NCBI RefSeq assembly: GCF_022700675.1
Contig: NZ_CP062182.1
Coordinates: forward strand, 1,550,001-1,614,000
Direction: 5' to 3'
From: Acinetobacter sp. ASP199
GTDB taxonomy: Bacteria > Pseudomonadota > Gammaproteobacteria > Pseudomonadales > Moraxellaceae
DNA length: 64,000 bases
Shown: positions 1 through 64,000 of the stretch, one piece after another
Position numbering within the stretch: the stretch's first letter is position 1
How the letters are laid out: each line of letters opens with the position of its first letter
The notes under the pieces: model-generated
Database searches by the model: none
Told to the model about the DNA's origin: nothing
Seen by the model: the letters and a program-made list of their open reading frames with translations, nothing else
Made by a program: the position numbers and the translations under genes

Positions 1-1296
1 ACTGATCTTCATAAAGCCATCTTCATTCAAGGTAGCGATATCACCCGTATCAAACCAGCCATCAGCAGTTAAAGAAGATTCTTCCTTGCCAAAATAGTTA
101 TTGATAATCCAGTGACCACGAATCTGCAGATTGCCTGTGGTTTCACCATCGCGGGTAATTTCATTCGAGCCATTTTCTTCATCAGTTAAACGCAGATCAA
201 CTCCAAATGGTGAACGACCTTGAGAAAGACGGATTTCTAAATGCTCTTCTTTACTCAAATCCAGATGCTTGGCTTTAATCTGATTGGCTGTGCCAAGTGG
301 ACTGGTTTCAGTCATCCCCCAGGCATGGATAGTTTCACAATCAAACTGTTCTTTAAATACTTGTAGCATTGAAGGTGGACATGCCGAGCCGCCGACGACA
401 TTGCGTTTCAGGCTTTCCAAATTGGAACCAGACTGTTGCGCTGCTGCAATCAAACCTTGCCAGATAGTCGGGACACCCAGTGCAACTGATACTTTATAGG
501 TGTCAATCAGATTAATCAGACTCGCGCCATCCAGACCTGGACCTGGCAATACCAAAGTACAGCCAACCATCGATGCTGCATATGGCGTACCCCAGGCATT
601 CACATGGAACATCGGTACGACAGGCAGCATAATATCTCGTGCAGAAACATTCAAAGAATCCGGCAAACTGATCGCAAAACTATGTAATGTAGTTGAACGA
701 TGACTATATAAAACACCCTTTGGATGACCTGTAGTCCCCGAGGTATAACACAGTGAGCTTGCTGCATTTTCATTAAGTTCAGGCCAATCAAAATCATCAG
801 ATTGATCAGCAATGAGCTCATCATAAAATTTCACATCTGGAATAGCCTCAAGAATGGCCTCGTCTTTTGAATCCAGACAGATAAAGTGTTCTACTTTACT
901 CAGCATCGGTTTGACGGCTTTAATTAATGGGGCAAAAGTTTTATCAAACAGAATTACCCGGTCTGATGCATCATTAATAATAAATACCAGCTGTTCAGGG
1001 AACAAACGTGGATTAATCGTGTGGCAAACAAAGCCACTTCCTGAAATGGCGTACCAGGATTCCAGGTGTCGATGGTTATTCCATGCAATGGTCGCGACAC
1101 GGTCGCCATGTTGCAGTCCCAGTTGATTCAACACATTGGCAAAACGTTTGGCATTACTGCGAATCTCACCCCAGCTAGTATGGGTCATACTGAGATCAGT
1201 ATTTTTTGAAATTACCGCAGTATCGGCATGATAGCGTCCTGCATGCTCAATCATGCTGCTGATCAGTAAGGGCTGAAACATCATATTTCCAAGCAT
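1..1296 (-). CDS. Long-chain acyl-CoA synthetase / AMP-dependent ligase, C-terminus cut by window edge
   Basis: Adenylate-forming enzyme expected to activate a fatty or aromatic acid to its acyl-CoA through an acyl-AMP. An uninterrupted frame of 432 codons runs from an ATG at 1296 off the left edge of the window. The P-loop-like AMP motif YTSGTTGHPKG sits near residues 182-192 and the second motif AWGMTETSP near residue 324, followed by the GWFDTGD adenylate-binding motif close to the window edge. The start is supported by AGGAG about 6 bases upstream. Family members are around 540 residues, so roughly the last 100 are missing. It resembles medium/long-chain fatty acid ligases; the exact substrate cannot be read from the sequence. 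Confidence 0.9.
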   Translation of the reverse strand, partial: MLGNMMFQPLLISSMIEHAGRYHADTAVISKNTDLSMTHTSWGEIRSNAKRFANVLNQLGLQHGDRVATIAWNNHRHLESWYAISGSGFVCHTINPRLFPEQLVFIINDASDRVILFDKTFAPLIKAVKPMLSKVEHFICLDSKDEAILEAIPDVKFYDELIADQSDDFDWPELNENAASSLCYTSGTTGHPKGVLYSHRSTTLHSFAISLPDSLNVSARDIMLPVVPMFHVNAWGTPYAASMVGCTLVLPGPGLDGASLINLIDTYKVSVALGVPTIWQGLIAAAQQSGSNLESLKRNVVGGSACPPSMLQVFKEQFDCETIHAWGMTETSPLGTANQIKAKHLDLSKEEHLEIRLSQGRSPFGVDLRLTDEENGSNEITRDGETTGNLQIRGHWIINNYFGKEESSLTADGWFDTGDIATLNEDGFMKIS

Positions 1297-1530
1297 GTTG
1301 TGCTCCTTTATCCTTGTTATACGTCCATATTGTTATCGAGATTTTTTAAATATTTTTTATTTACCCATGGTGTGCCGATTAGCAAATACTGCAAAATAAA
1401 CTTACCACTTGCTTGAATCTAGCAAGGAAAAAGATGAAAGCAAGTAGCAAAATGTGACAAAAACTATGTCGTTTACGGAAGTAATCAAAAAGTATAATTT
1501 TTTATAATGGAATGATTATATGAATAAAAA

Positions 1531-1555
1531 TCCCGGTCATTAAACCGGGATTTTT
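1531..1555. terminator. Rho-independent terminator, usable on both strands
   Basis: Stem TCCCGGT / ACCGGGA with a short AT-rich loop, followed by five T on the plus strand and preceded by five A, which give a U tract on the minus strand. It lies just after the stop of the small membrane protein read leftwards. Confidence 0.75.
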
Positions 1556-1557
1556 GT

Positions 1558-1725
1558 TTATTTGAGCCCTGAAAAGAACAGGTTATCCGCGTTGACCACC
1601 AGGGCCACGCCCAGACAGAACAAGCCCACATAAATAGCGAACCAAATAATCATTCTTTTAAAAGCTACATCAGAAATGCTGCTGTCTGCATATTTCGGTG
1701 CTTTTTTCTGTTCGTCTGGAGTCAT
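1558..1725 (-). CDS. Small single-span membrane protein, 55 residues
   Basis: A frame of 55 codons plus TAA begins at an ATG at 1725, preceded by AGGTGAG at a usable distance. The first 20 residues are charged and polar (MTPDEQKKAPKY...), then residues 25-47 form one hydrophobic segment rich in I, F, V, G and L, and a short polar tail ends in GLK. This fits an inner-membrane protein with one helix. I do not recognise a named family. A terminator lies directly after its stop, which supports an expressed unit. It is divergent from the MocR-type regulator gene at 1909. Confidence 0.65.
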   Translation of the reverse strand: MTPDEQKKAPKYADSSISDVAFKRMIIWFAIYVGLFCLGVALVVNADNLFFSGLK

Positions 1726-1908
1726 CTGCTCACCTGTCGCTGGATTTAGGGACTATCTTTATATTCAGCCACATTGCAAAAAATGAGTAGATACAAAAAC
1801 TGCCTAAAAAAACATAACAGATCAGTGATAACTGCCGCAACTGTTATATTTAACCCGACTAAACATGTTATATATGCAGATAAATTTCCATTTTTTATTT
1901 TTTGATGC

Positions 1909-3321
1909 ATGTATAAGTTTGAAAAACTCGCGCTTAGTATTCGCCATATGATTGAGGACGGAATCTGGAAAGCCCATAACAAACTTCCTTCACTGCGTGA
2001 GCAGTCCGAACTTTCCGGTTATAGCCTGATGACAGTGTTAAATGCCTATCAGGAGCTTGAAGCACAAGGCTGGCTGTATGCTAAAGATAAATCCGGTTAC
2101 TACATTGCAGAACGTGCTGATCATGAAATAACGTCCAATACAGACACATCACTAGCTCACGAGAAAATACAGATCAATTCGGTGGTGTTCAACTATCTGA
2201 AAGATACCCAGGCACCGGATATTATCCCGTTGGGATCAGCATTTCCTAATCCAGAACTGCTGTTTAATAGCAAATTTATGCAGCTACTCTCACAGCATTC
2301 CAAACGTAAAAACAGTTATTTGAATCATCCAAATATGCCACCGGGCAATCTGGAACTGCGCCAGATCATTGCCGGACGTTATCAATTACAGGGTATATCA
2401 TGCCATTCAGATGACATCGTCATTACATCTGGCGCATTGGATGCCCTAAATCTGTCTCTACAGGCACTCACCCAACCAGGTGACTATATTCTTTTACAGG
2501 AAACCGTATTTTATGGGGCCTGGCAGGCTGCTGAAAGACTAGGACTGAATGTCATTACTCTTCCGGATGATCCTGAATGTGGTTTTGATCTAAAAGCTTT
2601 TGAAAAAGTCCTGAAACAATATCCAATCAAAGTCTGCTGGCTGATGTTGAACGCACAGAACCCGATTGGCTATACGGTGTCTGCAGAGATCAAAGAACAT
2701 ATTGCACAGTGCTTAACTCAGTATCAGGTGCATCTGATTGAGGATGATGTTTATCAGGAACTGAACTTTGGCAAGGAAAAACCAATTTCAGTGAAATATT
2801 TTGATCAGCACAATATGGTGCTGCATTGCGGTTCATTTTCTAAAACGCTAGGCATGGGTGCACGGGTCGGCTGGGTCTTTGCAGGCCTATATTCTAATGC
2901 CATTCAGCATGTACAGTTGATGAGTACACTAAGTGTGAGTCCGCTTTTACAAAATACATTGGTAGATTTTGTGGCGCATCATCATTATGAGAAGCATTTG
3001 CGTGGTCTGCGCCGGCATTTAGATCAAAATAAAAAACGTTTTTATCAGGAACTCAAAGCCAGACTGCCTGAAGATTGTAAGATTCACTATTACCCAACAG
3101 GCTATTTTCTGTGGGTAGAACTACCTGAAGGCATGGATTCCCAGCAGCTATATACAGATCTGCTTAAGCAGAACATTTCCATTGCACCGAGTCTGCTGTT
3201 CAGGCCTAAACATACAGCACAGAACTTTATTCGATTAAATTGTTCTTTTGAATGGACAGATGAACTCGCTAGAGTTGTAGATCGGATCATTCATCAAATT
3301 GAAGACAATAAAAAAGCGTGA
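1909..3321 (+). CDS. MocR-type regulator: GntR DNA-binding domain fused to class I aminotransferase fold
   Basis: The N-terminal 70 residues form a GntR winged helix (LPSLREQSELSG near residues 26-37, then the recognition helix). The remaining 400 residues form a PLP-dependent fold type I aminotransferase domain with the PLP lysine at K312 in the motif SFSKTLGMGARVGW. The total of 470 residues is normal for MocR/PdxR proteins, which use PLP or an amino-PLP adduct as a signal. It stands alone between a divergent small gene and a terminator that overlaps its stop codon. The nearest possible targets are the divergent small gene and the porin; the regulated pathway is not evident. Confidence 0.88.
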   Translation: MYKFEKLALSIRHMIEDGIWKAHNKLPSLREQSELSGYSLMTVLNAYQELEAQGWLYAKDKSGYYIAERADHEITSNTDTSLAHEKIQINSVVFNYLKDTQAPDIIPLGSAFPNPELLFNSKFMQLLSQHSKRKNSYLNHPNMPPGNLELRQIIAGRYQLQGISCHSDDIVITSGALDALNLSLQALTQPGDYILLQETVFYGAWQAAERLGLNVITLPDDPECGFDLKAFEKVLKQYPIKVCWLMLNAQNPIGYTVSAEIKEHIAQCLTQYQVHLIEDDVYQELNFGKEKPISVKYFDQHNMVLHCGSFSKTLGMGARVGWVFAGLYSNAIQHVQLMSTLSVSPLLQNTLVDFVAHHHYEKHLRGLRRHLDQNKKRFYQELKARLPEDCKIHYYPTGYFLWVELPEGMDSQQLYTDLLKQNISIAPSLLFRPKHTAQNFIRLNCSFEWTDELARVVDRIIHQIEDNKKA

Positions 3322-3338
3322 ACTGGGTTCACGCTTTT
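3312..3338 (+). terminator. Rho-independent terminator after the MocR gene
   Basis: A perfect 12-bp stem AAAAGCGTGAAC / GTTCACGCTTTT with a three-base loop. The stop codon of the MocR gene lies in its left arm. The A-rich left arm makes it also usable for the porin gene converging from the other strand. Confidence 0.8.
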
Positions 3339-3359
3339 CAAAATATAATCTGAGAAGTA

Positions 3360-4685
3360 TTAAAAGCTATAGATCGCAACAGCATTAACCCTGTTATCTT
3401 CACCTTTGTTATTGCCATTACTTGCTGCTTCCAAAGCGGTACGCTCACCATAGACATATTCCAGACCGAAACTTAAAGGCTTGGTTGGGCTATAGAACAC
3501 GTTAGCCCACGCTTGCCATAAGTCTTTATTAGATTTGGTTTTGTCAGTAACAGCATTGATATAAGCTTGATCTTCATCAAAATTCATATAGCCATAGCCT
3601 AGAGTACCACGCAGTTTGTCATTAAACTGCTGGGTGATACCGACAGTAATTGAATCAAATTCACTTTGATATAGATTACCATCTGCTGCCACTACCCCTG
3701 TATTGGCATAGGATACAAAGCTGCTATCACCTTTAACATGATAATAGTCGGCTTTTAAAGTAGTACCGGGTACGACTTCATATTTTGCACCCAGACCTAC
3801 ACCCCATGCCATTTTTTCATCTTCATTGACACGCTTTTCATTCCCCATGGCACGGGCACTGACGGAAAGATTATCAGCAAACTTATGATTTAGACGTGCT
3901 GTCAAAGCCGGTAGACGTTGTTTAATACCAGTAATGGTGGCATCTTTTGGATCTTCTACTGCAAGGACCAGATTGGTAGCAGGACTAAAGGTACTGGTAT
4001 GACGAACCTGAGGTGTACGTTTTACTGCACCACCTGCATAAGCCAAAGCATCGACAGTTTCTGGCATATAATCAGGTAGCGCAAAGTTAGACCAGGTTTG
4101 ACCAATTAACCAATTCGCATAACTGATATACGCATGACGGATACGCAGGTTATCAAGCCCAGCACCACCCAAAAAGTCCACTTCAATTTTACCGCTCAGG
4201 GCTTTATCTCCAGCACCAACTGGTGCTTTAAAGTCCATGCCTAAGCGTGTAGCAGAAAGTGTTGACTTAAGCTCATCACTACGCTCACCAGATCCCTCAA
4301 GTGGAACAGCATTAATCTGATTATACATGCGCGTAGCCGAACCACCTTCTGCCTGATAGGAAGCATCGGCACGAATATTACCGTAGAGATTAAACTCGGC
4401 ACCGCTGGCAATTTTCATGACAGGTTTAGTTGCAGGCGTATTTACTGATACTGGTGCTACAGGAGCATTTACCGTCGCTGTCTGGGCTTGCTGCTGTTCA
4501 ACCAGTGCGCGCAAGGCCTGAACTTCCTGACGCAATTGCTCGATTTCTTGCTGACTAGGCTGAGCTGAAGTCTGTGCCTGAGCCGACAAGCTGATGCCCC
4601 CGAAACTCACTGCCATCATGCTCATCAAAACCGTACGTTTTAAAGTTGGTTTGTTCATTGTTACTTGGTTAAATAATTGCGTCAT
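3360..4685 (-). CDS. DcaP-like outer-membrane porin
   Basis: Outer-membrane channel of the DcaP-like type found in Acinetobacter. After a hydrophobic signal sequence ending in SLSAQAQ comes a coiled-coil-like stretch (QQEIEQLRQEVQALRALVEQQQAQ region), then a beta-rich domain that ends in AIYSF with the terminal aromatic residue typical of barrel proteins. An ATG at 4691 overlaps the AGG of the ribosome site, so I prefer 4685, with AGGA six bases upstream. A further ATG at 4658 (MNKPTLKRT...) would give a more classical signal peptide and cannot be excluded. It follows the aromatic-acid transporter gene on the same strand with a 116-bp gap, suggesting a role in aromatic uptake as for BenP. That substrate is inference. 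Confidence 0.85.
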   Translation of the reverse strand: MTQLFNQVTMNKPTLKRTVLMSMMAVSFGGISLSAQAQTSAQPSQQEIEQLRQEVQALRALVEQQQAQTATVNAPVAPVSVNTPATKPVMKIASGAEFNLYGNIRADASYQAEGGSATRMYNQINAVPLEGSGERSDELKSTLSATRLGMDFKAPVGAGDKALSGKIEVDFLGGAGLDNLRIRHAYISYANWLIGQTWSNFALPDYMPETVDALAYAGGAVKRTPQVRHTSTFSPATNLVLAVEDPKDATITGIKQRLPALTARLNHKFADNLSVSARAMGNEKRVNEDEKMAWGVGLGAKYEVVPGTTLKADYYHVKGDSSFVSYANTGVVAADGNLYQSEFDSITVGITQQFNDKLRGTLGYGYMNFDEDQAYINAVTDKTKSNKDLWQAWANVFYSPTKPLSFGLEYVYGERTALEAASNGNNKGEDNRVNAVAIYSF

Positions 4686-4800
4686 GTTCATCCTAAACTC
4701 GCTTTTTTATTGTGCAATTTGATTCTAGCAACCGATCACCACCGTTTGCGATGGCGATCTATATCATTGGGAATATTATCTTTATTGATTGAAATTTAAC

Positions 4801-6174
4801 TTAATGTGTCACTTCTTTTGCCAATAGACTCCGCTTTACATTAGACGTTGCAAGGACTTCACCATCTACAGATGCTTTCAGATTCACCAGAAAAATTGCC
4901 AGCGCAGCAATCACGCCCGGAATCGCAATGGCAAAGAAATTCATTTGGTGTGGTAGTTCCATCGTCAGCAATGCACCTGTCAAGACTGGTCCAACGATGG
5001 CACCAATACGACCAATGCCTGATGCCCAGCCCATACCGGTAGAACGTACAGTCGATGGATAATATTGTGCTACAAAGGTATAGAGCAGAATTTGTGAGCC
5101 AATCGTTGCAGCACCTGCTATAGCAATTAGGGTATAGAGCACAAATTGTGGACTGTTAAAGCCAAGCAGAATTAACGCAATAGCACCACAGAGGAACATA
5201 ATGGTCAGAACTTTTTTGATATGGAATCGATCTGCCAGATAGCCGCCACCAATCGCGCCCACCATTCCACCAATGTTCAGGGCAAACAGGAAGATCATGC
5301 TTGCACCCAGCGAGTAGCCTGCCTGAATCATCAGTTTTGGTAACCAGCTTCCCAATGCATACACCATCAGCAGACACATAAAGAAAGCAATCCAGAACAT
5401 GAAGGTACTGAATGTACGACCTTGTTGAAACAGGGCTTTTAATGGCGCCTCATCACCCTTTTTCACTTCATTCAATACAAACTGGGTATCACTGGTAATT
5501 ACCTGTGTTGGAGAAATCTTTTGAATAATATGCTGCGCTTGAGCTGTTTGCTGCTTGTTAGTCAGGTACATCAATGATTCTGGTAAATATTTCCAGAGTA
5601 TTGGCAGGAACAGTAGAGGAGCACCCGCAAGCAAGAACATGATTTTCCAGCCAAATTGTGGCACCAGCCATGCACCCAGTAATGCAGAAGTCATCCCGCC
5701 AATCGCATAACCACTAAACATCAGGGCAACCAGCGTACTGCGGATACGTTTAGGGGCATATTCGGTCATCAATGCCACCACATTAGGCATGACACCACCA
5801 ATGCCAAGACCAGCCAGAAAACGTAAAATTCCGAATTCAACCGGAGACGTGGCGAAAGCACCGATGAAGGTAAAACCACTAAAAATTGCCACACAGATCA
5901 TGATCGTCTTTTTACGGCCCAACTTGTCGGATAGCGTTCCGAAAGTCATGGCACCGAACATCATTCCGAATAAGGCGGTACTGGCCAGCAATCCCGCTTG
6001 TACTGCACTGAGTGACCATTCCTGCATCAGTAGCGGTAAAGCTACGCCATAAATCACCAGGTCATAACCGTCAAAAATAATGATCAGCAAACACCAGATC
6101 AGGACGCCCCAATGAAAAGGCGTGAACTTTGCTTCATCAATCAGCGTATTTATATTCACTTTATTTGTAGACAT
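4801..6174 (-). CDS. benK: Aromatic acid:H+ symporter, MFS superfamily (BenK-like)
   Basis: Inner-membrane transporter of the aromatic acid:H+ symporter family with 12 predicted helices. The first helix carries the DGYDLVIYG motif typical of this family, and the cytoplasmic loop 2-3 has the MFS motif (GTLSDKLGRKK). The ATG at 6174 is chosen because AGGAGGT lies six bases upstream; an in-frame GTG at 6180 sits inside that spacing. It lies on the opposite side of the LysR gene from the cat-ben cluster and upstream of the porin, so benzoate or muconate is the likely substrate. PcaK, VanK and MucK relatives look alike, so the exact name is inferred from context. Confidence 0.85.
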   Translation of the reverse strand: MSTNKVNINTLIDEAKFTPFHWGVLIWCLLIIIFDGYDLVIYGVALPLLMQEWSLSAVQAGLLASTALFGMMFGAMTFGTLSDKLGRKKTIMICVAIFSGFTFIGAFATSPVEFGILRFLAGLGIGGVMPNVVALMTEYAPKRIRSTLVALMFSGYAIGGMTSALLGAWLVPQFGWKIMFLLAGAPLLFLPILWKYLPESLMYLTNKQQTAQAQHIIQKISPTQVITSDTQFVLNEVKKGDEAPLKALFQQGRTFSTFMFWIAFFMCLLMVYALGSWLPKLMIQAGYSLGASMIFLFALNIGGMVGAIGGGYLADRFHIKKVLTIMFLCGAIALILLGFNSPQFVLYTLIAIAGAATIGSQILLYTFVAQYYPSTVRSTGMGWASGIGRIGAIVGPVLTGALLTMELPHQMNFFAIAIPGVIAALAIFLVNLKASVDGEVLATSNVKRSLLAKEVTH

Positions 6175-6403
6175 CTCCACCTCCTAATTGTGAAGTTCAA
6201 TTTATGAGATTCACAATGCAGAAGATGTGCATAAATGTCCAAAACTGAATAGGCATGCTTCTATACCTATAAAGTCTGCCTTCAAGAAAAGGCTTTATTT
6301 ACTGTGCCTTAATGATATTCATCCAAAAAATGAAACCTTCATTCAATATTAAAATATGGATTCGCTTTATTCCCTATAAGATCCAGACAGGTATTGATCT
6401 GAA

Positions 6404-7315
6404 TTAAAATACAGCACGATCATATTTAATCGCTTCAAGATCATAGACCTGATAGACGGCATCAAACAGATAACGAATATATTCACTTTCATCCATATTA
6501 CGGATAGCCATAAAGACCGGACTGACCGCAAATTCATCTAATAAAGGGATAAAGTTTAAATGAGCCAGACGAATATTCTGGGCACTTTCCGGCACGATAC
6601 AAACACCCTCTCCAGCAGCCACAAAACCAAGCGCCAGTTGCAATTCACTGACTGCACGGATATTTTTCGGTTCCAGTCCATACTCGGAAAATATACCGCG
6701 CACCTGGGTAGAAAAATTAGCCTTACCATTATTCGGATATAAAAAGAGTGTTTGATCTACCAGTTCCGCCAGGTTCACGCCATCTCGATGGGAAAGAAAA
6801 TGGCTGGAATGTGCCGCGACCATCAGCCGTTCTTCACGCAGCAATACCCGTTTCACTGCTGGATCTGAAATTCTCAAGCGTCCAAAACCGACATCAATCC
6901 GCCCTTCCTTAAGTGCCTGAATCTGCTCTGAAGTATTCATTTCAACCATCTCAATTTTGAGCTGGGGATGTTGCTGCTTAAATAAAAACACAATACGCGA
7001 CAGTAAACCGAACAATAACGAGCCAACAAAACCAATACTAATGGTGCGATCCGCGATGCCAATCCGCTTGGTCATCGATTTGATTTCTTCCGCATTAGAC
7101 AAAAGTTTAACCGCATGCTGGTAGAAGAATTGACCTGCTTCTGTGGTCTTAAGCGGTCGGCTACCTCTTTCAAAGAGCTGAATATCCAGTTCCTGTTCCA
7201 GATTTTGTATCTGTCTGCTTAAAGGTGGTTGAGCAATAAACAGTTTTTCTGCCGCCTTGGTAAAACTTTGTTCTTCGACGACTGCGACAAAGTAACGCAA
7301 ATGCCTGAGTTCCAT
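6404..7315 (-). CDS. benM: LysR-type regulator of benzoate/catechol degradation, BenM-like
   Basis: LysR activator with an N-terminal winged HTH (residues 1-60, MELRHLRYFVAVVEEQSFTK...) and a two-subdomain effector domain. It answers to cis,cis-muconate in this family, and BenM also answers to benzoate. Two residues remembered as required for the BenM benzoate response, R160 and Y293, are matched here by R160 and by Y291 (two-residue offset). CatM has His and Phe there. The N-terminal sequence also reads closer to BenM than to CatM. The gene diverges from catB across a 115-bp gap that contains two BenM/CatM-type operators, one only nine bases from its own ATG, so autoregulation is likely. Calling it catM would be the alternative on position alone. 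Confidence 0.85.
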   Translation of the reverse strand: MELRHLRYFVAVVEEQSFTKAAEKLFIAQPPLSRQIQNLEQELDIQLFERGSRPLKTTEAGQFFYQHAVKLLSNAEEIKSMTKRIGIADRTISIGFVGSLLFGLLSRIVFLFKQQHPQLKIEMVEMNTSEQIQALKEGRIDVGFGRLRISDPAVKRVLLREERLMVAAHSSHFLSHRDGVNLAELVDQTLFLYPNNGKANFSTQVRGIFSEYGLEPKNIRAVSELQLALGFVAAGEGVCIVPESAQNIRLAHLNFIPLLDEFAVSPVFMAIRNMDESEYIRYLFDAVYQVYDLEAIKYDRAVF

Positions 7316-7323
7316 ATTCCTGC

Positions 7324-7338
7324 ATACCTTTAAAGTAT
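7324..7338. promoter_or_regulatory. BenM/CatM operator, site 1 type (ATAC-N7-GTAT)
   Basis: The dyad ATAC-CTTTAAA-GTAT matches exactly the high-affinity site 1 consensus known for BenM and CatM in A. baylyi. It lies in the gap between the divergent regulator and catB, nine bases before the regulator ATG, so binding here would also cover the regulator's own start region. Confidence 0.85.
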
Positions 7339-7375
7339 AAAAAAATGCTAAATCGATCTTAGACCAATCAAAATT

Positions 7376-7390
7376 ATTCTTTTAAGGTAT
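7376..7390. promoter_or_regulatory. BenM/CatM operator, site 3 type (ATTC-N7-GTAT)
   Basis: ATTC-TTTTAAG-GTAT matches the degenerate site 3 pattern that overlaps the target promoter in A. baylyi. Its centre is 52 bp from the centre of the upstream perfect site, about five helical turns, so both lie on the same DNA face. It is 41 bp before the catB ATG. I did not find an equally clear site 2 between them. Confidence 0.7.
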
Positions 7391-7430
7391 ATCAAGTCAA
7401 AACATTAAAGCAAGAATGTGAAGCGTAATT

Positions 7431-8540
7431 ATGTATAAGTCAGTTGAAACCTTGCTGGTTCAAATACCGACGATCCGTCCTCACAAGATGGCTGTCGCAA
7501 CCATGCAAACCCAGACACTGGTCCTGGTCAAAATCACCACCGAAGACGGTTACGTGGGTTGGGGCGAAGCCACCACCATTGGCGGTTTAGGCTACGGTGA
7601 AGAAAGCCCAGAAAGTGTCAAAGTGAATATTGAGACTTACTTTGCACCGCTTCTGAAAACATTATCAGGTTTGAATGTTGCACAGACATTACAAGCAATC
7701 AAAAAGAATATTAATGGTAACCGTTTTGCCAAATGTGCTATTCAGACTGCGCTACTGGATATTCAGGCACAACGTCTGAGCCAGCCACTGAGTGAAATTC
7801 TAGGTGGACGTTTACGTAACAGCGTACCAGTGCTGTGGGTACTGGCATCTGGCAATACCGAGAAAGACATTGCTGAAGCCCAGAAAATGATTGCGGCCAA
7901 ACGCCACAATATTTTCAAACTGAAAATTGGTTCTCGTCCAGTGGAACAGGATGTTGAACATGTGCTTGCCATTAAAGAGGCATTGGGCAAAGACATTTCG
8001 ATCCGTGTTGATGTCAACCGTGCCTGGTCAGAGCTGGACGCGATTAAAGGCATTCAGTTACTCCAGGACGGCGGCATTGACCTGATTGAACAGCCATGTG
8101 CCATTGATAATCTGAATGCAATGCGACGTCTGACCCAGCGTTTTGATATCGCCATCATGGCGGATGAATCCTTGATGGGTCCGCAGTCTGCTTATCAGAT
8201 CGCACGTCAGCATGGCTCATCAGTTTTTGCAGTCAAAGTGGCGCAGTCTGGTGGCCTGATTGAAAGCTGTGAAGTTGCAAAAGTGGCACAGCTGGCTGGT
8301 ATCGATCTGTATGGCGGCACCATGCTGGAAGGCCCGGTAGGTACCATCGCCTCTGCCCATGCCTTCTCGACTTTTGAAAGTCTCGCTTATGGCACCGAAC
8401 TGTTTGGCCCCCTGCTACTGATTGAAGATATTTTAAAAACCCCACTCCAGTATCAAAACTTTGAACTTGAGATTCCGAAAGGACCAGGTCTGGGTATTGA
8501 GTTGGATGAAAACAAAATTGACAACTTGCGTCGTCAATAA
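7431..8540 (+). CDS. catB: Muconate cycloisomerase
   Basis: Converts cis,cis-muconate to (+)-muconolactone in the catechol branch of the beta-ketoadipate pathway. It is an enolase-superfamily protein of 369 residues, the usual length. The KxK motif is at K163/K165 (FKLKIG), metal-ligand regions RVDVNRAW, LIEQP and MADESL follow in order, and the opposite catalytic lysine is K269 in FAVKVAQSGGL. It is the first gene of the 12-gene catabolic run and lies downstream of the BenM operators. The next gene starts 15 bases after its stop. Confidence 0.96.
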   Translation: MYKSVETLLVQIPTIRPHKMAVATMQTQTLVLVKITTEDGYVGWGEATTIGGLGYGEESPESVKVNIETYFAPLLKTLSGLNVAQTLQAIKKNINGNRFAKCAIQTALLDIQAQRLSQPLSEILGGRLRNSVPVLWVLASGNTEKDIAEAQKMIAAKRHNIFKLKIGSRPVEQDVEHVLAIKEALGKDISIRVDVNRAWSELDAIKGIQLLQDGGIDLIEQPCAIDNLNAMRRLTQRFDIAIMADESLMGPQSAYQIARQHGSSVFAVKVAQSGGLIESCEVAKVAQLAGIDLYGGTMLEGPVGTIASAHAFSTFESLAYGTELFGPLLLIEDILKTPLQYQNFELEIPKGPGLGIELDENKIDNLRRQ

Positions 8541-8555
8541 TTCCAGGAGAATCCC

Positions 8556-8846
8556 ATGCTTTTCCAAGTACGAATGGACGTCAACATTCCAAAAGATATG
8601 CCGTTTGAACAGGCCAATGAAATTAAGGCTGTCGAAAAAGCCTATTCACAGGATCTGCAACGTCAGGGTAAGTGGCGTCATATCTGGCGTATCACCGGGA
8701 AGTATTCAAACATCAGTATTTTTGATGTTGAAAGCAATGAAGAGTTGCACAACTTGCTACAGGGCTTGCCGCTCTATCCGTATATGAACATCGAAATTAT
8801 GGCATTGAACCGCCATCCATCATCGATTCGGGATGATGACAAGTAA
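8556..8846 (+). CDS. catC: Muconolactone delta-isomerase
   Basis: Isomerises muconolactone to 3-oxoadipate enol-lactone. The 96-residue protein starts MLFQVRMDVNIP and ends in the conserved region NIEIMALNRHPSS, the size and sequence pattern of CatC, which forms a decamer in known members. The ribosome site CAGGAGA lies in the 15-base gap after catB, so the two are co-transcribed. A 151-base gap follows before catA. Confidence 0.95.
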   Translation: MLFQVRMDVNIPKDMPFEQANEIKAVEKAYSQDLQRQGKWRHIWRITGKYSNISIFDVESNEELHNLLQGLPLYPYMNIEIMALNRHPSSIRDDDK

Positions 8847-8997
8847 TGAATAAATTCGGGAATGGAAATAAAAAATCCTTCCCCCCATACACCTGAGGGT
8901 AATCCAAAAGGACTTGTGGCCAGCAAGATTTAGCCAGCCAAATGAATGCTAAAACATGCGCCACTAAAATATGAAAACATACTTTAGGAGCAATAGT

Positions 8998-9918
8998 ATG
9001 AACCGCCAAGAAATTGATGCACTGGTTAAAAAAATGAATGTCGATACAGCGACAGGACCAGTAGATGAGCGTGTACAACAAGTTGTTGTACGTTTATTAG
9101 GTGATTTTTTCCAGGCTATTGAAGATCTTGATATTTCTCAGACTGAACTCTGGAAAGGTCTGGAATACTTTACTGATGCAGGTCAAGCTAATGAATTAGG
9201 CTTACTGGCTGCAGGTCTTGGTCTGGAACATTACTTAGACTTACGCGCGGATGAAGCAGATGCCAAAGCAGGCATTACAGGTGGTACACCACGTACCATC
9301 GAAGGCCCGCTGTATGTTGCAGGTGCACCTGAGTCAGTTGGTTTTGCGCGTATGGATGACGGTTCTGAAGAAGGCAAAATTCCGACCCTGATTATTGAAG
9401 GCACAGTGACCGATACTGACGGCAACATCATTGAAGGTGCAAAAGTTGAAGTCTGGCATGCCAACAGCCTGGGTAACTATTCGTTCTTTGACAAGTCACA
9501 ATCTGACTTTAACCTGCGCCGATCAATCTTTACCGATCAAGACGGTAAATATGTGGCGCTGACCACCATGCCGGTCGGTTATGGCTGCCCACCTGAAGGT
9601 ACCACCCAGTTCGTACTGGACAAATTAGGCCGTCATGGTAACCGTCCATCACACGTCCATTACTTTGTGTCTGCACCGGGTTACCGCAAGCTGACCACTC
9701 AATTCAACATTGAAGGCGACCAATACCTGTGGGATGACTTTGCATTCGCTACCCGTGAAGGTCTGGTGGCAACTGCTGTAGACGTAACTGATGAAGCTGA
9801 AATTGCAAAACGTGGCCTGAAAGGTCCTTTCAAATACATTCAATTCGATATTGAACTTGTGAAAGACCAGGCTGCTGCACCAAGCACTGAAGTAGAACGT
9901 CGTCGCGCAAGCGCTTAA
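8998..9918 (+). CDS. catA: Catechol 1,2-dioxygenase
   Basis: Intradiol dioxygenase that opens catechol to cis,cis-muconate using non-heme Fe(III). The four iron ligands are seen as Y161 (GNYSFF), Y195 (VGYGCPP), H219 and H221 (SHVHYF). An N-terminal helical dimer/lipid-binding domain of about 100 residues precedes the beta-sandwich. An earlier in-frame ATG exists at 8971, but TAGGAG lies between it and the ATG at 8998, so 8998 is preferred, giving 306 residues. In A. baylyi catA sits after benABCDE; here it precedes benA. Confidence 0.95.
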   Translation: MNRQEIDALVKKMNVDTATGPVDERVQQVVVRLLGDFFQAIEDLDISQTELWKGLEYFTDAGQANELGLLAAGLGLEHYLDLRADEADAKAGITGGTPRTIEGPLYVAGAPESVGFARMDDGSEEGKIPTLIIEGTVTDTDGNIIEGAKVEVWHANSLGNYSFFDKSQSDFNLRRSIFTDQDGKYVALTTMPVGYGCPPEGTTQFVLDKLGRHGNRPSHVHYFVSAPGYRKLTTQFNIEGDQYLWDDFAFATREGLVATAVDVTDEAEIAKRGLKGPFKYIQFDIELVKDQAAAPSTEVERRRASA

Positions 9919-9929
9919 TACACTTGAGA

Positions 9930-9959
9930 AGCGGGATATGCATCGAGATATATCCCGCT
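9930..9959 (+). other. Perfect inverted repeat between catA and benA
   Basis: A 10-bp stem AGCGGGATAT / ATATCCCGCT with a 10-base loop fills most of the catA-benA gap. No T tract follows, so it is unlikely to be a strong intrinsic terminator. It could be an mRNA stability or processing hairpin. Confidence 0.6.
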
Positions 9960-9990
9960 GACTTCCCCCTTGGAAAGTCGGAGAAAGGAC

Positions 9991-11375
9991 ATGCCTCGTA
10001 TTCCCGTAATTAACACCAGCCATTTAGACCGCATTGATGAATTACTGGTTGATGATTTTGAATCTGGTGAATTTAAACTGCACCGCTCGGTATTTACAGA
10101 CCAGGCTCTGTTTGACCTTGAGATGAAATACATCTTTGAAGGTAACTGGGTTTATCTGGCGCATGAAAGCCAGATCCCAAACAATAACGACTTTTATACT
10201 ACGTATATTGGCCGTCAGCCGATCATCATTGCACGTAACCGTCAAGGTGAACTGAATGCCATGATCAATGCCTGTTCACATCGCGGTGCACAGTTATGCC
10301 GTAACAAGAAAGGCAATAAAGCAACCTATACTTGCCCGTTCCATGGCTGGACTTTCAATAACTCAGGTAAGTTATTAAAAGTGAAAGATCCGGCTGATGC
10401 GGGTTATTCAGACTGTTTTAACCAAGACGGCTCGCATGACCTGAAAAAGGTTGCACGTTTTGAAAATTACAAAGGTTTCTTGTTTGGCAGCCTGAATCCG
10501 GATGTTCCTTCTCTGGAAGAATACCTGGGTGAAGCCACCAAGATCATCGACATGATCGTGGGTCAGTCTGAGCAAGGTCTGGAAGTCTTACGCGGTTCTT
10601 CGACTTATACCTATGAAGGTAACTGGAAGCTGACTGCTGAAAATGGTGCCGATGGCTATCACGTCTCTGCCGTACACTGGAACTACGCTGCGACCACTCA
10701 GCAACGTAAGGAAAAAGAAGCTGGCGATAATATTCGTGCCATGAGCGCAGGTGCCTGGGGTAAACAAGGCGGTGGTTCTTATGGCTTTGAACATGGTCAC
10801 ATGCTGCTTTGGACACAATGGGCTAACCCGGAAGACCGCCCAAACTTCGCCAAGAAAGACGAATACACTGAGAAATACGGTGAAGCGATGGCGAAATGGA
10901 TGATCGAACGTTCACGTAACCTGTGTATCTATCCAAACGTTTATTTTATGGATCAGTTCGGTTCACAAATCCGTGTCCTGCGTCCGATCTCTGTCGATAA
11001 GACGGAAGTCACCATTTACTGTATCGGTCCTGTCGGTGAGGAGCCTGAAGCACGCACCCGCCGTATCCGTCAGTATGAAGACTTCTTTAATGCTTCTGGT
11101 ATGGCAACTCCGGACGATCTGGAAGAATTCCGTGCCTGTCAGGCTGGTTATGCCGGGATTGCACTGGAATGGAATGACATGTGCCGTGGTTCCAAGCACT
11201 GGATTCAAGGGCCGGATGATGCAGCCAATGAAATTGGCCTGAAACCAAAACTGTCCGGCATTAAAACTGAAGATGAAGGCTTATATCTGGCACAACACCA
11301 GTACTGGCTAGAACTGATCAAAAAAGGCATTGCGACCGAAAAAGAAATTGCTGCAAGCACTGAAGGAGAAACCGC

Positions 11376-11379
<4 letters not shown>
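9991..11379 (+). CDS. benA: Benzoate 1,2-dioxygenase, large (alpha) subunit
   Basis: Catalytic subunit of the ring-hydroxylating dioxygenase that turns benzoate into its cis-1,2-diol. The Rieske [2Fe-2S] ligands are C95, H97, C115 and H118 (ACSHRG and CPFHGW). The mononuclear iron site includes H224 and H229 in [15 protein letters not shown]. The ATG at 9991 follows GGAGAAAGG; an in-frame TTG at 9970 is less likely. The product has 462 residues. Its stop overlaps the start of benB by four bases, so translation is coupled. Confidence 0.96.
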
Positions 11380-12976
<1,597 letters not shown>

Positions 12977-12993
12977 TAGAGGGAATTTATTCA

Positions 12994-13779
12994 ATGTCTA
13001 ATCGTCAAAGATTTGAAAATAAAGTTGTAATCGTGACTGGTGCCGCTCAGGGCATCGGGCGCGGTGTCGCGTTGCAGGTGGCGAGTGAAGGCGCTCAAGT
13101 GGTGATGGCTGATCTTTCTCCTTATGTGGAAGAAGTTCTGGCTGAAATTGAAGCGACTGGCGGTAATGCGATTACCGTCAAAGCCAATCTTGAAACGTTT
13201 GCCGGTGCTCAATCAGTCGTTGAAAAAGCGATAGAAACCTATGGTCGTGTCGATGCGCTAATCAATAACGTCGGTGGTGCAATCTGGATGAAACCTTTCG
13301 AAGAATTTTCTGAAGAGGAAATTATCAAGGAAGTGAATCGTTCATTGTTCCCGACCCTGTGGTGTTGCCGCGCAGTATTACCTGAAATGATTAAAAATCA
13401 AAAAGGTACTATCGTTAACGTTTCATCTATTGCAACACGTGGTATCAACCGTGTGCCTTACTCTGCTTCTAAAGGTGGCGTAAATGGTTTAACGGCTGCC
13501 CTCGCATTTGAACATGCCAAAGATGGTATCCGTGTCAATGCAATCGCGACTGGTGGCACTGAAGCACCACCACGTAAAGTACCGCGCAATGCCAATCCAC
13601 TGACTGAATCTGAAAAGGAATGGATGCAGCAAGTGGTTGATCAGACCATTGACCGTACGTTTATGGGACGCTACGGCACCATTCAGGAACAAGTGAATGC
13701 GATTGTATTCCTGGCTTCCGATGAATCATCTTATATGACAGGTACGGTAGTACCAGTCGGTGGAGGAGATCAGGGCTAG
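12994..13779 (+). CDS. benD: 1,6-dihydroxycyclohexa-2,4-diene-1-carboxylate dehydrogenase
   Basis: Short-chain dehydrogenase that oxidises and decarboxylates the benzoate cis-diol to catechol with NAD+. The nucleotide motif TGAAQGIG lies at residues 15-22, and the catalytic set is S145, Y156 and K160 (YSASK). The 261-residue length is usual. The gene follows benC by 17 bases with a GAGGGA ribosome site, completing the benABCD set. Confidence 0.95.
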   Translation: MSNRQRFENKVVIVTGAAQGIGRGVALQVASEGAQVVMADLSPYVEEVLAEIEATGGNAITVKANLETFAGAQSVVEKAIETYGRVDALINNVGGAIWMKPFEEFSEEEIIKEVNRSLFPTLWCCRAVLPEMIKNQKGTIVNVSSIATRGINRVPYSASKGGVNGLTAALAFEHAKDGIRVNAIATGGTEAPPRKVPRNANPLTESEKEWMQQVVDQTIDRTFMGRYGTIQEQVNAIVFLASDESSYMTGTVVPVGGGDQG

Positions 13780-13838
13780 GGCCTGATCATCACGATTTTT
13801 AACAGGCTCATGGTTAGACGAAAGGAGGCACATCACCA

Positions 13839-15059
13839 ATGAACACCCTGTTTCAGACTTTAAAAAATGATTGGTCAATTTCAGCGACTGTTGCAGGATT
13901 TCTAGCAGTGCTGATTTCCTATTCAGGACCACTGATCATTTTTTTCCAGGCGGCACAGCAAGCCCAGGTTTCCCCAGACATGATGATTTCATGGATTTGG
14001 GGAATTTCTATTGGTGCTGCGCTTGCAGGTATCTTTTTATCAATCAAGTACAAAGTACCTGTAGTCACTGCTTGGTCTGCGCCGGGAACGGCACTATTAG
14101 TGACGCTTTTTCCAGATATTTCCCTCAATGAAGCGGTGGCTGCCTATATCACCTCTGCTGTGGTGATTTTTTTCATTGGCATCAGCGGTTATTTCGACAA
14201 GCTACTATCCTGGATTCCCCAGGAAGTGGCTGCCGGAATGATGGCGGGGATTTTATTGCAGTTTGGTTTAGGACTGTTCACGGCTACCGATACCATGCCC
14301 TATATCGTCTTTGGCATGCTGGCGGTGTTTTTGCTGGCCAAGCGTTTCAGTCCACGTTATGCCATGGTCTGGGTACTGGTCGCAGGTGTGATTTTAAGCA
14401 TGCTGCTGGGCAAGATTAATCCGGTCACGGCAGATTTCAGTCTGGCGATTCCGCAATTTATTGCACCGGAATGGACCTGGAGTTCCACCCTGAATCTGGC
14501 CCTCCCGCTCATTCTGGTCAGCCTGTCGGGCCAGTTTTTACCGGGAATGGCCATTATCAAGCTCAGTGGTTATGACATGCCGGCCAAGCCGATTATCAGT
14601 GCAACCAGTATTGCCTCGCTTGCGGTGGCCTGTGTGGGGGGGATTACTATTGTATTGGCCTCGATCACGGCCGCATTGTGTTTAGGCAAGGACGCGCACG
14701 AGCTGAAAGAAAAGCGCTATATCGCCGGGGTGGCGAACGGGCTTTTTTATATTTTAGGCGGCCTGTTTGCTGGCAGCATTGTCATGCTGTTTAGCCTGAT
14801 GCCGAAGGAATTAATTGCAGCTTTGGCAGGGCTGGCCTTACTCGGAGCAATTGCCACTAATATTTCTATGGCGATGGGCAAAGAGTCGCAACGTGATGCC
14901 GCACTGATTACTTTTTTAGCAACCGCTTCCGGCATGCATTTCTTGGGACTGAGTTCAGTCTTTTGGGGGATTTGCATTGGCCTGGTAGCACATTTTCTGC
15001 TGTCACAGAAAGACCGTAATGCTGTTCCGGTTGCAACATCAGATTCAAAACGAATTTAA
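13839..15059 (+). CDS. benE: Benzoate/H+ symporter, BenE family
   Basis: Inner-membrane transporter of 406 residues with about 12 hydrophobic segments and the BenE family pattern (SYSGPLIIFFQAA near residue 28, TAWSAPGTALL near 75). It probably imports benzoate, in parallel with the BenK-like MFS carrier. AAAGGAGGC lies upstream at good spacing. It sits between benD and catI, so expression with the enzymes is expected. Confidence 0.92.
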   Translation: MNTLFQTLKNDWSISATVAGFLAVLISYSGPLIIFFQAAQQAQVSPDMMISWIWGISIGAALAGIFLSIKYKVPVVTAWSAPGTALLVTLFPDISLNEAVAAYITSAVVIFFIGISGYFDKLLSWIPQEVAAGMMAGILLQFGLGLFTATDTMPYIVFGMLAVFLLAKRFSPRYAMVWVLVAGVILSMLLGKINPVTADFSLAIPQFIAPEWTWSSTLNLALPLILVSLSGQFLPGMAIIKLSGYDMPAKPIISATSIASLAVACVGGITIVLASITAALCLGKDAHELKEKRYIAGVANGLFYILGGLFAGSIVMLFSLMPKELIAALAGLALLGAIATNISMAMGKESQRDAALITFLATASGMHFLGLSSVFWGICIGLVAHFLLSQKDRNAVPVATSDSKRI

Positions 15060-15096
15060 AGACATCCATTAGTTTAGGATATGTAAGGACCAGATT

Positions 15097-15768
15097 ATGA
15101 TAGATAAAAGTTCATTATCATTGAAAGAAACACTCTCCCAGATCAAGGATGGTTCGACCATCATGATCGGTGGTTTTGGTACAGCGGGCCAACCGGCTGA
15201 ACTGATCGATGGCTTGATCGAACTTGGCGTGAAAGATCTTGTGATCGTCAATAATAATGCCGGTAATGGCGACTACGGTTTGGCTAAATTACTCAAAGCC
15301 GGTGCTGTGCGTAAAATTATCTGCTCTTTCCCGCGTCAGTCAAATTCCTGGGTATTTGACGAACTCTATCGTGCAGGCAAGATCGAACTGGAACTGGTTC
15401 CTCAAGGCAACCTCGCTTGCCGTATTCAAGCTGCAGGCATGGGCTTAGGTCCAATCTACACGCCAACAGGGTTTGGTACCTTGCTTGCTGAAGGCAAACC
15501 AACCATGAACTATGAAGGCAAAGACTACGTTTTAGAAAATCCAATCAAGGCTGATTTTGCTTTAATTAAAGCTTCTAAAGGCGACCGTTGGGGCAATCTG
15601 GTCTACCGTAAATCTGCCCGTAACTTCGGCCCGATCATGGCAATGGCAGCAGATGTAAGCATTGCACAGGTTTCTGAAGTGGTTGAACTGGGTGCACTGG
15701 ATCCTGAACACATCATAACCCCGGGAATTTTTGTTCAACACGTTGTTCAAGTTAAACCTGCACAATAA
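15097..15768 (+). CDS. catI: 3-oxoadipate CoA-transferase subunit A
   Basis: Alpha subunit of the enzyme that moves CoA from succinyl-CoA to 3-oxoadipate. The glycine-rich start of class I CoA-transferases is visible (IMIGGFGTAGQPAELI, near residues 22-37). The 223-residue length fits. A TAAGGA ribosome site precedes the ATG. The subunit B gene follows after 19 bases. The sequence is equally compatible with the name pcaI; the neighbours favour catI. Confidence 0.94.
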   Translation: MIDKSSLSLKETLSQIKDGSTIMIGGFGTAGQPAELIDGLIELGVKDLVIVNNNAGNGDYGLAKLLKAGAVRKIICSFPRQSNSWVFDELYRAGKIELELVPQGNLACRIQAAGMGLGPIYTPTGFGTLLAEGKPTMNYEGKDYVLENPIKADFALIKASKGDRWGNLVYRKSARNFGPIMAMAADVSIAQVSEVVELGALDPEHIITPGIFVQHVVQVKPAQ

Positions 15769-15787
15769 TTGGCATCGGAGAAAAATA

Positions 15788-16444
15788 ATGAGCTATATCA
15801 AACTGACCCGTGACCAGATCGCTGAACGTGTGGCACAAGATATTCCTGATGGCGCTTATGTGAACCTGGGTATCGGTTTACCAACCAAGATTTCCAGCTA
15901 CCTGCCAAGCGATAAAGACGTATTCCTGCATTCTGAAAATGGCCTGTTGGCGTTCGGCCCTCCTCCTGCTGAAGAAGACCGCGATCCAGAACTGATCAAT
16001 GCCGGTAAAGAATTCGTAACTTTACTTGAAGGTGGTTCTTTCTTCCATCATGGTGATTCATTCGCGATGATGCGTGGCGGTCACTTAGATATTGCGGTAC
16101 TGGGCGCGTTCCAGGTGGCTGAAAATGGTGATCTGGCTAACTGGCATACCGGTGCACCGGATGCGATTCCGGCTGTGGGCGGTGCGATGGATCTGGCTGT
16201 GGGTGCGAAAAAAGTCTTTATTACCACGGATCATATGACTAAAAAAGGCGAGCCAAAAATCGTGGCTGAACTGTCTTATCCTGCGACTGGCCTGAAATGT
16301 GTCGACCGTATTTATACCGATCTTTGTGTGATTGATGTGACGCCTGAAGGGATGAAAGTGATTGAGAAAGTTGAAGGTCTGTCATTTGAAGAATTGCAGT
16401 CAATGACTGGTGCCAAACTGATTGATGCGACTCAATCAAATTAA
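15788..16444 (+). CDS. catJ: 3-oxoadipate CoA-transferase subunit B
   Basis: Beta subunit carrying the catalytic glutamate that forms the enzyme-CoA thioester, here E50 in the motif HSENGLLAFG. The ATG at 15788 follows GGAGAAAAATA; the frame is open upstream to 15731, inside catI, but that extension does not look like family sequence. The product has 218 residues. A pair of palindromic repeats follows before catF. Confidence 0.94.
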   Translation: MSYIKLTRDQIAERVAQDIPDGAYVNLGIGLPTKISSYLPSDKDVFLHSENGLLAFGPPPAEEDRDPELINAGKEFVTLLEGGSFFHHGDSFAMMRGGHLDIAVLGAFQVAENGDLANWHTGAPDAIPAVGGAMDLAVGAKKVFITTDHMTKKGEPKIVAELSYPATGLKCVDRIYTDLCVIDVTPEGMKVIEKVEGLSFEELQSMTGAKLIDATQSN

Positions 16445-16448
16445 GGGG

Positions 16449-16545
16449 AAGTCCCTCCTTTATTAAAGGAGGGATTTAGGGAGGATTTGAGGAATAAAAC
16501 TACTTCATTAAATCCATCCCGACCTCCCTTTAAAAAAGGGAGGAG
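16449..16545. repeat. Paired palindromic intergenic repeat (B then A arrangement)
   Basis: Two hairpin palindromes flank a 50-base spacer: TCCCTCC..GGAGGGA at 16452-16474 and CCTCCCTTT..AAAGGGAGG at 16523-16543. The flanks ATTTAGGGAGGATTT and AAATCCATCCCGACC are near-complementary. The same two half-elements, in the opposite order, occur at 22690-22761. Confidence 0.8.
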
Positions 16546-16578
16546 TTTTCTTCTTTTAAATATGTGAGCAAATATACA

Positions 16579-17784
16579 ATGAAAAATGCATATATTATCG
16601 ATGCCATCCGTACCCCATTCGGCCGTTATGCCGGTGGCCTAGCGCCTGTTCGTGCCGATGACTTAGGCGCAGTGCCAATTAAAGCTTTGATAGAACGCAA
16701 TCCAAGTGTGAACTGGGAACAGGTCGATGACGTGATTTATGGCTGTGCCAATCAGGCCGGTGAAGACAACCGTAACGTCGGTCGTATGTCTTCATTACTT
16801 GCAGGTTTGCCTTATCAGGTGCCAGCTACCACTGTAAACCGCCTGTGTGGTTCATCAATGGATGCAGTCGCGATGGCAGCACGTGCGATTAAAGCCGGTG
16901 AAGCCCATCTGATTATTGCTGGTGGTGTAGAAAGCATGTCGCGTGCCCCATTCGTCATGGGCAAGTCAGAAACAGCCTATGGCCGTAGCCAGAAGATTGA
17001 AGACACCACCATGGGGTGGCGTTTTATCAATCCGAAACTGAAAGAAATGTACGGCGTGGACACCATGCCGCAAACGGCTGAAAATCTGGCAGAACAGTTC
17101 AATATCAACCGTGAAGATCAGGACAAATTTGCCCTGACCAGCCAGCAACGTACTACAGCAGCGCAGGCCAATGGTTTCTTTGCCAAGGAAATTATTCCTG
17201 TGGTGATTCCACAGCGTAAAGGCGATCCGGTGGTTGTCGATACTGATGAACATCCACGTGCTTCAACCACAGCAGAAGCCTTGGCAAAACTCAAACCTGT
17301 GGTTAAAGCAGACGGTACTGTAACGGCGGGTAATGCTTCAGGCATTAACGATGGTGCGGCTGCACTTTTAATCGCATCTGATGAAGCGGTTGCTCAACAC
17401 GGCTTAAAACCACGTGCCAAAATTATTGGATCAACCGTCGTTGGTGTTGAACCACGCATCATGGGTTTTGGTCCAGCTCCTGCCATCAAGAAATTACTGG
17501 CGCAAACCGGTCTGACTTTAAAGCAGATGGATGTGATCGAGCTGAATGAAGCCTTTGCTGCTCAAGCACTGGCATGTACCCGTGACTTAGGCATCGAGGA
17601 TGGTTCAGAAAAAGTCAATCCAAACGGTGGTGCAATTGCTTTAGGTCATCCACTCGGTGCATCTGGCGCACGCTTAGTGACAACTGCACTGAACCAGCTT
17701 GAACAAACTGGCGGTCAATACGGTCTATGTTCAATGTGTATTGGTGTCGGTCAAGGCATCGCTTTGATTATTGAACGTGTTTAA
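16579..17784 (+). CDS. catF: 3-oxoadipyl-CoA thiolase
   Basis: Thiolase that splits 3-oxoadipyl-CoA into succinyl-CoA and acetyl-CoA, the last pathway step. Catalytic residues are C90 (NRLCGSS), the histidine of [10 protein letters not shown], and the cysteine of [13 protein letters not shown] prefer the ATG at 16579 ([15 protein letters not shown]), giving the family's typical 401 residues. An in-frame GTG at 16564 would add five residues. The ribosome site is weak. The repeat upstream of the gene may separate or attenuate it from catIJ. Confidence 0.94.
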
Positions 17785-17794
17785 TCCTCACTCA

Positions 17795-17864
17795 AAGTCC
17801 CCCTTCTTGCGCTTCAGCTTAAAACAATACTTAAGCCTTGCTCAGGGGGATTTAGGGGGATTTA
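17795..17864. repeat. Palindromic intergenic repeat, related to the 16.4 and 22.7 kb elements
   Basis: AAGTCCCCC on the left and GGGGGATTTAGGGGGATTT on the right bracket a 41-base core. The sequence around the stem (AAGTCCC...GGGATTTAGGGGGATTT) matches the B half of the other two elements with a longer loop. It fills the gap between catF and catD. Confidence 0.7.
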
Positions 17865-17886
17865 TAAGATAAAGGATTCTAAAAAA

Positions 17887-18666
17887 ATGCCAACTTTTAC
17901 ATCTAACGATGCTCAGATCAATTTCCAAACCTTTGGTGATGCCAGCAAACCTGCCCTGGTTTTTTCTAACTCACTGGGCACCAAATTCAGCATGTGGCAA
18001 CCACAAATTGAGTTTTTCCAGCAAGACTATTTTGTCATCTGTTATGACACCCGTGGTCATGGGGTTTCCTCTGCACCACAAGGTCCATATAGTCTTGAAC
18101 AGTTAGGTCAGGATGTAGTCAATCTGCTTGACCATTTAAATATTAATAAAGCCTCTTTCTGTGGCATTTCAATGGGCGGTTTAACTGGTCAATGGTTAGT
18201 GATTAACAAACCTGAACGTTTTAGCCACGTGATTATCTGCAATACTGCTGCCAAGATCGGTCAGGAACAAGCCTGGCTGGAACGTGCCGCACTGGTGCGT
18301 GAACAAGGCTTGGCTCCGATTGCATCAACGGCAGCATCACGCTGGTTTACCGATCCCTTTATCCAGAGCAACGCAGCGACTGTTGCAAAACTTTCAAACG
18401 ACTTAGGTGCTGGCAGCCCGGAAGGTTATGCAAGTTGTTGCGAAGCTTTGGCTAAGGCGGATGTTCGTGAGCAACTCAAAGACATCACGATTCCTGTATT
18501 GGTCATTGCAGGCCAACAAGATCCTGTCACCACGGTTGCAGATGGTGAGTTTATGCAAGAACGTATCGCAGGCAGTCAATTGTTTGAAATTAATGCGTCG
18601 CATATTTCCAATGTCGAACAACCTGAAGCATTTAACCAAGCAGTACAAGCTTTTATTCAAGCTTAA
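17887..18666 (+). CDS. catD: 3-oxoadipate enol-lactonase
   Basis: Alpha/beta hydrolase that opens 3-oxoadipate enol-lactone to 3-oxoadipate. The nucleophile elbow GISMGG places the serine at S95; the acid lies in the QQDPVT region and the histidine in NASHISN near the C-terminus. The 259-residue length is normal. It is the last gene of the cluster and ends at a strong terminator. Confidence 0.94.
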   Translation: MPTFTSNDAQINFQTFGDASKPALVFSNSLGTKFSMWQPQIEFFQQDYFVICYDTRGHGVSSAPQGPYSLEQLGQDVVNLLDHLNINKASFCGISMGGLTGQWLVINKPERFSHVIICNTAAKIGQEQAWLERAALVREQGLAPIASTAASRWFTDPFIQSNAATVAKLSNDLGAGSPEGYASCCEALAKADVREQLKDITIPVLVIAGQQDPVTTVADGEFMQERIAGSQLFEINASHISNVEQPEAFNQAVQAFIQA

Positions 18667-18676
18667 CATTCGCCTC

Positions 18677-18707
18677 AAAAAAGCCACGTTCAACGTGGCT
18701 TTTTTTA
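18677..18707. terminator. Rho-independent terminator at the end of the cat-ben cluster
   Basis: Stem AAGCCACG / CGTGGCTT flanked by A6 and T7, so it works on both strands. It lies between the converging catD and EamA transporter genes. Confidence 0.88.
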
Positions 18708-18718
18708 TGGTTGGATGC

Positions 18719-19606
18719 TTATGCCCAAATGACTAAGATCGCTGCAATCACCACCAGTACCAAGCCCATGTGCTCTGCGCGTGCTAATTTTTCTTTAAAG
18801 AAATACGCCGAGATCAGTAAGCTAAATAAAATCTCAATCTGGCCGAGCGTTTTGACAATTGGCACACTCATCATGCTCATGGCAGTAAACCAACCGAGCG
18901 ATGCCATAAAGCTACACACGCTGACGCGGAATGTAAGACCAAGACGTTGCCACATGGCAATTAAGGTTTGGCGTTTAAATAAGCCTAAATACAGCAACAT
19001 GCTGATGCATTGGAAACCGATCACCATCACTAAGACCCATGCCGCACGGTGAATGGTCGGCAACATGCTGAGTTCTAAACTGGCTTCTCGTACCAATAAT
19101 GACGTGATGGCAAAACTTAAACCACTACCAATTCCGATCGCTAAGGTTTTTGCGGAAAAGGTTTCGATCTGTTTGCCTTTACTCAGTAAAAAGACGGCAT
19201 AGCCACCGATTAAGACCCCAAACCAAGCTAAAAGTGATAAATGATCAGATAAGAAAACGACACCAATAATGGCCGCTAAAATCGCCTCACTTTTGGCCAA
19301 TCCTACCCCAATGGCGTAATTTTTTTGTTTAAACAGTTGCACCATGAGCGCCGTTGCCAATATTTGGCTCACACCCGCAATCACGATATAAACCCAAAAT
19401 AATGGGCTAAAATGTACGGTACTTTCTACAGGTTTAAAGTGGTACAACGTACTGATGTAGATGGCAGCAAATGGTAAGGCAAAGATAAAGCGTGCAAGGG
19501 TCACACCCCATACATCGACTGTGGTACTCAATTGTTTTTGAAATGCGTTACGCCATGCCTGCATGAATGCAGCCATTAAGGTAAAGAAGATCCAACTGAT
19601 TGCCAT
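18719..19606 (-). CDS. EamA/DMT-family membrane transporter
   Basis: Inner-membrane protein of 295 residues with about ten hydrophobic helices arranged as two EamA repeats, the second starting near residue 150 (AIGIGSGLSFAITSLLV). Such proteins usually export metabolites or amino acids; the substrate is unknown. It converges with catD at the terminator and faces the AT-rich membrane protein gene across a promoter gap of about 180 bp. Nothing ties it to aromatic degradation. Confidence 0.82.
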   Translation of the reverse strand: MAISWIFFTLMAAFMQAWRNAFQKQLSTTVDVWGVTLARFIFALPFAAIYISTLYHFKPVESTVHFSPLFWVYIVIAGVSQILATALMVQLFKQKNYAIGVGLAKSEAILAAIIGVVFLSDHLSLLAWFGVLIGGYAVFLLSKGKQIETFSAKTLAIGIGSGLSFAITSLLVREASLELSMLPTIHRAAWVLVMVIGFQCISMLLYLGLFKRQTLIAMWQRLGLTFRVSVCSFMASLGWFTAMSMMSVPIVKTLGQIEILFSLLISAYFFKEKLARAEHMGLVLVVIAAILVIWA

Positions 19607-19787
19607 GTCTCATCTGCTGTTAGGTTAAAAGTGAAATAATTTTAAGCCTTTGCAGATGAGATGACTAATTAAAAAAGGGTTTGAAGTTGATAGCGGAAAG
19701 TTTGCAATTTATAACGTCATTTTATGTCGCATATCTCTTTAATATGCTATTCAAACTATTAATAATAGAGAAAAAAGGAGGCATTAA

Positions 19788-20267
19788 ATGATTGCTAGAA
19801 AAATACATGAACTATTAAAATTAGAACTTTCGATTATGTTGTTAAGCTCTCTGGTTTTGATGGCATTGACATATTTACTTGTTGGATCCAAAGGTATTGA
19901 GGAGTTAATAGCTGGTTACAATGGAAACTTTCAAACTCCTAATCTTTTACACTACTCAATCCTTTTTGTTATCGCAATAATCTTATGGTTTTTTTACTAT
20001 TTTTTTAATTATAGAAACAAGGAGTTTTTAAAAAAACTGTCATACGAGCTATTCAATACATGTATTAATTTATTGCGTATTGCTAGCGGGGTTCTTATTT
20101 CATTTACTATTCTTCATTTGTGTGTTGATGGTTGGCATAAAAATCTTTCTTTAATAATTTGCTATGGATTAATCGCTTTTAGTGAGGTTACTTTTTTTTC
20201 ATATATTAGAGATTACTGGTTCTTTAAGGATAATAGAAATGATACGAAATTCTTAGTACGAAGTTAG
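19788..20267 (+). CDS. Hypothetical membrane protein, AT-rich
   Basis: A 159-residue protein with four likely membrane segments (about residues 14-33, 55-73, 94-112, 120-138) and a charged C-terminus. The start is firm: AAAGGAGG lies six bases before the ATG. Base composition is clearly more AT-rich than its neighbours, with many TTT, ATA and AAA codons, suggesting later acquisition. I do not recognise a family. It ends at a terminator shared with the converging ureC. Confidence 0.65.
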   Translation: MIARKIHELLKLELSIMLLSSLVLMALTYLLVGSKGIEELIAGYNGNFQTPNLLHYSILFVIAIILWFFYYFFNYRNKEFLKKLSYELFNTCINLLRIASGVLISFTILHLCVDGWHKNLSLIICYGLIAFSEVTFFSYIRDYWFFKDNRNDTKFLVRS

Positions 20268-20268
20268 A

Positions 20269-20292
20269 AAAAGCCCTTTTACAAGGGCTTTT
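20269..20292. terminator. Rho-independent terminator, convergent
   Basis: Stem AAAAGCCCTT / AAGGGCTTTT with a four-base loop between the stop of the AT-rich membrane gene and the stop of ureC. Confidence 0.8.
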
Positions 20293-20297
20293 CTGTC

Positions 20298-21998
20298 TTA
20301 AAATAAAAAATACCTTTGCGCCATTGGCAACACTTCCGCAGGCTCACAATTCAACAACTTACCATCAGCACGTACTTCATAAATCTCAGGATCAACCTCC
20401 ATCACAGGACAGTAAGTATTGTGCTTCATATCCTTTTTCTGAATATCTCGCGTACCCTTACATGGGCTAATGATTTTATTTAAACCGAGCTTTTCATGCA
20501 CGCCTGCTTCAATCGCCACCTGTGACAAAAAAGTAATACAGGTGTTATGCACACCACGGGCATTCGCGCCAAACATCGGACGATAATGCACAGGCTGAGG
20601 TGTTGGAATGGACGCATTAATATCACCCATTGGCGCTGCTGCAATCATCCCGCCTTTAATAATCATCGATGGTTTCACACCAAAGAAAGCGGGCTTCCAT
20701 AAAATCAGATCCGCCAATTTACCTTCTTCAACAGAACCAATCTCATGACTTAAACCATGCGTAATCGCAGGGTTAATCGTATATTTAGAAATATAACGTT
20801 TCACGCGGTTATTATCGCGTGCAGGCGTATCACCTTCTAATGGCCCACGTTGCACTTTCATTTTATGTGCCGTTTGCCAAGTACGAATTACCACTTCTCC
20901 GACGCGTCCCATGGCTTGGGAATCTGAAGACATCATCGCGATTGCACCCAAGTCCTGCAAAATATCTTCCGCAGCAATGGTTTCACGACGAATACGACTT
21001 TCTGCGAATGCCACATCTTCCGCAATGGCAGGATCTAAATGATGACAGACCATCAACATATCCAAATGCTCATCAATGGTGTTGATGGTATAAGGACGGG
21101 TTGGATTGGTTGAAGATGGCAATACATTTGGCTGACCAATGGCTTTTAAAATATCAGGCGCATGCCCACCACCCGCACCTTCAGTATGATAGGTATGAAT
21201 GGTTCGGTTTTTAAATGCACCCAAAGTATCTTCTAGAAAGCCACTTTCGTTAAGTGTGTCAGTATGAATCGCCACTTGTACATCAAACTGATCTGCCACG
21301 GTCAAACAATTATCAATCGCAACAGGCGTAGAACCCCAATCTTCATGCAATTTTAAACCCACCACACCCGAGCGAATCTGTTCAGCAATCGGTTCAGGTT
21401 GGCTTAAATTGCCTTTACCGAGTAAACCAATATTCATTGGTAGATCATCAATTGCTTGAAGCATGGTGGCAATATGCCACGGTCCTGGCGTCACAGTGGT
21501 TGCAGATGTCCCTGCTGCAGGACCTGTACCACCGCCAATCATGGTAGTTACACCTGACATCAGTGCAGTTTCAACTTGTTGCGGGCAAATCCAGTGAATA
21601 TGGGTATCCACACCACCTGCAGTCAGAATCTGCCCTTCGCCTGCAATCACTTCAGTTGCCGCACCAAGTGGAATGGTAATATTAGGTTGAATATCAGGAT
21701 TTCCAGCTTTACCAATTTTCCAAATACGACCGTTCTTTAGACCTACATCCGCTTTGACAATGCCCCACCAATCAACAATCAGCGCATTAGTAATGACGGT
21801 ATCAGCAACATCATCTGCTAAAAGCTGAGATTGCCCCATGCCATCACGAATCACCTTACCCCCACCAAATTTTACTTCTTCGCCATAGGTGGTGAGGTCT
21901 TGTTCAACTTCAATAAACAGTTCGGTATCGGCTAAACGAACACGATCACCTACAGTTGGACCAAACATTTCCGCATAAGCACGGCGTGACATTTTCAT
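20298..21998 (-). CDS. ureC: Urease alpha subunit
   Basis: Catalytic subunit of nickel urease (urea to ammonia and CO2), 566 residues. All metal and catalytic residues are present: H133 and H135 (DTHIHW), carbamylated K216 (GLKLHEDWG), H245, H271, flap C318-H319 (MVCHHL) and D359. Numbers are one below the Klebsiella enzyme. It is the last gene of the minus-strand urease run, 12 bases after ureB. Confidence 0.97.
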
Positions 21999-22010
21999 TT
22001 AATCATTTCC

Positions 22011-22322
22011 TTATTCGTCCAACTTACCCATGACTCGACCTGCAAAGCCATAGACTTCGCGTTTTCCTGCCAATGCAACCAGTTCAATATCTCGACTTTG
22101 CCCCGGTTCAAAACGAACCGCTGTGCCTGCTGCAATATTTAAGCGATAGCCACGCGCTTGTTCACGGTCAAATTGCAAAGCATCATTCGCCTCGGCAAAA
22201 TGAAAATGCGACCCGACTTGAATCGGACGATCTCCAGCATTGTCAACGGTCATTTTTAAAGTCGCTCTGCCCACATTCATTTCAATATCTGTGTCTGCCG
22301 TAAAAATTTCACCCGGAATCAT
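22011..22322 (-). CDS. ureB: Urease beta subunit
   Basis: Structural subunit of 103 residues, starting [19 protein letters not shown] and containing the conserved [10 protein letters not shown] motif. It assembles with UreA and UreC. It begins nine bases after the ureA stop and precedes ureC directly, the normal ABC order of the structural genes. Confidence 0.96.
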
Positions 22323-22331
22323 AAGATGCTC

Positions 22332-22634
22332 CTAGACAATCGGTTGATGCACAGTAACGAGTTTTGAACCGTCAGGAAATGTGGCTTCGACTTGAACTTC
22401 GGCAATCATTTCAGGAATACCATCCATGACATCATCACGCGTCAATAAAGTCGTACCGTAGTGCATCAATTCACTCACGCTCATACCATCACGTGCGCCT
22501 TCTAAAAGTGCTGCTGAAATAAAGGCAATCGCTTCAGGGTAGTTCAGCTTTAAACCGCGTGCTTTGCGACGTTCTGCCACCAATCCTGCGGTGAAAATCA
22601 GCATTTTGTCTTTTTCAGTCGGATTCAGTTCCAT
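22332..22634 (-). CDS. ureA: Urease gamma subunit
   Basis: Structural subunit of 100 residues starting [23 protein letters not shown], with the conserved tail VTVHQPIV. It begins the structural block ureABC. A 125-base gap separates it from ureD, most of which is filled by a palindromic repeat. Confidence 0.96.
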
Positions 22635-22689
22635 GTCTATGTCCTAATTCTTCGATATTTTGAATGCAAAATGTGTGCAAGATATTTCT

Positions 22690-22761
22690 AATCTCCCTAA
22701 ATCCCTCTTTTATAAAGAGGGACTTTCTCCTCCCTTTATAAAAGGGAGGTCGGGAGGGATT
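22690..22761. repeat. Paired palindromic intergenic repeat between ureD and ureA (A then B on the minus strand)
   Basis: Read on the minus strand: AATCCCTCCCGACCTCCC.. hairpin, then AAGTCCCTC..GAGGGATTTAGGGAGATT hairpin. Both halves match the 16449-16545 element but in the other order and without its spacer. The element begins within the ureD stop codon (22762-22760). Confidence 0.8.
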
Positions 22762-23641
22762 ACGTCCGCCAAATCCTCGGAAATTCTTCATCCAAGCCAT
22801 ACCAATAACGACGCAAGCGCGCACGAATGGCCGCAAAAGCATCATGGCACTCACGGACGTCATCACCTAAGTAGCGTGCTGTGATCACATCATCCAAACG
22901 GGTCAATGTGACATTCACATCCATCCGCATCATCAGTTCACGGATCAGTTCGATATGCTCATCAAGATAAAAACTTGCGCGATATTGCTCAGGCGGTACA
23001 GCCCATAAACTGCCCATGACCGCACGCCCATGCATACCCAAACTTGAGCTTAACCAACGGTCTTTACCTACAAATTTCAGGCGATCTGCAACCAGTAATT
23101 TATTGCCCCGATACAACAAGAATCGACTTTGATATGCGCCATCTTGGAATTTTTCAGAACGTGCTTGGCGACCAATCACCAACATATCCCAACCAATAAA
23201 GCTCGCTGTAGTATCAAGATGAATCGTGGTATTGGAATGGGCATTTGCACCATCAAACAGCATAGTTTCTTGAGGTAGCCACTCAAAAATACCCTGTGCG
23301 TCCACGCGAATGTCAATATGCTGATAGGCCTGTTTTAAATTGGTTTTGTACCATTTTCCTGCACCGGGTGTGGTCACCAAACCATGCGCACCTGCCCCCA
23401 CATGCATATCGAAACTCAGGTGATCACCACCGGCAATGCCCGCAGGTGGATGCACAATAATGGCGTGACACACCCCTGTTTTTTCAGGCCACAGCATTTT
23501 CTGCACGCGGACAGGCCCTTCATGCTTACGATGCTGTAAAACCGTACGTCCTTGGACTAGATCGGCTTCGAAACCAAGCTGTAGTCTGGCAAACCAAAAC
23601 TTCGTGTTTAATTCAGGCGCTTGTTCAACATAACTATTCAT
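22760..23641 (-). CDS. ureD: Urease accessory protein UreD
   Basis: Chaperone of 293 residues that binds apo-urease and guides nickel insertion together with UreF and UreG. Family motifs visible include [10 protein letters not shown] near residues 64-73 and [10 protein letters not shown] near 90. It follows ureG by 26 bases. The stop codon runs into a palindromic repeat. In the common order ureD is the first gene; here it is fourth. Confidence 0.95.
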
Positions 23642-23667
23642 GTGAAATCGGTCATTCCAAAATTGGA

Positions 23668-24282
23668 TTAAGACTTAAACAGACCTTGTTTTTCGATAAA
23701 CTCGATAATTTGCTCAAGACCATCTTTTGTTTTCATATTTGAAAATAGGAATGGCTTCTCGCCACGCATACGCTTTGCATCTTGATCCATCACATCTAGG
23801 TTTGCGCCAACCATTGCAGCCAAGTCGGTTTTATTAATGATGAGCAAGTCAGATTTGGTAATACCTGGCCCACCTTTACGTGGAATTTTTTCACCACCTG
23901 CCACATCAATCACATATAAAGTGAGATCAGATAATTCAGGACTAAAGGTTGCTGCCAAGTTATCACCACCACTTTCAATAATAATCAGCTCTAAGCCATC
24001 GAACTTTTCGCATAAATCATCAATGGCCGCCAAGTTAATTGAAGCATCCTCACGAATGGCAGTATGTGGGCAACCACCTGTTTCTACACCTACAATGCGA
24101 TCCGGTGACATCGCTTCATTGCGAGTTAAAAAGTTAGAATCTTCCTTGGTGTAAATGTCGTTGGTCACGACTGCCATGTTGTAACGATGACGCAGTGCCT
24201 GACATAAATTAAGTGTTAACGCTGTTTTCCCTGAACCGACTGGACCACCAATTCCAACGCGTAATGGACTACGTTCTGACAT
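23668..24282 (-). CDS. ureG: Urease accessory GTPase UreG
   Basis: SIMIBI-class GTPase of 204 residues that powers nickel delivery. The P-loop GGPVGSGKT lies at residues 8-16, and the metal-binding CPH motif appears in [13 protein letters not shown]. It lies 18 bases after ureF. Confidence 0.97.
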
Positions 24283-24300
24283 GATTTTTTCCTTAAATTT

Positions 24301-24966
24301 TTATGATCTAAATAAACGAGAATATTGAGTTTCGTGATGCATGCTGAGCATGGCGTATTTGGGTAAGGCACTACTGAGTTCATCATCTTGTAGTTGCATG
24401 GCACGCTCGATCACGGCAGGAATCGCCGCGTGCAATTCCCATAAAATCCGTTGTCCACTCATTTGCCCGAGTGGCACAGTTTTCACTGCTGCCAAAACTT
24501 GATTTTCAAGCACCGCAAAAGCATAAGCCGTTAATACTTCTTCAACTTCAAGCTGTAATTCACCACAAAGCTTTGCATAAACAGGCACATAACCGAGTTG
24601 TTTTTTTACGATGACTGGCTTTTTCAGTACGTCTCGAATCCAGGCATTCAGTGAAAATGCCAATTGTTGCGACTCCGCCAATAGCTCTTTGCTTTCCCGA
24701 CTGGCACGATAAATTTCAGCCCAATACTGAAATTCAGCTTCGTCGTTATAGCTTTGCATTAAGCGTTTTAAAATCGGCAATTCAAAGCGTAGTAACAACA
24801 TCTCCAAGACTTCATGAAAATAAGCAATGCTACTGGCTTCATCATGAATCAAACCGGTTTCAATCGCGCTTTCTACTCCTTGTGAATAACAGTACGCACC
24901 AATCGGCAACGCCGTCGATGACAAAGTTAGCAAGCTTAAAAGCTGGGATGCTTTAATGTGCGACAT
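24301..24966 (-). CDS. ureF: Urease accessory protein UreF
   Basis: Helical accessory protein of 221 residues with the family signature [17 protein letters not shown] near residues 20-36. It regulates UreG in the UreDFG complex. Its start overlaps the end of ureE by 14 bases, indicating translational coupling. Confidence 0.95.
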
Positions 24967-25435
24967 GATGTAAAGCTTTAATTGGACTTAAACGATGGTC
25001 ATGCTGATGTTGCGCATATGCACCACTTTCCGGTTCAAACGGATGCTCAACTTGATTCACTTGTAAGCCTAAACCCTCAACCATTTCCGCCAAGACATGA
25101 TCTGGCTCAAAATACAGCGCATCTGGCGTCAGCATTAAAGGCACATGGCGGTTACCCAGGTGATAGGCTGCCTTTAAAAGATCAAATTCGTGATCTGCGG
25201 TGACCTGCATCAAGGTTTCTGGCTTGGCATTTACACGCAGCAATTCCCCATGATCTGTAGCGATGACTGAACCACTCCGTAAAATCCCGGTACGTGGCAG
25301 GTCTGCACCAATATCGGTGCCATTTTTTAGCGTAGCGCGGAAACGGCTTTTTTGACGCGTATCAAAGCTGAGTTCAATGCTTTCAATATCAGCAGCGTGG
25401 CTGGCATCTTCCAGACGTTGGGTAAAAATCTTCAT
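24953..25435 (-). CDS. ureE: Urease accessory protein UreE, nickel metallochaperone
   Basis: Nickel carrier of 160 residues that hands Ni to UreG. It begins [11 protein letters not shown] and has a histidine-containing tail ([20 protein letters not shown]). The frame is open back to 25480, but the ATG at 25435 matches the usual N-terminus, so I chose it. It is the first gene of the run; about 300 bp upstream hold the expected promoter, which I could not pin down. Confidence 0.92.
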
Positions 25436-25749
25436 CTTGGCCCTATATGCATCAATTTGATTCATCATGTTCCAAAGCAAAACAATCGATCAAAAAACAG
25501 AAAATATTGCATCAAAATAAAGCATTTATCGTGCCAAGATGGGGATTCAATTTTCTTACATAAAAATTGCGAATAATATTTCACCCATCTTCAACACAGG
25601 CTAAACTATGAGTGCGAATCACCTGTTGAGTAATTGGTTTTTTATTTGTTAAGTAGCTGAATTAATGAAATTATTTAATTAATTGGTTAAACAAGATTTT
25701 AAGTTAAATTACTCAAGCATGCAGCTTCCCTGCTTTTCACGGAGTGCAC
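25436..25749. other. AT-rich intergenic gap between divergent ureE and the metallopeptidase gene
   Basis: No plausible gene is visible. The gap should hold the promoters for the urease run (leftwards) and the metallopeptidase gene (rightwards). I could not assign -35/-10 boxes or a nitrogen-control site with confidence. Confidence 0.5.
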
Positions 25750-26856
25750 ATGAAATACTTCGAATGTCCCAAATGTGAGCATCAGATCTTTTTTTACTCC
25801 ACTGAATGCCATTACTGTAACAATCCGATCGGTTATATCGCCTCGGAAAAGGACATGTGCACTTTTGAAAAACGCGGTGAAGATGAATGGATTCCGCTAA
25901 AATCAGAATATCGTGCTACGCACTATAAGCCCTGCTATAACTATACCCATTATCAGGTATGCAACTGGATGATTCCGGGCGATTGCGATGAGGACTACTG
26001 CGAGTCCTGTCAACTGACCCATATTATTCCAAATCTGGACGATCCAGAGGTGATCAACTATTGGCGCCGTCTGGAACAGGCAAAACGGCGCTTTTTATAT
26101 CTGACCCAGCGCATGAACATGATGCCACGTCCGAAACATTCAGACGATGATGTGTTTGGCCTGCGTTTTCACTTTCTCTTACCGATGGATGGCAAACCGG
26201 TTCTGACCGGCCATTCAAACGGCCTGATTACCATGAATGCGATTGAAGCGGATGTCGTCTATCGGGAAACTACACGAATCAATATGGGGGAAAACTACCG
26301 CACTCTTTTGGGTCATTTCCGCCATGAAAGTGGGCATTTTTATCTGAATGTCATGCAACATTTACATCCAGAATTGATTGATGAGTTTCGTGAGTATTTT
26401 GGTGATGAACGCCAGGATTATGCTGCTGCCCTGCAGCGCCATTATGAAGAAGGTGCACCAGAAAATTGGCAAGAAAAATATATCAGCACCTATGCCACGG
26501 CGCATCCATGGGAAGACTGGGCGGAAACCTGGGCGCATTATCTGCATATCATGGAAACGCTAGAAACAGCTTTCTTTGCTGGCCTGCGTGTGGATGGCAA
26601 TGGTACAACCCTTGCGAGTATGTCCTTTAAAGAATGTCCGATTGGCGGCAAAGACTTTGAACACATCCTGGATAACTGGGTTACTTTGACCTTTAACCTG
26701 AATGCCCTGAATCGTAGTATGGGGCTGGAAGATGCTTATCCATTTAAGCTCACCGAGGTGGTAAAAGACAAACTGCGCTTCATTCATCGTCATGTTCTGG
26801 AAAAAGCATTTAAAGAAGATAAGTTACAATTCCTGCAATCAATATCTTCTTTATAA
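25750..26856 (+). CDS. Putative zinc-binding metallopeptidase with N-terminal zinc ribbon
   Basis: A 368-residue soluble protein. The N-terminus has a CxxC...CxxC zinc ribbon (C6, C9, C20, C23). A zinc peptidase signature HESGH is at residues 192-196, in FRHESGHFYLNVM. This matches the family once called DUF2248 / putative zinc-binding peptidase; its substrate is unknown. The ATG at 25750 follows GGAG by six bases; a GTG at 25744 lies inside that spacing. The gene stands alone. Confidence 0.8.
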   Translation: MKYFECPKCEHQIFFYSTECHYCNNPIGYIASEKDMCTFEKRGEDEWIPLKSEYRATHYKPCYNYTHYQVCNWMIPGDCDEDYCESCQLTHIIPNLDDPEVINYWRRLEQAKRRFLYLTQRMNMMPRPKHSDDDVFGLRFHFLLPMDGKPVLTGHSNGLITMNAIEADVVYRETTRINMGENYRTLLGHFRHESGHFYLNVMQHLHPELIDEFREYFGDERQDYAAALQRHYEEGAPENWQEKYISTYATAHPWEDWAETWAHYLHIMETLETAFFAGLRVDGNGTTLASMSFKECPIGGKDFEHILDNWVTLTFNLNALNRSMGLEDAYPFKLTEVVKDKLRFIHRHVLEKAFKEDKLQFLQSISSL

Positions 26857-27003
26857 AAGAAGACCATTTTAAAAAGTCAATCAACAGCGAGCTCTCTAAA
26901 ATTTTCAGGACTTTAGCAAATAAAGGTTCAGTTTTTAAACAATTTCATCACGATGCACGACCATAGTTTGATAGTTATTTAATCTGAAAATAATTAGGCT
27001 GTT

Positions 27004-27639
27004 ATGGTTCTTTTTCGACACGTTAGTAAAGATAAGATGAGCAGTGTAAGACAACAGAACTTTCTTCTGCGTAAAGAAAAAATTCTTAGCATGGCTGAAA
27101 GCCTGCTTCTGGATAATATCGAAGACATTACGCTGAATGAACTTGCCAGTGAAATGGATATTGCCAAGGGGACCATTTACAAGCATTTTAAAAGCAAAAA
27201 CCAGCTGTATCTGGAACTGATTATTTTAAATGAAAAGCGTCTTCTAGAGATTTCCAAACGTTTTAATACGGATTTCCGGACTTATGTATCGGAATACATG
27301 CTTTATCATTTGCACAATGCTAACCGAACCATTCTGTTGCATATGATTGAAGAGCGCCTGACCAATACAGAAAAAGGCCTGAAAGAGCTGTTTCAGGAAC
27401 TGTATCAGGTTCGTGAAGAACGCATTCTGAGTATTCGTGACATTACGCGTGAATATTTAGATGCAAATAACAGTAGTATGTCTATCCGCGATTATCTGTC
27501 TTTTATCTGGACAGTCACCTACGGTGCATCCCTGTTGCTGAATTCAACCAGCTATCAAAAAGCCATTGGTTCTCGTGAACGCTTGATTGAACTGTATGTT
27601 AATCAAGCCCTGATGATTGCACCCAATACCCCTGCATAA
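27004..27639 (+). CDS. TetR-family transcriptional regulator
   Basis: Repressor of 211 residues with an N-terminal TetR HTH (ITLNELASEMDIAKGTIYKHFKSK region, about residues 42-65) and a helical ligand domain. The start may instead be the ATG at 27037 (MSSVRQQNF), as both ribosome sites are weak. It is followed by a terminator and converges with copZ. No target gene is obvious; the nearest same-strand gene is the metallopeptidase upstream. Confidence 0.85.
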   Translation: MVLFRHVSKDKMSSVRQQNFLLRKEKILSMAESLLLDNIEDITLNELASEMDIAKGTIYKHFKSKNQLYLELIILNEKRLLEISKRFNTDFRTYVSEYMLYHLHNANRTILLHMIEERLTNTEKGLKELFQELYQVREERILSIRDITREYLDANNSSMSIRDYLSFIWTVTYGASLLLNSTSYQKAIGSRERLIELYVNQALMIAPNTPA

Positions 27640-27641
27640 AA

Positions 27642-27665
27642 AAGCCTGACACACAGGTCAGGCTT
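27642..27665. terminator. Convergent hairpin terminator
   Basis: Stem AAGCCTGAC / GTCAGGCTT between the tetR-type gene and copZ. An A-rich left flank supplies a U tract for the minus strand; the plus-strand T tract is short. Confidence 0.65.
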
Positions 27666-27678
27666 GCAGTTGTAATCG

Positions 27679-27876
27679 CTATTTAACTGCTACCGGTGGA
27701 AAACCGTCTTCAGTCAGTGCTGCAATGATTTCATCCTGATGTACGCCAGTTTCTATTTCAACCAGCTTTTTTTCTACGTCAATTTCAACACGTGCATGTT
27801 CATCCAGATCCTTGATGGTTGCAGTGACACTACGTGCACAACCGCCACAGGTCATATTTTCAATACGAAATTTCAT
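27679..27876 (-). CDS. copZ: Copper chaperone, heavy-metal-associated domain (CopZ-like)
   Basis: A 65-residue HMA-domain protein with the metal site MTCGGCARSV. It likely carries Cu(I) to CopA. The ATG at 27876 has AGGAG eight bases upstream; the longer open frame back to 27960 overlaps cueR and lacks family sequence. It follows cueR on the same strand with a 40-base gap. Confidence 0.88.
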   Translation of the reverse strand: MKFRIENMTCGGCARSVTATIKDLDEHARVEIDVEKKLVEIETGVHQDEIIAALTEDGFPPVAVK

Positions 27877-27916
27877 GCGCTGATCTCCTAAGAAATGATT
27901 TATTTTAACTTGAAGT

Positions 27917-28336
27917 TTAGTGATGGCTGGAGAATGGATTTGTATCCAGACCCTGCTCAATATCTTTTAAAATTGCACAATCCGCACGCTCATCACCGGC
28001 ACAACGCGCCACAGATTGTTTGAGAATTTCAACCATGGCCTGCATATCCCGGATTTTTTGTTCCAGTGTGGCGATATGTTTTTGTGCCAGCTGTTTGACT
28101 TCGCTGCTCTGCCGCACTTCATTGCGCCATAACCCAAGCAACTCTTTCATCTGATCCGAAGAAAATCCCAGCGCACGTGCATGCTGGATAAAACCGAGCA
28201 TACGAATATCGGCATCATTATAGTCACGATAGCCACTTTCACTACGTTTCGGTGCAGGTAACATACCAATTTCTTCATAATAGCGAATCATTTTGGCCGA
28301 GATGCCGGAGCGTTTAGCGGCTTGTCCAATATTCAT
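27917..28336 (-). CDS. cueR: Cu(I)-responsive MerR-family regulator
   Basis: Copper efflux activator of 139 residues. An N-terminal MerR HTH (MNIGQAAKRSGISAKMIRYYEE) is followed by a dimer helix and the metal-binding loop with C112 and C120 (CAGDERADC), the same positions as the Cu(I) ligands of E. coli CueR. It lies 10 bases after copA, so it is in the operon it is expected to control through the promoter at 31069-31099. Confidence 0.93.
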   Translation of the reverse strand: MNIGQAAKRSGISAKMIRYYEEIGMLPAPKRSESGYRDYNDADIRMLGFIQHARALGFSSDQMKELLGLWRNEVRQSSEVKQLAQKHIATLEQKIRDMQAMVEILKQSVARCAGDERADCAILKDIEQGLDTNPFSSHH

Positions 28337-28346
28337 TGATCTACTC

Positions 28347-31025
28347 CTATGCGGATCGCGGCTGATACAGCTTTAAACGTAAGGCATTGCTGACGACAAA
28401 TACAGATGATAAAGCCATTGCACCCGCGGCAAACATTGGCGAAAGCAAAATGCCAAAGAATGGATACAGGATACCCGCGGCTATTGGGATCAACGCAATA
28501 TTATAGACAAAGGCCCAGAACAGGTTCTGTCGAATATTTTTAATGGTAGCCTGACTGATGCCAATCCCGGTTGCAACATGCTGCATATTGCCGGACATGA
28601 GCACTACATCTGCAGCTTCAATCGCTACATCAGTCCCAGTACCAATCGCCATGCCAACATCAGCCTGTGCCAATGCAGGTGCGTCATTAATGCCATCCCC
28701 AACAAAAGTGACAATGCCATGCTGTTTTTGCAGCATTTTTACGGCATCGACTTTTTCATGAGGTAAGACTTCGGCAATCACGTGGTCAATCTTGAGTTGT
28801 TGTGCCACCGCATTCGCCGTATGCGGATTATCGCCAGTAATCATCGCGACTTTTAGCCCCTGACGATGCAGTTCTTCAATGGCTTTAAAAGTTGTATCTT
28901 TAATCGGATCAGCTACAGCAATAATCGCTGCCAGTTGACCATTGATTGCTGCATATAAGGGTGTCTTGCCTTCCTGTCCTAATCTAGAGGCTGTTTCAGA
29001 AAAGTTTTCGGTATTTAAACCCAGCTGTTGCATCAATCGTTCAGCCCCAATCTGGATATCTTGATGATCCACGTGTGCTTTAATGCCAGCACCCGTAATC
29101 GAGTCAAATTCACTTACTTCGATTAATTCAATCTGCTGCTCTTTTGCAGCCTGCACAATTGCATAAGCAATTGGATGTTCAGACTTCGCTTCTACCGAGG
29201 CGATCAGTTGCAAAACCTGTCGTTCATTAAAACCTTCTAGCACCTGAAAATCGGTCATGACCGGCTTTCCTTCTGTCAGGGTTCCGGTTTTATCGACTGC
29301 TACCACTTTAGTTTGCTGCAATAACTGTAGAGCTTCGCCTTTACGGAACAGCACTCCCATTTCTGCCGCACGACCAGTACCGACCATAATCGAGGTCGGT
29401 GTTGCCAGTCCCATGGCGCAAGGACAGGCAATAATCAGAACTGCCACGGCGTTAACCAGTGCATAAGTCAATTGTGGCTCAGGAGCAAGCAGAAACCAGA
29501 CAACAAAGGTCAGTAAGGCTAGGCCCATGACCGCAGGCACAAACCATAAAGTGACTTTATCTACAGCTGCCTGAATCGGCAGTTTGGCACCTTGCGCCTG
29601 TTCGACCATTTTAATGATCTGCGCCAGAACTGAATCTTCACCCACGGCGGTGGCACGGATTTGCAAGGTTCCATTCTGGTTAATGGTTCCACCCACTACA
29701 CGATCATCAATATTTTTAGCAACAGGCACCGGTTCACCAGTCACCATCGCCTCATCGACATAGCTATGACCGGAGGTCACTACACCATCTACTGCGACTT
29801 TTTCACCTGGGCGAATTTCAATGATCATGCCCTGCTGGACTTCAGAAATGGGCAGGTCCAGCCATTGTCCACCCTGCAAGACACGCGCAGTTTTAGGCTG
29901 TAGGCCAATCAGGTATTGAATCGCCTGTGAAGTTTTACCTTTGGCACGTGCTTCCAGATAACGACCTAACAGAATCAAGGCAATAATCACGGCTGCTGCT
30001 TCAAAATAGACATGCACGGTGGCTTGTGGCAGCAAAAATGGGAAGAATGTTGCGACAATGGAGAACAGATATGCTGCCGCTGTACCCACCGTTACCAGCG
30101 AGTTCATATCAGGTGCCAGTCGCAGCAAAGCGGGAATCCCATGCTGGTAGAAACGCCGCCCCGGAAATAGCAATACCAAAGTCGTCAGTACAAACTGGAT
30201 ATACCAGCTGTTCTGCGTACCGATATTATGCGCAATAAAATGATGGAAGGATGGAATCAGATGTGATCCCATTTCCAGAATAAATACCGGCAATGCCAGC
30301 GCTAAGGCAATGCAAAGATCACGATACAACGAAGCTGTTTCTTCAGCTTTTTTTTGCTGGAAATTCTGCTGCTCGGCAAAATTCACTTTTGCAGTTTTGA
30401 GTTGTGCCTCGTAACCGGCTTTTTTAACCGCTTGGATCAAATCAGCAGCAATCAGGTTTGAACCAGAAACCTGTGCCATTTCAGTGGCCAGATTGACACT
30501 GGCCACAGTGACGCCTTCAACTTTATTTAGCGCCTTTTCCACCCGTGCCACGCAGGATGCACAAGTCATCCCGCCAATATTCAGTTCAAGTTTGTCTGCT
30601 TTGACATCAAAACCGGCTTTTTGAATGGCTTTGACCAATACCTGCTGCTGTAAAGAACTGACTGCAGTGATATAAGCCTTTTCAGTAGACAGATTGACAT
30701 TGGCTTCCAGCACTTCAGGAATTTTCTTGAGGGCTTTTTCAATTCGGGCGGCACAAGAGGCACAGCTCATGCCTTCGATATCCAATTCAAATTTCTGTTG
30801 TGCAACATTAAAGCCAGTACGCTCTACTTTCTGGATAATCTCGGCATAGGGAATCACGCGATCGGCACTAATCGATGCCTTTTCCGTAGATAGATTGACC
30901 TGAGCCGAAATTACGCCTTCGATTTTCTTTAAAGCCTTTTCTACCCGTGCCACGCAAGAAGCACAGGTCATACCTTCAATCTGCACAGTCGTTTGGTACA
31001 GCTGAGTATTTGACAGTTCCTGCAT
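28347..31025 (-). CDS. copA: Cu(I)-exporting P1B-type ATPase with three metal-binding domains
   Basis: Inner-membrane copper pump of 892 residues. Three N-terminal HMA domains carry CxxC sites at C21/C24, C88/C91 and C155/C158. Eight membrane helices include the CPC transport motif ([13 protein letters not shown]), and the phosphorylation loop has DKTGT, followed by the GDGIND hinge. Two HMA domains are more common; three is less usual. It is the first gene of copA-cueR-copZ. Confidence 0.95.
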
Positions 31026-31068
31026 GGCACATATCCTTCATTTTATTGATGGTTTGAATCTAGCTTAT

Positions 31069-31099
31069 AGCTTAAACCTTCCCATGGTTGGAAGGTCAA
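31069..31099 (-). promoter_or_regulatory. CueR-controlled copA promoter with 19-bp spacer
   Basis: On the minus strand a -35 TTGACC (31099-31094) and a -10 TAAGCT (31074-31069) are separated by 19 bp, the hallmark of MerR-family promoters. The spacer region holds the dyad ACCTTCC-N7-GGAAGGT (31096-31076), which matches the E. coli CueR box. It lies about 45 bp before the copA ATG. Confidence 0.92.
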
Positions 31100-31117
31100 G
31101 TCTTTATGTGAAAATAA

Positions 31118-31146
31118 AAAAGCCCGGATCATAAACCCGAGCTTTT
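31118..31146. terminator. Terminator after cysK
   Basis: Imperfect stem AAAAGCCCGG / CCCGAGCTTTT with A and T tracts, between the stop of cysK and the copA promoter. Read on the minus strand it ends the cysK transcript. Confidence 0.7.
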
Positions 31147-31173
31147 AATGTATTGTCAAATACTTGCTGAAAA

Positions 31174-32172
31174 TTATTCCGCAGAAATATCTTCAAACAA
31201 TACCGATGACAGGTAACGTTCACCACCATCTGGCAGGATCACCACAATGTTCTTGCCAGCATTTTCAGGACGTGCTGCAAGTTGTGCAGCTGCAGCCATC
31301 GCCGCACCACTTGAAATACCCACCAGGATCCCTTCTTGTGAGGCCGTTTTACGTGCCCATTCCACTGCCGTAGCACTTTCAATCGCAATGACTTCATCCA
31401 CTAGGTCAAGATCCAGGTTACCCGGAATGAAGTTCGCACCGATCCCCTGGATTTTATGTGGTCCAGGCGTCAATGATTCGCCACGTTTCGCCTGAGCAAT
31501 GATTGGTGATTCAGCAGGTTCAACTGCAACCGAATAGATCGGCTTGTTACGGACTTTTTCGAAGTAACGTGAAATACCTGAAATGGTACCACCAGTTCCT
31601 ACACCAGCGACCAGAATGTCCACATTACCGCCAGTCGCTTCCCAGATTTCTGGGCCAGTGGTTTCTTCGTGGATTTTCGGGTTCGCCGGATTTTCAAACT
31701 GTTGTGGCAGGAAATAAGTTTCAGGCTGTTCAGTCACCAGACGCACTGCTTCATCTACTGCACCTTTCATACCTTTGGCAGGTTCAGTCAGAATCAGGTT
31801 AGCACCAAAGGCTTTGACCACTTTACGGCGTTCGATACTCATGCTGGCTGGCATGGTCAGTGTAAGCGGATAACCTTTTGCTGCAGCAACGAAAGCCAGT
31901 GCAATACCGGTATTGCCACTGGTTGGTTCAACAATGTGCATCCCCGGTTTTAACTTGCCAGATTTTTCAGCATCCGCGATCAGTGCTGCACCAATACGGC
32001 ATTTTACTGAAAATGCCGGGTTACGGCTTTCAACTTTCGCGAGTACAGTCGCCCCGCCTGTGATGGCACGGTTAATGCGTACAAGGGGGGTATTGCCAAT
32101 TGCTTCTGCATTGTTACTGTAAACCGCTATTCCCAGATTGTTGGGTGTAGGAAATGCTGAATCTGTACTCAT
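31174..32172 (-). CDS. cysK: Cysteine synthase A (O-acetylserine sulfhydrylase)
   Basis: PLP enzyme making cysteine from O-acetylserine and sulfide. PLP lysine is K57 in [11 protein letters not shown]; the substrate loop TSGNTG and the phosphate-binding GTGGT motif follow. I chose the ATG at 32172 (MSTDSAF..., AGGG eight bases upstream), giving 332 residues; the frame is open to 32217. It diverges from the ArsR-type gene. Confidence 0.93.
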
Positions 32173-32455
32173 TAGTATATCCCTGATGTTATTAGCTTGA
32201 ATGACACTATTTATCATACAAGTATTTTCAGATTTTGTAGAAAAAGTGGAATCTGCACTCTATTATGGCAAATCAACTGTTATATAAGTTATTAATATAC
32301 AATAAAAATAACTGATTATTTCATGGTAAATATATAATTTTTATTGATATTTAAATTCACAAAAAGCCATAGAAATAGGTGATTTTTACCAAATATTAAG
32401 GGATTCAGACCTTTATAATTGTTCGTGCTGTATTTTATCTCTATGGACATTCTGA

Positions 32456-32767
32456 ATGAATACCGATCTTGAAATCACCACCATGCGTGATTCAGCTGAT
32501 CAGGTGGTTGGCATCCTGAAATCTCTTGCAAACACTGACCGTCTCATCATCCTATGTCATCTTTCTCAAGCTGAACTTAATGTTTCCCAAATTGAAAACC
32601 TTACCCATATCCAACAGCCCACACTTTCCCAACAGCTGATGATGTTGCGTAAAAGTGATGTGGTCAGTACCCGCCGTGATGGCAAGCAAATTTTCTATTC
32701 TATTAAAGATCAGAATCTGGTGGTCATCCTGAATACGCTGTATCAACTGTACTGTGTAAAAGCTTAA
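32456..32767 (+). CDS. ArsR-family regulator, BigR/YgaV/SqrR-like
   Basis: Winged-helix repressor of 103 residues (recognition region QQPTLSQQLMMLRKSDVV). It has two cysteines, C34 in LIILCHLS and C100 in LYQLYCVKA. This pair sits where BigR/SqrR/YgaV regulators have the cysteines that form a persulfide or disulfide in response to reactive sulfur. It lies between divergent cysK and a downstream SulP transporter gene, consistent with sulfur sensing. The link is inferred from pattern and context. Confidence 0.78.
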   Translation: MNTDLEITTMRDSADQVVGILKSLANTDRLIILCHLSQAELNVSQIENLTHIQQPTLSQQLMMLRKSDVVSTRRDGKQIFYSIKDQNLVVILNTLYQLYCVKA

Positions 32768-32967
32768 GCATTTCATCTAGAGTCTAAACTTCTCCCCCTT
32801 AGTCTTTGGGATTGTCTTTTCTCTTTAGATAATCCCGTTTATACAGAATCAATACCAGGACCTGGGCAGATCATTTTTTACAAGGGTTGATCAGGCTCCA
32901 CTTTTAACCATGATTTCTTAGCAGAAAATGTGCATAATATATCTATATTTGTGATTTAGACTTTTAT

Positions 32968-34719
32968 ATGTCCAATTCGAAGCCAAAACTGCTGCAATTA
33001 CTACCGGCCTGGTCGTGGTTAAGCCATTATAATCCGGTTAAATTTAAGTCCGACGTGCTGGCTTCGTTAATTGTGGTCGCCATGCTGGTGCCACAAGGCA
33101 TGGCTTACGCCATGTTGGCTGGATTACCGCCCATTATGGGGCTATATGCCAGTATCCTGCCGATGATTCTATATGCCATGCTGGGCAGTAGCAGCACCTT
33201 GTCGATTGGTCCTGTGGCTATCATTTCCATGATGACCTTTGCTACGCTGAATCCTTTATTTGAAGTCGGTTCACCCGTCTATATCGAAGCAGCAACTTTA
33301 TTAGCGTTGATGGTTGGCATCATTTCCCTATTATTAGGCTTGATGCGTTTTGGTTTTTTGATTCAGCTGATTAGCCATCCGGTGATTCAGAGTTTTATTA
33401 TTGCTTCTGCGCTGCTGATTGCGGTTGGACAGTTTAAGTTTCTGGTCGATGTGCCACTACAGGCCAATAACCTTCAGCAATTTGTGCTTAGCCTGCTGGA
33501 ATACATTCATCTCATTCACTGGCCAAGTCTGGTTTTTGGTCTGCTGTCCATTGGCCTGCTGATCTATCTTCCCAAAATTCTGAAATCCCAGTCCATACAA
33601 AGCCGGATTGGATCGACTGATTTTCTGGTGCGGGCTGTACCATTAATGCTAGTCGCTTTGGGAATTTGCGCTGTGGTGTATCTAAACCTGCAAACGCAAG
33701 GGATTAAAACGGTAGGTGCAATTCCTTCCGGATTCCCACCCTTAAGTTTTCCGCACTGGAACTGGGATTTGGTACTCACCTTGCTGCCAGGCGCGACCAT
33801 GATTGCGATGATCAGTTTTGTGGAATCACTGTCTATCGCGCAAGCAACGGCACTTCAACAACGTAGCCAGCTGAACAGCAATCAGGAACTGATTGCACTG
33901 GGTGTTGCCAACATCAGTGCCGGGATTAGTTCTGCTTTTCCAGTTACCGGTAGCTTGTCACGTACTGTGGTCAATGCTGATGCTGGTGCCAGAACGCCAA
34001 TGGCAGGTGTACTGTCTTCCCTGCTGATTATTTTGGTCAGCCTGTTCTTTACGGGTTTCTTTGAAGATCTTCCACTGGCGATTCTTGCAGCCACGATCAT
34101 CGTATCAATCTGGAAACTGGTGAACTTCCAGCCCTTTATCAATGCCTGGCGCTATTCCAGAGCCGACGGGATTGCCATGTGGGTGACCTTCTTTGGTGTG
34201 GTGTTAATTGATATCTCGACGGGTCTAATCATTGGCATTATTTCCACCTTTGTATTAATGCTATGGCGTATTTCCCGCCCGCATATTGCAGTGGTCGGTC
34301 TGATTGAAGGGACACAGCATTTCCGTAATGTGCAGCGTCATCAAGTGCTGACTTCGGATCAGGTACTTTCCTTGCGTATTGATGAAAACCTGAGCTTCCT
34401 GAACGCCAATGCCTTTAAGGGCTTTCTGATTAATGCAGTCAGTGGTAAAGACCAGCTTGAGCATGTCATTCTGAACTGTTCCAGTATCAGTGCTATCGAC
34501 CTCAGTGCTCTGGAAATGTTGGAAGATCTGAATATGGAACTGGCCAAACTCAATATTCGTCTGCACTTTGCTGAAGTGAAAGGACCCGTCATGGATCGCT
34601 TACAGGAATCCAAATTGCTAAAACATCTTAGCGGACGGATCTATCTGACGCACTATCAGGCAATTCGGGATCTTTCTCCTGATCTGTTTTATGATCGCAG
34701 TAAAGACTATTCCATTTAA
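32968..34719 (+). CDS. SulP-family anion (sulfate) transporter with STAS domain
   Basis: Inner-membrane transporter of 583 residues with about 12-14 helices (LVPQGMAYAMLAGLPPIMGLYAS near the N-terminus, a SulP signature) and a cytoplasmic STAS domain in the last 130 residues (LSLRIDENLSFLNA...IDLSALEML). Sulfate is the usual guess, but bicarbonate and dicarboxylates are also known substrates. It lies 200 bp after the ArsR-type gene. Confidence 0.87.
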   Translation: MSNSKPKLLQLLPAWSWLSHYNPVKFKSDVLASLIVVAMLVPQGMAYAMLAGLPPIMGLYASILPMILYAMLGSSSTLSIGPVAIISMMTFATLNPLFEVGSPVYIEAATLLALMVGIISLLLGLMRFGFLIQLISHPVIQSFIIASALLIAVGQFKFLVDVPLQANNLQQFVLSLLEYIHLIHWPSLVFGLLSIGLLIYLPKILKSQSIQSRIGSTDFLVRAVPLMLVALGICAVVYLNLQTQGIKTVGAIPSGFPPLSFPHWNWDLVLTLLPGATMIAMISFVESLSIAQATALQQRSQLNSNQELIALGVANISAGISSAFPVTGSLSRTVVNADAGARTPMAGVLSSLLIILVSLFFTGFFEDLPLAILAATIIVSIWKLVNFQPFINAWRYSRADGIAMWVTFFGVVLIDISTGLIIGIISTFVLMLWRISRPHIAVVGLIEGTQHFRNVQRHQVLTSDQVLSLRIDENLSFLNANAFKGFLINAVSGKDQLEHVILNCSSISAIDLSALEMLEDLNMELAKLNIRLHFAEVKGPVMDRLQESKLLKHLSGRIYLTHYQAIRDLSPDLFYDRSKDYSI

Positions 34720-35024
34720 ATCATTTGACTGCTCCTAGAAAAAGGGATTAATTTTGAAGATGTCGACAAATCTCAGCAAAATTGATCTCTTTTTTAGTAT
34801 TTCTATAAAAAATATATGGTATACATTTCCATATTAAAACTTTGTTCAAGACCTGATTTTGAGCAAAATGCAGATAATAAAAGATTTCATTTTCTATAAT
34901 TATTGTTTATTTTCATAAACTTATATTTAAGCTAAAAATATATTTTAAGCACATAGAATTTTAAGTATAAAATAACGCAAATTTTTTCCGCATTTAGCCC
35001 TCGTAATTTACACAAGGCAACCTT
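34720..35024. other. AT-rich gap before sstT
   Basis: About 305 bases, strongly AT-rich with A and T runs, no open frame of note and no clear hairpin terminator. It presumably holds the sstT promoter. Confidence 0.5.
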
Positions 35025-36221
35025 ATGTTCTCTGCTCTTTCGCGTATGAGTTTAGTCTCCCGAATCATCATCGCCATTATACTTGGTATTGGTGTTGCAC
35101 TGGTTTTTCCAGAATATGCACCTTACCTCAGCCTGCTCGGCGACCTGTTTATTAAAGCACTTAAATCTGTCGCTCCTGTCCTGGTTTTCATTTTAGTCCT
35201 GGCTTCTATTGCTAACTTTAAAGTTGGTCAAGGCAACTCTCGTATGCGTCCGATCATGTATTTGTACGCGATCGGCATGTTCCTGGCTGCAGTGAGTGCT
35301 GTGATTGCCAGTGTCCTGTTTCCAAGTACGCTGTTCCTGGACATTGCTGCACAAGGTGACTTACAGCCACCAGGCAGCTTAAGTGAAATTCTGAAAAATC
35401 TGCTGCTCAGCTTTGTTGCAAACCCGGTGGTTGCCATTGCTGAGGCAAACTTTATTGGTATTCTGGCTTGGTCCGTGGCACTGGGTACTGCCTTCCGTCA
35501 TGCGTCTGAAACCACTAAAACGGTATTAAATGATGCAGCAAATGCCATTAACCATGTGATCCGTCTGGTGATTAGCTTGGCACCGATCGGTATTTTTGGT
35601 CTGGTCGCAGTAACTTTTGCCGAAGCAGGCATAGATACATTGGCAAGCTATGGACACTTGCTGGCGGTATTGCTTGGCACAATGGCGTTCGTAGCGCTGG
35701 TGGTGAATCCATTACTGGTTGCCTTGGTGACACGCGCCAATCCTTATCCACTGGTATTTACCTGTTTACGCGAAAGTGGCATCACTGCATTCTTTACCCG
35801 TAGCTCGGCTGCAAATATTCCGGTCAATATGGATCTGGCAAAACGCTTAGGCGTGTCTGAATCCACTTCAAGTGTCGCCATTCCACTGGGTGCAGCAATC
35901 AACATGGCTGGTGCATCTGTAACTATTACCGTGTTATCGCTTGCAGCAGTAAATACGTTAGGTATTAATGTCGATTTAACTACCATGATCATTCTGTCAG
36001 TGGTTGCGACTGTGTCTGCATGTGGTGCTTCAGGGGTTGCTGGCGGTTCATTATTGCTGATTCCAGTTGCATGTGGCCTGTTCGGTATTTCATCGGATAT
36101 CGCAATGCAGGTCGTTGCAATCGGTATGGTGATCAGCGTATTGCAGGATTCAACTGAAACTGCTCTCAACTCATCAACTGATGTTTTATTTACTACAGCT
36201 GTAGACCGCGCATCTAATTGA
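35025..36221 (+). CDS. sstT: Serine/threonine:Na+ symporter
   Basis: Dicarboxylate/amino acid:cation symporter family member of 398 residues with SstT-type motifs: [14 protein letters not shown] near residue 248 and the serine/alanine-rich hairpin [17 protein letters not shown]. It imports serine and threonine with sodium. AAGGCAACCTT upstream contains a weak ribosome site. Confidence 0.92.
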
Positions 36222-36269
36222 TCTTATATTGATAATTCAATATTTTTTGCCAATAGATGTTGAGTTTTT

Positions 36270-36944
36270 ATGCCATTACAGCGTTTACCTATCTGGATTC
36301 AACTGGGTGCATTCTTTCTTGCCGTAAATGCCGGCATGATTAATGTACTCGGTCTGATTACCGTCCTGCACCAATCCGTTTCCCATATGACCGGCAATAT
36401 CAGTATGCTGGCCATGGCGCTGGTGAATTGGGAACCGCAGCATATCGTGTATCTGTTTCTGGTAACGCTATGTTATGTCATTGGCTCAATGTATAGCGGT
36501 CTTATTCTGGGTAACAGTCACTTTCAGTTAGGACGTCTTTATGGCTATCCGCTCAGCCTGGTGGCTTTGTTTATTCTGCTAAGCTGGGTATTGCTCCCTT
36601 ATTTTCCTCGCTATGGCCTACTTTGGGCCTGTACAGCGATGGGCGTACAAAATGCCATGGTCAGTCACTATAAAGGCACCATTATCCGTACCACGCATTT
36701 ATCCGGTGTATTGACCGATCTCGGGCTGTCATTGGGCTATAAGTTGCGTGGACTTGAAGTTGAATCTCGGCGGACTATCCTGCATTTACTGATCTTGATC
36801 GGATTTTTAATTGGCGGTGTTGTTGCCAGCTGTATTTATCCTTATTTAAAATTAAACGCATTCCTGATCCCGGCAGCACTCAGCCTGAGTCTAAGCCTGA
36901 TTTACTGGATCATCTATTTACGTTATCGACGCTTACAGCATTAA
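36270..36944 (+). CDS. DUF1275 (YoaK-type) membrane protein
   Basis: A 224-residue protein with six hydrophobic segments and the family pattern NAGMINVLGL...SHMTGNISMLA near residues 20-45, and GVQNAMVSHYKGTIIRTTHLSGVLTD later. Its biochemical role is unknown. It lies 48 bases after sstT and 16 before the DUF2058 gene, so the three may be read together. Confidence 0.87.
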   Translation: MPLQRLPIWIQLGAFFLAVNAGMINVLGLITVLHQSVSHMTGNISMLAMALVNWEPQHIVYLFLVTLCYVIGSMYSGLILGNSHFQLGRLYGYPLSLVALFILLSWVLLPYFPRYGLLWACTAMGVQNAMVSHYKGTIIRTTHLSGVLTDLGLSLGYKLRGLEVESRRTILHLLILIGFLIGGVVASCIYPYLKLNAFLIPAALSLSLSLIYWIIYLRYRRLQH

Positions 36945-36960
36945 TTCTCTGGAAATACTC

Positions 36961-37497
36961 ATGGTTAAAAACGCATTACAGGCACAATTGTTAAAGGCAG
37001 GTCTGGTCGATAATAAAAAAGCAAAAAAATTGTCAAAACAGGCCGTTCACGAAAAACGCACTGGTGATAGCAGTGAAGCTGAAATTAAGGCCAAAATTGA
37101 ACAAGCCAAACAGGAAAAGCTGGCAAAAGATCAGGCCATTGAACAAGAGAAAAAAGCAGCACTACAGGAAAAAGAACTCAAAGCTGCCATTATGCAAATG
37201 ATCAATCAGCATAAAATTCGTGACACTGACGGTGAAATTGTCTATCAGTTTATTGATGATTCTAAAATCAAGAAAGTCTATCTGAATCAGCAAATTTATA
37301 ATGCCCTGGTTGCAGGCAGTTTGGTAATCGCCCGCGAAAATGAAAGCTATGCTTTCCTGCCTAAAGCGCTAGCGGATCGTATCAATGCCAAAATGGAAGG
37401 CTTTATCATCGTGAATAATTCTGAGAAGAATGAACAGACCACCGATGAAGAAGATCCATATGCAGCATACGTGATTCCGGATGACCTGATGTGGTAA
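36961..37497 (+). CDS. DUF2058-family nucleoid/RNA-associated-like protein
   Basis: A 178-residue protein with a highly charged Lys/Glu-rich N-terminal half, probably coiled coil (residues 15-75), and a compact C-terminal domain. The start MVKNALQAQLLKAGLVDNKKAKKL is typical of DUF2058 (YaiL). Function is not established. A terminator follows the stop. Confidence 0.85.
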   Translation: MVKNALQAQLLKAGLVDNKKAKKLSKQAVHEKRTGDSSEAEIKAKIEQAKQEKLAKDQAIEQEKKAALQEKELKAAIMQMINQHKIRDTDGEIVYQFIDDSKIKKVYLNQQIYNALVAGSLVIARENESYAFLPKALADRINAKMEGFIIVNNSEKNEQTTDEEDPYAAYVIPDDLMW

Positions 37498-37509
37498 TCC
37501 ATGAAAGCC

Positions 37510-37536
37510 AAAAGCTCCCAAATCGGGAGCTTTTTT
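37510..37536. terminator. Rho-independent terminator
   Basis: Stem AAAAGCTCCC / GGGAGCTTTT plus T6 after the DUF2058 gene, in the gap to the converging ParA-like gene. Confidence 0.88.
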
Positions 37537-37568
37537 AATGTCTATTAAAAAATTTTCGAGGCAAAAAA

Positions 37569-38216
37569 TCAAACTGGCTGGACTGTATCAGCCATTAGCT
37601 CCTGAATAAATTGATCAAAGCATCGCCCCTGTTCTGGTGAATGCTCCCAGATGCTGCGCCCCAAGTCCTTTGCGTCATCAAAGGCTTTATCCTCATAAAT
37701 AATGGTATTCATAAATTGTGCAGCTGGAATGTCTTTGAGTAAATTCTGATTTGCTTCAAGCTGAGTAATTTCGATCTGCTGAGGCACACGCATCAGTACC
37801 CCATACACTTTTAGCTGAGTGTTGAACTGTGCAACGCTGATCGCCAGTTGCAGCATTTCACTATACATATCCTGATCTTTAGCATCTGCTGACATGGGAA
37901 TAATCAGTTTATCTGCCTGCGTCAGCACCGAACGCAGTGCATAGCTATCATGCCCGGCGATATCAATGACAATATCATCATATTGAGTTTTTGTCTTTTC
38001 AATGCGGTACGCTAACTCATCTGGATAGTCTTTTAAAGAAATATGTTCAAAGCCAAAACCTGTGCGATGCAAAGCCACCCATTCAAAATTCTGCTTATTG
38101 TCGTCGGTATCAATATAGAGTGTGCTGCCTTGAACACGCAGATATTCTATCAGATTCATCGCCAACGTACTTTTACCTGAACCTCGTTTCGGACTTGTCA
38201 CCACAAAAATTGTCAT
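37569..38216 (-). CDS. ParA/MinD-family ATPase, orphan
   Basis: Deviant Walker ATPase of 215 residues; the P-loop KRGSGKSTLA has the family lysine-rich form and lies near residues 10-19. Switch regions YIDTDDN and DIVIDIAGHD follow. I prefer the ATG at 38216 (GGAAA upstream) to the TTG at 38234. No parB or parS neighbour is visible, so a cargo-positioning role of the plasmid type is not shown; its partner is unknown. Confidence 0.85.
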   Translation of the reverse strand: MTIFVVTSPKRGSGKSTLAMNLIEYLRVQGSTLYIDTDDNKQNFEWVALHRTGFGFEHISLKDYPDELAYRIEKTKTQYDDIVIDIAGHDSYALRSVLTQADKLIIPMSADAKDQDMYSEMLQLAISVAQFNTQLKVYGVLMRVPQQIEITQLEANQNLLKDIPAAQFMNTIIYEDKAFDDAKDLGRSIWEHSPEQGRCFDQFIQELMADTVQPV

Positions 38217-38327
38217 GTTTATTTCCCATTTCAATTTAAAAATACTGCATTAAATACTTAAAATAATTATGATTTTAAAATGAACGATTTCATTTAAAAA
38301 GTCAAAATTCATTTAAATTAAGACAAG

Positions 38328-38350
38328 AAAAAGCACCCGAAGGTGCTCTT
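38328..38350 (-). terminator. Terminator after the lipoprotein gene
   Basis: On the minus strand AGCACC-TTCG-GGTGCT with a stable tetraloop followed by five T, about 20 bases after the stop of the lipoprotein gene. Confidence 0.82.
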
Positions 38351-38370
38351 GTTAAAAAACTTTTCTGGTA

Positions 38371-39150
38371 TCAGTTTTGAGTTTTTTGTCCAATAAACAG
38401 GATTGCATCCTGCTGATTGCTGTTCTCGGCCATCATATAAATTGACTGGGTATCAATCTGATTCAGCAAGATACCATCTACCTCTGGTGATCCATTCAAA
38501 CAGTTGGAGCTCGTAGAACCTGTAAAGACCAGATGAATATTGAAATATGGCGCATTGTTTTCCGAATTCACTCTTCCTACAAATGCACACTTCTCCTCAT
38601 CGCCAACAGTTCCTGTAATCACTCCGCTAGTGTCTATATTGACTGTGGTAATTACATTATTGGATAAGGTCGTGGTTCGACCAGTATAGCGCCCTTGAAG
38701 GCCGGATATACTGGTATTCTCACGACTGTAATCAGCATTATAAATCAGGTTAAAAGGCCGGTTATTTGTATTATTGACATTTCCCTGCAAGTTTCTGTCT
38801 GCCGTATAGTTACCATTCAAGGCTACGCTAGCAGTTTGATTCAACGCAAAATTATAGTCACGGATGCCGGTCGCACTAAAACTGTTACCCGATAAAGAAA
38901 ACTGCCCACGCATGATACCCGTATAACCACTATCTGCTGGCAGTGAATACAATAACCAGAAATTACTGTTTTTCTCGATCACACCCAGAATTGAGCGTGG
39001 GCTCAGATTTGCATCTGTAAAACTGCCCAGGTAGATACCCGTCAAGCGGCTTGAGGATGAACCATCTACGCCGCTAAAAATGTCATCATTCCCATCACCG
39101 CAGGCATTCAGCGCTAAGGCCAGACCAATAATTGCTAACTGTTTTTGCAT
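38371..39150 (-). CDS. Putative lipoprotein, unknown function
   Basis: A 259-residue protein with a short signal peptide and lipobox LNAC (cysteine 17), followed by an aspartate/glycine/serine-rich linker. The mature part is rich in N, S, T and G with alternating hydrophobics, as in beta-sheet surface proteins. Two further cysteines (in EKCAF and SNCLNG) may bond. AAGGGG precedes the ATG. No family recognised. Confidence 0.75.
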   Translation of the reverse strand: MQKQLAIIGLALALNACGDGNDDIFSGVDGSSSSRLTGIYLGSFTDANLSPRSILGVIEKNSNFWLLYSLPADSGYTGIMRGQFSLSGNSFSATGIRDYNFALNQTASVALNGNYTADRNLQGNVNNTNNRPFNLIYNADYSRENTSISGLQGRYTGRTTTLSNNVITTVNIDTSGVITGTVGDEEKCAFVGRVNSENNAPYFNIHLVFTGSTSSNCLNGSPEVDGILLNQIDTQSIYMMAENSNQQDAILFIGQKTQN

Positions 39151-39509
39151 GATTCGCCCCTTGGTATTTTTGTAGGAGGGTGATCTTTGATGTTCATCTT
39201 TATCTTAGCTAGAGTACGCATATGCTGCTCTGAAATGCCGAAAAAGTCTCCTGTTGGCCGGATGTAATGATCAGTTTTGAATACACTCCTGATCATTTTA
39301 ACGAGCAACAAGGATGACAGCTGGTCAATAAAATTCTAAATAAGCAGAATCTGCTTCTCTATCCATTTTTGTATCGTTTTATAAGCATAATATTGATGGA
39401 TTAAAAGACAGCACTAAGACAGATATGTTTTAAAACGTTATTCAAGCTTAATTAATAATGACTAAACCTATAAACTATATGGCATTTTTGTAAATAAGAG
39501 AAAGATCAG
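39151..39509. other. Intergenic region between divergent lipoprotein and MscS-like genes
   Basis: About 360 bases. It contains the inverted repeat ATGATCAG...CTGATCAT followed by TTTT (about 39268-39301), a short palindrome AAGCAGAATCTGCTT near 39342, and a possible 25-codon frame at 39190-39267 with GGAGGG upstream. None is strong enough to call a gene. Confidence 0.45.
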
Positions 39510-40766
39510 TTGGAACAGTTTAGCTTTATTCAGAACATTCAAGATTGGGCAGATCAATATCCCTGGCTGGAAATGCTGTCTTCTTTAAGTATTGTGATTG
39601 CGCTGGCTTTTATCGCTAATCTGTTTGCCAAACAAATTGTTGTTCGTGGAATTCGTAAACTGATTTCCAAACTGCCTTTTGCCAATACCTCGATCTTTGC
39701 GGAACACAGTGTCATTCGTCGTATTGCCAATATTGTACCTGCGATCGTGATTATGAATGGTATTAGCACCGTTCCGCACTTGTCAGATAAACTTCAGACT
39801 TTTGTACAGATGGGTGCTCAGGCCTTTATTTTCCTGACTATTGCACTGGCACTGGGCGAGTTGCTGAATATTTTCAATCTGATTTATCAGCGCAATCCAA
39901 AATCACGTAATAAACCGATTAAAGGTTATTTGCAGCTGGTTAAACTACTGATTTTTATCGTCTGTGGATTGATGATTCTGGGTACCTTCCTGAAAAAGGA
40001 TGTATTTACCTTGCTGGCAGGTTTCGGTGCGATGGCTGCCGTGTTGATGCTGGTGTTTCAGAACACGATTCTTTCTCTGGTGGCTTCAGTACAGATTTCT
40101 TCTTATGACATGGTGCGTATCGGTGACTGGATTGAAATGCCTTCACTGAATGCTGATGGTGATGTGATTGATATGTCATTACATACTGTGACCGTGCAGA
40201 ACTTTGACAAGACCGTTACGACCATTCCAACTAATAAGTTAGTGACAGATACGTTTAAAAACTGGCGCGGCATGCAGGAAGCCGGTGCACGTCGTATCAA
40301 ACGTTCGATTCATATTGATCAAAGCACCGTGCATTTTATGAGTGAGGAAGAACAGACCAAACTGAAAAACTTTATCCTGCTCGATCATTATCTGAATACC
40401 AAGACTGAAGAGCTGGAAAAATTTAACCAGCAGTTACAGCATAATTCACAATACAACCAGCGCCGTTTGACCAATTTAGGCACGTTCCGTGCTTATCTGG
40501 AGTTTTATCTGCAACAACATCCGGGTATTGCGAAAAACTTTTCACTGATGGTACGTCAATTGCAGCCAACCAGTGAAGGCTTACCACTGGAAATCTATGC
40601 CTTTACCAATACTACGGTGTGGACAGAATATGAAAAGATTCAGTCTGATATCATGGATCACATACTCGCCATTATTCCGGAATTTGGCCTGAAAGTGTAT
40701 CAGGCTCCTTCAGGTAGTGACTTTAAAGAAGCATTTACGACACCTGCATCACCCATTATCACTTAA
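39510..40766 (+). CDS. MscS-family mechanosensitive channel (YbdG-like)
   Basis: A 418-residue membrane protein. Several helices precede the pore-lining MscS segment (TLLAGFGAMAAVLMLVFQNT), then the beta domain IRIGDWIEM-type (MVRIGDWIEMPSLNADGDVIDMSLHTVTVQNFDKT). The large cytoplasmic part is as in YbdG/MscM. The frame starts with TTG at 39510 (AGAGAAAGA upstream); no ATG occurs before codon 35, so TTG is the likely start. Confidence 0.87.
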   Translation: MEQFSFIQNIQDWADQYPWLEMLSSLSIVIALAFIANLFAKQIVVRGIRKLISKLPFANTSIFAEHSVIRRIANIVPAIVIMNGISTVPHLSDKLQTFVQMGAQAFIFLTIALALGELLNIFNLIYQRNPKSRNKPIKGYLQLVKLLIFIVCGLMILGTFLKKDVFTLLAGFGAMAAVLMLVFQNTILSLVASVQISSYDMVRIGDWIEMPSLNADGDVIDMSLHTVTVQNFDKTVTTIPTNKLVTDTFKNWRGMQEAGARRIKRSIHIDQSTVHFMSEEEQTKLKNFILLDHYLNTKTEELEKFNQQLQHNSQYNQRRLTNLGTFRAYLEFYLQQHPGIAKNFSLMVRQLQPTSEGLPLEIYAFTNTTVWTEYEKIQSDIMDHILAIIPEFGLKVYQAPSGSDFKEAFTTPASPIIT

Positions 40767-40784
40767 TTTAAACGCAGTTACGCC

Positions 40785-40818
40785 AAGCCTGAAATGATCA
40801 GTCATCTCAGGCTTTTTT
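40785..40818 (+). terminator. Rho-independent terminator after the MscS-like gene
   Basis: Stem AAGCCTGA-a-ATGA / TCAT-c-TCAGGCTT followed by T6, with one mismatch in the stem. Confidence 0.82.
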
Positions 40819-41020
40819 ATTGATGTAGCTCTTCAATTTCATTGATGTCTTTTTAAAATTTTTATCTAACTCCCCCTTCACTTTTCCAGTTTTTAACATT
40901 TGCAACCTAAAGTTTGATTTAGTTAATCATTTTGTGGCAATTTCACCTTATTTCAGGCTTATAAAAATAGAATCCTTTATAATCCGTGAAAAGCAAAATG
41001 CATGAGAAAAGAGCACACTA

Positions 41021-42865
41021 ATGTTTCGATGGCTTGAACGGCTGGTAGATCCCTATCCGACCAAAAATCTGAACCAACCCTTGCCTACCCGTTTTTTTCC
41101 CTTTGTCTGGCAAGCAGCTTATGGCGTACGCCGCTATCTGTTGATTCTTGTCCTTTGTACTGCGGGTGCCGCCAGTTTTGAAGCCTTGCTGTATGCTAAG
41201 ATTGGCGATCTGGTCAATTGGCTCAGCCAAAGTCAGCCGGACACCTTTCTGGAGCAACATGCGGTCAATCTGACTTTACTCAGTGTGGTCTTACTGGCCA
41301 ATATTTTCTTTGCCAATGCGCAGTCCTTGATCAAGCACCAGATTTTATACAGTAATTTCCCGATGCGCCTGCGCTGGCGTTTCCATAATCTGCTGCTCAA
41401 GCAAAGCCTGGATTTCTTTCACAATGACTTTGCCGGTCGTTTATCTGCCAAGGTTATGCAAACCTCACTGGCGATCCGTGAATTCTGGGTCATTCTCGGC
41501 GATATGCTGGCCTACGTGGTGATTTACTTCATTACCATTAACATCGTGCTCGGTTCCATTTCTGCTTATCTGATTATTCCACTGATGGTATGGCTGGTCC
41601 TGTTTATCTGTGCCGCCAGCTATTTTATTCCCCGTCTCAGCAAAATCTCGCATGAACAGGCCGATGCCCGTGCGGTAATGACTGGTCGCGTGACCGATGC
41701 CTATACCAATATTCAGACCGTTAAACTGTTTGCGCATGCAGGTCGTGAAAGCCAGTATGCCAAAACATCCATGCAAGAGTTTATGGTGACGGTTTATAAA
41801 CAGATGCGACTGGGCGCCCAGTATGAAATCAGTATTTTATTGCTGAGCGTCGTACTGTATGGCGGTGTATTAGGGACAGCGATCTGGTTATGGATGGAAG
41901 GTCAGGCTCAGCTCGGCATTATTGCTGCGACTACGGCGATGGTGCTTAAACTGAATAGTATTGCCGAATTTCTGATGTGGCAAACCTCGCAACTGTTTGA
42001 AAATGTTGGAACCATTCAGGATGGTATGGGGACCCTGGGTAAATCAATTTCGATTCAGGACAAGCCAGATGCTAAAGAACTGGAGCTGAAACAGGGTGAA
42101 ATCAAATTTGATAACGTCTGTTTTGCCTATAATGACAAAAACGTGATCGATGGCTTGAATCTGACCATTCGACCGGGTGAAAAAATCGGTGTGGTAGGTC
42201 GTTCTGGTGCCGGCAAGTCTACCCTGATTCAGCTGTTACTGAATTTCTATCGTATTGACCAAGGTCGTATTTTAATCGATGGGCAAAATATTGAAGATGT
42301 GACTCAGGATAGTCTGCGCAAGAATATTGCCATGGTGACGCAGGATACTTCACTGCTACATCGTAGTGTGGCTGAAAACATTAAATATGGTCGTCCAAAT
42401 GCGACAGATGAAGAAATGTTTAAGGCGGTGCGTAAAGCTGAGGCTGAGGAATTCATCCCCCAACTTAGTGATATGCGCGGTAAGCGTGGTTATGAGGCCT
42501 ATGTGGGTGAACGTGGCGTCAAGCTGTCTGGTGGCCAGCGTCAGCGTATTGCCATTGCCCGTGTCTTCCTGAAAGATGCACCTATTCTGATTCTGGACGA
42601 AGCGACCAGTGCACTGGATTCAGAAGTTGAAGCAGCCATTCAGAGCAGTCTGGATGAGCTGATGAAAGGTAAAACCGTGATTGCGATCGCCCATCGACTT
42701 TCTACCATTGCGCAAATGGATCGACTGATTGTGCTGGATCAAGGCAAGATCGTCGAACAAGGCACACATGATGAACTGGTGGCATTGAATGGAATTTATG
42801 CGCACCTATGGCAACGTCAGACTGGCGGATTTTTAATAGAACACGATACAAAAGAGCAAGGATAG
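41021..42865 (+). CDS. ABC exporter, fused permease and ATPase
   Basis: Half-transporter of 614 residues: an N-terminal six-helix ABC type-1 membrane domain (residues 35-340) and an ATPase domain with Walker A GRSGAGKST, signature LSGGQRQR, Walker B ILILDEATSALD and the H-loop histidine AIAHRLST. It should act as a homodimer exporting a lipid, drug or peptide; substrate unknown. The MaoC-like gene follows after three bases. Confidence 0.93.
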   Translation: MFRWLERLVDPYPTKNLNQPLPTRFFPFVWQAAYGVRRYLLILVLCTAGAASFEALLYAKIGDLVNWLSQSQPDTFLEQHAVNLTLLSVVLLANIFFANAQSLIKHQILYSNFPMRLRWRFHNLLLKQSLDFFHNDFAGRLSAKVMQTSLAIREFWVILGDMLAYVVIYFITINIVLGSISAYLIIPLMVWLVLFICAASYFIPRLSKISHEQADARAVMTGRVTDAYTNIQTVKLFAHAGRESQYAKTSMQEFMVTVYKQMRLGAQYEISILLLSVVLYGGVLGTAIWLWMEGQAQLGIIAATTAMVLKLNSIAEFLMWQTSQLFENVGTIQDGMGTLGKSISIQDKPDAKELELKQGEIKFDNVCFAYNDKNVIDGLNLTIRPGEKIGVVGRSGAGKSTLIQLLLNFYRIDQGRILIDGQNIEDVTQDSLRKNIAMVTQDTSLLHRSVAENIKYGRPNATDEEMFKAVRKAEAEEFIPQLSDMRGKRGYEAYVGERGVKLSGGQRQRIAIARVFLKDAPILILDEATSALDSEVEAAIQSSLDELMKGKTVIAIAHRLSTIAQMDRLIVLDQGKIVEQGTHDELVALNGIYAHLWQRQTGGFLIEHDTKEQG

Positions 42866-42868
42866 AAC

Positions 42869-43318
42869 ATGTTATATCTGGAAGACCTGAAAATTGGTGA
42901 TGAGTTTAAAAGTCGATCTTATCGCATGACTGAGGAAGAAATTCTAAAGTTTGCTCATGCCTATGACCCGCAGCCATTTCATGTCAATGCGCAACAGGCT
43001 GAACAGCATCCGATCTTCCGGGGTCTGGCAGCCAGTGGCTGGCACACTGCTGCAGTAGTCATGCGTTTATGGACCGAATGCTTTCCGGTCGCCTATGGTC
43101 TGATTGGGACAGATTCACATGTGCGTTGGCCCTGCCCAACCCGTCCAGATGACGAAATTCGGGTGATTGTAACCATCACCGATATTCAGCCTTCCAAACG
43201 CAAACCTGATCGTGGCATCGTTCGCTATGAAACGCAGGCATTCAACCAGCAAGATCAGGTTCTATTTAATTCAACGACCAATATTCTGGTGTTTAAGCGA
43301 GAATTTACAGCAGTTTAG
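42869..43318 (+). CDS. MaoC-like hot-dog dehydratase
   Basis: A 149-residue hot-dog fold protein with the hydratase motif FAHAYDPQPFHVN (Asp/His catalytic pair about residues 32-38) and GLAASGWHTAA. Such proteins hydrate enoyl-CoA esters. It starts three bases after the ABC exporter stop, with AGCAAGGAT as ribosome site, so they are co-transcribed; the functional link is unclear. Confidence 0.88.
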   Translation: MLYLEDLKIGDEFKSRSYRMTEEEILKFAHAYDPQPFHVNAQQAEQHPIFRGLAASGWHTAAVVMRLWTECFPVAYGLIGTDSHVRWPCPTRPDDEIRVIVTITDIQPSKRKPDRGIVRYETQAFNQQDQVLFNSTTNILVFKREFTAV

Positions 43319-43470
43319 TTTGATTTTTACCCACATTTCAGGCTAATCTGCTTGAAGTGTTTGGGTAAGGCTCAGCATTTTGTCCAACAATTTTAAAGAT
43401 AAAACTGGCTGTTTCATGCCAATATGGGCAAATAAATAGAAAAAATTTGACTGAGTGCAACGGATCGCGC

Positions 43471-44499
43471 ATGAAGATGATTGTTCCACGCCAAGACCAA
43501 GGCATCCCGGGTGTTTATGGTCTTTTGCTTCTCGACGTTATCTCCCGCTGGGGCTATAACGATGAATCGTTATTCAAACCTTATGGGCTGACCAGTGAAC
43601 AGTTGGCAGATCCTGAGTTCCGAATTCCGACTGCCATTGCCAATGATATGGTCAAACACGCACTCAAGCTGACGGGTGAATCCACCTTGGGCTATCACCT
43701 CGGCACACAGATGCGTATTTCCATTCATGGTTTTATTGGTTATGCCATCATGACGGCGAACAATATTACCGAAGCGTTGGTCCTGGCAAACCGTTTTATC
43801 CAGTTACGCTTGCCATTTCTGCAACTATTCTTCTCCACTTTTGGGGTTAAGGCCACAGTCCAGCTACAAACTGATATTCAGATGGAACCGCTGCGTACTG
43901 AAATTTCGATTGCCCTGATGATCGGCCTGATTAGTATGGCCAAAGCCATTACCGGGATTAGCGATGCAACCGGAGAAATCGACTTCGATTTTAAAAAACC
44001 GGAAGGTTTTGAACGCTTTATGGCGAAGTTCCCCACCCATCAGTTCCGTTTTGAACAGCCACATCTGTTACTGAGCTTTGATAAAAGCTATCTGATGAAC
44101 AAGCTGGTGCATGCCGATCCGATCGCCAGCCAGATTGCAATTAACCAGTGTGAAGCAGAACTTTCTGCACTGGGTGAGCGGCATCGTATCGCCATGCGGG
44201 TACGGGATATTCTGACCAATTCAGAACAGCATTATCTCAGTATTGAAGCTGTCGCAGACCGTCTGCATATGTCGGATCGCACTCTGAAACGTCAGCTGGC
44301 TGCAGAAGGCACGTCTTTCTCGACACTGGTCGATGAAGTACGTTATCGTCATGCAACTTCCCTGCTTTCACGAACAGACTTCACCCTGGAACAGATTGCC
44401 GATGAACTCGGTTATAGTGATGTCGCCAACTTCAGTCGTGCCTTTAAACGCTGGAGTGGTCGCAGTCCAAGCAACTGGCGTAAAGATCCGTACCTATAA
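43471..44499 (+). CDS. AraC-family transcriptional regulator
   Basis: Regulator of 342 residues. The N-terminal 200 residues resemble the arabinose-binding-like domain of OruR/ArgR-type AraC proteins (ESTLGYHLGTQMRISIHGFIGYAIMTA). The C-terminal 100 form the double HTH, with YLSIEAVADRLHMSDRTLKRQLAAEG and the signature LEQIADELGYSDVANFSRAFKRWSG-type tail. I chose the ATG at 43471 over an upstream TTG at 43447. Target unknown; related proteins often control lipid or aromatic genes. Confidence 0.88.
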   Translation: MKMIVPRQDQGIPGVYGLLLLDVISRWGYNDESLFKPYGLTSEQLADPEFRIPTAIANDMVKHALKLTGESTLGYHLGTQMRISIHGFIGYAIMTANNITEALVLANRFIQLRLPFLQLFFSTFGVKATVQLQTDIQMEPLRTEISIALMIGLISMAKAITGISDATGEIDFDFKKPEGFERFMAKFPTHQFRFEQPHLLLSFDKSYLMNKLVHADPIASQIAINQCEAELSALGERHRIAMRVRDILTNSEQHYLSIEAVADRLHMSDRTLKRQLAAEGTSFSTLVDEVRYRHATSLLSRTDFTLEQIADELGYSDVANFSRAFKRWSGRSPSNWRKDPYL

Positions 44500-44571
44500 G
44501 CCTTTTGTTTTGCAGCAAAAGAATGTATAAATCATGTCAAAAATGAACCTAAGCGATTTAAGGAGTTATCA

Positions 44572-44946
44572 ATGAATCATCCTTCAGAATTAAAGTACGC
44601 AAGTACACATGAATGGGTACGCATTGAGGGTGATCTTGTGGTGACCGGTATTTCTGACCATGCACAGGATGCTTTAGGTGACCTGGTCTATGTTGAAGCG
44701 CCAGATCTTGATTCACACGTGACCGCAGGTCAGCAAGCAGGTGTTGTCGAATCTGTAAAAACAGCGTCAGATATCCATGCACCTGTTTCTGGTATCGTGG
44801 TTGAAATTAACCCGGCACTGGAAGATGACCCGGATTTCATTAATGATGACCCGTATGGCAAAGGCTGGATCTATAAAATCAAGCCAGACAATATCGCGGA
44901 TGTCGAAAAACTGCTCAGCAATAGCGAATATGAAGCAGGCCTATAA
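44572..44946 (+). CDS. gcvH: Glycine cleavage system H protein
   Basis: Lipoyl carrier of 124 residues; the lipoylated lysine is K63 in VESVKTASD. It shuttles the aminomethyl group between the P, T and L proteins. The start has AAGGAG seven bases upstream. No gcvP or gcvT is in the window, so the gene is separate from the rest of its system here. A strong terminator follows. Confidence 0.95.
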
Positions 44947-44960
44947 TTTAATCTGCTTTA

Positions 44961-44988
44961 AAAATCAGCCTGCGGGCTGATTTTTTTT
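44961..44988 (+). terminator. Rho-independent terminator after gcvH
   Basis: Stem AAAATCAGCC / GGCTGATTTT with loop TGCG and T8. Confidence 0.9.
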
Positions 44989-45174
44989 GCCTGAATTTTT
45001 AAACCTGACACAGCGCAAAATAACACCACATTTGTCGGTTTTTATTGTATTATTCACACAATCTCCCATGTAGTCTTCGTGACGCGCTTCGATGCTGAAT
45101 ATCGCATTCAGCATACTCCATAAAAACAATACTCATTTTGGCCTGGCGTCTCACATTAAAATTTCTGGATCATT

Positions 45175-46347
45175 ATGAACGCAACTGTCATGCCGTTGTG
45201 GACAAAGTCCTTTTTGCTTTGTCTGGCAAATAATCTGTTTTTGTTTATTTTTTATTTTGCCCAAACTACGATTTTACCGATTTATATTCTTAAAGAACTT
45301 GGGGGTAGCGTAACTCAAGCCGGATTAACCCTGACGCTATTCATGGTTTCTTCGATCGTGATCCGCCCATTTAGTGGCTTGATTATTGAAAAATTGGGAC
45401 AGCGCCGTACTTTAATTATCTCGGCGACGATGTTCTGCTTAATTGCTTTTGGCTATTTATTTATTAGCAATATGACCAGTTTATACATCCTGCGTTTAAT
45501 GCATGGGGTCTGGTTTAGTATTTTGACCACGGTTTGTGTTCCTGTGGTCAACCAGTTTATTCCGGACAGTCGCCGTGGCGAAGGTATGGGCTATTATGCC
45601 ATGTCGGTGAATCTTGGAGTTGTACTTGGCCCTTTCATTGGCTTAGGCCTTATTCCTTATTTAAGCTATACCATGGTGACTGCTGTACTCGTAGCCATGA
45701 TTTTTATCGGTTATATCTTCTGCTTTTTAATTCCGGTGCAAGAAGTTAAACAACCTGAAACTGAAAAGACCAGATTGGGTTTAAGTGATTTTGTTGAGAA
45801 AAAATCCCTGACTGTTGCCTTAATGGTCATGATGATTTCTTTCGCTTATGCCAGCATCATGTCCTTTATTGCTCCCTATGCCAGCTCAATCGATCTAATG
45901 CAGTATGCAGGTTTGTTCTTTGTGGTGTTTGCCATTTCCATGATGAGCTTACGTCCGATTACTGGCAAAATTTATGACCGTAAAGGTCCACAATATGTGA
46001 TTTATCCTGCGATTCTTACCTTTAGTCTGGGTCTACTGGTTTTAAGTCAGATTGATACCCTGACTGGATTTATGCTGGCAGCAGTCCTGATTGGATTGGG
46101 TTTTGGCAGTGCTCAGCCTTGCCTGCAAACGCTTGCTATTCAACGTGCTCCAAAGCACCGGATTGGCTATGCCACTTCGACATTCTATACCTGCTATGAC
46201 CTTGGTATTGCCATTGGCTCATTGGTCGTTGGGATAATGATTACCACGCAAAGCTTTAGCTTCGCCTTTATTATTTGTGCTGCTCTAACAGCCCTGAGCC
46301 TGCTCTATTTTAAATTCGTGGTTCAACATAAAACTGTTATAGCTTAA
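45175..46347 (+). CDS. MFS transporter
   Basis: A 390-residue major facilitator with 12 predicted helices; the loop 2-3 motif appears as GLIIEKLGQRRTLI. It resembles small drug or sugar efflux carriers (YfcJ/arabinose-efflux type), but substrate cannot be read. It ends at a convergent terminator shared with pilU. Confidence 0.85.
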   Translation: MNATVMPLWTKSFLLCLANNLFLFIFYFAQTTILPIYILKELGGSVTQAGLTLTLFMVSSIVIRPFSGLIIEKLGQRRTLIISATMFCLIAFGYLFISNMTSLYILRLMHGVWFSILTTVCVPVVNQFIPDSRRGEGMGYYAMSVNLGVVLGPFIGLGLIPYLSYTMVTAVLVAMIFIGYIFCFLIPVQEVKQPETEKTRLGLSDFVEKKSLTVALMVMMISFAYASIMSFIAPYASSIDLMQYAGLFFVVFAISMMSLRPITGKIYDRKGPQYVIYPAILTFSLGLLVLSQIDTLTGFMLAAVLIGLGFGSAQPCLQTLAIQRAPKHRIGYATSTFYTCYDLGIAIGSLVVGIMITTQSFSFAFIICAALTALSLLYFKFVVQHKTVIA

Positions 46348-46356
46348 GCCAGCAAT

Positions 46357-46387
46357 AAAAAACCGACATTATTTCATGTCGGTTTTT
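46357..46387. terminator. Bidirectional Rho-independent terminator
   Basis: Stem AAAAACCGACAT / ATGTCGGTTTTT between the converging MFS and pilU genes. Confidence 0.88.
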
Positions 46388-46405
46388 AGTTGGAACGCCT
46401 CAGAC

Positions 46406-47611
46406 TTATGAGGTTTGTTCTGTGGTACTGGCATCTGCATCCGTTTCATCATCCGGCTTTTTCTCTTCCACCATGCTAAATGCAGTAGCTGTATTATTCA
46501 TGGCTGGATTAGCACGTGTACTTTTCAGTTTAATTTGCAGACGTAATTCATTGGTCGAGTCAGCATTACGCAATGCTTCTTCATAAGAAATCGCACCTTC
46601 ATTATAAAGATCAAATAATGCCTGATCAAAAGTCTGCATACCAAGTTCGCGTGATTTACCCATAATTGCTTTGAGTTCATGGAAATCACCTTTCAGAATC
46701 AGATCCGATACCAATGGCGTATTCAGCATAATTTCGACTGCAGCGCGACGACCTTTACCATTCTCAGTCCGGATCAAACGCTGAGAAACAATTGCCTTCA
46801 TATTGGAAGACAAATCCATCAGCAACTGATTACGGCGTTCTTCCGGGAAGAAGTTAATAATCCGGTCGAGCGTCTGGTTAGCATTGTTGGAATGCAGCGT
46901 ACCCAGACATAAATGCCCTGTTTCGGCAAAGGCAATCGCATGTTCCATGGTTTCCGTATCCCGGATCTCGCCAATCAGAATCACATCGGGTGCCTGACGC
47001 AAAGTATTTTTTAAGGCATTGTGCCAGGAATGACTATCTACACCGACCTCACGATGGGTGATCATCGACTTCTTATGTTTATGTACATATTCCACTGGAT
47101 CTTCTACAGTGATGATATGTCCAGCAGAATTTTCATTACGGTAATCGATCATTGCAGCAAGCGAAGTCGACTTACCCGAACCTGTACCGCCTACAACGAG
47201 TACCAGACCGCGCTTTTCCATAATCACATGTTTGAGTGACTCTGGTAATTTTAACTTCTGAAAATTCGGAATTTCCGCAGTAATGGTCCGGATGACCATA
47301 CCGACATTGAGCTGCTGCTGGAACACGTTGACCCGGAAACGTGAAACTCCTGGTACAGTAATGGCAAAGTTACATTCCAGTTCTGCTTCATATTCTTTAC
47401 GCTGCTTTTCGTTCATCAGCGCATAAGCAAACAGTTTGGTTTTCTCTGGAGTAAGTTCCTGTTGACCAAAAGGCTTCATTAATCCCTGATGTTTGATACT
47501 CGGAGGAAAGTCTGCGGTAATGAACAGGTCTGAACCACCATATTCAACCACTTTGGTCAGCATATGGTGCATAAACTTACGTGCTTCTTCTAACAACTCT
47601 GCCGTGAACAT
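46406..47611 (-). CDS. pilU: Type IV pilus retraction ATPase, PilU-type (copy 1)
   Basis: Hexameric motor ATPase of 401 residues. The N-terminal PAS-like domain starts with a PilU-type motif YGGSDLFITADFPPSIKHQG. Walker A is GGTGSGKST, the Asp box IITVEDPVEY, Walker B ILIGEIRD and the His box GHLCLGTLHSNN. The C-terminal tail is acidic (KKPDDETDADAS). The ATG at 47611 follows AGGGGAAAAT; the frame opens further upstream. PilU works with PilT in twitching; pilT is not in this window. Confidence 0.92.
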   Translation of the reverse strand: MFTAELLEEARKFMHHMLTKVVEYGGSDLFITADFPPSIKHQGLMKPFGQQELTPEKTKLFAYALMNEKQRKEYEAELECNFAITVPGVSRFRVNVFQQQLNVGMVIRTITAEIPNFQKLKLPESLKHVIMEKRGLVLVVGGTGSGKSTSLAAMIDYRNENSAGHIITVEDPVEYVHKHKKSMITHREVGVDSHSWHNALKNTLRQAPDVILIGEIRDTETMEHAIAFAETGHLCLGTLHSNNANQTLDRIINFFPEERRNQLLMDLSSNMKAIVSQRLIRTENGKGRRAAVEIMLNTPLVSDLILKGDFHELKAIMGKSRELGMQTFDQALFDLYNEGAISYEEALRNADSTNELRLQIKLKSTRANPAMNNTATAFSMVEEKKPDDETDADASTTEQTS

Positions 47612-48010
47612 ATTTTCCCCTGTAATGCACAATGCTATAAATCTTCAAAATAGATTCATGCCAATATATTTTGATTTTATTGTGCAGCGTTTTTTTAAAA
47701 GCCTCAAACACATTTGATTTATAAAGATAATTTTTTCAAATCATTGTGTGAACTGATTCAAGGAAAATAAAAATAAAGGGAAATAATCTAGAGGTACTGA
47801 GAGTCTACTTCTTATAACCATATATGAATTGGACTTCAAATTTTAGCAAAGTAAATTGGTAACTCATCGAAATGAATCTACATAAATACTATTTTTTGAA
47901 TAACGAAATTAAATACGTTAGTGGCTAAAGTTTTGTAATCTTTAAGCCACTACTGAACATTCATCATCCAACTTAATTGTATTTTATTGCAGCTTAGTTT
48001 CATCGAAGTA
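47612..48010. other. AT-rich gap between the two pilU-type genes
   Basis: About 400 bases without a credible gene. An imperfect hairpin AGTGGCTAAAG...CTTTAAGCCACT lies near 47922-47956 and could end the transcript of the upstream copy, although no T tract follows. The rest is AT-rich. Confidence 0.45.
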
Positions 48011-49183
48011 TTATGTTAGTTTAGTTTCCTTAGACTGTTCCAGTATTGTCATCTTACTCCTTTCTTCCTGAAGAACTGGATTGATGCGACTACTCTTTAA
48101 TTTGATCTGCAAACGCATTTCATTACTCGAATCTGCATTACGCAAAGCTTCATCATAAGAAATGATTCCCTTGTTATACAAATCAAATAATGCCTGGTCA
48201 AAGGTCTGCATGCCCAGCTCACGTGAACGTGCCATAATGGTTTTCAGCTCGTAAAAATCTCCTTTACGGATAAAGTCAGAAACCAGCGGCGTATTCAGTA
48301 GAATTTCAACAGCAGCACGACGACCTTGCCCATCCTCAGTGCGGATCAAACGTTGAGAAATCACCGCTTTCATATTGGCAGATAAATCCATTAACAGCTG
48401 ATTACGGCGCTCTTCCGGGAAGAAGTTAATAATGCGATCCAACGCCTGGTCGGCATTATTAGAATGCAAGGTTGCCAAACACAGGTGCCCAGATTCAGCA
48501 AAGGCAATCGCATGCTCCATGCTCTCAGTATCCCGGATTTCACCAATCACGATCACATCCGGTGCCTGACGCATGGTATTAATCAGCGCGTTATGCCAGG
48601 AAACACAATCTACACCAATTTCACGTTGGGTAATCATCGACTTTTTATGCTGATAGACATATTCCACCGGATCTTCTATGGTAACGATATGTCCTTCCGA
48701 ATGGGTATTACGGTGATCAATCATGGCTGCCAGCGTAGTCGATTTACCTACACCGGTCGCACCTACAATCAGGACCAGTCCGCGTTTTTCCATAATCACC
48801 TGCTGTAGTGAATTGGGTAGTCCCAATTGCTGAAAACTTGGAATATCAGTGGTAATGGTTCGGATGACCATACCAATGTTGTGCTGTTGGTGAAAAACAT
48901 TGACCCGGAAACGTGATACACCGGGTACAGTTATACCGAAATTGCAATCCATAACTGACTTGAATTCCTTGATCTGTCGTTCATTCATCAAGGCATAGGC
49001 AAATAGACGGGTTTTATCCGCTGTCAGTTTTTGCTGACCAAACGGTTTCATCAAGCCCTGCTGTTTGATGCTTGGTGGAAAATCTGCGGTAATAAAAAGA
49101 TCGGAGCCACCATATTCAACCACTTTGGTCAACATATGGTGCATAAATTTACGTGCTTCATCGAGCAATTCGGGTGTATACAT
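48011..49183 (-). CDS. Type IV pilus retraction ATPase, PilU-type (copy 2, tandem paralogue)
   Basis: A second PilU-type ATPase of 390 residues, close to copy 1 along nearly its whole length (YGGSDLFITADFPPSIKQQG, IVTIEDPVEYV, VIVIGEIRDTE). All motor motifs are intact, with Walker A GATGVGKST. The C-terminal tails differ: this one ends MTILEQSKETKLT. The ATG at 49183 has AAGGA eight bases upstream. The pair looks like a tandem duplication that has since diverged. Confidence 0.9.
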   Translation of the reverse strand: MYTPELLDEARKFMHHMLTKVVEYGGSDLFITADFPPSIKQQGLMKPFGQQKLTADKTRLFAYALMNERQIKEFKSVMDCNFGITVPGVSRFRVNVFHQQHNIGMVIRTITTDIPSFQQLGLPNSLQQVIMEKRGLVLIVGATGVGKSTTLAAMIDHRNTHSEGHIVTIEDPVEYVYQHKKSMITQREIGVDCVSWHNALINTMRQAPDVIVIGEIRDTESMEHAIAFAESGHLCLATLHSNNADQALDRIINFFPEERRNQLLMDLSANMKAVISQRLIRTEDGQGRRAAVEILLNTPLVSDFIRKGDFYELKTIMARSRELGMQTFDQALFDLYNKGIISYDEALRNADSSNEMRLQIKLKSSRINPVLQEERSKMTILEQSKETKLT

Positions 49184-49421
49184 ATCAAGGTCCTTCGGAT
49201 CATGTCTATCGCGCGCCTTAAAACGACTCAATGCAGATCCTGAAAAATTATTATTGTGAAATCACTTATTTTTTGATGTTTTTATAAAATAGTTCTAATG
49301 ATTATTATTTTGTATTTTCAACTTCGTGAATGTGCTGAGTGATTTTTTTAAGCACTATTCCTCTCAGTTGCATTCAATGTTGCCTTTCCCCAAAGTTGTG
49401 AGGAAAGGCCTGACCACAGAT

Positions 49422-50471
49422 TTAAGCACTACGCTTTAAACCTTCCAGTCGCAGTGAAGCTGTCATATTTAACAACAGTTGTTCGGTTTTTGTCCAGCCC
49501 AGACATCCGTCAGTGACGGACTGTCCATAAAGCATTGTATCTGAAATTTTTTGATTACCATCCACCAGATGGCTTTCCAGCATTACACCGCGAACATTGG
49601 TCTGTAAACGTTCTGCCACGATCTGCGCCAATACTTCCGGCTGTAACATCGGATTTTTGGAACTGTTGCCATGACTACAGTCAATCACCAGTGCCGGCAA
49701 TTCAGCTGAATGTTTGGCTTTAATTTTCTCAATTTCAGATAACTGGTAGTTCGGACCACTATTTGATCCACGCAGAATCAGATGTGCTTTTGGATTGCCC
49801 TTAGAATTCAGAATACATGGCAATCCAGATTGGCTCATGCCCAAGAACTGATGCGGATGAGAAGCGGACTGAATCGCGTCTAAAGCAATCTGAATCGAAC
49901 CATCTGTGCCATTTTTGAAGCCGATACTGTATGGCATATGACTGGAAATTTCACGATGAATCTGAGATTCACTGGTACGTGCCCCAATCGCACCCCAAGC
50001 CAGTAAATCATCGAAGTACGCCGTCGCCATTGGACTGAGGATTTCTGAAGCAATCGGTAAACCCATGCCAATAATTTTCAGGTAAAGATCGCGCGATTTT
50101 TCCAGACCCAACTGCATATTGGATGAACCATCGAGCTCAGGATCGTATAGGAAACCTTTCCAGCCGACTGTCGTACGTGGCTTTTCAATGTAAGCACGCA
50201 TGACCAGAAAAATTTTATCGGAAATCTGTGCCTGTAATTGTTTTAATTTTTCTGCATACTCAAGCGCGGAAGCTTCATCATGGATGGAGCATGGTCCGGT
50301 AATCACCATCAGGCGGTGATCTTTACCCTCTAGAATATTTTGTATCGTTTGTCGCTGTGCGGCAATCTGTTCAGCCAATTGTGGAGACAATGGCAATTGT
50401 GCCTTCAATTGTGCCGGCAGGCTTAATAGAGTTTCAGTTTGCTGTTGTTGTGATGTAATAACGCTATTCAT
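49422..50471 (-). CDS. aroG: 3-deoxy-7-phosphoheptulonate (DAHP) synthase, class I
   Basis: First enzyme of the shikimate pathway, joining PEP and erythrose 4-phosphate. A 349-residue class I alpha protein with MVITGPCSIHDE, EKPRTTVGWKGFLYDP, ILRGSNSGPNY and DCSHGNSSKNP motifs. The ATG at 50471 is chosen: AAAGGA ends at 50480 and overlaps the earlier ATG at 50480. Which of AroF/G/H it matches best cannot be settled by eye. A long leader with two aromatic-rich peptides and an attenuator precedes it, so regulation by aromatic amino acid supply is strongly suggested. Confidence 0.93.
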   Translation of the reverse strand: MNSVITSQQQQTETLLSLPAQLKAQLPLSPQLAEQIAAQRQTIQNILEGKDHRLMVITGPCSIHDEASALEYAEKLKQLQAQISDKIFLVMRAYIEKPRTTVGWKGFLYDPELDGSSNMQLGLEKSRDLYLKIIGMGLPIASEILSPMATAYFDDLLAWGAIGARTSESQIHREISSHMPYSIGFKNGTDGSIQIALDAIQSASHPHQFLGMSQSGLPCILNSKGNPKAHLILRGSNSGPNYQLSEIEKIKAKHSAELPALVIDCSHGNSSKNPMLQPEVLAQIVAERLQTNVRGVMLESHLVDGNQKISDTMLYGQSVTDGCLGWTKTEQLLLNMTASLRLEGLKRSA

Positions 50472-50485
50472 GACTTTCATCCTTT

Positions 50486-50504
50486 GGACTGATCAATACA
50501 GTCC
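50486..50504 (-). promoter_or_regulatory. Hairpin abutting the DAHP synthase ribosome binding site
   Basis: Stem GGACTG / CAGTCC with a seven-base loop. Its 3' arm ends at 50486 and the Shine-Dalgarno AAAGGA starts at 50485. The stop codon of the second leader peptide is only six bases before the stem, so a ribosome finishing or stalling in the leader could change whether this stem forms. Confidence 0.6.
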
Positions 50505-50510
50505 GAACTT

Positions 50511-50615
50511 TTACTTGAGCTTTATGGGTCTATGTGTCTGTGTACTGAGGTTCATCAACTGGTTAAAGTAGAACCAATAAAAGTTGCTAAAGTATGAATA
50601 GTTAAAGTAAGTCAT
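50511..50615 (-). CDS. Second aromatic-rich leader peptide, 34 residues
   Basis: A frame from ATG (50615) to TAA with GGAG six bases upstream. Eleven of residues 3-17 are aromatic (Y3, F4, Y6, Y8, F9, F12, Y13, W14, F15, Y16, F17). The rest is polar. It lies after the intrinsic terminator and ends 40 bases before the DAHP synthase ATG. The composition and place fit a translated sensor of Phe/Tyr supply. No similar named leader is known to me. Confidence 0.75.
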   Translation of the reverse strand: MTYFNYSYFSNFYWFYFNQLMNLSTQTHRPIKLK

Positions 50616-50649
50616 GGCTGTCTCCAAAATTTGTAAATATAACAAGCAT

Positions 50650-50680
50650 AAAAAAACCTGATCAGGGTTGCCGATCAGGT
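50650..50680 (-). terminator. Attenuator terminator in the DAHP synthase leader
   Basis: On the minus strand an 8-bp stem ACCTGATC (50680-50673) / GATCAGGT (50663-50656), loop GGCAACCCT and a following run of six T. It lies between the promoter and the gene, so it must be read through for expression. Confidence 0.88.
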
Positions 50681-50691
50681 ATAAACTGGGT

Positions 50692-50727
50692 GGGCAACCT
50701 TTTACTTGCCCGAACGCGTTCAGGCAA
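50692..50727 (-). promoter_or_regulatory. Alternative hairpins of the aromatic attenuator
   Basis: Segments on the minus strand: 1-2 hairpin TTGCCTGAA / TTCGGGCAA with CGCG loop (50727-50706); alternative 2-3 hairpin GGGCAA (50711-50706) / TTGCCC (50697-50692); and segment 3 GGTTGCC (50699-50693) pairing with GGCAACC (50672-50666) in the terminator loop. Pairings 1-2 and 2-3 exclude each other, as do 2-3 and 3-terminator loop. The first leader peptide stops one base before segment 1. Confidence 0.75.
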
Positions 50728-50784
50728 TCATCTAAACTGCCAGAAATAATAATAAGCGTTTGAGTTTACAGGTTGCTTGAGCAT
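50728..50784 (-). CDS. First aromatic leader peptide, 18 residues
   Basis: Frame from ATG (50784) to TGA (50728) coding MLKQPVNSNAYYYFWQFR. Codons 11-15 are three Tyr, one Phe and one Trp in a row, then Q and F. The stop touches the first arm of the attenuator hairpins. The ribosome site is weak. The pattern is that of amino-acid attenuation leaders such as those of phe and trp operons. Confidence 0.75.
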   Translation of the reverse strand: MLKQPVNSNAYYYFWQFR

Positions 50785-50819
50785 GTTATGTCATTCATAA
50801 AAATGTGAATATGAAATTT

Positions 50820-50848
50820 AAAATACGCGGTATATCGCTATTTGACAA
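50820..50848 (-). promoter_or_regulatory. Sigma-70 type promoter of the DAHP synthase leader
   Basis: Minus strand: -35 TTGTCA (50848-50843), 17-bp spacer, -10 TATTTT (50825-50820). Transcription would start near 50813, about 30 bases before the first leader peptide. Confidence 0.7.
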
Positions 50849-50928
50849 GTAAAAATTGTAAAAAAAATATTTATTAGTGGGGATATTTTTGTTTATCAAT
50901 CGATCTTTTTGTCATAGAAATACCCAAA

Positions 50929-50965
50929 CTTGGCAAGATCTAAAACTACATTAGACCTTGCCAAG
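50929..50965. repeat. Long near-perfect inverted repeat downstream of the glycine-zipper gene
   Basis: CTTGGCAAG-a-TCTAA and TTAGA-c-CTTGCCAAG form a 14-bp paired stem with one mismatch around a seven-base loop. No T tract follows on either strand. It lies between the glycine-zipper gene stop and the aroG promoter, both read leftwards, so it may end or protect the upstream transcript. Confidence 0.65.
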
Positions 50966-50992
50966 GTTTAACAATTTAATCCTAAATCAGGA

Positions 50993-51523
50993 TTAGCGTG
51001 AAACACGGTTCCAGGCATCGCGGATTGCGTATTTAGCCTGTTCCCAGTTCAGACGCGATTCGCCTTTTACCTGTTCCCATTTGATTCTTAAATCGGATTC
51101 GGCATCCTCAAAACGGGTATTGGCATCATAATGAGTACGGTTTTCATAACCGACCTGATACGCCGTATGATAATCACGATCATAATTCAGATCGCTGTAG
51201 CTGGTACGTGCTTCGGTATAATAAGGCGTATTCAGTGAATTTTCACGCCAATAGGCTTCTTCTTCGGTTGGGTTTACCGCTTCACCTACACCGTGACCTG
51301 CCAGCCCTCCAACCACTGCACCAACTACGCCACCCACTGCAGTTCCGACCGGACCAGCGGTAGAACCAATTGCTGCACCTGCAGCTGCACCGCCTGCGGC
51401 ACCAACACCTGTACCTACCGGATGTGCACCCGGTTCACCGGTAATTGGATCGGCATTTAAATCATCACGCACTTCTTTCGGAGAATTCTTGATTACATCA
51501 CGAACAAAATTATCATTCGACAT
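50993..51523 (-). CDS. Glycine-zipper protein with charged C-terminal domain
   Basis: A 176-residue protein. After a polar start (MSNDNFVRDVIKNSPKEVRDD) comes a glycine/alanine/valine-rich segment at about residues 37-80 typical of glycine-zipper membrane-inserting domains. The C-terminal part is Tyr/Asp/Arg-rich, and its end (IKWEQVKGESRLNWEQAKYA) recalls CsbD-type stress proteins. The ATG at 51523 has AAGGA eight bases upstream; an earlier ATG at 51532 overlaps it. Possibly a stress-induced envelope protein; not established. Confidence 0.75.
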   Translation of the reverse strand: MSNDNFVRDVIKNSPKEVRDDLNADPITGEPGAHPVGTGVGAAGGAAAGAAIGSTAGPVGTAVGGVVGAVVGGLAGHGVGEAVNPTEEEAYWRENSLNTPYYTEARTSYSDLNYDRDYHTAYQVGYENRTHYDANTRFEDAESDLRIKWEQVKGESRLNWEQAKYAIRDAWNRVSR

Positions 51524-51687
51524 AGAGCTCATCCTTATTGTTGAAAATAGTTTTCTTAACGCATATCAATATGCTTCCATCACTATAAAGGTCTGCGCTG
51601 GAATGACTTTAGAAGGCTTGTGCGGATTCAGTTAAGCTGTGTGAGGGTTTAAGCGGCAAATGTATCTCATTTAAAATAAATAAACAT

Positions 51688-51715
51688 AAAAAAGACCGGT
51701 ATTTACCGGCCTTTT
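51688..51715 (-). terminator. Terminator after the class III alcohol dehydrogenase gene
   Basis: Minus-strand stem GCCGGTA / ACCGGTC (imperfect at the end) with T6, directly after the dehydrogenase stop. Confidence 0.8.
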
Positions 51716-51728
51716 AAATTTGCTCAGC

Positions 51729-52841
<1,113 letters not shown>

Positions 52842-52964
52842 TTAAAACTATCCTTTTTTTACTGATTTAACAGATGACTAACAGTAACCCCTTTCTATTC
52901 TGAGATTCAACCATTAACATCCCTAATATAGGAAGAATAAAACCAAATAATTGATGGAAACTCA

Positions 52965-54521
52965 ATGACTCACCGAACTTGCACACTCTGTATCAGTTTT
53001 ATTACCATCTCCTGTTTTTTGACAGGCTGTGAGTTAGATCCAAACACATCGACTAAAGCAAAAATCACACCGGTACAATCCCAGCACTGGATTCAAAAAG
53101 CTGAAGCCCGGGAAAATATTCAGCAAGGTTTAACCGCTTACTTGCCGCTCTATGATGGTTTTATGAGTATTGCAGCACGTCTGCACCTGATTAACCATGC
53201 CAAGCATCATCTCGATCTGCAATATTACATCTGGAACGATGATTTCATTGGTAACCTGGTATTATCTCAGTTGTTGAATGCTGCCGATCGCGGGGTCAAA
53301 ATCCGGCTGTTAATTGATGACCAAAATGGGACTCAGCTGGATGATAAACTGCTTGCGCTGAGTCAGCATCCTAATATCGAGACCAAATTATTTAATCCTT
53401 ATAAATTTCGTCACTTTCGTGCCCTGGATTATGGGCTGCGCTTAAAAAAAGTGAATCACCGTATGCACAATAAGCTGATCATTGCCGATGGCAGTGTGGC
53501 TGTCACCGGCGGTCGCAATATCAGCAGTGAATATTTTGAAGCCAGCAATGATTTTCAGTTTACCGATGTTGATATTTTGTTTGCCGGCAATGCGGTCACA
53601 GATGCCAATCAGTCTTTTATTGACTTCTGGAATGATACGTTGAGCTATGATATTCAGCAGATCTTAAAGGAAAAGTCTAAACCGTATGATTTGGTAGAAT
53701 TACGAAAATTATTTGCTCGAACCCGTTTGGATGCCAAGGAAACTCAGCGTCGCGTCAATATTGCAGAGCAGCAAATTGCCAAACAATTACAGTCACAACC
53801 TGTGCAATGGGCCAGAGCGCATTTTGTGGCAGATTCACCGAAAAAGGCACGTCATACCATAAATGATGATGACTTCATCTATACTCAAATGTTAGACCTG
53901 ATGGGTGAACCAAAAAATCAGCTGGGCCTGGTGTCTTCCTATTTTGTTCCAACCCAATGGGGAACGGATTATCTGAGCAAGCGCGCTAGAAATGGTTTAA
54001 AAATTCGGGTCGTCACCAACTCATTTGTGGCTAATGATGTGCCTGTGGTTCATGCCTACTATCAGCAATACCGTACTCAATTACTTAAAAATGGCATCGA
54101 TATCTGGGAATTTAAACCTTATATTGAGCGTCGGGAACGCACTTGGTATGAAAAAATGACCGGCAATGTGATTCCGGCTAAAAACAAAAACAGCTCCAGC
54201 CTGCATGCCAAGTTTTTCTATACTGACGGCAAAGTCTTTATCGGCTCTTTTAACTTTGACCCCCGTTCAGCGCGCTTAAATACTGAAGTCGGACTGGTCA
54301 TTGAATCTGAAAAACTTCAAGATGAAATTGCGGCATCGCTCGATAAATATCTGCCACGTATTGCTTATCAACTTAAGTTGAATGACAAGGGCGAAATTAT
54401 CTGGCTTGATCAACAGAAGGATGGCAAAATTTTTGAATATAACTATGATCCTGAAACGACTAGATTCCAGCGTTTTGTGATGCATCTCGTCACCACCTTT
54501 CCAGCTGAATGGGCAATGTAA
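52965..54521 (+). CDS. Phospholipase D-family lipoprotein (cardiolipin synthase-like)
   Basis: A 518-residue protein with a signal peptide ending in the lipobox LTGC (cysteine 22) and two HKD motifs: HNKLIIADGSVAVTGGRN near residue 168 and HAKFFYTDGKVFIGSFNFDPR near residue 409. Two HKD half-sites form one active site for phosphatidyl transfer or hydrolysis. The combination with a lipoprotein anchor resembles the YmdC/ClsC-like PLD proteins. Exact reaction unknown. Confidence 0.88.
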   Translation: MTHRTCTLCISFITISCFLTGCELDPNTSTKAKITPVQSQHWIQKAEARENIQQGLTAYLPLYDGFMSIAARLHLINHAKHHLDLQYYIWNDDFIGNLVLSQLLNAADRGVKIRLLIDDQNGTQLDDKLLALSQHPNIETKLFNPYKFRHFRALDYGLRLKKVNHRMHNKLIIADGSVAVTGGRNISSEYFEASNDFQFTDVDILFAGNAVTDANQSFIDFWNDTLSYDIQQILKEKSKPYDLVELRKLFARTRLDAKETQRRVNIAEQQIAKQLQSQPVQWARAHFVADSPKKARHTINDDDFIYTQMLDLMGEPKNQLGLVSSYFVPTQWGTDYLSKRARNGLKIRVVTNSFVANDVPVVHAYYQQYRTQLLKNGIDIWEFKPYIERRERTWYEKMTGNVIPAKNKNSSSLHAKFFYTDGKVFIGSFNFDPRSARLNTEVGLVIESEKLQDEIAASLDKYLPRIAYQLKLNDKGEIIWLDQQKDGKIFEYNYDPETTRFQRFVMHLVTTFPAEWAM

Positions 54522-54707
54522 TGACAAACAGATGGCAAAAGTGAATTTTCCACTGATTTACGAGTTTGGAGAATCATTGATTAATTGAGAATTGTATAGC
54601 TTTTAGACGTTTATTCGATCAATGCGGTTATGATCTGTACCATAGCAAAAGATTGCCTTAAAATTACACTTTTCCAGTTTTATGCGAAGTTTTTTCGCCA
54701 CACTCCC

Positions 54708-55145
54708 ATGCAATTTTTTGATTTAAGCCGCCAGTTTAAGTTAAGTGACATTCTCACGCCGACCAAAACCCTACAAGAATTATCCGCTCAGGAATGGTTT
54801 CTCGCCAAAATCCGTGTAGAGCATGACTGTATCTCGGATGCAGAAGTGATTGAAGGTCAGGCTATCCTCCAGTCTAATGAAAATATCCAGATTGAACTGG
54901 AATGGCTGATTCAGGATTCCGGTTACGATCTGCAAGTGCTCTTCAAAGGTATAGAAACTGAAGTTAATGAAGAAACTTTAGTCGTCGTCAAAGGTGCACA
55001 ACTGGTGGATGAGCAGCAACAATTACTCTCTTCGCAAGCTTTGAGTCTATGGATCGATGGCACGCTGTTGCCTTTATTAACGAATATTCGCCGTGAAATA
55101 AAATCTCGTTTAAATCTTTGGGATTATGTGGAATATGATGGTTAG
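54708..55145 (+). CDS. Hypothetical protein
   Basis: A 145-residue soluble protein (from the ATG at 54708, MQFFDLSRQF); the frame stays open up to 54630 and that longer start is possible. It is acidic, with Glu/Asp/Gln-rich beta-type stretches (AEVIEGQAILQSNENIQIELEWLI). No family recognised. A clear terminator follows, which supports a real gene. Confidence 0.65.
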   Translation: MQFFDLSRQFKLSDILTPTKTLQELSAQEWFLAKIRVEHDCISDAEVIEGQAILQSNENIQIELEWLIQDSGYDLQVLFKGIETEVNEETLVVVKGAQLVDEQQQLLSSQALSLWIDGTLLPLLTNIRREIKSRLNLWDYVEYDG

Positions 55146-55172
55146 TATTTGAAGCCGTTACTCATAACCTTT

Positions 55173-55199
55173 AAGGGGCGATTTAATCGCCTTTTTTTT
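55173..55199 (+). terminator. Rho-independent terminator
   Basis: Stem GGCGAT / ATCGCC with three-base loop and T8, about 30 bases after the hypothetical gene. Confidence 0.85.
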
Positions 55200-55303
55200 A
55201 AAAAAATTTTTATATTGAGATGAACGGCAAGTCTTAGTGTTTCAGCAATTTTATATCTGCCCTATGCTATGTTAATGAAAACAATAACAATGAAGATGAC
55301 ATT

Positions 55304-55799
55304 ATGATGATAAATATTCAGCCTCAAGATTGGCTTAAGATCCGGAATGTTGTTGCTGATGCTCAGCGTGCTGCCATGCACTGCTCGATTTCTACAATCA
55401 CCCCCAATGGATTTCCTACTAGCAGTCCAATTGGTACTTTATTTTTAGATGAACATCAGCTAAGCGGTTTTTTCTTTGACCGCTACTGTACCAGCTTGGA
55501 ACAGAATTTACCGTATAGCTCGAAAGCATGTATTCAAGCGGTAAATAGTAGCCGGTCATTTTGGCTAAAATCTTTAGTGAAAGGTCAATTTAGCAATTAT
55601 CCAGGTGTACGTATATGCAGAAATTAGCGAATTACGACCTGCAACTGAAGCTGAGCTGGATTTGGTCAATCGCAGAATAAAACCATTAAAATGGACCAAA
55701 GGCAGCCACCTGATCTGGTCTGACTTTAGCCATGTTCGGGATTTTCAGGTGCGGGGTTTTAAATGGGTGGAATACCCGCAGATGATGCCAAATACCTAA
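55304..55799 (+). pseudogene. Pyridoxamine 5'-phosphate oxidase-like flavin-binding protein, frameshifted
   Basis: Two overlapping frames together give one protein of about 165 residues. The first (55304-55627) reads MINIQPQDWLKIRNVVADA... to GQFSNYPGVR, then runs into a stop. The second, one frame away (to 55799), continues YVYAEISELRPATEAELDL...VEYPQMMPNT. The join lies near 55605-55615 (GGTGTACGTATATGC), and loss of two bases, such as one GT, would explain it. Fold assignment to the split-barrel flavin family is from the general pattern. It is either a recent pseudogene or a sequencing error. Confidence 0.75.
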
Positions 55800-55960
55800 A
55801 ATTAAAACTTACTATAAGTTACTAATTCACTATAAGTATGCATCTATTTTATTGTCTTAATCTAAGAATAAAATATATGTTCAATCGTGATAAATTTAAC
55901 TTAAAGAGAATATGTATTAGAGTTCTTTCATAAATCATTTTGGAATTACTGAAAAGGAAA

Positions 55961-56000
55961 TTCCCTCATCCTAACCTTCTCCCAAAGGGAGAAGGAACTT
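55961..56000. repeat. Palindromic intergenic repeat, second family
   Basis: TTCCCTCATCCTAA followed by a hairpin CCTTCTCCC-AAA-GGGAGAAGG. The pattern CCTCA.CCTAACC.TCTCCC is a common dispersed repeat motif in bacterial genomes and differs from the family at 16.4 and 22.7 kb. It lies in the 284-base gap between the frameshifted gene and the glycosylase-like gene; the rest of that gap shows nothing. Confidence 0.65.
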
Positions 56001-56083
56001 TCAATATCTATTTAAATATGAATATAACGATTACTTTTTGATTTATGAAAGAGATCTATTGTATTCACATTTATCGCTAAAAT

Positions 56084-56668
56084 CTAAATCAGTCCAACAT
56101 CTCTAAACAGCTCCCGATAGGCTTCTGCCTTTTTTTCCAAAGCCAATGGATAGGCGCGTGATGATGATGGCATTCGATAGAGTTTTAACTCACGCCCAGC
56201 AAAGTGAGCTTCACTCGGCTGCCCGATCGCTGGTTTTTCAGTGCCTTCAGGCATGGATAACATCAGGGTTTCGGTTGCTTTGTCGCCTGTGGTCATAATG
56301 CTATGACATAAAGGCATCTGGGAAAGCAGTTTGTTGAGATCAGTAGGCGTAACAATTTCCAGAAATTTATCTGAAGCATTCCCCTTCAAACGACGAATCT
56401 GATAGGCGGTATCAAAAATGGCAATGCCTTTTTCCAGCAAAAATTCCCGAATCAGCATTTCCTGAAAATTCTTATTGGCAAGATCCAGAAAATAATCTCT
56501 ATTATGGAAGAAAATTAAACCGAAAATCCGCCACATATCATTTTGATAATTTGGATAATAGAAACGCATTTTCCAACGCGTTTCTGGTGGCGGGAAACTG
56601 CCCATCATCAAAAGTTTGGCATTTTCAGGTAGAAAAGGTTCTAGAGGATGGGTTTCAATATCCGACAT
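56084..56668 (-). CDS. Uracil-DNA glycosylase superfamily protein (Mug/TDG-like)
   Basis: A 194-residue protein. The N-terminal motif KLLMMGSFPPPETRWKMRFYYPN and the later RMPSSSRAYPL recall the active-site and minor-groove loops of the uracil/thymine DNA glycosylase fold. It would excise mismatched uracil, but the catalytic residue is not certain from sequence alone. It lies 35 bases after the SGNH hydrolase gene. Confidence 0.65.
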   Translation of the reverse strand: MSDIETHPLEPFLPENAKLLMMGSFPPPETRWKMRFYYPNYQNDMWRIFGLIFFHNRDYFLDLANKNFQEMLIREFLLEKGIAIFDTAYQIRRLKGNASDKFLEIVTPTDLNKLLSQMPLCHSIMTTGDKATETLMLSMPEGTEKPAIGQPSEAHFAGRELKLYRMPSSSRAYPLALEKKAEAYRELFRDVGLI

Positions 56669-56703
56669 AAAATTCTACTAAACTGGCGTATTGGAATCTC
56701 ATT

Positions 56704-57414
56704 CTAGAATTTCTGGCGGATCTTTGCAGCGACTTCCTGTCCCCAAAGCGTATAAACTTCTTTACTCGGGTGAAACCCGTCTTTGGCCATTTCCAGATTG
56801 AGTGCCTGATATTGTTTGATATCGTATTCAATCCATTGCATATTGGCGTTCTTGCTGACAAATTTTTCCAGCTCACAGTTCATAGCCTTGGCATAACGAC
56901 CAAATAACCAGGCCAATGGATTGGGTAAAGCTGGGAACATGTTCATAGGTGGCACACCGGCCGCAATAATTAGCTCAGGACTAAAGCGACTTTCAATCGC
57001 CTGATAAAGTTTCTGTTGCTTTTTAATCCAGACATCTGCTGGCATCAGTTTGGTAACATCATTTACACCAACTGAGGTCACCACAACATCATAATGTTCA
57101 GCCGGAATTTCTTCCAATACGTGAATGACGTTGGAGGTTGTATCTCCTATTTTCGCCTGAAGTTTCCAGCGAATCTGATAATTTTGCTGGAGTTGATTTA
57201 AGATCGCACCTGTTAATGCGTCTTCCTGATGCTCTACGCCGACACCGGCTGCTGCCGAATCGCCAACAATCAGGATCGACAAAGGCTTCCCCTGTCCCAT
57301 AACACCTTCGCGTTCACCAGCAGGTTCGGGCAGTCGAAGCGTTCTTTTCTTGATGCGATTCCCTTGAATCACCAAAGCAGGTATTAGGGCAATCGTGGCA
57401 GCTTTGAGCAACAT
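56704..57414 (-). CDS. SGNH/GDSL-family hydrolase
   Basis: A 236-residue esterase-type protein with an N-terminal hydrophobic helix (membrane anchor or signal). Block I is VGDSAAAGVG with the nucleophile serine, block III is GVNDVTK, and block V is DGFHPS with the catalytic Asp-His pair. It probably hydrolyses lipid or acetyl esters at the envelope; substrate unknown. Confidence 0.87.
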   Translation of the reverse strand: MLLKAATIALIPALVIQGNRIKKRTLRLPEPAGEREGVMGQGKPLSILIVGDSAAAGVGVEHQEDALTGAILNQLQQNYQIRWKLQAKIGDTTSNVIHVLEEIPAEHYDVVVTSVGVNDVTKLMPADVWIKKQQKLYQAIESRFSPELIIAAGVPPMNMFPALPNPLAWLFGRYAKAMNCELEKFVSKNANMQWIEYDIKQYQALNLEMAKDGFHPSKEVYTLWGQEVAAKIRQKF

Positions 57415-57723
57415 AATGGACTAATTTATATAAGGATATGATGAATTTTACCGCAATTTATAATTTTCGAGTAACAACTTAATAGTCACTTTTCGTGAAT
57501 ATCCCCATATTTATATTTCTACCCACTGCTCTACATTGTCCCGTAATCATGACCCCAATATTTTGAAAATATTAGCTATCTAGGTAGAAGATCTTGAGCA
57601 TCAAGAACTTCACTTAAAATATCTAAGAGATATCGGTAAAAATTCCTCTCTATATTTCTTCATTAAAAATCAAAATATATGAATAAAAAATCCCGTACTC
57701 AACGGGATTTTACTTCATTATTT
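57415..57723. other. Intergenic region between the desaturase and SGNH hydrolase genes
   Basis: About 309 bases, AT-rich, with the desaturase terminator at its right end. Both flanking genes are read leftwards, so it also holds the hydrolase promoter. No other structure stood out. Confidence 0.5.
57685..57712 (-). terminator. Rho-independent terminator after the desaturase gene
   Basis: Minus-strand stem AATCCCGT / ACGGGATT with loop TGAGT and T6. Confidence 0.88.
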
Positions 57724-58785
57724 TTATTTCGCTTTAATTTCATTCCAGCGATTTAAACGACGGAACGTTCCAATATCATTAAATCGTACGCCTACTTCTT
57801 TCATGACTTTATGTGCGGTCTTGGCAGTCATATGACGGATATAAAATGGCTCTTTTACTACAAAGTGATGGATCGCATGTGTGGCACCAAAATTAAAGCA
57901 GAATAGCTGGAATGGCATCATCCACCATGGATTCAAGACTTGAGTTTGTTTGATGACATCACGCGGGTCAATATCGCCATAGTAATGCATATTTGAACTG
58001 ACAAACTGTAAGCAGAATGAACGTAAATAATTTGGTAATACCCAGATCACCGCCATTAAATTGACCCATGGCATGGCATCGATAATGCCTTGTGACCACA
58101 ACATTTCATAACCAAATATCGGTACGATCGCATTTGAAATATGAAACACTGCAAATAGATAGCACAGGCCGTAGTAAATGATACTTAAAGGCAAAAAGCC
58201 AAGCAGCTGTGAAATCTGTGCAATTTTACGTTCATTCTCTGGCTGTTTTTCCAAAAAGGCATGAATCATTTTGTACATACGAAATGGACGCAGGTACACA
58301 GACATCAACTGGTCACTGATCACTAAAATACGGCGAATCCCCCACGGCATGCCATTACTGATGCCACGTTCTTCCAGGTCACTTTCGGTACCTGAATATT
58401 TATGGTGATGTAAATGCAGGCGACGACGTGCCCATGGACTGATCGTATTCGGACGTGCCAACCAGACTAAAGCCAACATCAAATGATGTGCCCATGGCAT
58501 TTTCTTGAAATACATGTAATGGATTAAATCATGTTCCAATTCATGTGTTAAGGATGCAAATATCGCAATCAGTGGAATGGTCATCCATGCTGTCAGATAT
58601 CCATAATAAAAGGCCAATGCCGATACAATCATACCTGACCAGGCAAAAGCCAGAATACTCGCACCAATGAAATTTTGATGTTTCAGGATGGGATATCGTG
58701 CTCGCAGGTCTTCGCCAGCCTGCATGACAACAGTTCTGACCTTGGCAATCCGCTGCTGACTGGTCATATCCGAGGATGAAGACAT
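57724..58785 (-). CDS. Membrane fatty acid desaturase
   Basis: A 353-residue di-iron membrane enzyme with the three histidine boxes in order: HELEHDLIHY (near residue 84), HLHHHKYSG (near 123) and HAIHHF (near 304). Four hydrophobic segments lie between them. It inserts a double bond in an acyl chain or hydroxylates a lipid. AAAGG precedes the ATG. The electron donor is not encoded next to it. Confidence 0.88.
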   Translation of the reverse strand: MSSSSDMTSQQRIAKVRTVVMQAGEDLRARYPILKHQNFIGASILAFAWSGMIVSALAFYYGYLTAWMTIPLIAIFASLTHELEHDLIHYMYFKKMPWAHHLMLALVWLARPNTISPWARRRLHLHHHKYSGTESDLEERGISNGMPWGIRRILVISDQLMSVYLRPFRMYKMIHAFLEKQPENERKIAQISQLLGFLPLSIIYYGLCYLFAVFHISNAIVPIFGYEMLWSQGIIDAMPWVNLMAVIWVLPNYLRSFCLQFVSSNMHYYGDIDPRDVIKQTQVLNPWWMMPFQLFCFNFGATHAIHHFVVKEPFYIRHMTAKTAHKVMKEVGVRFNDIGTFRRLNRWNEIKAK

Positions 58786-59258
58786 ATGTACAACCTTTAA
58801 TTTATGGACATCTGTACATTAAAGGAAAATATAGAAAATAAAAGTTGATATTTCCTGTTTTGAAAGCAGTATGTTTAGAAAAACAGCAGTTGTTACAAAA
58901 TAAATTTTAGTTTAATAAAATTGAATGTTATTTAATCTATTTATTTTATAAAAGTTGAGCAAATACACTAATTTATAAAGAAGTTATCCATTTTTTAAAC
59001 TATGATTTCATAAATTTTGAGATCTTACTAAAAGAATGGAAGCTTTAAAATTTCTTATTATCATAGTGGAACATTGCTCAAATATTAAGCATGGAACATG
59101 AAAAATCAACAAAAAAGCCCAACTCAGCTGAGTTGGGCTTTTTGCTATACGATAAAACTATGATTTATATGAAATAAAAGAAAGCATTTCGTATAAGGTG
59201 TATTATGTTAATTTTAAAAAACTAAAAGTTGATAATGATCCATAAGGGGATTAAAAAT
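58786..59258. other. Gene-free AT-rich region with an isolated terminator
   Basis: About 470 bases upstream of both the desaturase and the repeat-protein gene. No open frame of note. A perfect terminator hairpin lies at 59112-59143 although no gene ends there, so a small RNA or a lost gene is possible. Confidence 0.45.
59112..59143. terminator. Isolated bidirectional terminator
   Basis: A perfect palindrome AAAAAGCCCAACTCAG / CTGAGTTGGGCTTTTT. No coding region ends at it on either strand: the desaturase starts to its left and the repeat protein starts to its right. Confidence 0.8.
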
Positions 59259-60443
59259 ATGTCATCCAAATATGATTTAGATAAATTATTAGATCCTTAT
59301 GGAATAAACAAATTTCAAAAAACTATAACTAGAATTACAGACCCTTTTAAAGAATATCTTGCCCTGAATCCTTCTATGGCCAGTATCGCAGACGTATACG
59401 AAAATCCTGCACTTGAGGCTATGAAAAAGGTTTCAATGCCTTTTAAAGAATATCTTGCCCTGAATCCCTCTATGGCCAGTATCGCAGGCGTATACGAGAA
59501 TCCTGCTCTTGAGGCTATGAAAAAGGTTTCAATGCCTTTTAAAGAATATCTTGCCCTGAATCCCTCTATGGCCAGTATCGCAGGCGTATACGAGAATCCT
59601 GCTCTTGAGGCTATGAAAAAGGTTTCAATGCCTTTTAAAGAATATCTTGCCCTGAACCCCTCTATGGCCAGTATCGCAGGCGTATACGAGAATCCTGCTC
59701 TTGAGGCTATTAGAAGTGCTGCATCAGATATAGCAATTAATAAATCATTAGGCTTACAGGCCGACGTACAAAGACTTATAGCTGCTAAGACATTGATTCC
59801 GGGTTTAAATACTAAAATTTTTAACTTGAATCAAAAGCTTTATGCTATTGCTGGACTAACTGAACAAAGTCCTAACCAGAATAATTTTGATTCTATTCAA
59901 AACTATTTGGAAACTTTCGAGGAGTTTAATGAAAAATATCATCAAGACATAAATATCGATAGAACAGCAATCCAAACACTAGATTTAGTTCTTCAGCAAC
60001 AAGAGACATTAGAACTAACATCTGACCTAAGAGATATAGGTATTTTTGATACATCAAGTGGATCTATTTTATTAGAATATTTAGAAACATTACCAAATAA
60101 TAAAGCATCACTTCTTTCAAGGCTCATAGTTTGTTTACTTGTATGGTTTGCAGAGACCGTTACCGAACCGATTATTAATGAATATGAGCCTATTAAAAAT
60201 AATCAAAAAAGCTTAGTAAACTTTTTAAATGATGTGGAAGGCCTAGCACGTGTAATAAAAGATTGTGACTTAAAGGATCAACCAAACGGTTTAAAAGAAA
60301 TGAGACTAGAAAAAGAATCTATAGTAACCCTCTATAAAACGAATAAAGATATCCCAGATGGATGGTCCAAAATTAAGTTCAATAAAGATGGGCATGATAT
60401 TACAGGATACATTAAGACATCTGAGCTTCATCTACTCGATTAA
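59259..60443 (+). CDS. Repeat-containing protein with C-terminal SH3-like domain, unknown function
   Basis: A 394-residue protein, start at 59259 with AAGGGG upstream. Residues 29-150 are four tandem copies of a 32-residue unit PFKEYLALNPSMASIAGVYE..., the last partial. A helical middle follows (NKSLGLQADVQRLI; polar), then one hydrophobic stretch (LLSRLIVCLLVWFAETV) near residue 290. The final 50 residues look like a bacterial SH3 domain (VTLYKTNKDIPDGWSKIKF...GYIKTSELHLLD). It is AT-rich and followed by an insertion sequence, so it is likely accessory. Function unknown; defence or toxin roles are possible but unproven. Confidence 0.7.
   Translation: MSSKYDLDKLLDPYGINKFQKTITRITDPFKEYLALNPSMASIADVYENPALEAMKKVSMPFKEYLALNPSMASIAGVYENPALEAMKKVSMPFKEYLALNPSMASIAGVYENPALEAMKKVSMPFKEYLALNPSMASIAGVYENPALEAIRSAASDIAINKSLGLQADVQRLIAAKTLIPGLNTKIFNLNQKLYAIAGLTEQSPNQNNFDSIQNYLETFEEFNEKYHQDINIDRTAIQTLDLVLQQQETLELTSDLRDIGIFDTSSGSILLEYLETLPNNKASLLSRLIVCLLVWFAETVTEPIINEYEPIKNNQKSLVNFLNDVEGLARVIKDCDLKDQPNGLKEMRLEKESIVTLYKTNKDIPDGWSKIKFNKDGHDITGYIKTSELHLLD
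59343..59708 (+). repeat. Tandem 96-bp repeats, 3.8 copies, inside the repeat protein gene
   Basis: Units at 59343-59438, 59439-59534, 59535-59630 and 59631-59708 (partial). Units 2 and 3 appear identical over 96 bp, unit 4 differs from them at one position and unit 1 at four. The unit is a multiple of three, so copy number can change without breaking the frame. Confidence 0.92.
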
Positions 60444-60488
60444 TCTCCATTTAACATAATGGCGATTATACGAAGTACACTTGTAACT

Positions 60489-61955
60489 CCAAAATAGAAA
60501 TGTCCGGTTTCTCCAAAGTAAAAATGTCCGCTTTTAGAATATGCGCTTTTGCGATTATCGAAGCGGACGGTTTGATATGTTGGTGTCTATGTCGGATAAA
60601 GAACTTAAACGATTGTCGGTCTTGCAGGAAATCTGCGATCAACGCATAACTCAATCCCAGGCTGCTCAGCTACTTCATATCTCAGAACGTCAGATCAGAC
60701 GCTTACTGCAGAAATACAAAGCTCAAGGTCCAGCTGCATTAGCGCATGCCGGTCGTGGCCAAACCAGCAATTCCAAACTTCCTGAAGAACTCAGACTCAA
60801 GTGCCTCAATATTGTTTCTGACCAACTCCATGGTTTCGGACCCACTTTAGCGCATGAAAAGCTCACCACCGTACATGGATTCGATCTTTCAGTAGAAACC
60901 CTGCGTTCTTGGATGATTGCAGCCGACTTGTGGATTCCTCGCGCCAAGCGCCTGAAACGCCCATATCAGCCTCGATATAACCGGGATTGCTATGGTGAAC
61001 TGATCCAGATTGATGGCTCTCACCATGACTGGTTCGAAGGGCGTGCTGCTAAATGCTGTCTGCTGGTGTTTATTGATGATGCCACAGGCAAATTACAGCA
61101 TTTACGCTTCTGTGAGTCAGAATCAACCTTTGACTATATGATTTCGACACGTTTGTATGTTGAACAGCACGGTAAGCCCTTAGCGTTTTACAGCGACAAA
61201 CATTCAGTCTTTAGGGTAAATCAAAGCAGCAAGAAAGACACCAAGATTACCCAATTTGGGCGAGTACTCAGTACGCTCAATATCGATATCATCTTCGCCA
61301 ATTCACCACAGGCCAAAGGACGTGTAGAACGAGCCAATAGAACGCTTCAGGATCGTCTGATTAAGGAGATGCGCTTAGAAGCTATCAGTTCGATTGCAGA
61401 TGCCAATGCCTGGCTGCCCTGCTTTATTGAGCAATTTAATCGTAAATTTGCCAAGATGGCCTTTAATCCTAAGGATCTCCACCGGACTGTCACTGAAACA
61501 GCTGAAGAATTAGATGATATTTTTACTTGGCGTGAACCCCGCAGAGTCACCAATAGCCTGACCATTACTTATGATAAATGTGTATATATTCTGGATAATA
61601 TCCAAGAAAATCAGAAGCTGATCGGTAAATATCTTGAGTTTCTAGAATATCCGGATGGTACTGTAGCGATCATGCATGAAGGACGGAAGATCAATTACAG
61701 CATCTTCGATAAATTAAGTCAGCTTAACCAGCGAGAGATTGTTGAGAATAAACGTTTAAGTTCTGTATTGCTGCATATTCAACAACAGCATGAAGAACTG
61801 GAACAGCAAAACAAACGTAATCGTTCTCAAAAGATGCCAAGCAGACGTGCACAGAAAACAGCAATTCAACAACGAAATCTGAATCCTGTGCTTGACTTGG
61901 AAATGTCCATATAGGACATTTCTATTTGGTTATTAGGTAGGACATTTCTACTTGG
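60489..61955. mobile_element. Insertion sequence with one transposase gene (ISNCY-like)
   Basis: The left end has two related 17-base motifs, CCAAAATAGAAATGTCC (60489-60505) and CCAAAGTAAAAATGTCC (60513-60529). The right end has their inverted counterparts, GGACATTTCTATTTGG (61914-61929) and GGACATTTCTACTTGG (61940-61955). The transposase gene fills the space between. The exact tips and a target-site duplication could not be fixed; TAAC occurs near both ends. Confidence 0.8.
60577..61914 (+). CDS. IS transposase, DDE type (ISNCY family-like)
   Basis: A 445-residue DDE/integrase-core transposase. The N-terminus has an HTH (RITQSQAAQLLHISERQIRRLL); catalytic residues are probably the Asp of LIQIDGSHHDWF (about residue 146), the Asp of FYSDKHSVF and the Glu of KGRVERANRTLQDR. 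The basic C-terminal tail is KRNRSQKMPSRRAQK. The frame is open from 60541; I prefer the ATG at 60577 with GGACGG upstream, and 60589 is also possible. The gene seems intact. Its stop lies at the inner right repeat. Confidence 0.87.
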   Translation: MLVSMSDKELKRLSVLQEICDQRITQSQAAQLLHISERQIRRLLQKYKAQGPAALAHAGRGQTSNSKLPEELRLKCLNIVSDQLHGFGPTLAHEKLTTVHGFDLSVETLRSWMIAADLWIPRAKRLKRPYQPRYNRDCYGELIQIDGSHHDWFEGRAAKCCLLVFIDDATGKLQHLRFCESESTFDYMISTRLYVEQHGKPLAFYSDKHSVFRVNQSSKKDTKITQFGRVLSTLNIDIIFANSPQAKGRVERANRTLQDRLIKEMRLEAISSIADANAWLPCFIEQFNRKFAKMAFNPKDLHRTVTETAEELDDIFTWREPRRVTNSLTITYDKCVYILDNIQENQKLIGKYLEFLEYPDGTVAIMHEGRKINYSIFDKLSQLNQREIVENKRLSSVLLHIQQQHEELEQQNKRNRSQKMPSRRAQKTAIQQRNLNPVLDLEMSI

Positions 61956-61993
61956 GAATAACATAACATAACTGGTAAGCCCCAAATATATTT

Positions 61994-62335
61994 TTAACGA
62001 TAATTGCTTTTAAAGACCAGATCACATTTACCTGGTACGTTTTTTCCCTTTATATTCACCACAACAGCTGTTCCACGTGCTTTCCCCTTACATGCATTTC
62101 GCACAGCGGGATCACGCATTGCCGTATAGTCCAATGCATAAGCCTGAGCTGGTTTAAAGCCGACCTGACACGAGCCTTGAACGATTCGATCATCAATTTT
62201 TGTCGTTAGCTTTACATGAGGTCCTTTTCCCTCACACAGTCGAGTTGGGTCTGGACTGTTTTCTTCATCAGATGCTGCTTGCGTAATAGGAATTACCATC
62301 AACAGCAGAACAATAATAAAAGCTATATTTCTCAT
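61994..62335 (-). CDS. Small secreted protein, unknown function
   Basis: A 113-residue protein with a clear signal peptide (MRNIAFIIVLLLMVIPITQA, cut after AxA-like TQAA). The mature part has four cysteines (RLCEG, GSCQVG, RNACKG, GKCDLV) that could form two disulfides, and is basic. No family recognised. The ribosome site is weak. It lies just right of the insertion sequence, which may have separated it from former neighbours. Confidence 0.65.
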   Translation of the reverse strand: MRNIAFIIVLLLMVIPITQAASDEENSPDPTRLCEGKGPHVKLTTKIDDRIVQGSCQVGFKPAQAYALDYTAMRDPAVRNACKGKARGTAVVVNIKGKNVPGKCDLVFKSNYR

Positions 62336-62578
62336 TTGGTTATTAGCCTATACACCTATATTCGCACCTTCGGCTATGCTAAACCATAATATAGGGTGAT
62401 TTTCATAAAAAGATCTAAAAAACATATTATTTTATATCGTCAGGATGGGTCAATCTGTATATAAATTTTGCCCGGTTTCGGTATGGCAGATGTTTGAATC
62501 GAATCAAAAAACACATCTGTGTTACCAATATCTTTAATCAATTTAAAAGAATATTCAATAAATACCCAATCCAAAATT

Positions 62579-62605
62579 AAAAAAGCTCCTTACGGAGCCT
62601 TTTTA
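62579..62605 (-). terminator. Rho-independent terminator after the SDR gene
   Basis: Minus-strand stem AAGGCTCC / GGAGCTTT with loop GTAA and T6. The remaining 240 bases to the secreted-protein gene show no other feature. Confidence 0.82.
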
Positions 62606-62620
62606 TAGTCAGAATGAGTA

Positions 62621-63364
62621 TTAACCTAATTTATTGACCAGTTTTAATGGCAATATTTTCATAGCCAGGCCCAATGGTAACCAAGGCCATTTGGGTACAT
62701 AAGCTTTAACCGGTGCTTTTTCAATTTCAGCAGCCAATAACCGTGACCCGGTTTTTTCATCCACTTCAAATGGCAGTTTTTTCGCACCTTCATTGAGTTC
62801 GGTACGGATATAACCCGGGAAAATTGTGGTGACTTTAATGGGTGTATCAATCAGTTCTGCACGGATCCCTTCTGCCAGATGCGCCACTCCTGCCTTACTT
62901 GCACCGTAGGCTGTCAGATGTTTTGGCATACCACGCATTGCGCTCATGGATGAAATCATCACCAGATGACCTGAATTTTGCACACGGAAAATTTCGACTG
63001 CAGCTTCACATTGAGCTAATGCAGAAATAAAATTGGTTTCTACCGTAGCTTTGTTAATGGCAAAGTTACCCTTACCAATACGACGACCTTCACCAACGCC
63101 TGCATTTACAATAATCCGATCAATAGTGCCGAACTCTTCCTTAAATGCACGAAATACTTCAAAGACTTGATCATAGTTGGTCACATCCAAGGTTTTGGCA
63201 ATCACTTTGATCCCGTATTGTTTTTCCAATTCCTGCTTTAAAGCTTCCAGACGTTCCAGACGACGTGCACAGATCGCCAGGTTATAGCCTTTTTGGGCAA
63301 ATTCACGTGCCATACCTGCACCAATTCCAGAACTTGCTCCGGTAATTAGAATTGTTTTCGTCAT
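62621..63364 (-). CDS. Short-chain dehydrogenase/reductase
   Basis: Classical SDR of 247 residues: TGASSGIG at residues 8-15, NAGVG near 90, the catalytic serine in ISSMSAM and YGASK near 153. The C-terminal region KAPVKAYVPKWPWLPLGLAMKILP is hydrophobic and may touch the membrane. Substrate unknown. It lies 36 bases after the phosphatase-like gene, so the two may be co-transcribed. Confidence 0.9.
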   Translation of the reverse strand: MTKTILITGASSGIGAGMAREFAQKGYNLAICARRLERLEALKQELEKQYGIKVIAKTLDVTNYDQVFEVFRAFKEEFGTIDRIIVNAGVGEGRRIGKGNFAINKATVETNFISALAQCEAAVEIFRVQNSGHLVMISSMSAMRGMPKHLTAYGASKAGVAHLAEGIRAELIDTPIKVTTIFPGYIRTELNEGAKKLPFEVDEKTGSRLLAAEIEKAPVKAYVPKWPWLPLGLAMKILPLKLVNKLG

Positions 63365-63400
63365 TTTTTATTCCTTTAAAATAATTCTGCTTTGGATCTT

Positions 63401-64000
63401 TTAGATCCAGGTGAGTAATTCTGGTTGATTTGCCTTGATAAAATGATGTTCGTTCAGACTGAGTAACTGTGGTTCATTACCAACCAAACGTAAAGTCGTC
63501 ATGCTGGTATTGGCAATCGCCAAGTTCAAGGCAAAAGTTTTGTTGGGGCTTAAACCTAAAATTTTCCCTGCTGCGACAGAAATTACACCACCTGAAGTAA
63601 ACACTACGGCATAGCGCGGTTTGCTTTTAGCCAGTTCATCACATAAATTTTGCAATGCAGATTCAACCCGGTTTTTAAATTCTGGCCAGGATTCTTCATA
63701 TTCATGATGATAATCACCACCAGTCCAGCGTTCAATCGCCCCTTCAAAGATTTTGCTTAAATACGCTCGAGGATTGGCATGCTGTGCTACATCTTCCTTT
63801 AATAATTCCGGCTGATTAAATCGCGGCTCATATTTGGCAAAGACCTGAGTATGGTTAAACTCGTTCCAGGCAGGATTGCTAATCAATTCACTTTCAGGAA
63901 AGCATTCATCCAGACATAGTTGCGCCGTTTGCTGATGACGTTGCATTGATCCAGCCACCACAACAGGTGCTTCTTTAAGGATAGAGTCGAAATAACGTCC
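63401..64000 (-). CDS. Histidine phosphatase superfamily protein, N-terminus cut by window edge
   Basis: An open frame of 199 codons plus stop running in from the right edge. GSMQRHQQTAQLC matches the second conserved arginine block (R..QTA) of phosphoglycerate mutase-like phosphatases, and FTSGGVISVAAG corresponds to the second histidine block, with Ser in place of the usual His. The RHG motif would lie beyond the window. Family likely, activity uncertain. Confidence 0.8.
   Translation of the reverse strand, partial: GRYFDSILKEAPVVVAGSMQRHQQTAQLCLDECFPESELISNPAWNEFNHTQVFAKYEPRFNQPELLKEDVAQHANPRAYLSKIFEGAIERWTGGDYHHEYEESWPEFKNRVESALQNLCDELAKSKPRYAVVFTSGGVISVAAGKILGLSPNKTFALNLAIANTSMTTLRLVGNEPQLLSLNEHHFIKANQPELLTWI

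Follow-up and report, generated by a model that had tools for sequence, protein, structure and literature searches.

The aroG-type DAHP synthase gene of Acinetobacter sp. ASP199 is preceded by two short, aromatic-rich reading frames, and we put the probability that both are ribosome-read leaders controlling the gene in series at about 80%. This conclusion is based on the sequence anatomy, the conservation and the predicted energetics of the two leaders in the window (the whole stretch of 64,000 nucleotides that was analysed) and in related genomes; all elements of the locus lie on the minus strand. Attenuators of DAHP synthase genes are already known, and what distinguishes this locus is that two aromatic leaders follow each other. 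DAHP synthase governs the flux through the entire aromatic pathway, and a tandem sensor, if true, would represent a two-gate control of supply and poses the question why the same tRNAs are read twice. A wider scenario is put forward tentatively, with odds that we rate slightly against it: serial attenuators would respond to the same amino acids throughout the genus, acting on transcription and then on translation, the second leader would also stand before many Pseudomonas-type orthologues, and the catalogued Pseudomonas sRNA P15 would be the discarded product.

The gene (49422..50471) encodes a class I enzyme (Pfam DAHP_synth_1, E 3.4e-72). Its sigma-70-type promoter TTGTCA-17-TATTTT is located where the first-pass annotation had placed it (50848-50820) and matches the consensus at nine of 12 positions. 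Sites of comparable quality occur four times in 1 kb versus 3.2 expected, which makes it unremarkable by score alone; a loose -35/-10 pair nevertheless precedes leader 1 in all 66 relatives, and 63 of them harbor the form TTGNMA-17-TATKKT. On the opposite strand, a promoter-like TTGACA-18-AATATT (10/12; 50842-50871, plus) overlaps the aroG promoter, which could be chance. The 18-codon aromatic frame that had been proposed, MLKQPVNSNAYYYFWQFR*, is found at 50784-50728 (leader 1), and a Shine-Dalgarno sequence is not evident by eye. Its stop codon (50730-50728) adjoins segment 1 (50727-50719, UUGCCUGAA), so that the described contact between stop and first hairpin holds. Segment 2 (50714-50706, UUCGGGCAA) has, according to folding and conserved pairs, either segment 1 or segment 3 as its partner, and segment 3 (50699-50692, GGUUGCCC) pairs either with segment 2 or, as antiterminator, with segment 4 (50672-50666, GGCAACC), which comprises the terminator loop together with the two final bases of the 5' arm. 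The alternative 2:3 hairpin and the pairing of segment 3 into the terminator loop had thus been recognized correctly. The intrinsic terminator (50680-50650) is also at its proposed place, with a stem of 10 pairs (ACCUGAUCGG/CUGAUCAGGU, 50680-50656) and a run of seven U (50656-50650) instead of the six counted before. Three elements had been overlooked, namely, segment 0 (50741-50736), a GGCAGU within the Trp-Gln codons that pairs with segment 1 in the minimum-free-energy structure of 50650-50745, the second leader, and a hairpin in front of the aroG ribosome-binding site.

Under the proposed mechanism, polymerase would start at the promoter and transcribe leader 1, whose translation we infer. 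With Tyr-, Phe- and Trp-tRNA charged, the ribosome at the stop codon would cover segment 1, 2:3 would form and use up segment 3, and the terminator would end the RNA near 50650. A ribosome waiting at Tyr2, Tyr3, Phe or Trp would cover segment 0 and leave segment 1 free; 1:2 could then form, segment 3 would pair with segment 4 and polymerase would read on. Without translation, 0:1 and 2:3 are expected to form together and to lead to termination.

The 96-nt attenuator (50650-50745), which begins at the Phe-Trp codons and ends with the U-run, folds with -34.7 kcal/mol (z -3.8; none of 200 shuffles was as good) into a structure that contains 0:1, 2:3 and the terminator. In the same prediction, an RNA starting at 50728 formed 1:2 and the terminator, and one starting at 50718 formed 2:3 and the terminator. 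Each codon in turn was covered by a modeled ribosome footprint in 55 representatives (the brisouii clade, i.e. L061, L062 and L077, is left out of all sets built on them), and the free energies with and without the terminator were compared. This yielded mean terminator preferences of -11.8 kcal/mol for untranslated RNA, -10.8 for Tyr1 and -12.6 for the stop codon, and of -8.3, -8.4, -8.4 and -8.0 for Tyr2, Tyr3, Phe and Trp, respectively. In silico, the stop and untranslated states are more terminating than the mean of the Tyr2, Tyr3, Phe and Trp stalls in each of the 55 representatives. The stall at Tyr1 is more terminating than that at Tyr2 in 51 of them; a ribosome at Tyr1 would sit at too great a distance from segment 0 for good masking, and Tyr1 is predicted to be a poor stall site. 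This prediction fits the sequence record, in which no other aromatic codon of the run varies as much: the Tyr1 position encodes Tyr in 38 of 67 leaders. Such a comparison of predicted stall positions with codon conservation represents a quantitative test of the attenuation model.

At equilibrium, with the transcript ending just past segment 4 and the ribosome on the stop codon, 3:4 is favored over 2:3 in 45 of the 55 representatives (0.53 versus 0.44 in the window, for a single transcript length). Termination must therefore rest on the order of folding and on the stronger terminator. The models indicate that the ribosome's position shifts the balance between terminator and antiterminator in the right direction, and we count only this shift itself as demonstrated. 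The attenuation logic of the first-pass annotation agrees with the conservation and with the ribosome-state folding, while its version was incomplete, as it missed segment 0, the poor first Tyr codon and leader 2. Attenuator 1 is modeled as a ribosome-mediated transcription attenuator of known type, an assignment that is well supported in silico.

Our scan of genome contigs for DAHP synthases provided 75 loci, nine of them from other organisms. The remaining 66 relatives belong to Acinetobacter and one unassigned Moraxellaceae bin, and several are closely related to each other; together with the window they represent 60 distinct attenuator sequences. Leader 1 and a U-tailed terminator are present in all 66 relatives. 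The last three places of the aromatic run read Tyr-Phe-Trp in 67 of 67 leaders, and the preceding codon is Tyr or Phe in 64. The conservation of aromatic codons and hairpins across Acinetobacter, on which the earlier proposal had been made to depend, is hence observed. The mutually exclusive antiterminator and upstream hairpins are present in the window and their pairs are conserved, with thin covariation. Among the 60 sequences, 98 and 100% of the cells of helix 0:1 are paired, with no doubly changed pairs; the corresponding values are 96.7% for 1:2, 97.2% for 2:3, 96.1% for 3:4 and 99.7% for the terminator stem, the latter with two doubly changed pairs. Taken as sets, 0:1, 2:3 and the terminator have 98.6% standard pairs (slid controls 23-50%) and two doubly changed pairs, and 1:2 with 3:4 has 96.4% (slid controls 17-57%) and one. 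For the set 1:2 and 3:4, one slid control even exceeds the observed covariation score (0.070 versus 0.067) and contains more doubly changed pairs. Covariation is hardly informative here, because most segments join two pairings and hardly vary.

The attenuator is linked to one particular gene. A covariance model of attenuator 1 has a single match in its own genome and matched 124 of the 126 same-genus genomes, own included, in a draw of 299 genomes of the family; the sole DAHP synthase of the two exceptions is 48% identical, and the aroG-type enzyme is absent there. Three weak matches, two of them outside the genus (G102, G074) and the third an additional match in G231, resemble simple terminators and were discarded. 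Searches with four leader peptides gave no match in NCBIfam, and only one had a Pfam match, below the cut-off. The window's genome contains a second DAHP synthase (G000:C1:1625377-1626381, plus; L002) that is 48% identical and lacks an aromatic leader. A survey of this other DAHP synthase at 19 loci from 19 other genomes revealed no comparable ATG- or GTG-started aromatic frame and no YWF-type frame; the only candidates were Phe-rich frames with TTG starts in L096 and L097. If the proposed control is true, the leaders would mark, in Acinetobacter and its relatives, which of the two DAHP synthase genes is controlled by the end products.

Leader 2 is located between the leader 1 terminator and aroG (50615-50511). 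Its 34 codons (MTYFNYSYFSNFYWFYFNQLMNLSTQTHRPIKLK*, beginning with MTYFNYSYFSNFYWFYFNQ) follow a Shine-Dalgarno sequence GGAG (TTTTGGAGA), and read-through RNA carrying this frame could sense the same amino acids again, provided that it is translated. The aromatic frame is found in 66 of 66 relatives, with an early interruption in L063; an SD-like stretch was flagged upstream of 66 of the 67 frames, and the remaining one (L028) has GGAG before its real start. In L063, from one Acinetobacter species, the frame is broken after MYNFMTSYF and the RNA beyond is otherwise similar; this locus could serve as a natural experiment, unless the break is an error of sequencing. Codon usage was analysed in 55 representatives without L063 and the brisouii clade. 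Phe12 (TTT, 54/54), Tyr16 (TAT, 53/53) and Phe20 (TTT, 52/52) are fixed, and the C-terminal RPITLK is encoded by AGA CCC ATA ACG CTC AAA in 45/46, 44/45, 31/31, 36/37, 47/50 and 51/52 of the sequences with the commonest residue at the respective place. Other places vary freely, e.g. Tyr11 (34 TAT, 21 TAC) and Gln22 (26 CAA, 25 CAG), and none of 126 conserved aroG columns, covering eleven residue types, uses a single codon. Variants of the leader end, compared by eye, keep the RNA letters and alter the residues by compensating small shifts. The contrast between near-fixed codons in leader 2 and varying codons in aroG suggests that selection acts on the RNA and not only on the peptide.

The 3' end of leader 2 (50531-50511, AGACCCAUAAAGCUCAAGUAA), which reads AGACCC-AUAA-GCUCAAAUAA, is nearly fixed at the RNA level throughout the genus except for the brisouii clade. 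No pairing partner of this motif withstood the controls. Its pairing with segment 2 of attenuator 1 reaches strong energies in 52 sequences and was dropped, because shuffles of the motif were as good in 2 to 39% of cases among five leaders (39% in the window) and no covariation was seen. A pairing with leader 2's own aromatic codons is absent from the consensus fold. The motif occurs once in its own genome, apart from one match with three mismatches, which gives no indication of a family of similar sites. Further downstream, a hairpin without a U-run (50504-50486, GGACUG/CAGUCC) precedes the aroG Shine-Dalgarno sequence. It is present in 63 of 67 leaders, some of which carry compensatory changes (e.g. 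GGGUUGC/GCAAUCC, AGACGC/GCGUCU). L064 has a short form, and the brisouii clade, in which the leader 2 stop codon is 16 nt from the aroG start, lacks the hairpin. Folded alone, leader 2 (from 50614; z 0.17) and the hairpin region (z -0.70) do not surpass their shuffles.

A candidate target of leader 2 is the start region of aroG (50493-50464), which contains the ribosome-binding site and the AUG (50471; in-frame alternative at 50480). The aromatic codons at 50602-50572 form a candidate anti-RBS with a predicted duplex energy of -15.9 kcal/mol; in the window, ACUAUUCAUACUUU... would pair with the start region ...AAAGUCAUGAAUAG, and in many other relatives UUGGUUUUACUUU with AAAGGAAAGACCAA. The aromatic stretch would sequester the ribosome-binding site in the window's lineage unless a waiting ribosome covers it. 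Opening of the aroG start is computed to be cheaper with a ribosome on the aromatic codons than near the end of leader 2 in 49 of 55 representatives, and the mean difference is 3.1 kcal/mol versus 1.0 for synonymous recodings. In 17 of 55 representatives, versus about two expected, the relief is larger than with any of the 25 recodings. Among 33 thinned species, eight fall below p 0.05 (Fisher 4.6e-6, a guide value as the species are still related); the window itself has p 0.01, and the species of the 33 in which the switch is not seen include A. baumannii (L046, p 0.41). Tested as a duplex only, the pairing is weak, with 10 of 55 below 0.05 and a median p of 0.15, and swapped start regions of other species pair equally well or better in 42% of cases. 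L063 was left out of the duplex and ribosome-state tests of leader 2, and L061 and L062 were added in one folding set. In the window's own lineage, the models suggest that leader 2 most likely acts on translation. Its role as a translational attenuator of aroG is a reading and not a result, and we give it somewhat less than even odds.

The two leaders can be traced beyond the genus. An order-wide search matched 39 of 293 genomes, two of them from the window's genus, which together with Pseudomonas massiliensis (L065) amounts to 38 orthologue loci from other genera of Pseudomonadales, all of which harbor an aromatic leader 1. In 31 loci (L065, L112-L141) leader 1 is always of the (G)YWF type, and a simple scan detected a subsequent U-tailed hairpin in 27; an aromatic frame with an SD-like stretch precedes the gene in 25 (22 with W-R-F), all three features coincide in 22, and six loci have no leader 2. 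Both leaders are also present in L142. In L143-L148, which belong to one genus, an aromatic leader 1 (e.g. FFWWFGYGFYFSQ) and a terminator are found and leader 2 is absent. Being of another make (FFWWFGYGFYFSQ...) and located directly before the DAHP synthase, this unit looks like a natural single-leader version. In total, 23 of the 38 orthologues outside the genus have a leader 2 with W-R-F, three calls (L129, L130, L133) are doubtful as they lack this motif and may be chance, and 12 have none. The RBS switch was not seen in the 24 loci outside Acinetobacter that yielded a value (25 with L133), and leader 2 may function differently there; this negative is weakened by the rule-picked gene starts, which look doubtful in L123, L131, L133 and L140, among others.

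This distribution has to be weighed against the alternative that leader 1 is the sole regulator and leader 2 a translational-coupling device feeding terminating ribosomes to aroG, with its aromatic codons as a relic or a brake. Coupling would be in accordance with the short distance between leader 2 and the gene in the hairpin-less brisouii clade and in four orthologues outside the genus, where the stop codon lies 2-5 nt before the gene, with the hairpin that shortens this gap elsewhere, and, outside the genus, with the missing switch and the 12 of 38 orthologues devoid of leader 2. Coupling alone leaves unexplained that the aromatic density is conserved across two groups with different peptides and that codons are fixed; stalling under starvation would lower aroG, which is the wrong direction, and the window and seven others of the 33 thinned species exhibit the switch below p 0.05. 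We regard this explanation as rather unlikely.

Leader 2 might alternatively act on transcription, for instance through a Rho site that it uncovers or occludes, or as another attenuator that lacks an intrinsic terminator. Its position between terminator and gene and the conserved RNA near its end would suit such a role, and the leader 2 sequences of L131 and L139 seem to hold mutually exclusive hairpins. The lack of a U-run after the hairpin downstream of leader 2 speaks against it, as does the reasoning that stalled leader translation would favor Rho, again the wrong direction for a biosynthetic gene, and we consider it improbable. The hairpins of L131 and L139 (CGGTCGG/CCGACCG versus GCCACC/GGTGGC), identified by eye, look like a switch of their own.

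Outside Acinetobacter, the leader 1 region coincides with a catalogued RNA. According to PMC2375449, P15 goes back to a report of Livny et al. from 2006, and its Rfam family RF00627 matches the leader 1 region in seven of nine orthologue loci tested (L112 1037-1154, L121 1043-1163, L120, L123, L124, L065 and L115; no match in L126 and L137). As RF00627 is typed as a gene, the 50650 transcript could be a free-standing regulatory sRNA like P15 and not the product of an attenuator. This is very unlikely: the match in L121 extends from the aromatic codons of the reading frame into the terminator, all 38 orthologue loci have a comparable leader in front of this gene, and genomes without the gene also lack the Acinetobacter form, findings that document linkage rather than function. 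P15 is probably the terminated product of the leader 1 attenuator, and the series of two leaders, if true, would explain this catalogued sRNA. RF00627 resembles attenuator 1 in its place before an orthologous DAHP synthase, its aromatic codons (GYWFS), hairpins and terminator; it differs in being catalogued as an sRNA gene, and the Acinetobacter form fails to score in its model, with no match of the window at the gathering cut-off and P15 absent among matches up to E 5. The idea of a chance aromatic frame beside an ordinary terminator, to which AT-rich leaders with their easily arising U-rich codons might lend some credit, can be dismissed, given that the arrangement is conserved in all 66 loci and in each of the 38 distant orthologues, and only two of 1657 short frames in the window, leader 1 and leader 2, contain five consecutive aromatic codons (mean 0.45 of 2244 short frames in 20 first-order random sequences).

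An attenuator of aroR-aroF in Corynebacterium glutamicum was reportedly described by Neshat et al. in 2014. The statement of the first-pass annotation that no leader of this kind is named for DAHP synthase is accordingly contradicted by aroR-aroF, for which a Phe-Tyr-Phe leader and, upon Phe limitation, ribosome stalling and increased transcription are documented in the consulted passages (PMC11802643, PMC4046766). Both systems share an aromatic leader peptide upstream of DAHP synthase. C. glutamicum is an actinobacterium for which these passages describe one leader and no effect of Tyr supply, whereas the conserved run of Acinetobacter has Tyr, Phe and Trp codons and is followed by a second aromatic leader. 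Attenuation has also been predicted or suggested ahead of gammaproteobacterial DAHP synthase genes: a table note for Shewanella aroF reads "Attenuator sensing tyr-tRNA" with reference to E. coli work from 1980 (PMC2659441), and attenuation is suggested for Vibrio aroAI-tyrA (PMC1173090). These are other genera, and the respective passages mention no tandem leader. In the trp and pheA leaders of Escherichia coli, the ribosome's position on regulatory codons selects between terminator and antiterminator, and lack of translation results in termination. The Acinetobacter attenuator resembles them in this selector and differs in an extra alternating segment (0:1, 1:2, 2:3, 3:4, terminator), mixed Tyr/Phe/Trp codons and a different gene. 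In translational attenuators of the erm/cat type, which respond to antibiotics, a ribosome stalled on a short leader presumably releases the ribosome-binding site of the gene that follows. A comparable release is proposed for leader 2, whose codons correspond to the pathway's end products and whose pairing is only partly supported. For E. coli, trpL and pheL are named as leaders of trp and pheA (PMC11802643). We did not find aroF or P15 in the main text of a genome-wide attenuator study (PMC2965389), nor aroG, a leader or an attenuator in an A. baumannii sRNA paper (PMC3976366). Titles and abstract openings among the literature matches listed, mostly from papers available without subscription, contained no Acinetobacter or Pseudomonas leader, no tandem leader and no P15 treated as an attenuator.

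Two further observations concern other parts of the window. Just downstream of aroG, two adjacent and very similar ATPase genes are located on the minus strand (46406-47632 and 48011-49231), which resemble pilT/pilU. On the plus strand, positions 21566-21849 match Rfam RF02514 (5_ureB_sRNA) with 80.5 bits, which perhaps reflects urease coding sequence and not an sRNA.
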